DNA from: a virus
Strand: one strand, 5' to 3'
DNA length: 22,149 nucleotides
IMG/VR virus record: IMGVR_UViG_3300017708_000855
Coordinates: 1 to 22,149 of that record
The notes under the pieces: model-generated
Seen by the model: the letters and a program-made list of their open reading frames with translations, nothing else
What the model was told of the DNA's origin: nothing
The model's database searches: none
In this document: one piece after another, positions 1 to 22,149 of the stretch
Layout of the letters: every line of letters begins with the position of its first letter
Position numbering within the stretch: position 1 is the first letter of the stretch
Translations under genes and position numbers: made by a program

Positions 1-1821
1 CTGAGCTTGTGAAAAAGGTACCAGTTGATTTTCTGTTTGAGTACCTAAAGGCTGTGAAAATAGTTGAGAATTACCTTGACCTACAACAGGAGTCTGAATA
101 ATTGGATTTGCAGGCTGTACTGACAGCTGAATGTCGTCTAAAACAAGTTCATATTTTTGTATTTCGCTGTTATAAGTATCTTCAGACTTAATTGCACTGC
201 CGGAAATAGCAAATTGGACTCTTGGTAAAAGACTAGGTACTGATGGATGTTCGCCTAATGCTAATTCAAGCGTTATTCTATAGGTATTTCCTTGGAAAAC
301 ATAGACACCACCGTCATTATATCCGCCAAATGTCGTCTGACCATCATCGTCCATGTCTTTAGACGTATTAAATGTAGTTCTAAAATGAAGTGGATTTGTT
401 TCAGACTGATATGCATTGATAAATGCTGTATCAATATCAGTCGGCCATTGTATTCTTTGAGAGTTCATCATAACGCCGTTGTTCAATGACATTTCCAAAG
501 TAGTAGCTCCAACTGAAGATCCAGAACTATTGTACGCTAATGTAGCACCAGCGTTTAACGACGAATTACCGCCATGTAAACAACTTGGAATACTTTGCAA
601 TCTAGCTTTGTCTGCTCGCCAATATCCGTCAATTATAGACTGTGTAATAAAAAAGCCTAAATCTTCTTGAACACCGACTTCATCGTCATGAGTCAATAGC
701 TCTTGCGCAGCAAGGTCTTGCTCGGCCATTACAGTAAATGTTTGTATACCTTGACTTTTTATACTTGTACGTAATTTTCTAATTTGGCCTGTTTCAGGTT
801 CCATGTTTGCAAATGAAACTTTTGCAAAGCTTACGGTGTTTACACTCTGAGTAATAAACGGTACATTAAAGTCTTGAAAAGAACAAGTAAATCTAGTAGC
901 AGGAAAGCTTTCAAATTCAATATCATCAAACGATATTAATGTACCACCTGCATTTAGATTGGCCGTTCTTGGTGGAGGAATTTCCGTTTTAACTATACCT
1001 TCAATTGGTGGTTGAACTACGGCCTGTGTTTCGCTTATTACATCTACAATAATAGGTCTATACGTAATACTAGATATTGTAGAATATCGGCCTAAGCCAC
1101 TACGCTGTTGTAACGTTTGATTTGATTGAATGTCCGGTACTGCAGCTGTAAACTCTATTTCACCGCCAATCATACTCGATGAAAAGAAACTTGTTGTCGA
1201 CGTAATTCTACCTTGACCCTGTGATGCACCACCTCGTCCCAGAAACGATTCATATTGATAGCTCATGTTCGTCCCTGACAAATTGTATTCAACAGTTGCC
1301 AGTCCACCACTAGGTATAATGTAGTTTTTAATCTTTTCTTGTATAGTAGATCTAGGTGATTGAAGTAAAATAACTTCTGTATCATTTTGCACATTAGGTC
1401 TACATACAACGCGCCTTGTCCATTTGACATTTATAGAATTAGCAAGCGCAGCTGGCACAGCCGATCCGTTTGGTCTTCGTGCAGCAGTACCCGCAATTGT
1501 TACAGTAGCCATTCCACCAGGTGTGTCTGAATAAACATACACAGCAACAACCCTATTAGAAGTGTTTGGTTCTAGATAATCTAGTACTTCGTGGTAAATT
1601 ACATTGCCTGTAGAGTCAGTAACTTCAACAAGAATATCGGTACCAGGTTTTAAGAAGTCTTTGTTTCCACGGAGCTTAAATAAATTTTTACCACCAGTAA
1701 ATCTAGTTGGCATGTCGCTGACTTCAAAATATCTTGAATCGAACTGACTGTCATCTATAAGTACATTTTGTTGTAAAAGGTTTTTGGGTTGATTCCTTTT
1801 ACGCATAAATCTTAGCGGCAT
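1..1821 (-). CDS. Virion structural protein, tail/appendage type (3' end beyond window)
   Basis: I translated this by hand from the ATG at 1821-1819. The frame stays open for 607 codons to base 1, so the C-terminus lies outside the window. A GGAG ribosome site sits 5 nt before the ATG. The N-terminus is basic (MPLRFMRKRNQPK). Residues about 40-112 form a beta-rich domain (KNLFKLRGNKDFLKPGTDIL, then VVAVYVYSDTPGG) of a kind I recall in structural proteins of marine phages. Residues about 300-360 contain FDDIEFES and SFANMEPETGQIRKLRTSIK, which look like a second beta domain. The C-terminal part is Gln/Ser/Asn-rich. There is no signal peptide, membrane segment or catalytic motif. It follows the SbcD-SbcC fusion gene but is separated from it by a 46-nt gap holding a candidate promoter, so it probably starts its own late transcript. 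A role in the baseplate or a fibre is inferred; the exact position in the virion is unknown. Confidence 0.72.
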   Translation of the reverse strand, partial: MPLRFMRKRNQPKNLLQQNVLIDDSQFDSRYFEVSDMPTRFTGGKNLFKLRGNKDFLKPGTDILVEVTDSTGNVIYHEVLDYLEPNTSNRVVAVYVYSDTPGGMATVTIAGTAARRPNGSAVPAALANSINVKWTRRVVCRPNVQNDTEVILLQSPRSTIQEKIKNYIIPSGGLATVEYNLSGTNMSYQYESFLGRGGASQGQGRITSTTSFFSSSMIGGEIEFTAAVPDIQSNQTLQQRSGLGRYSTISSITYRPIIVDVISETQAVVQPPIEGIVKTEIPPPRTANLNAGGTLISFDDIEFESFPATRFTCSFQDFNVPFITQSVNTVSFAKVSFANMEPETGQIRKLRTSIKSQGIQTFTVMAEQDLAAQELLTHDDEVGVQEDLGFFITQSIIDGYWRADKARLQSIPSCLHGGNSSLNAGATLAYNSSGSSVGATTLEMSLNNGVMMNSQRIQWPTDIDTAFINAYQSETNPLHFRTTFNTSKDMDDDGQTTFGGYNDGGVYVFQGNTYRITLELALGEHPSVPSLLPRVQFAISGSAIKSEDTYNSEIQKYELVLDDIQLSVQPANPIIQTPVVGQGNSQLFSQPLGTQTENQLVPFSQAQ

Positions 1822-1839
1822 TTATTCTCCAGGATGTCT

Positions 1840-1853
1840 GCATGTATACACGC
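1840..1853. repeat. Short imperfect palindrome in the leader of the leftmost gene
   Basis: The 14 bases GCATGTATACACGC read nearly the same on both strands, with a perfect 8-base core TGTATACA and one mismatched pair in the arms. It lies between the candidate promoter (1857-1870) and the ribosome site of the gene starting at 1821. It could be a small operator, a weak hairpin in the mRNA leader, or chance. Confidence 0.25.
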
Positions 1854-1856
1854 ATC

Positions 1857-1870
1857 AATAATAAATATCA
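1857..1870 (-). promoter_or_regulatory. Candidate phage promoter, intergenic AT-rich motif copy 1
   Basis: On the minus strand the site reads TGATATTTATTATT. It shares its first 11 bases with copies 3 and 4 (18353-18367 and 20209-20223). The core ATATTTAT lies 39 nt before the start codon at 1821. The TGA at its left end is also the stop codon of the SbcD-SbcC gene. It sits in one of only four gaps over 20 nt in the window. On the plus strand it reads AATAAATA, one base from the T4 late-promoter core, so its direction is uncertain. Confidence 0.45.
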
Positions 1871-4800
1871 AGTCGAAATAGAACTAAACCCATCCTTAAC
1901 GTCGATGGTAAGTAAAGAGTCCGGCATATCCTTCATAATATCAATGTGAGATATAATAATGATAAAGTCAAACAGAGTCTTCATATATTCGAACATTGTA
2001 GCAATGCACTGCATGTTATCACTATCTAAATTACCAAAACCTTCATCAATTGCTATAAAATTAGGTCTTGGTAGACTACTGATCTGTATCAGTCCGATGC
2101 GAATTGCTAGTGAGCTTATAAACTTTTCCATACCTGAAGCTAGTGAAAGGTCCCAGGGTTCATCTGAATACTTGATTAACGTATGAATGTTTTTACCATC
2201 GGTCTTGAAATGTATAGTAAAGTCGACTATCTGTGATAGTATATCGTTAACTTCAGTTTCCAAAACAGGCAGACTATCACTTATGATTTCATACGGTATT
2301 CCGTCCCTTTTAATTGCCGACATATATAAATCATAGGCTTTCATTTCAAATTCTAAAGCATGAGCCCTGGTCATTGTACTAAGAATATTGTCTATGTCAT
2401 ATTGCGCACGCTTTCCATCAGATGCTGACTCAATCTTGTCTTCTTGTAATTGTGAAAGTTCATCTTCAATAGCGTCTAATTCAAGTTCTAATTTTTCGAT
2501 CTTACTTCTACATTCAGTATTATGTTGTATGTCGTCTTTAGACTTCTCGTACTTTGTAATATTATCGTTGGCTATCTGGATCTGTTCAAATTTACTAGTC
2601 ATCTCGTCATTCAACTGTTGTAACTTTACAACTAAGCGCTCTGACATAATCTTTGTACCGGATTTCTTAAGTAAAACTTTATTATGCATTTCCTTAGTTT
2701 TACTAGCATCAGCAACCGTCTTCAACTGTTGATTAATTTTTGAGAGATCTTCTGTGGCTGTTGTCAGCTTACCTTCTAAAATAGGTAAACTTTTCTTAGC
2801 TTGCATTGCGACTTTAACAAACTCGTTATTACAACAGAACTCGCATTCAGGATCATATTCGTGAGATTCAAGATGGCTAATAGATTTCTTATCCTGATCT
2901 ATTTTTACCTTTAGTGTAGATACTTCTTTAACAAGATCGGGCTTCTTAAATGTATAGGATTCAAGTAATTTTAGATTATGATCAACGTTTTCAATATCAA
3001 TTGTAGATAGGAAGCTTTCACATTTAGCAAGTGTCTGTTCATGCTCGTTGTTCTTATCATTTAGTTCCTCGATATTACCTTTTATAGTATTAATGTCACC
3101 AGTATAGTGTTTGATATTATCATATTCAGACTGTACGTCGACATGCTCAATGTCTCTCAAATTTGCAGACATACTACTTATCATTTCTGCAATAGCCAGC
3201 TTTTTGCTCTTGTACTCATTGACTGAATTGTCTATAGATTTGACAGATTCCTTAGACTCATTTAGCTTTTCTTTGGCCTGAGATAGTAAACCGGAATAGT
3301 CAGTTCTCTTAAATTCCTTTAATAGTGACCTAATATCGGAAACTTCATCAGATGCCAGATCCTGTAATTGCTCGAACACTGTGATGTCTAAAAATTGTGA
3401 AAGCAAATCTTTCTTTTCTGTTTGGCCTTTGTCGATAAAGCCTGTAGCAGCGTTCTGCGATGACAGTGCAGTTAATGTAAAATCGTCATAGCTTCCTAGA
3501 TATCGACGAATGATAGAATTAGTTTCTGATCTCTGTTCACCGTTTAACGTTATCTTTTCGCCTGAGTCGTCAATTGTCCAAAAGTTTACATCACATTTTA
3601 CTCTACCTGAAGCTCGTCGTTTAGCCTTTCTTTCGATATAGAAAACTTGTTCATTAGCTTCAAACTTAAAAGTACATGAAAATGTATCTCGTGCATTGTT
3701 CATGACACTGTCAGCACGAGTCGTTCGACTACATCTGTCAAATATACAATACGTAATAGAATCCAACAGAGCAGATTTACCAGTATGGTTCTTAGCAAAA
3801 AGACCAATCAGACCATCCATCGATTCAAAATCAAGTTTATTATTTTCACCATAACTAAACATGTTTGAAAATTCAAATGACAAAGGTCTCCAGACAACGT
3901 GCCGAATTGTATCTGGTACAATTATGTCTTTGTTTAACTTTTCATTGATCTGCAAGACTTTATCAACTGTTTCTGCATCTGCACTGTGAACCCTGTCTAA
4001 ATATGACTTGATCAACGTGTTTTGATATTCAACGTCTCGAGTATTAATAGCTCTTGTAGATGTCTTGTTTTCCAAATCCTGCTTTAGCAGGTCTTGTTTT
4101 ACTTGAACAATATCAATAGGTGTACAGGCTGTTCGAACATTAGTTATGATAGATTTCAACTCAGCTTCAGTTGTGTCAGTATGGAATATCTTTATTCTAG
4201 GATTTACAGGAATATCGGATATGTCGCCTATTTTACCAGACTCTACATAAATTGTATAGTAGGCATATGGGTTATTGATTTCATGAAATTCAGGCTTTAT
4301 TGTATTTAAGTCCCAAATAGTATATCCATGGTTCTTGTAACTTTCTCCAAAGTTTTGTTGTATTAAACTACCTGGATAGTAAATTCGCCCGTCGTTGTCA
4401 ACAAATTGTCTTTTGTGTATATCACCTAATAAAGCCAAGTCAAAGCCATCGAAGTCCGAAGTTTTTACAGAATCAGAACTTATAGTATATCCGACATCAG
4501 TCTTAGAATTGTACACAGGCCCATGATATAGAGCAATATTGATTTCATTTGTACCGCACTTTGGCCAATCTTGTTTATCTGTTGCTATTTCAAATACTGA
4601 AAAGTCTATGTTACCAAATTTATAAATTTCAGCTTTATTAAGATAGTGTAAGTTATCGTGATTTATGTTATTAATGATCGGTGAAAGTGCATCAAGCCTT
4701 GACTCATTATTTAGATTTGCATCATGATTACCCATAATAAGAACTGTCGTTCTCAGTTCAGCAAGGTTAAATAAAAACTCTGAAGTAAGATCAATCAGCT

Positions 4801-4981
4801 CAGGGCTAATATCAATTTTACTATGAACAATGTCTCCGCCGATATAAACTAAAGTAGACTCGGGTGTATCGGCAACAGCCTGATATAGTTTTCTAAATGC
4901 TTCACGATATTCCTTGTGACGAGTAAAATTTCTAATATGTATATCTGCAATATGTAGAATGTGTGTCCATTTATCTTGCAT
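1868..4981 (-). CDS. Fused SbcD-SbcC (Mre11-Rad50; T4 gp47-gp46) recombination nuclease-ATPase
   Basis: One 1037-residue frame joins two proteins that are separate in T4. Residues 1-~330 are an Mre11/SbcD calcineurin-like nuclease: D13-x-H15, GGD 48-50, GNHD 84-87, H153 and GDIH 186-189, which are the usual metal-ligand motifs. Residues ~365-1037 are a Rad50/SbcC ATPase: a degenerate Walker A (AKNHTGKS, 396-403), long coiled coils around a zinc hook CEFC (713-716), the signature ASGMEKF (948-954), Walker B FIAIDE (975-980), D-loop NLD and H-loop SH (1011-1012). The family resects and trims DNA ends for recombination and recombination-dependent replication. The frame is uninterrupted and both active centres look intact, so this is a real fusion and not a misread stop. 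The ATG overlaps the primase gene by 11 nt, with GGAG 10 nt upstream. Both Walker A glycines before GKS are replaced (A396, H399). Confidence 0.93.
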   Translation of the reverse strand: MQDKWTHILHIADIHIRNFTRHKEYREAFRKLYQAVADTPESTLVYIGGDIVHSKIDISPELIDLTSEFLFNLAELRTTVLIMGNHDANLNNESRLDALSPIINNINHDNLHYLNKAEIYKFGNIDFSVFEIATDKQDWPKCGTNEINIALYHGPVYNSKTDVGYTISSDSVKTSDFDGFDLALLGDIHKRQFVDNDGRIYYPGSLIQQNFGESYKNHGYTIWDLNTIKPEFHEINNPYAYYTIYVESGKIGDISDIPVNPRIKIFHTDTTEAELKSIITNVRTACTPIDIVQVKQDLLKQDLENKTSTRAINTRDVEYQNTLIKSYLDRVHSADAETVDKVLQINEKLNKDIIVPDTIRHVVWRPLSFEFSNMFSYGENNKLDFESMDGLIGLFAKNHTGKSALLDSITYCIFDRCSRTTRADSVMNNARDTFSCTFKFEANEQVFYIERKAKRRASGRVKCDVNFWTIDDSGEKITLNGEQRSETNSIIRRYLGSYDDFTLTALSSQNAATGFIDKGQTEKKDLLSQFLDITVFEQLQDLASDEVSDIRSLLKEFKRTDYSGLLSQAKEKLNESKESVKSIDNSVNEYKSKKLAIAEMISSMSANLRDIEHVDVQSEYDNIKHYTGDINTIKGNIEELNDKNNEHEQTLAKCESFLSTIDIENVDHNLKLLESYTFKKPDLVKEVSTLKVKIDQDKKSISHLESHEYDPECEFCCNNEFVKVAMQAKKSLPILEGKLTTATEDLSKINQQLKTVADASKTKEMHNKVLLKKSGTKIMSERLVVKLQQLNDEMTSKFEQIQIANDNITKYEKSKDDIQHNTECRSKIEKLELELDAIEDELSQLQEDKIESASDGKRAQYDIDNILSTMTRAHALEFEMKAYDLYMSAIKRDGIPYEIISDSLPVLETEVNDILSQIVDFTIHFKTDGKNIHTLIKYSDEPWDLSLASGMEKFISSLAIRIGLIQISSLPRPNFIAIDEGFGNLDSDNMQCIATMFEYMKTLFDFIIIISHIDIMKDMPDSLLTIDVKDGFSSIST

Positions 4982-5873
4982 AAAGTTTATACTCCATAAG
5001 CTTTGAAAATGTTAGCTTTTCTGTATTGTTAATTAACTGTTGGACGGCTTCTTGACCCAATTCATTTGGATCTTTACCAGGTAATTCAACGATATATGTA
5101 TTGAGTCCATAAGACAAAAACTTCTCTGCATGTGATATGGCCATGGTCAAAGCATCGTTGTCTAGTATCAGATTTATACGCGGCGGTTTATTAGATACGA
5201 TGGCTTGAATTAGTGACTTTGAAAGAGTTTTTCCAAACAAAGGTATTGTATTATCACCTGTAGATATTGCGTCAAATGCACCTTCAACTATGTTAACTGG
5301 TTCAGACCAGTTTATGAATAACTCCTGACCAACAATGTCACGACCGCATGGTGGGTTCAAGAACTTATAGTCAGTTTCATAAAAGGCCCTTGTAGTAAAA
5401 TAGTTTAGATTAGCATCTGCGTCATAGCTCGGTATAATGATCATGCCACTGTATGACCCTGACTCAGCATAGCCGATATTGTAACGTAAAACATCATACA
5501 TAGACACATTACGCTTCATAATATATCGTACTGCATTCATATAATCTGGACTTCTTTGATTGCCCTTGTATAATGGTATAAAGCCCTTGGGTAATGACAA
5601 TTCATTATCGGATTTGACTTTATATTTACCAGGCCTCAGAGTTCTAAAGAACGATATAATATTAGTTGGTGCGTCTAATTTTTTAGCCAAAGATACTAAG
5701 CTACGACCTTTAGATCCACAAACCCAACAGTGCCATGCATGTGAAATTAAGTTGACATTGAACTTGCGTTTTGGATGTTTACAGAAGGGGCAATGGAACT
5801 GAAGTTCATCATTCTTAGTTCTAGGTTTACCTAATAAACCCTGTAGTGCCTTTTTAATGTCAGTATAATTCAC
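4971..5873 (-). CDS. DNA primase, zinc-binding plus TOPRIM (T4 gp61 / DnaG type)
   Basis: This 300-residue protein should make RNA primers for lagging-strand synthesis. An N-terminal zinc ribbon uses C28-x2-C31 and C49-x2-C52, with H33 and H48 nearby. The TOPRIM domain shows VEGAFD (E197), the metal-binding pair D238-x-D240 in LILDND, and KDPNE at 267-271. There is no helicase domain, so it is shorter than a T7-type primase-helicase. The start is GTG at 5873-5871. An ATG two bases upstream (5875-5873) is out of frame and followed at once by TGA. I see no clear ribosome site in the 17-nt gap before it, so expression may be low. Its last codons overlap the start of the SbcD-SbcC gene and contain that gene's GGAG. 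Together with the nuclease before it and the fusion after it, it forms a DNA-processing cassette inside the structural genes. Confidence 0.9.
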   Translation of the reverse strand: MNYTDIKKALQGLLGKPRTKNDELQFHCPFCKHPKRKFNVNLISHAWHCWVCGSKGRSLVSLAKKLDAPTNIISFFRTLRPGKYKVKSDNELSLPKGFIPLYKGNQRSPDYMNAVRYIMKRNVSMYDVLRYNIGYAESGSYSGMIIIPSYDADANLNYFTTRAFYETDYKFLNPPCGRDIVGQELFINWSEPVNIVEGAFDAISTGDNTIPLFGKTLSKSLIQAIVSNKPPRINLILDNDALTMAISHAEKFLSYGLNTYIVELPGKDPNELGQEAVQQLINNTEKLTFSKLMEYKLYAR

Positions 5874-5890
5874 ATTACAATATAATCAAT

Positions 5891-6334
5891 TTATTTTGAT
5901 TCGGAAAGTAATTTCTTACTAATATCAGGTGGTAATTTTACTGATAACCATTTTCTAGAACCAATGCAATCATTGTAATAATCGTCACGTAAAATAACTT
6001 GTTTTCTGTGTTGAATGTTTTCTTCTAGATAGTTAACCTGACCTTTTGTTTTAGCCATGATCAGTATTTCAAACTTAAACTTAGACTTGCCGTGCTTGAC
6101 AATATCCTGATTCAAATGTTTAGAACTTCCAGTATAAGTACGCCAATCCGATTCAGTACGTTTAACGGTTCGTCTGGCTTTACCTTTCTTTTTTATCCTG
6201 CGGGTCTTACCAAAATATTTACGGCCAATATACTTTTTATCGGTTAATTTATTTGTAATTTGGTATACAAAACCGTAATAGCTTTCAGGAACTTCGTGTA
6301 AAATTTTACCTTGATATAACCAGTGACTTGTCAT
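5891..6334 (-). CDS. GIY-YIG family endonuclease
   Basis: The protein has 147 residues when started at the ATG at 6334-6332. This overlaps the previous stop as TAATG and is preferred over an in-frame TTG 12 nt upstream (6346), because it gives translational coupling. The GIY-YIG signature is split as usual into GFVYQ (21-25) and KKYIGRK (33-39). Further expected elements are R38, a basic linker (FGKTRRIKKKGKARR, 41-55), ESDWRTYTGS (61-70), a catalytic-type Glu in NYLEEN (E104 or E105) and N121 in YYNDCIG. The family cuts DNA with one metal ion. Small stand-alone members are common in marine phages and may act as homing or degradative endonucleases. No DNA-binding domain of the I-TevI kind is attached. 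The next gene starts 17 nt downstream. The family call is firm; the biological role is not. Confidence 0.8.
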   Translation of the reverse strand: MTSHWLYQGKILHEVPESYYGFVYQITNKLTDKKYIGRKYFGKTRRIKKKGKARRTVKRTESDWRTYTGSSKHLNQDIVKHGKSKFKFEILIMAKTKGQVNYLEENIQHRKQVILRDDYYNDCIGSRKWLSVKLPPDISKKLLSESK

Positions 6335-8052
6335 TAAGTATCCCAACGAACAACGAATGTTTGATCGTAATGTTCAACCTTTCGTAACGGTCTTCCCAAC
6401 TTGCCAATTGCCATTAGCGTATAATCGTCGTCATATAAACCGATAGTCGTGATATAAGGGTCCCAGTTGCTAGATGTAACGAAGCCTTTGATAGTAGGAT
6501 GTTCTGCAGTTGCATCATCAGACAGTATACTGGGATTCTGAGACATGTTAAATTCGCGATCAGAGATCATGCACACATATTCATGTTCAGTAAGATTTAC
6601 AGTGTTCTTAAAACCAACTGATGCGTCTTTATAGAAATTATCGTACGTATGAATCTTACTAGTAATGGTGGCAATACCTTCGTCGTAAAATATATTACCT
6701 AATTGTATACTCTTGTAGTTCGCGTAAAGTTGTGAAGGTTTTGCACCTAAATCATCGGTCCAGACGTCAAATCTATATAAGTCAAATCCACCAAAAGCAA
6801 ACAGCTTTTTATCTTTAGGTATCGGATCAGGCGCCGTTACAGCGTCGTATTGTGATATGTCAGGGTCAACATTTGCCCATCCTGCGCCTATACTAATGAC
6901 TCTATCTTCAGGATTAAATAGAGTAGCATCGGCTGCTGATATAAACCCTGCAAGAGTCAGGGTCTGTGATGCACCGGTTGAATGATTATCTACAGTAACA
7001 GATGCTCTGAATGTTGACGATATTCTAACAGTTACAGTTCCAGTTTGTTTGTTTCCAATTATAGTACTCATGTCTATATTTGTTTCAGCACCGTTTTTGA
7101 ACGTCTGTAGCCGTAACGAGCCTCCAAGTCCAGATAACTTAGTTATATATACGAGTCTGGCGAACAAGTTCTGTGGATTACTACCAGCATTATCAGCAGG
7201 ACCTATTTGCCACAGAGTTCGATATTCGTTATTACCGGGATCAAAGGCAGTATCGGGTTTAAAAGAAGCAATTATAGTCAAGCCTTGCCAATGACTGCAA
7301 TTACCAATCTTTCTCGGTAGTTTATCAATCCAACCAAAACTAGCTGAAGGCTGAGTAGTTCTTCGCCAAAGTTCAGTTTGACCATCCGCAGTTGTAACAC
7401 CACCAGTACCCGTTATTCTAAGAAAGCTACCTGTATAATTATCATGAACGCTATATGGATCGTTATATTCAATAGTGCCTGACGTGTTAAGTACATTATA
7501 GAACTTGCCGCGCGCTTGCTGAGTATAAGTCTTGTTAGTATATTCTTCAATGGTTCGACTTTGTTGATATAAATCGTAATGAGCCGATACATTTGCAGAA
7601 AAAACTCGATCAGTTGAATATGTAGACAGACGGCTAGATCCGTCATCGTAAGCAGCATTTAACAGTCGACCTTCACCGTCATCAACTATAGTAATTGAAC
7701 CTGAAGTCATTGTAAAACTTCCAGGCTTAATGCCTTCACCGGACATCAAACTAGGAATACTGATTACTTGTACAGTATCATCCCAACCTCTAGGTGCCTT
7801 ATAATTGTCAGTAAACTTTGGACGATAAAAAGGAGCGACTACAGCAGAGTGTATATCTCGTTTAGTAAAGCCGTTAGTAGTAAGAGGTTCGGAGCCAGAC
7901 GTATACTCAGATTTGCCATAAATTCCTTCATAGCCAAAAACCGAAACTCCATCAAACGAACCCGATCCACCAACAAGTTGTACATCATACTCCTTATGAG
8001 CTGTATGGTTCGTAATGGACTTGGCTGCTATACGCTTAAATGATCCAGCCAT
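6334..8052 (-). CDS. Tail/appendage structural protein with LamG-like region and marine-phage C-terminal module
   Basis: This 572-residue protein starts at an ATG with AAAGG upstream. Residues about 240-460 look like a concanavalin/LamG beta-sandwich: GLTIIASFKP, LWQIGPADN, GGSLRLQTF and FGGFDLYRFDVWTDD. Such domains often bind sugars. Residues about 460-500 contain GNIFYDEGIATITS, followed by a C-terminal module (about 501-572) with FNMSQNPS, DPYITTIGLYDDDYTL and KLGRPLRK. The last module is shared with the gene directly upstream (8063-9298) and is a type I recall at the C-terminus of structural proteins in marine phages. I infer a baseplate-peripheral or fibre role with host-surface contact. 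Its stop overlaps the start of the GIY-YIG gene, so structural and nuclease genes are translationally coupled at this point. Confidence 0.7.
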   Translation of the reverse strand: MAGSFKRIAAKSITNHTAHKEYDVQLVGGSGSFDGVSVFGYEGIYGKSEYTSGSEPLTTNGFTKRDIHSAVVAPFYRPKFTDNYKAPRGWDDTVQVISIPSLMSGEGIKPGSFTMTSGSITIVDDGEGRLLNAAYDDGSSRLSTYSTDRVFSANVSAHYDLYQQSRTIEEYTNKTYTQQARGKFYNVLNTSGTIEYNDPYSVHDNYTGSFLRITGTGGVTTADGQTELWRRTTQPSASFGWIDKLPRKIGNCSHWQGLTIIASFKPDTAFDPGNNEYRTLWQIGPADNAGSNPQNLFARLVYITKLSGLGGSLRLQTFKNGAETNIDMSTIIGNKQTGTVTVRISSTFRASVTVDNHSTGASQTLTLAGFISAADATLFNPEDRVISIGAGWANVDPDISQYDAVTAPDPIPKDKKLFAFGGFDLYRFDVWTDDLGAKPSQLYANYKSIQLGNIFYDEGIATITSKIHTYDNFYKDASVGFKNTVNLTEHEYVCMISDREFNMSQNPSILSDDATAEHPTIKGFVTSSNWDPYITTIGLYDDDYTLMAIGKLGRPLRKVEHYDQTFVVRWDT

Positions 8053-8062
8053 TATTTACCTT

Positions 8063-9298
8063 TTAGTATTCTAGTCTTACTCTGATTAATGCTTCTCTAT
8101 CAAATGATTTAAGCAACGGCTTACTTAGTTTAGCAACCGCATTCAATGTTCCATCAGTGTCATATAGTCCAACTGTAGTGATATAAACTTTAGGATCACC
8201 GACCATAGTTGCATGTCTTAATTGACCTCGAGATCCAGTTGTAAAGCTAGGATTACTTGAGTAGTTATATCTATAGTTTGGTATTCTACAGAAGAACGTT
8301 TGACTGTGAATATTTTCAGTAGCTCTTGCTGCGAAGTATTCACTACCAGAAACTGCTCTGTATATCTTATTGACGTTTTCGTTCAATTTACTTGTTACAG
8401 CAATTGAATCGCCAGTTCCATCGTAAGTAAGATTTCTATTTGACATAGAGATGACGGCTGATGCTGAAACTAAACTAGCATCGAGTACAATTACACCGTA
8501 ATTAGGATAAACTTTTCCATACTCTGCAGCATCAACTGTGCCTGCTGGACCACCAGCAATAGTTCCAGATACAATTGAAAATGGGCCATCGCCAAGGTCT
8601 GCACTTGCGCTATTGACCTTATTGTCAACTAGTCTTAATGTTTTACCATTTCCGCCGCCTGCAGGGGGACTACCCGATATATGTAGTTCCCAGTTACCTG
8701 CATCCAATCTTTCTTTCATTCTGTTACGATACATTGAAATAAAGATACAGTCTTCTGCATCGGATCCATTAATTTGAAATGCATTATCAGTATCAGCTTT
8801 GTCTTCGAGCAAAGCAGCCATCTGACCGTAAATAGCACCTGTAAATGTTTTTCCTACTGACTGACCTTCAAGCGTTGTAGATCCAGACCCAAATCTGTGT
8901 CCGTATGCAATACTAAATTGAGGTTCTTGTGTAGAATCTACCTGCGGATCTTCACGATATACATCTAGAAAATATTCACCACTTGAGCCTGACTGTGTAG
9001 AACTGGTAAACATTTGATTCGTAAGAGTTCCATCATTCCCGGACCAAGCAGCGGTATTCAATCTTTCACCTACAGCATTTACAACAATATCACCAATATT
9101 ACCATAGCCAGCTGATGTTGCATCTGCAAGCTGAAACACCGTAAATACTTGGGCTATCAAGGCTGGATTTACAGCAGGAATAGGCGCTGGAGTCTCAGCT
9201 TGTCCATTTCCTGCACTTGGAAGATTGTTATTAGTATTAACGTTTCTGTCAGCTAAAGGACCTATACCACCGTATGTTTGTTCGTCTCCGATTACCAT
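8063..9298 (-). CDS. Tail/appendage structural protein, paralogous C-terminus to its neighbour
   Basis: A 411-residue protein. I chose the ATG at 9298-9296 over the TTG one codon upstream because GGAG lies 6 nt before it. The N-terminus is Pro/Asn/Gly-rich (VIGDEQTYGGIGPLADRNVN), resembling a flexible linker. The middle is Gly/Ser-rich and includes GSPPAGGGNG and GTIAGGPAGT loops. The C-terminal module (about 344-411) reads YNYSSNPSFTT, DPKVYITTVGLYDTDGTL and KLSKPLLKSFDREALIRV. It matches the end of the next gene (6334-8052) position by position. It sits 10 nt after the 199-residue gene and 10 nt before its paralogue. It is a virion protein of a type I recall from marine phages; function beyond structure is not visible. 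Confidence 0.68.
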   Translation of the reverse strand: MVIGDEQTYGGIGPLADRNVNTNNNLPSAGNGQAETPAPIPAVNPALIAQVFTVFQLADATSAGYGNIGDIVVNAVGERLNTAAWSGNDGTLTNQMFTSSTQSGSSGEYFLDVYREDPQVDSTQEPQFSIAYGHRFGSGSTTLEGQSVGKTFTGAIYGQMAALLEDKADTDNAFQINGSDAEDCIFISMYRNRMKERLDAGNWELHISGSPPAGGGNGKTLRLVDNKVNSASADLGDGPFSIVSGTIAGGPAGTVDAAEYGKVYPNYGVIVLDASLVSASAVISMSNRNLTYDGTGDSIAVTSKLNENVNKIYRAVSGSEYFAARATENIHSQTFFCRIPNYRYNYSSNPSFTTGSRGQLRHATMVGDPKVYITTVGLYDTDGTLNAVAKLSKPLLKSFDREALIRVRLEY

Positions 9299-9308
9299 CA
9301 ATTACTCC

Positions 9309-9908
9309 TTATAGAATCAATGCAGGATCTTGATTTACAGTGATCTGCTTTTGTATTGTTAGTCCTGTACCAGAATGTACAGCTGTAATAGTTGTGGATT
9401 GTGCCGAAACTAGTGAACGACCTCTAAATGTAATGGTCGCACTTCCATCACCAACTAGTGTATTAGTTGCAAACAGGCCTGGAACCTGTTGACCAGGGAA
9501 GTATGCAATATCACTATTTGCAATAACAACTGTAAATCGACCAGGATTAGACAAGTTACTAACAGTAATACTGAATGAACCTTCTACTGGACCATCAAGT
9601 GTAATAGTAGCATCGGCCGGTGCAGTTGTTGCATAAGGTAAAGTAGTAATGTTCTTCGGTAAAGTCATCAACTTGTAACGAAGCATTTTAGACCCATCAG
9701 GTACAGCTTCAGTCAATGGCATATTCTCAATAGCCTGACCATAATAGTTTGATCCTTGAGAATGGTTGATATCCCATAGTCGATAATCGATTTCATCATC
9801 TGCAACTGCAAACTGAGTTATATTAAATGTACCAGCAGCTAATCTTTCTCGACCTTTTTTAGTCAGAATTGCATCAACTGTAATAGTACTTTTGTCTAAA
9901 AATCCCAT
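9309..9908 (-). CDS. Virion structural protein with conserved N-terminus and Ig-like C-terminus
   Basis: This 199-residue protein starts at an ATG 8 nt after GGAG. The N-terminal half (MGFLDKSTITVDAILTKKGR, then FAVADDEIDYRLWDINHS, YYGQAIENMPLTEA and MLRYKLMTLP) is a strongly patterned block that I recall in small structural proteins of several marine phage groups. Residues about 100-199 are Thr/Ser/Val-rich with alternating hydrophobics (TITLDGPVEGSFSITVSNLS), typical of an immunoglobulin-like beta domain of the sort that decorates tails. It is the first gene after one of the four promoter-like gaps and probably heads a transcript with the two appendage genes downstream. The precise virion location is unknown. 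Confidence 0.68.
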   Translation of the reverse strand: MGFLDKSTITVDAILTKKGRERLAAGTFNITQFAVADDEIDYRLWDINHSQGSNYYGQAIENMPLTEAVPDGSKMLRYKLMTLPKNITTLPYATTAPADATITLDGPVEGSFSITVSNLSNPGRFTVVIANSDIAYFPGQQVPGLFATNTLVGDGSATITFRGRSLVSAQSTTITAVHSGTGLTIQKQITVNQDPALIL

Positions 9909-9926
9909 TGTATTCTCTCCTGTTAG

Positions 9927-9938
9927 TATAAATATAGA
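9927..9938 (-). promoter_or_regulatory. Candidate phage promoter, intergenic AT-rich motif copy 2
   Basis: The minus strand reads CTATATTTATAC here, with the core ATATTTAT 19 nt before the start codon at 9908. It lies in the 38-nt gap after the 1263-residue structural gene. On the plus strand it contains TATAAATA, the T4 late-promoter core, facing away from the genes. It is the least complete of the four copies on its downstream side. Confidence 0.42.
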
Positions 9939-9946
9939 CTTTTATT

Positions 9947-12900
9947 TTATCTTATAGTAATTTCTGGTGCCGTTATACTTGGACCGTTGGTCTGTACAAC
10001 CGGTGTATTTGGATTGGTTTCAACTACTTCAATAGCAGCTTTGATATTAGGCATTAAACCTTCAAAGGTTATAGTTGGATCGGAACTTGCGTACGATATA
10101 ATTCCACCAATAGATCCAGCGATAGTTCCTAGCTTACAGCCATTGTATTGTAGATTTTGTATAGCAAGTGGAGTATAGTCTTGTACTTCAGCTTCAACTA
10201 ACGATCTACTTACAAAGGAACCAGTTGCGTCAGTAGTATATTGTATTCTCTTTTTAAGAATAGACTTACGACCTGAATAATATACTGGAACATCTAAACT
10301 TATAGTATCGCCTATTCGATAATAGCCTGTGTTTGATGTTACAAAACTAGAAGGATGTATTCTAGTACCCTCATATGAATAATCATATCCAAAAATAGAT
10401 GTAGCATCTATATCGGCAATGATAGCTCCGTTAAATCTACCAGTTGGATCAGGGTCATCGGCCAAAGCTAAGGTTTGAATAGGTACTGAACCAGTTGCAC
10501 GAACTATATTAGGTACAGATGCAGCAGTGTTATTACCATAGCTGACGTTTTGCATTGACTCTGAATACTGCTTAACTGTATTTCGCTCAAGTAAAGTTGG
10601 CGCTACAAGTAGACCGACCTGCTTGATTGACCTTGCAGGTAGCATTTTGTCAATTTGCTTAAACAAAGACTTGTCAAAATACTTTAACACGTTCATATAT
10701 GCAGCAAAAGTCAAACGATTGTTGTACTTTTTCCAATAGTAATTTCTAATGTTCCTTAATTCAGCATATTCGCCTCTGTATCGATCTCTTGGATTTCCAA
10801 CAAAGTCATCAAATGATGTTCCGCCTATTTCATGTGCCATGTCAAGGTCAATTTCATGTGTAGGACTAAAATATACTCCGACCAAAGCGCTGTCAGGACC
10901 GGCTAAATTAAGTGAGCTTGATACAGAAGATGAATTTTGATAAAGTTCAGTTGCAGAATTAGCAGGTGCTATTCTAATCTTGTCACTGATAGCCGTGTTA
11001 CCCGCTATATCAGGCATACATGTATAGTAGGTTTCTTCTTCGTATGCATAATCACTAGTTTCAACGCCAGTAAAGCCTGAAGCAGTTGCTGTCAACGTAG
11101 TTGATCCTGATCCTGGGCCAAATGGGTGCGTAGGATATAAGTGACTAGATGAAATAAAACTATTACCAGTACCTATATCAGCAACTACATTATCAGTACC
11201 GAATGTATAACGTGTTATTAAGTCAGTAAATGACGCCGTATAACTATTACCTTCAATAGATAAAGGTGATAGTGTATGATTGTCGTAAGCATCAGAGGCC
11301 AAAGCAGTATAATGTGGAGCACTTACATCAGTATGGAACCAGCTTCTGAATTCCTGAATTGATCCTGATATACCGGAAGGTCTAGTAGTAGTTCCATATG
11401 AAAATCCAAATGAGCTAGTACCAATAGTTACAGCCTTCTCATAGGTATGAGAACCAGGAGCTCCATATTCCATGTTCCAGTTGCCATTATTCTCATTTTG
11501 TGATGCACCGGCAGGTACTGTTATTTCACAACTTGCAGTATGTGTTATTTTAGCATTTGAATATTCAGCAGACTTCTGCGCAGATGCTTTAAGTAACCAA
11601 TCAGCGCCGCTGTCGTTCTTTCTTTTAGCATCTACACCGGCTCTTGTAACCTGTATATTATACCAATCATTGTCAAAAAATGGTAAAAATGGTGAAGATG
11701 CTGATAGCATATTGCTACTAGCATTACTTTGAGACACTTTACTGTAATATAAATGTAATTGTCCATGATTACTCATAGACGAGTTAGCATTTGCGGCACT
11801 AATGTGAGGTTCTAACGTTAATCCCCAATAAGGTGTAGAAATTAGACAACTGGCAGTCTGAGGATTAGTAGTATTAATCAACTTAGGGTTAATTCTTAAT
11901 TCATATCCGTCAGGTGCAGGTGATCTAGAATCATAAGACTGTGTAAGAGCACCGACAGGGCACTGTATAGCACTTCCTGTTCGCATTCTAATACTTCTAT
12001 TGAACTTTTGATAGGTTCTATAAGTATTAGCAGTCTGTACTTTACTTTTTCCACCATATTCTACAATTTGTAGTAGACTATTAGGCATACCATAAGTTGC
12101 AAGTAATGCCTTTATGCCCCTTTCAGTACCTCGAGTCTTGAGAAGATGTGGTAAATTGTTAATTGTTCTGTTCCAGATCTCCTTTGTTACATCTGCAGTA
12201 GGTATTTGATTTGAATCAGCATTAACAGTATATCCACTAGCAGTAAAGGGTGTTCCAGCATAATATGACCACAGATCATCAATAGAATAGCCTGATTGAG
12301 GTTCCCAGCCAAGACTAGAAAGAGCATGATATACGACATCCTTACTTAAACCGACATCAAGTTTTTCATTTCTGTTGTATAATCTATTGATATGGTCAAC
12401 ATAAGTCCAAACTTGATCAAAGTGCTGGCCAATCATGTTTACAAATGTCAAATATGGAGCATTTGAAGTATCAATTCTAACATGAAGTGGAATGGCCTTT
12501 TCTAAACTATGATCGTTATCCTGATCATAATCAATAGCATCCAAACTACGAGTTGCAAACCACTGAGTAGCTAATGTAGAATCTACTGTAGCATTTGTAT
12601 ATGGATATGTTGAATTAGTTTTAGGCCAAGTGGACTGATAAAAATAGCCCATTGAACTAGTTTCTGTAGAATGTGAGCTAAAATATAGATGCCTTTCATA
12701 GTCGTCAAAACCCGTTACAATAGCATCAGACTTTTGTGTATACAGCGTTACGTTTTTGCTTGAATGATATGAGCCTGAAGATACTACATTATTTAATGTG
12801 CCTATACTTGAACTATAATATTCAAGTAATTGCATTTTATACTTAAAATTATCTAGTCTTTCTTTTGCAGAGCCAAAATGTACGAATGATTTGAATAATC

Positions 12901-13738
12901 TGTAGTCAATTCCAAGATCAGCACTGACTACACCAGATCCCGACAAAGCCGTATTCAGAATTTGCTGTACAGTACTAGAGCCCATTGACATGCCAGACCC
13001 AGTTGTCAGTGCAGTATACGATAAATAATCAGTCGACTGCGGGTCTAGCTTATCATGTTTGATAGTAAAATCAGGAGGTGCAATTGGAGTACCAGTTGGA
13101 GCAGGCTCACGTGTTACAATTTCAATATCATAAGATACTAAAGGAACTCCAATTGAAACTATATCGAAATTTACACCTGGAACTACTGAATCATCTAACG
13201 GTTTGTCTAATTTTAATGTAAGTACAGTACCACGAGCCGCTATTTTAGCATTTAGTATACTGTAAAAGGTTCCATTAACGTAAAAAGCATTGTTGTAGTT
13301 TCTAGCCCATTCATTGTCATTCGATGTATCAGCTGAAAATCTTCTAAAAAGAGCCGATTCAAGATCATAATAGGCTTGGTTTGATATATCAAACGGCAAA
13401 TTTATCTTAATCTCTGTTCTTGAATTAGAAATTCTTGATAAATTAACTAATGATGTAGAAACATTATCGCCACCTTGTGTTAAGAGTGACGTGTACAACT
13501 GTACATTGCACGTATATCGACCTGTTTTAGGTTCTAAACCTGATATTGCAGCATTTAAGTCTAAATTTACTAGTCCTTCAACTACGTCTATAGGTATATT
13601 AGAACGATAATCTATAACGCTGTCAGATATCTGTAAAGATATAGCAGCTAATGGACTGTTTAGTCCTGTTGGATAGATTGGAAAGTATCCGGTATCAGCA
13701 ACGTTATAGTTAACTAAATTACTATATGATATTTCCAT
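9947..13738 (-). CDS. Large virion structural protein, probably baseplate wedge (gp7-like position)
   Basis: At 1263 residues this is the longest gene. It follows gp6 and two smaller structural genes, near where T4 has gp7. Residues 440-495 are helical (YVDHINRLYNRNEKLDVGLS, then SIDDLWSYYAG). They lead to a block at 521-563 (IWNRTINNLPHLLKTRGTER, KALLATYGMP, EYGG) that I recall from large structural proteins of many marine phages. Residues about 575-860 look like a LamG/ConA beta-sandwich (FFDNDWYNIQVTR and SGSIQEFRSWF). Residues 984-1052 (DRYRGEYAELRNIRNYYWKK, FDKSLFKQIDKMLPARS, LLVAPTLLER) form a second conserved helical block. The C-terminus is beta-rich. No enzymatic motif was found. The gp7 comparison rests on size and position; I see no direct sequence match to T4 gp7. 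Confidence 0.7.
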   Translation of the reverse strand: MEISYSNLVNYNVADTGYFPIYPTGLNSPLAAISLQISDSVIDYRSNIPIDVVEGLVNLDLNAAISGLEPKTGRYTCNVQLYTSLLTQGGDNVSTSLVNLSRISNSRTEIKINLPFDISNQAYYDLESALFRRFSADTSNDNEWARNYNNAFYVNGTFYSILNAKIAARGTVLTLKLDKPLDDSVVPGVNFDIVSIGVPLVSYDIEIVTREPAPTGTPIAPPDFTIKHDKLDPQSTDYLSYTALTTGSGMSMGSSTVQQILNTALSGSGVVSADLGIDYRLFKSFVHFGSAKERLDNFKYKMQLLEYYSSSIGTLNNVVSSGSYHSSKNVTLYTQKSDAIVTGFDDYERHLYFSSHSTETSSMGYFYQSTWPKTNSTYPYTNATVDSTLATQWFATRSLDAIDYDQDNDHSLEKAIPLHVRIDTSNAPYLTFVNMIGQHFDQVWTYVDHINRLYNRNEKLDVGLSKDVVYHALSSLGWEPQSGYSIDDLWSYYAGTPFTASGYTVNADSNQIPTADVTKEIWNRTINNLPHLLKTRGTERGIKALLATYGMPNSLLQIVEYGGKSKVQTANTYRTYQKFNRSIRMRTGSAIQCPVGALTQSYDSRSPAPDGYELRINPKLINTTNPQTASCLISTPYWGLTLEPHISAANANSSMSNHGQLHLYYSKVSQSNASSNMLSASSPFLPFFDNDWYNIQVTRAGVDAKRKNDSGADWLLKASAQKSAEYSNAKITHTASCEITVPAGASQNENNGNWNMEYGAPGSHTYEKAVTIGTSSFGFSYGTTTRPSGISGSIQEFRSWFHTDVSAPHYTALASDAYDNHTLSPLSIEGNSYTASFTDLITRYTFGTDNVVADIGTGNSFISSSHLYPTHPFGPGSGSTTLTATASGFTGVETSDYAYEEETYYTCMPDIAGNTAISDKIRIAPANSATELYQNSSSVSSSLNLAGPDSALVGVYFSPTHEIDLDMAHEIGGTSFDDFVGNPRDRYRGEYAELRNIRNYYWKKYNNRLTFAAYMNVLKYFDKSLFKQIDKMLPARSIKQVGLLVAPTLLERNTVKQYSESMQNVSYGNNTAASVPNIVRATGSVPIQTLALADDPDPTGRFNGAIIADIDATSIFGYDYSYEGTRIHPSSFVTSNTGYYRIGDTISLDVPVYYSGRKSILKKRIQYTTDATGSFVSRSLVEAEVQDYTPLAIQNLQYNGCKLGTIAGSIGGIISYASSDPTITFEGLMPNIKAAIEVVETNPNTPVVQTNGPSITAPEITIR

Positions 13739-13741
13739 CTA

Positions 13742-14419
13742 TTAGAATTCCCTAAACTTAATTTTGTAATTTGATTCTACGTCAACTGGACTAATGTCTA
13801 GAAAAACATAAGGTATAGTTACATTAAAGGTATTAGTTTCTTCAGTATCAATAAATATCATACCTGTAGGGGACGTAGACGATGCGGTTGTATCGACGAC
13901 GAAATTAGGTTGTGTGTATTGATAGTCTCTACCTTCTACTCGGTCTTCAGCTAATGCACTTTCTACTACACCTAAAGTCAAACCAGTTTGTGCGTTTATA
14001 CCTACAGGACCGGCTATCGTAACTTCACCAGATTCTTCGTCAGGTTCTGGCGGTGGAGGTAATTGAGATAACACATATTCGGCATATTCTAGATAATCGC
14101 CTTCACCAGACGTATAATTGTCTATACGGTTGACGACCCGTTGTAGTCTATTAGAAGCTGAACCTGTTTGTAGTTCATTCATCAGGTCATTAAGAAACTC
14201 CCTAAAAAATACCCGGCCTTCAGTTTCTGTTGTATCATAATTTTCGATGTATTCAGTTATGATAATATAGTATTGTATATCAAAATTAGAACTGCCGAAA
14301 CTGGCCTGCATCTCAGAAAGAAAATTAGGCACATAATAGAACTGCTCTAAAGAAAGTAAGTTACCAGCGTCCATTTGCTGGAGTCTAACAGGTGTTAACC
14401 AATTTGATCCTAAAGACAT
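13742..14419 (-). CDS. Unknown virion-cluster protein with polyproline linker
   Basis: I do not recognise this 225-residue protein. The N-terminal half (1-~130) is helical and acidic (QQMDAGNLLSLEQFYYVPNF, FFREFLNDLMNELQ). A linker LPPPPEPDEESGE at about 134-146 separates it from a beta-rich C-terminal half that ends FLDISPVDVESNYKIKFREF. It starts one base after the stop of the gene before it and ends 3 nt before the 1263-residue gene, so it is co-translated with the baseplate genes. A wedge component is likely from position only. The proline run could slow ribosomes in hosts dependent on EF-P. Confidence 0.6.
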   Translation of the reverse strand: MSLGSNWLTPVRLQQMDAGNLLSLEQFYYVPNFLSEMQASFGSSNFDIQYYIIITEYIENYDTTETEGRVFFREFLNDLMNELQTGSASNRLQRVVNRIDNYTSGEGDYLEYAEYVLSQLPPPPEPDEESGEVTIAGPVGINAQTGLTLGVVESALAEDRVEGRDYQYTQPNFVVDTTASSTSPTGMIFIDTEETNTFNVTIPYVFLDISPVDVESNYKIKFREF

Positions 14420-14420
14420 T

Positions 14421-15458
14421 TTATTCCTCTATTTCAAATGTTTCAGGTAATTCAATAATGTCTGTTTGACTACCGCTTACAACTTGAAGTACTACCTGAT
14501 ATTTTCTATATGGATAAAACAGGTCAGTATCTAATGCATCTATATAATGTCCTGATGCATTTGCACTTAGCCTTAAGTATTCTTTCATTTGCCACGGCAA
14601 TAACAAATCACCCGATCCAACGTCTTTAAAATTGTAGTAACTAGAAGAAGGTAGATAGTTTACTGTATCAGCTACTGACGTAGTCGCATATGATGCAGCA
14701 GGATAAAGTTCTCTGGCTCCAAATCTAAATACAGGCGATGAGCCAGATCTGTATGACGTTTGTAAGTTCTTATGGTATACTACATAATCGTTTGTAACAT
14801 CTAATAAAGATCCTGCAGATGATGTTACATATGAAACTGAAGATGTAAACAAGAAAAGAGCAGGTTGATAAATTGTATGAGTACCTGCACCATAATATTC
14901 TATAGTACCTTGTCGTGTAGCATTAGCTTCAACCGAGCTTGATAGGTTTACATTTACAAATCTTAATCGGCCAGTATGACCTGCTGAAGCAGACCAAAGA
15001 GTTGATACGTTTAAATCGACATCAGTAGACCGGCCATAGTCAAATGTAATAGATGTTCTATTACTTGACGTCTGATTGGTCCAAGCTAAAAGAGATGTTT
15101 GATCTTGATGTCCGAAAGTAGCGCCTTCTTGGACCTGCGGGTTAGAATCTCTACGACCTCTTCCGATATAGTATACGTCTGCACTTGACGAATTGAAGCC
15201 TACTTCCAAAGAAGACGTTACTGGTAATGCTTCAGCATGTGCAGTAAATACTTTGAGCCAAGCAATAGGATAATTACTGTACTGAGACTCTATACCATTT
15301 GGAAATTTAATCAGACCTCGTTTGAGATATTTACCCGTTATTAAACTTGACGAAATAATCTTTCCAACTTGAAAGGTCTCATCTCTATGAAAACTCTGAG
15401 ATGGATATAGCTCATTCAGTGTAGTTGTAGATATGGCTTTATATACTTTTACTGACAT
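14421..15458 (-). CDS. Virion structural protein, DNRLRE-like beta-sandwich type
   Basis: This 345-residue protein follows gp6 with a 1-nt gap. Its pattern suits a beta-sandwich structural family that I recall in marine phages: an N-terminal strand set (GKYLKRGLIKFPNG, about 42-55, then IAWLKVFTAHAEALP), a Ser/Thr/Tyr-rich middle with SWT-like loops (TSLLAWTNQT), and a C-terminal domain with FRFGARELYPAASYATTS, YLPSSSYYNFKD and DLFYPYRKYQVVLQVVS. The ends are acidic (ELPETFEIEE). There is no transmembrane segment or enzyme motif. It is probably a baseplate or tail-fibre-attachment protein. The family link is from remembered sequence pattern and is less certain than the gp6 and gp25 calls. Confidence 0.6.
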   Translation of the reverse strand: MSVKVYKAISTTTLNELYPSQSFHRDETFQVGKIISSSLITGKYLKRGLIKFPNGIESQYSNYPIAWLKVFTAHAEALPVTSSLEVGFNSSSADVYYIGRGRRDSNPQVQEGATFGHQDQTSLLAWTNQTSSNRTSITFDYGRSTDVDLNVSTLWSASAGHTGRLRFVNVNLSSSVEANATRQGTIEYYGAGTHTIYQPALFLFTSSVSYVTSSAGSLLDVTNDYVVYHKNLQTSYRSGSSPVFRFGARELYPAASYATTSVADTVNYLPSSSYYNFKDVGSGDLLLPWQMKEYLRLSANASGHYIDALDTDLFYPYRKYQVVLQVVSGSQTDIIELPETFEIEE

Positions 15459-15459
15459 C

Positions 15460-17331
15460 TTATAGTCCTATTATTCGTCCTTGAATATCACTGTCTGGGA
15501 ATTTAATTTCCCATATCATAGGATCCTGACTAGGATAAATTACATTTTTATTTGTTGCATCTTCCATATTGTATGTAATGCCAGAATAGCCGTCTGATGT
15601 TGCAAATTTATTTGTAAACTTAATGTTCTGAATCATTACAACACCTGGTACAGCATCTAATGTAGCATGTAAATCGCGTATATAGATAGGCTGATTGATT
15701 TGCCAGTTATCTGGATCGAAATATTTCTTGACGGCTTCGATACATCTAAGTATTACAGCTTTACCATTTTCATTCGCAGCAGGTACAATATCGAAGTCTA
15801 AACCAAAGTTAACGATAAATGCATCTCTAATATTGATAGCATCAGTCAGTAACCTATACTGACTTAGATATTGTTGCAAATTTTCTTTAGTAGACTGTGT
15901 GGTCGTCGTATATTTCCTGTCTGAATCATATGACAATACATAAAGATCCATAGCCAACGGGTTTTCAAACTCAATAGAGTTATTGACCTGATCATTTTGT
16001 ACAATATGAGCTTTAGCAATTCCACCGTACTTAGCAGGTAATGAATATACTCTTGAAATATAGTCCTCAAGTGTTACTGCTCGGTTTTGTGATGCGTATG
16101 ACGCCAGTGCATTGTACCTTATCTCGTCAATGTCTTCGGAATTTTTACCGCCTGTTGCGGCTTTTGGATTTGTGACCGCTATTGAATCTAGTGTAGCAGT
16201 AACTACATTTGAATCTAGATTGTCGGTTGTCAGAACAGTAGTCTTTTCATCAATAGTATTAATGTCGCCTGATGGTACATTAGATGCTATACCGCCGCCT
16301 TTAAGATATTCAACGGCTAAAGCGGTATTAGCAGGAGCTTGACCGTATGCACGAGTAAACATAATGTTAGCTGGATCGAATGAACGATCAATGTCTTGTG
16401 CAGGACCGATATTCAAAACGTTACCAACTGTATTTGGATTAGGTACAAGTAATTCATCAGGATTACTACTAATGCCAGCACCAAATTGTAATATAGTAAA
16501 GCTACCAGAATCTATAGTTGTAGTAAAGCGTCTCGCTGTTCGTCTTAACTTTAAAAGATACGGAGTAGTACTAGTATCAGATGCCCGATCGGGAGAAACT
16601 TGCTCATTAGCATGAATCTGATCAAATATAGTGTCCTGAGCTAAATAATCTACTTCAGTCCATTCATCACCATCACTGTCAGTTACCTTAGTAATTTGAA
16701 TTACGTTATTGGCTCCGAGCTTTGCTTGAAGAAATTTCTCTGGTGAACCTACAGTAATGTTCTCAGTTACAGATTCACCTGAAATAGCCTTTACACCTTT
16801 TTTAATTAGATAATTAGTAGGAAGACCTGAAACATCGTCAATACTAAATATTGAAACTTGAGAATCTGAACTACCTGTTGAGGAAAAATCAACTTCGTGT
16901 AATGTAGTAAACTTGATAGTTGAATCTGACTCAGCACTACATAACATACCTTCTTGAACTACAGGTGCATATCGCATATCAGGCAAGGTACTTGCTCCAC
17001 TACCAACTGCAGGTACAACACAGAATACATCTAGTTCTACCGTTGATGGAACACTAGCTTTAGCTTTATAGCCAAGAGCCCTAGCCTGTTGAATAACGTT
17101 ACTCTTTTCCTGAGCATACTGTAGCATATTTTCTCGTAGAGCATGGTCTGTATAATAACTTAAGATATCACCAACCATTGCAGACGTTTCAATAAACATC
17201 ATGCCAGGACTAGTTTCATTAAAGTCGTTATACGTATCAGGGAAATATTGCTTTGTAAAGTCAATTATATTTTGCCTGAACGAGGTAAAGTCTCTACTTA
17301 GATATTTGATTTCTTTTTTAACCTGAGTCAT
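15460..17331 (-). CDS. 6: Baseplate wedge subunit gp6 (baseplate J family)
   Basis: A 623-residue protein with the N-terminal signature of T4 gp6 / baseplate J proteins: YLSRDFTSFRQNIIDFTKQ, then SPGMMFIETSAMVGDILSYY (41-60), DHALRENML and ARALGYKAKASVPS. The C-terminal half has the repeating beta-alpha unit typical of the family (ALASYASQNRAVTLEDYISR, then INIRDAFIVNFGLDFDIVPA). Gp6 dimers form the core ring of the baseplate and join neighbouring wedges, and the family is conserved in contractile injection machines. The length is close to T4 gp6 (about 660). It follows gp25, its wedge partner, with a 9-nt gap and AAAGG before the ATG. Nothing in it looks broken. Confidence 0.93.
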   Translation of the reverse strand: MTQVKKEIKYLSRDFTSFRQNIIDFTKQYFPDTYNDFNETSPGMMFIETSAMVGDILSYYTDHALRENMLQYAQEKSNVIQQARALGYKAKASVPSTVELDVFCVVPAVGSGASTLPDMRYAPVVQEGMLCSAESDSTIKFTTLHEVDFSSTGSSDSQVSIFSIDDVSGLPTNYLIKKGVKAISGESVTENITVGSPEKFLQAKLGANNVIQITKVTDSDGDEWTEVDYLAQDTIFDQIHANEQVSPDRASDTSTTPYLLKLRRTARRFTTTIDSGSFTILQFGAGISSNPDELLVPNPNTVGNVLNIGPAQDIDRSFDPANIMFTRAYGQAPANTALAVEYLKGGGIASNVPSGDINTIDEKTTVLTTDNLDSNVVTATLDSIAVTNPKAATGGKNSEDIDEIRYNALASYASQNRAVTLEDYISRVYSLPAKYGGIAKAHIVQNDQVNNSIEFENPLAMDLYVLSYDSDRKYTTTTQSTKENLQQYLSQYRLLTDAINIRDAFIVNFGLDFDIVPAANENGKAVILRCIEAVKKYFDPDNWQINQPIYIRDLHATLDAVPGVVMIQNIKFTNKFATSDGYSGITYNMEDATNKNVIYPSQDPMIWEIKFPDSDIQGRIIGL

Positions 17332-17340
17332 TATGGCCTT

Positions 17341-17886
17341 TTACACTGTAATGTCTAATAGATTTACATCTAAGTTTTGATAAGTCGTATAGGTAATGCC
17401 GATGTTAACCATATTATCATTGTCTTTGGCTCTAGTAACATTAACGTCTTTTACGTCAACATAAGGAAGCCAATATGCAATTTGAGTAGACACTGCTTCT
17501 TCGAGCTTGTCTAAAACATCATCAGTTGAATTGTCAAATAATAACTCATAAATACCGCCACCTAAATTTGGATGATAGGCTCTTTCACCAGGTGATGTTA
17601 AAACTAAATTTCTAATGTTAGCTTGTACCTGGTCTCTGGTAGTATAATTTAATCTGAACGGCGATCCAATACGGGATGTACTAACATCTTGATCACCGTC
17701 AACAAGTGAAACTGAACTGCCGCTGGTATAAGTTGGATATCTACCGGCATTAGGTTCGCCAAATGGTAAGTCTATACCTATAGCAATTGATGTATCAACA
17801 TCTAATGGATTTAGAAACTCCTCAGTACCACGCCTATTTCGTAATAGGAACCCGTATTGCTGAATAGTATCTAAAGCATTTGCCAT
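17341..17886 (-). CDS. 25: Baseplate wedge subunit gp25
   Basis: This 181-residue protein has the gp25/GPW signature DQVQANIRNLVLTSPGERAY (85-104) followed by HPNLGGGIYELLFDNS, including the conserved Arg and the Gly-Glu-Arg turn. Gp25 binds the gp6 core bundle and links the wedge to the sheath-initiating complex, as TssE does in type VI secretion. At 181 residues it is longer than T4 gp25 (132). The extra material is an N-terminal segment of about 75 residues (NALDTIQQYGFLLRNRRGTE, then IAIGIDLPFGEPNAGRYPTY) preceding the core, similar in style to the long gp25 forms of marine phages. The start overlaps the stop of the gene before it by one base (TAATG). Confidence 0.92.
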   Translation of the reverse strand: MANALDTIQQYGFLLRNRRGTEEFLNPLDVDTSIAIGIDLPFGEPNAGRYPTYTSGSSVSLVDGDQDVSTSRIGSPFRLNYTTRDQVQANIRNLVLTSPGERAYHPNLGGGIYELLFDNSTDDVLDKLEEAVSTQIAYWLPYVDVKDVNVTRAKDNDNMVNIGITYTTYQNLDVNLLDITV

Positions 17887-18335
17887 TATTTATTGCCTTT
17901 AAACTTTGGATGATTTACCAATTTAGAATAGTCCTTTGTAAAAGCACTAACAAGATCGTCCGGTATATTTGCAGGATTTAACGGATTGCCATTGACGTCC
18001 TTGTCCGGAATCGGCACAGCTGCAGGCTGGTTAAAGCCAGCTTGCATTGATGAAAACCTAGATCTCATTGCATCGTTACTAGTAAACGTGTTCATAGTCT
18101 TGTATTCTTCAGCATCAGTTTGAGCTAATGCTTCTTGAATGTTTGACGGAGCATGTTGCATTGCAGTTTGCTCTATTGAGGCTTCAACCTCGTTCATCCA
18201 ACCGTTATCATGTATAACGTTATCGTTAGCCTTTAAAGCTTCAGTAACTTGACGCTTAACTTCAGACTTTACAGTCTTAGCTACTTCGCGCTTGACAAGT
18301 TTATATACTATTTCTACGATTTGTTTTTTGTTCAT
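17886..18335 (-). CDS. Unknown conserved-style protein before gp25, amphipathic N-terminus
   Basis: I do not recognise the function of this 149-residue protein. The ATG at 18335-18333 is chosen because AGGAAAA precedes it. An upstream TTG (18368) would make the first residues run through the candidate promoter and has no ribosome site. Residues 1-35 form a highly charged helix with regular hydrophobics (QIVEIVYKLVKREVAKTVKS), suitable for a coiled coil. The centre (IEQTAMQHAPSNIQEALAQT) is Gln/Ala-rich. The C-terminal third contains PIPDKDVNGNPLNPANIPDD, a disordered-looking Pro/Asn segment, and ends with a basic tail. Its place between the hub gene and gp25 suggests a baseplate assembly or chaperone role, which is inference. 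Confidence 0.6.
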   Translation of the reverse strand: MNKKQIVEIVYKLVKREVAKTVKSEVKRQVTEALKANDNVIHDNGWMNEVEASIEQTAMQHAPSNIQEALAQTDAEEYKTMNTFTSNDAMRSRFSSMQAGFNQPAAVPIPDKDVNGNPLNPANIPDDLVSAFTKDYSKLVNHPKFKGNK

Positions 18336-18352
18336 GATCTTTTCCTGTGTAC

Positions 18353-18367
18353 TATAAATAAATATCA
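18353..18367 (-). promoter_or_regulatory. Candidate phage promoter, intergenic AT-rich motif copy 3
   Basis: The minus strand reads TGATATTTATTTATA, identical over all 15 bases to copy 4 at 20209-20223. The core ATATTTAT is 22 nt before the ATG at 18335, in the largest gap of the window (52 nt, 18336-18387). The plus strand holds TATAAATA. If it acts in the gene direction, a transcript would begin just before the ribosome site of the gp25-gp6 group. Confidence 0.5.
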
Positions 18368-18387
18368 ATGTTAACTATTTTTCGGCT

Positions 18388-18837
18388 TTAAGCCCAAGGT
18401 ATTGAAGCACCTGAAGTATTGTTAACTGCGATGCCTGTTCTGAACCAAGAGTCAATGAGTCCAGATATTAAAGAAGCCTGTGCACTGGCTGTAGCACCGG
18501 CTTGTCCGGCTGGAGCTACTGAGCTTAAAACAATTGGAACAGGCGGTGGTGTTGCTGTAAACGCTGGAGCCATACCTGGAACCAACGCTGCTGCATATGC
18601 TGTAAGTCCTTGGACTAGCAAAAGTTCTAAATTACCTGCATCAGCTGATACTCCTTGTAAAATACCTAACAGTGCAGTTCGTGCTACGGCTGATGTAGTC
18701 GTAGGAGGTGTGACTAAAGACGCATAAGAATCGATAATGTTCGTATACTCAATAGCCAATTGACCTTCAGCAGGCATAGTTGCAGGTGTTCCGAGCCTGG
18801 TGAAGCCTGCTATAAGTGTTGCTGGAATTAATGCCAT
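18388..18837 (-). CDS. Ala/Pro-rich unknown protein next to the baseplate hub
   Basis: A 149-residue protein with very high Ala, Thr, Pro and Leu content and almost no charged residues. The N-terminus (MALIPATLIAGFTRLGTPAT) and centre (LELLLVQGLTAYAAALVPGM) are hydrophobic helices. A proline-rich segment (APAFTATPPPVPIVLSS) separates these from a C-terminal helix that ends SWFRTGIAVNNTSGASIPWA. It is not a PAAR protein: the expected Gly-Asp/His metal pattern is absent. Its start overlaps the hub gene's stop by one base (TAATG), so the two are coupled. I recall similar small Ala-rich proteins beside the hub in other marine phages, without a known function. A hub, tail-tip or membrane-active part is possible. 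Confidence 0.6.
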   Translation of the reverse strand: MALIPATLIAGFTRLGTPATMPAEGQLAIEYTNIIDSYASLVTPPTTTSAVARTALLGILQGVSADAGNLELLLVQGLTAYAAALVPGMAPAFTATPPPVPIVLSSVAPAGQAGATASAQASLISGLIDSWFRTGIAVNNTSGASIPWA

Positions 18838-19859
18838 TAAGCGCCCATTTGTTGCATGTCAGTTACAGATTGAATAACAGCTGTTGGATTTGATGCTGCT
18901 GCAGTCGGACCCATAGGTGTGTTCAATGTAAGCTGACCAGTAAGTAAGTCGTTAAGAGTCGATGTTAGATTATCTACAACGTTCATTAATGTATTGACGT
19001 CTGTTTGCCAATCAGGTGTAGTCATTGCAATTCCTGAATCAGAACCACCTAAAAGCAATGCATCGCTTTTTGATTGTAAAATAACTCGGTCAGATGCTAA
19101 TATAAGTTGATTGTCAGAATAGCCGTCGACAGGTAGCGGAGCTACAAGCGGGTTAAACGAATCAAATATATCAGGTTCAATGTTGACATCTCGTGTTAGA
19201 ACAATATGACTACCTTCGTCAAGAGTTTCAATAGCATCATCAACTGTAACATCAGTGCCTGATGATAGGATTAGTGTTGGTGAGTCTTCTTTACCAAATG
19301 ACCAGTAATGGTCAACAGGTGCTCGCTGTGCAGCATGTGTAAATCGAATAGCCTGACCAAAACGACCTTGCAAAATAGTATCACCTTCCAACATCTGTAG
19401 TGGAAAACGTGTTTCTTCAGGAAAGTATTTACCAAGAATAGGAACAGGACTAGATCCGCCATCTGCTACTGTAGCCTTTTCAATTGCATTGTTACTGGTC
19501 TCACCGAATATACTTTGTACTGACAGATAGTAAGTTTTAGTATTGGCCGATTGTTGATATACTTCACCCGATGCACCTGTTATCAACAAAACAAACTCAC
19601 CTACAAGTGGCACCTGATACATGTTCTGGTTGACCGGTTGATAAAATTGACATCTGTCAGCCGGCTTACCAGTATCTTGGGGTATAATTCTAACTTGTGC
19701 ACATCCTACATAGAATCCGTTTTCAGGGTCAAAACTAGGATGATCTGAATCTAGTATTATATCTAGTACTTCGCCAGACATCACGGAATAGTTAATTCCC
19801 TGTGCTGATGCGAATCTATCTGTACCTGTTAAAGCTAGATTAAGAGGATTGTAACCCAT
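18837..19859 (-). CDS. Baseplate hub / tail spike base, gp5-like OB-fold protein without lysozyme
   Basis: This 340-residue protein has an OB-fold-like N-terminal region (residues about 25-120: GEVLDIILDSDHP, YVGCAQVRIIPQD, VPLVGEFVLLITGAS, YYLSVQSI). A signature GDTILQGRFGQAIRF follows at 159-173; I associate it with gp5-type hub proteins of marine T4-like phages. Residues 190-300 are beta-rich (SPTLILSSGTDV, GSHIVLTRDV, NQLILASDRVILQSKSDALL), similar to the start of a spike. The C-terminus ends with a helix and GQLTLNTPMGPTA. T4 gp5 has a lysozyme domain between the OB-fold and the spike; none is visible here. The ATG at 19859 has AGAGGA upstream, lying within the last 20 bases of the gene before it. 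Confidence 0.66.
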   Translation of the reverse strand: MGYNPLNLALTGTDRFASAQGINYSVMSGEVLDIILDSDHPSFDPENGFYVGCAQVRIIPQDTGKPADRCQFYQPVNQNMYQVPLVGEFVLLITGASGEVYQQSANTKTYYLSVQSIFGETSNNAIEKATVADGGSSPVPILGKYFPEETRFPLQMLEGDTILQGRFGQAIRFTHAAQRAPVDHYWSFGKEDSPTLILSSGTDVTVDDAIETLDEGSHIVLTRDVNIEPDIFDSFNPLVAPLPVDGYSDNQLILASDRVILQSKSDALLLGGSDSGIAMTTPDWQTDVNTLMNVVDNLTSTLNDLLTGQLTLNTPMGPTAAASNPTAVIQSVTDMQQMGA

Positions 19860-20196
19860 CTTTGTCCTCTATCTCTTGTGCAGCAAGAAGAAGTTGTTTC
19901 TTTTCTTCTTCTGTTAAGAGTTCGCCTGTTGTTTCGGTAGTTGCATTACGTGCAACAGCTCTCTGAATAATAGCCGCCATCTTAACGAGCTGCTCATCGT
20001 TCTTTACACTGATGTCCATATACTCTGCTATTAACGGAACAAGTATAGTTGCATCGCCTATGTTCTTGATCATAGGTTGAAGTTCAGCGATCAATTTATT
20101 GATCTGACGTTCCTTTCTTTTCGATGCAGTATATATGTCACTTAATATATCAGAGAATGATTTACCATCAAAAATATTATCTTCTGAAATAGCCAT
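19840..20196 (-). CDS. Conserved-style helical protein of unknown function, between sigma factor and hub
   Basis: A 118-residue, nearly all-helical protein. Recognisable stretches are FSDILSDIYTASKRKERQIN (14-33), DATILVPLIAEYMDISVKND (48-67) and EQLVKMAAIIQRAVARN. An acidic C-terminus follows (GELLTEEEKKQLLLAAQEIE). I recall small proteins of this pattern in marine T4-like phages but know no function. It has a good GGAG 7 nt before its ATG and begins 17 nt after the core of a candidate promoter. Its last 20 bases overlap the hub gene. Being the first gene of the unit that includes the hub suggests a late role, perhaps in assembly. It lacks signal, membrane or enzyme motifs. Confidence 0.62.
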   Translation of the reverse strand: MAISEDNIFDGKSFSDILSDIYTASKRKERQINKLIAELQPMIKNIGDATILVPLIAEYMDISVKNDEQLVKMAAIIQRAVARNATTETTGELLTEEEKKQLLLAAQEIEDKDGLQSS

Positions 20197-20208
20197 ACTG
20201 AGTCTCCT

Positions 20209-20223
20209 TATAAATAAATATCA
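20209..20223 (-). promoter_or_regulatory. Candidate phage promoter, intergenic AT-rich motif copy 4
   Basis: The minus strand reads TGATATTTATTTATA, the same 15 bases as at 18353-18367. Its TGA is the stop codon of the sigma-factor gene. The core ATATTTAT lies 17 nt before the ATG at 20196, and AAGGAGA follows the motif at once, so a transcript begun here would have a very short leader, as T4 late mRNAs do. The plus strand holds TATAAATA. Confidence 0.5.
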
Positions 20224-20961
20224 GGCAAACTTTCCGGTCTTGTAAATATCGTATAGTCTAACGTATTCAGATTTAATGTTGTTGATAACTCTTGTTATAA
20301 ATTGAGTTTCAGACTTGGTCATTTCACGTATCAAAAGATACAAAGACTTCTTATTGAATTTTTCAATGTTGTACCGAGTCTTAAACAAATGCAAAACAGC
20401 GTAGGCTATTGCTTGATCTCTAGGATTCTTATGGTATGACTCCACTTTAGAGTTGTAGTAGTCTATAAAGATATTCATAAAGTCCTTTAAGCCTTCCTGA
20501 TATTCTGTATAGTGAATCTCATTAACTAAATCACGATCCGTATCAACAACGTTAAGTGAGGCTTTCTGCTTCAGTCGCTTATAAGCCTTATTGTTGTTTT
20601 GGATAAGATAGTTTTTTGCTACGATACTAAAATACGAAAATGCTACACCTTTTTCACGAGTATACAGATGTAACTTTTCAAGTAAAAACGTAACAACCTC
20701 GTATTTAATATCCGAAGGCGATCCATCCATATAATAAAACTTGAAACGATTGATTATGTTTTCAGAAAGCTTCCAAAGTGGACGATGAATATGTTCGTTG
20801 TATATACGATTACGAAGAACATCAGATGTTTCTTTATTGTAGGCGCATATGGCTTCTTCAGTTATTGAAGTGAAGTAATAGCGAGTAGACTTTCTTACTT
20901 TACTATTAAACTCCTCCTGAAGTCTAGGTAAATCGTTATAAAATTGTTCAACAGGACTCAT
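20221..20961 (-). CDS. 55: Late RNA polymerase sigma factor, T4 gp55-like
   Basis: A 246-residue protein with a sigma-region-2-like section at about 50-135: RPLWKLSENIINRFKFYYMD (60-79), YEVVTFLLEKLHLYTREKGV and AFSYFSIVAKNYLIQNNNKA, then KRLKQKAS. The stretch AFSYFSIVAKNYL resembles the region 2.3-2.4 helix that binds the -10 element. As in gp55 there is no clear region 4. Helices in the C-terminal third (AYAVLHLFKTRYNIEKFNKK) are divergent. In T4, gp55 directs host polymerase to TATAAATA late promoters with the sliding clamp and gp33. The start overlaps the stop before it (ATGA), with AGAGGA upstream. One candidate promoter abuts its 3' end. At 246 residues it is longer than T4 gp55 (185). 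Confidence 0.75.
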   Translation of the reverse strand: MSPVEQFYNDLPRLQEEFNSKVRKSTRYYFTSITEEAICAYNKETSDVLRNRIYNEHIHRPLWKLSENIINRFKFYYMDGSPSDIKYEVVTFLLEKLHLYTREKGVAFSYFSIVAKNYLIQNNNKAYKRLKQKASLNVVDTDRDLVNEIHYTEYQEGLKDFMNIFIDYYNSKVESYHKNPRDQAIAYAVLHLFKTRYNIEKFNKKSLYLLIREMTKSETQFITRVINNIKSEYVRLYDIYKTGKFA

Positions 20962-21221
20962 ATAGATTCCTCTAAATCGTCAATGGTTGATTTAATCGTT
21001 TTGAAAGCCTCGCCAATTTCATCATCTGCTTCAAACGAACCTTTAATATCAGCCTGTGTAATAATTGAATGAGCACTCTTAATATTTTGAGATAGTTTGA
21101 TATTCCGTTCAAGAATAGCGTCATAACTTTCCTCTATCTCTTCAATCTTTCTTAACATGTTATATATACCATACCCAAGAGCAAGTATAACGAATATAGA
21201 TATAATCAGTGCTACTATCAT
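20958..21221 (-). CDS. Small membrane-anchored coiled-coil protein
   Basis: This 87-residue protein begins with one transmembrane helix (MIVALIISIFVILALGYGIY, 1-20). A charged coiled coil follows (RKIEEIEESYDAILERNIKL), then a helical acidic tail (AFKTIKSTIDDLEESI). It probably has the N-terminus out and the coiled coil in the cytoplasm. It is linked by 4-nt ATGA overlaps to both the HD hydrolase before it and the sigma factor after it. I recall a short protein of this type beside gene 55 in marine T4-like phages, function unknown. The context suggests early or middle expression with regulators. An inner-membrane tether for a replication or transcription factor is possible but not shown. Confidence 0.65.
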   Translation of the reverse strand: MIVALIISIFVILALGYGIYNMLRKIEEIEESYDAILERNIKLSQNIKSAHSIITQADIKGSFEADDEIGEAFKTIKSTIDDLEESI

Positions 21222-21976
21222 TGGTCTCCAAATAAACTATTGAACACATCTTTTGCAGAGTCATTCGCCATTGACACTGACTTAGGTTTTGATCTCTTGG
21301 TCTTTCTAGTTTCAACAGTTACTGTTTCAGGACTAGATTTCCACGTTTCATATTCAATTCTACTAGCCATCATGTCAGCTTGGTGAATGATAATAGGTAA
21401 AGCAGTTGACATAGTTCGGTCTTTACTGTATGGTTTTAGATATTGACCATTACCTTCTTCATATAGTCCATCATGAAGTTTGATACCTAAGTATTCCTGC
21501 TCAGTAAGCTTAACGCCATATTGATTCAATAGCCAGATAGATCTATCAGGTACTGACATGAAATTAGTGATCTTGTCATTGTATGTATAGATCTTACCTT
21601 GATTCTGTCTGTGCCAGTCAGACTTGTTAGGCACATAAAGATCATTGTCCATATCACCGACTTTGCCTATATCGTGATTAAGAGCCACAAAAACTAATTC
21701 AGAATATTGAAAACCGTCTACGTTAGATCCCATAGACTTCCAGAGCTTGTAAAGTTTTTCAGCACATTCAACTACTCTGTTTACATGATCGATATATCCA
21801 CCGGGAAATGCATTATGGAAATGTTCAAAACCTGATGCAGGCGCCATAAGCAATCGGGCTTCAAGGTCATTGTACATCTCAATTACTGCAGATCTTTTAT
21901 CACCTGACAACTGAGTGTCGATTGTCTCAACTAATTTAATCCAGTTCGATTGGATTTGTTCTTCGGTTAACTTCAT
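21218..21976 (-). CDS. HD-domain metal-dependent phosphohydrolase
   Basis: A 252-residue protein. HD-superfamily metal ligands are visible in order: H64 (GGYIDHVNRV), H101-D102 (ALNHDIGKVGD) and D201 (IIIHQADMMAS), with H168-D169 in KLHDGLY and H198 as further candidates. The family hydrolyses phosphate esters of nucleotides, including dNTPs, (p)ppGpp or cyclic dinucleotides; the substrate cannot be told here. The C-terminus (about 215-252) is a low-complexity basic tail (TRKTKRSKPKSVSMANDSAK). It shares a 4-nt overlap with the ClpP-like gene upstream and with the small membrane protein downstream, so all belong to one operon with the sigma factor. A role in nucleotide supply or in clearing a host signal nucleotide is inferred. 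Confidence 0.78.
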   Translation of the reverse strand: MKLTEEQIQSNWIKLVETIDTQLSGDKRSAVIEMYNDLEARLLMAPASGFEHFHNAFPGGYIDHVNRVVECAEKLYKLWKSMGSNVDGFQYSELVFVALNHDIGKVGDMDNDLYVPNKSDWHRQNQGKIYTYNDKITNFMSVPDRSIWLLNQYGVKLTEQEYLGIKLHDGLYEEGNGQYLKPYSKDRTMSTALPIIIHQADMMASRIEYETWKSSPETVTVETRKTKRSKPKSVSMANDSAKDVFNSLFGDQ

Positions 21977-22149
21977 ATTATTTCGTCTATTATTCCTAAA
22001 TCAAGGGCCTCTTCTGGTGAAAGATACAAGTCAGTAATAGCATTTTCTTCCCACCAGATCTTGTCTTTGTTAGTACGTTCACCCAAAAGAGTATTACAAT
22101 TATTTTCTATCCACTGCAAGTGTTTGTTAGCGGCTCTCATATCACTGGC
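21973..22149 (-). CDS. ClpP-like protease, C-terminal fragment (5' end beyond window)
   Basis: I translated the last 58 codons by hand; the gene enters from the right edge. The fragment contains HLQWIENNCN, IWWEENAITDLYLSPEEALD and ends LGIIDEII. In ClpP and related serine proteases the same position reads like D-R-D-x-x-(M/L)-S-A-x-E-A-x-x-x-G-L-I-D-x-(V/I). The fit with TDLYLSPEEALDLGIIDEII is good. The Asp of the catalytic triad would lie upstream, so activity cannot be judged. Phage ClpP-like proteases are common in marine T4-like genomes and may act on head proteins or host regulators. Its TGA overlaps the ATG of the HD gene by 4 nt. Confidence 0.7.
   Translation of the reverse strand, partial: ASDMRAANKHLQWIENNCNTLLGERTNKDKIWWEENAITDLYLSPEEALDLGIIDEII

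Follow-up and report, generated by a model that had tools for sequence, protein, structure and literature searches.

Gene content and domain make-up of the locus

The window, positions 1 to 22,149 of IMG/VR virus record IMGVR_UViG_3300017708_000855, contained one long gene whose two halves resemble Mre11, a nuclease that processes DNA ends, and Rad50, the ATP-driven partner of Mre11. This gene, its parts and the genes around it are listed here; AF2 stands for an AlphaFold2 model of the fused protein.

1..1821, minus strand: gene after the fusion, 607 aa, which runs off the contig; homologue in 89 relatives' loci
1868..4981, minus strand: fused Mre11 (SbcD/gp47)-Rad50 (SbcC/gp46) gene, 1037 aa, ATG to stop (Pfam and PHROG profiles)
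1871..3895, minus strand: Rad50-type part, residues 363-1037 (Pfam, PHROG, motifs, AF2)
2834..2845, minus strand: zinc hook C-E-F-C, residues 713-716
3896..3931, minus strand: true linker, residues 351-362 (AF2; near-constant length in relatives)
3932..4033, minus strand: helix-loop-helix, predicted Rad50-binding domain of Mre11, residues 317-350 (AF2)
4094..4981, minus strand: Mre11-type phosphoesterase and capping region, residues 1-296 (Pfam Metallophos, AF2, alignments)
4971..5873, minus strand: DnaG-type primase, zinc finger plus Toprim (PHROG_47, E 2.6e-40)
5891..6346, minus strand: SegE-like GIY-YIG endonuclease beside the primase-fusion unit (Pfam SegE_GIY-YIG, E 1.1e-32)

An earlier note on this DNA had described a single uninterrupted frame of 1037 residues at 1868-4981 and had left the strand unstated. 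We found that frame on the minus strand, reading from 4981 down to 1868; the plus strand across the same interval contained many stops. Pfam placed Metallophos at residues 7-190 (E 1.6e-12) and AAA_23 at residues 372-592, and the PHROG profiles for SbcD and SbcC covered residues 1-342 and 285-1036, respectively. The NCBIfam SbcD and SbcC models also matched, both under their cut-offs, and the closest solved structures by sequence were SbcC, Rad50 and Mre11/SbcD chains. Because a frame of 1037 codons carried both domain profiles, a chance origin was ruled out. The Mre11-like part was N-terminal and the Rad50-like part was C-terminal in the one frame, which is the order found in fusions of the Mimivirus R555 type.

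The primase gene overlapped the start of the fused gene by 11 nt, and a primase was located directly upstream of the fusion in 103 of the 107 relatives that had a primase match. The two genes are probably co-translated. A match to the SegE-like endonuclease, which may be the product of a homing gene, was present in the loci of 46 relatives and was upstream of the primase among the cases listed. Homologues of the 607-aa gene, whose product is likely to be structural, were mostly just downstream of the fusion among the cases listed. Pfam and PHROG identified baseplate genes (gp25 and gp6-like) upstream of the fusion, and the contig was therefore assigned to a tailed phage. The T4-type late promoter TATAAATA was not found on the strand of the fused gene; promoter-like sites numbered 42 versus a mean of 30 in shuffles.

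Eleven long records were searched with profiles for additional copies of the two genes. The SbcC profile yielded one strong match in each record, located in the fused gene, and two more weak ones in Microcystis phage Mel-JY01. The SbcD profile yielded one match each, likewise in the fused gene, with the interrupted gene of LR756508 being missed. Thus, apart from the two weak Mel-JY01 matches, no second, separate SbcC or SbcD was found in these 11 records, the completeness of which is unproven. A RecA/UvsX-type recombinase was present in 8 of the 11.

Fused relatives and the reality of the joint

Including that of the window, we collected 109 sequences in which a single frame spanned both halves (a few of the loci overlapped on the same contig), and 88 of these were less than 95% identical to each other. 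The protein of the window also matched one deposited frame of Microcystis phage Mel-JY01 over its full length. The idea that an assembly or sequencing error created the joint has next to no probability, because the same joint was observed in 109 sequences from many assemblies, as well as in the deposited Microcystis phage genome. Furthermore, the sole frameshifted relative (L025) was broken in the coiled coil, away from the joint. For the lineage, the 109 fused sequences refuted this idea. The earlier note's proposal of a phage-borne single-chain Mre11-Rad50 was borne out by the same recurrence of the joint, and neither a stop or frameshift between the halves nor a family of relatives that all carried split genes was found.

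The loci that had no spanning frame were of several kinds. Five (L028, L033, L113, L115 and L118) were on contigs cut at an end. In L025, a frameshift at about 6022-6040, in an A-rich coiled-coil region, split the fused gene; it is probably a sequencing error. In the 484-kb phage LR756508.1 (L002), which matched the protein of the window, the gene was interrupted just after its GDIHKRQ motif by an insert of about 1 kb (about 10585-11620). The insert contained a frame that encodes cysteine-rich repeats together with a TnsA-like endonuclease domain (PF08722), and a comparison with Rfam introns gave no match; it is possibly an intron or a homing insertion. One further locus (L119, 3061-5849), from a Bacteroidales-binned contig, carried three genes in a row, for a primase-like protein, an HD-type protein and an SbcD-like protein with a GHIH motif, the last as a separate gene; no SbcC match was found within the 10.8 kb examined. 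This row is possibly a pre-fusion arrangement. Also among these loci was that of Tenacibaculum phage pT24 (L003), a distant fusion that was matched only in part. Plasmid relatives gave partial matches only, none of which reached 80% coverage.

The view that such a fusion is unusual or new was not supported. A first scan of IMG/VR found 30 related stretches and a second at least 579, and Mre11-Rad50 fusions were published in 2011 (PMC3175470).

Catalytic motifs, linker and descent

The Mre11 motifs of the fusion were DIH (residues 13-15), GDIVH (49-53), GNHD (84-87), H153 and GDIH (186-189). Residues D13, D50, H53, N85, H86, H153 and H189 were present in 109/109 fused sequences. Six of the seven Mre11 metal ligands and the catalytic H86 were present in the fusion, and the position of Pyrococcus furiosus H206 was occupied by aspartate (D187). 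In motif V, GHxH was thus replaced by GDIH, located inside LGDIHK, with aspartate in 109/109 sequences; in an alignment with solved SbcD, GDIH was opposite GHLH. The earlier note had stated that all Mre11 metal motifs came first. The motifs were indeed present and N-terminal, but one metal ligand of motif V was changed. Based on its sequence, the nuclease may be altered owing to this substitution. In 14 of the 109 sequences (L063, L068, L069, L071, L073, L075, L082, L085, L088, L090, L094, L109, L112 and L114), motif I was DIQ instead of DIH, which changes a second metal ligand (H15 to Q).

In Mimivirus R555, histidine takes the place of the third motif II aspartate, and H206 is likewise replaced, by aspartate (PMC3175470). 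Both of these residues were found in 109/109 fused sequences. The motif II histidine also occurred in split phage genes (GDLFH), and it is found in archaeal and eukaryotic Mre11 as well; because it is shared in this way, this histidine, judged by sequence comparison, is not peculiar to the fusion.

The second half contained the Rad50 motifs, namely Walker A (residues 398-403), Q509, a signature (949-952), Walker B (979-980) and H1012, and a coiled coil at about residues 534-890. The signature was SGME, where SGGE is usual. The Walker A lysine K402 was present in 109/109 fused sequences and the Walker B glutamate E980 in 108/109. In the zinc hook, C713 was found in 109/109 and C716 in 108/109. 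The ATPase motifs that the earlier note had placed after the nuclease were therefore all found (Walker A and B, Q-loop, signature and H-loop), as was its CxxC hook, CEFC at 713-716.

The AF2 model was built from an alignment of 34 related sequences, a diverse set with only 29-45% identity to the protein of the window, and it had a mean pLDDT of 83; the pTM was only 0.47, which makes the relative placement of the parts unreliable. Residues 297-310, after the Mre11 part, were poorly ordered. They were followed by helices at 317-331 and 336-350 (block pLDDT about 87-92), and the first Rad50 strand began at residue 363. The linker of about 35 residues (330-365) that had been proposed for this protein was thus predicted to be mostly helix-loop-helix (317-350), followed by about 12 true linker residues (351-362). 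The spacing between N350 and W364 was 13 in 105 of the 109 fused sequences. In the Thermotoga maritima complex, 9-12 residues were estimated to bridge the 28-angstrom gap between Mre11 and Rad50 (PMC3175470), and the length of the fusion linker, behind a retained helix-loop-helix, matches this estimate, as in R555-type fusions. The simplest view, taken from the model, is that the fusion preserves the ordinary Mre11-Rad50 arrangement, because its linker is short and fixed and follows an intact helix-loop-helix. The earlier suggestion that the fusion changes how the complex opens and how the nuclease is gated was unsupported, since these same features fit ordinary geometry.

Trees of the Rad50 and Mre11 halves were made from phage fusions, split phage genes and E. 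coli, with Mimivirus R555 left out. In the Rad50-half tree, 27 fused sequences formed one clade (99/93), apart from the split phage genes and E. coli, and the fusion of Yersinia phage GN1 grouped with split genes of Bacillus phages (98/86). The Mre11-half tree had the fused set on one side of a branch, with weak support (85/50). GDIH and SGME marked the main clade of fusions as far out as Tenacibaculum phage pT24 and the 735-kb phage LR756501. The sequences suggest that the main fused clade is likely to have a single origin, and that the GN1 fusion probably arose independently. The single origin is likely rather than proven because the signature of L117 was not resolved in the motif comparison, GDLH also occurs in a single split Vibrio phage gene, and the trees have several long branches. 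In a fold search (BFVD), giant-virus fusions (Tupanvirus, Harvfovirus, Yasminevirus, Catovirus and others) ranked first, above phage proteins; Mre11-Rad50 structures were also among the closest folds.

Proposed role and comparison with known systems

The reading that we regard as highly probable is that the fusion is a single-chain, 1:1 equivalent of gp47-gp46, of the R555 type, that processes DNA ends for recombination-dependent replication. It is based on the domains, the joint seen 109-fold, the near-invariant catalytic residues, the linker, the folds, the lack of a strong second copy in the 11 long records, the recombinase and the primase. Two fused chains, held together by their Mre11 parts and their ATPase heads, would form an (MR)2 dimer that corresponds to M2R2. 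In each chain, the helix-loop-helix would be docked at the coiled-coil root, with the 12 linker residues reaching across a short distance to the first ATPase lobe. As in ordinary Mre11-Rad50, the nuclease would be gated as ATP closes and opens the heads. By analogy with gp46/gp47 of T4, from which we infer the replication role, the fusion would resect phage DNA ends for recombination-dependent replication, and the adjacent primase would serve the forks that result from resection.

Other readings were weighed against this one. It is unlikely that the fused lineage is mechanistically distinct, with the linker, the H206-to-Asp change and SGME having co-evolved and with the coupled primase making one resection-priming unit. 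We consider it quite unlikely that the H206-to-Asp change has altered or weakened the nuclease half, so that the fusion mainly bridges or senses ends and another nuclease resects. GDIH in all 109 fused sequences and the DxQ for DxH in motif I of 14 relatives fit such a change; however, the window retains every other ligand and the catalytic H86, aspartate can bind metal, and the strong conservation suggests that catalysis is retained. A main role in host DNA breakdown or counter-defence, rather than in replication, seems more doubtful still. T4 gp46/gp47 are annotated as needed for host-DNA degradation as well as for recombination, but the near-fixed pairing with a primase and the recombinase found elsewhere in most of the long records argue against this role.

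It is well supported that the fusion belongs to an already described kind, as single-chain Mre11-Rad50 has been known since Yoshida, Claverie and Ogata (2011) reported it for R555 of Mimivirus and for twelve further proteins, with a Bacillus phage among the sources (PMC3175470). These authors further suggested that phages may be the carriers of R555 homologues found in aquatic metagenomes, where primases were among the neighbouring genes (PMC3175470). Direct genomic support for that proposal comes from the present contig, which belongs to a tailed phage and carries baseplate genes and a primase along with the complete fused gene, and from many contigs like it; single-chain Mre11-Rad50 is common in aquatic phages. 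The present analysis adds to this the genes around the fusion, the count of its fused relatives, the constancy of the linker and the pairing of the motif changes. Among the papers that our literature search covered, none describes this phage lineage at a later date. In addition, a natural single chain of 1037 residues with a fixed 1:1 stoichiometry would be convenient for structural work on what is otherwise a two-protein complex.

Among the known systems, R555 and the other giant-virus fusions are single chains with the same domain order as the fusion of the window, and R555 shares its Asp for H206 and its His in motif II (PMC3175470). R555 is longer (1351 aa versus 1037), and the hosts of giant viruses belong to another domain. 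The Tupanvirus, Harvfovirus, Yasminevirus and Catovirus chains are about 1215-1389 aa long, with 19-25% identity in the fold alignment. Microcystis phage Mel-JY01 has a full-length fusion (WWT39521.1, 38% identity), for which 'AAA domain containing protein' is the sole annotation. A primase and a GIY-YIG gene are upstream of it and, unlike in the window, a small ORF separates the primase from the fusion.

Single-chain Mre11-Rad50 is also found in Yersinia phage vB_Yru_GN1, Tenacibaculum phage pT24 and the 735-kb phage LR756501. The pT24 and LR756501 fusions group with the lineage of the window, whereas that of vB_Yru_GN1 has GHIH and SGGQ and thus neither GDIH nor SGME. In the vB_Yru_GN1 locus (L126, 5010-7808), the gene is annotated from a start within the nuclease region, and the annotated product therefore lacks the first motifs. 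Phage T4 gp47-gp46 has the same two domains in the same order on the transcribed strand and a CxxC hook, but it is encoded by two genes with 46.2 and 46.1 between them, unlike the single gene of the window; its motifs are GHFH and SEGE, and its gp46, with 560 aa, is shorter. E. coli SbcD-SbcC has the same two activities, encoded by adjacent genes in the same order. In contrast to the fusion, these genes are separate, SbcC is longer, and the motifs are GHIH and SGGE.
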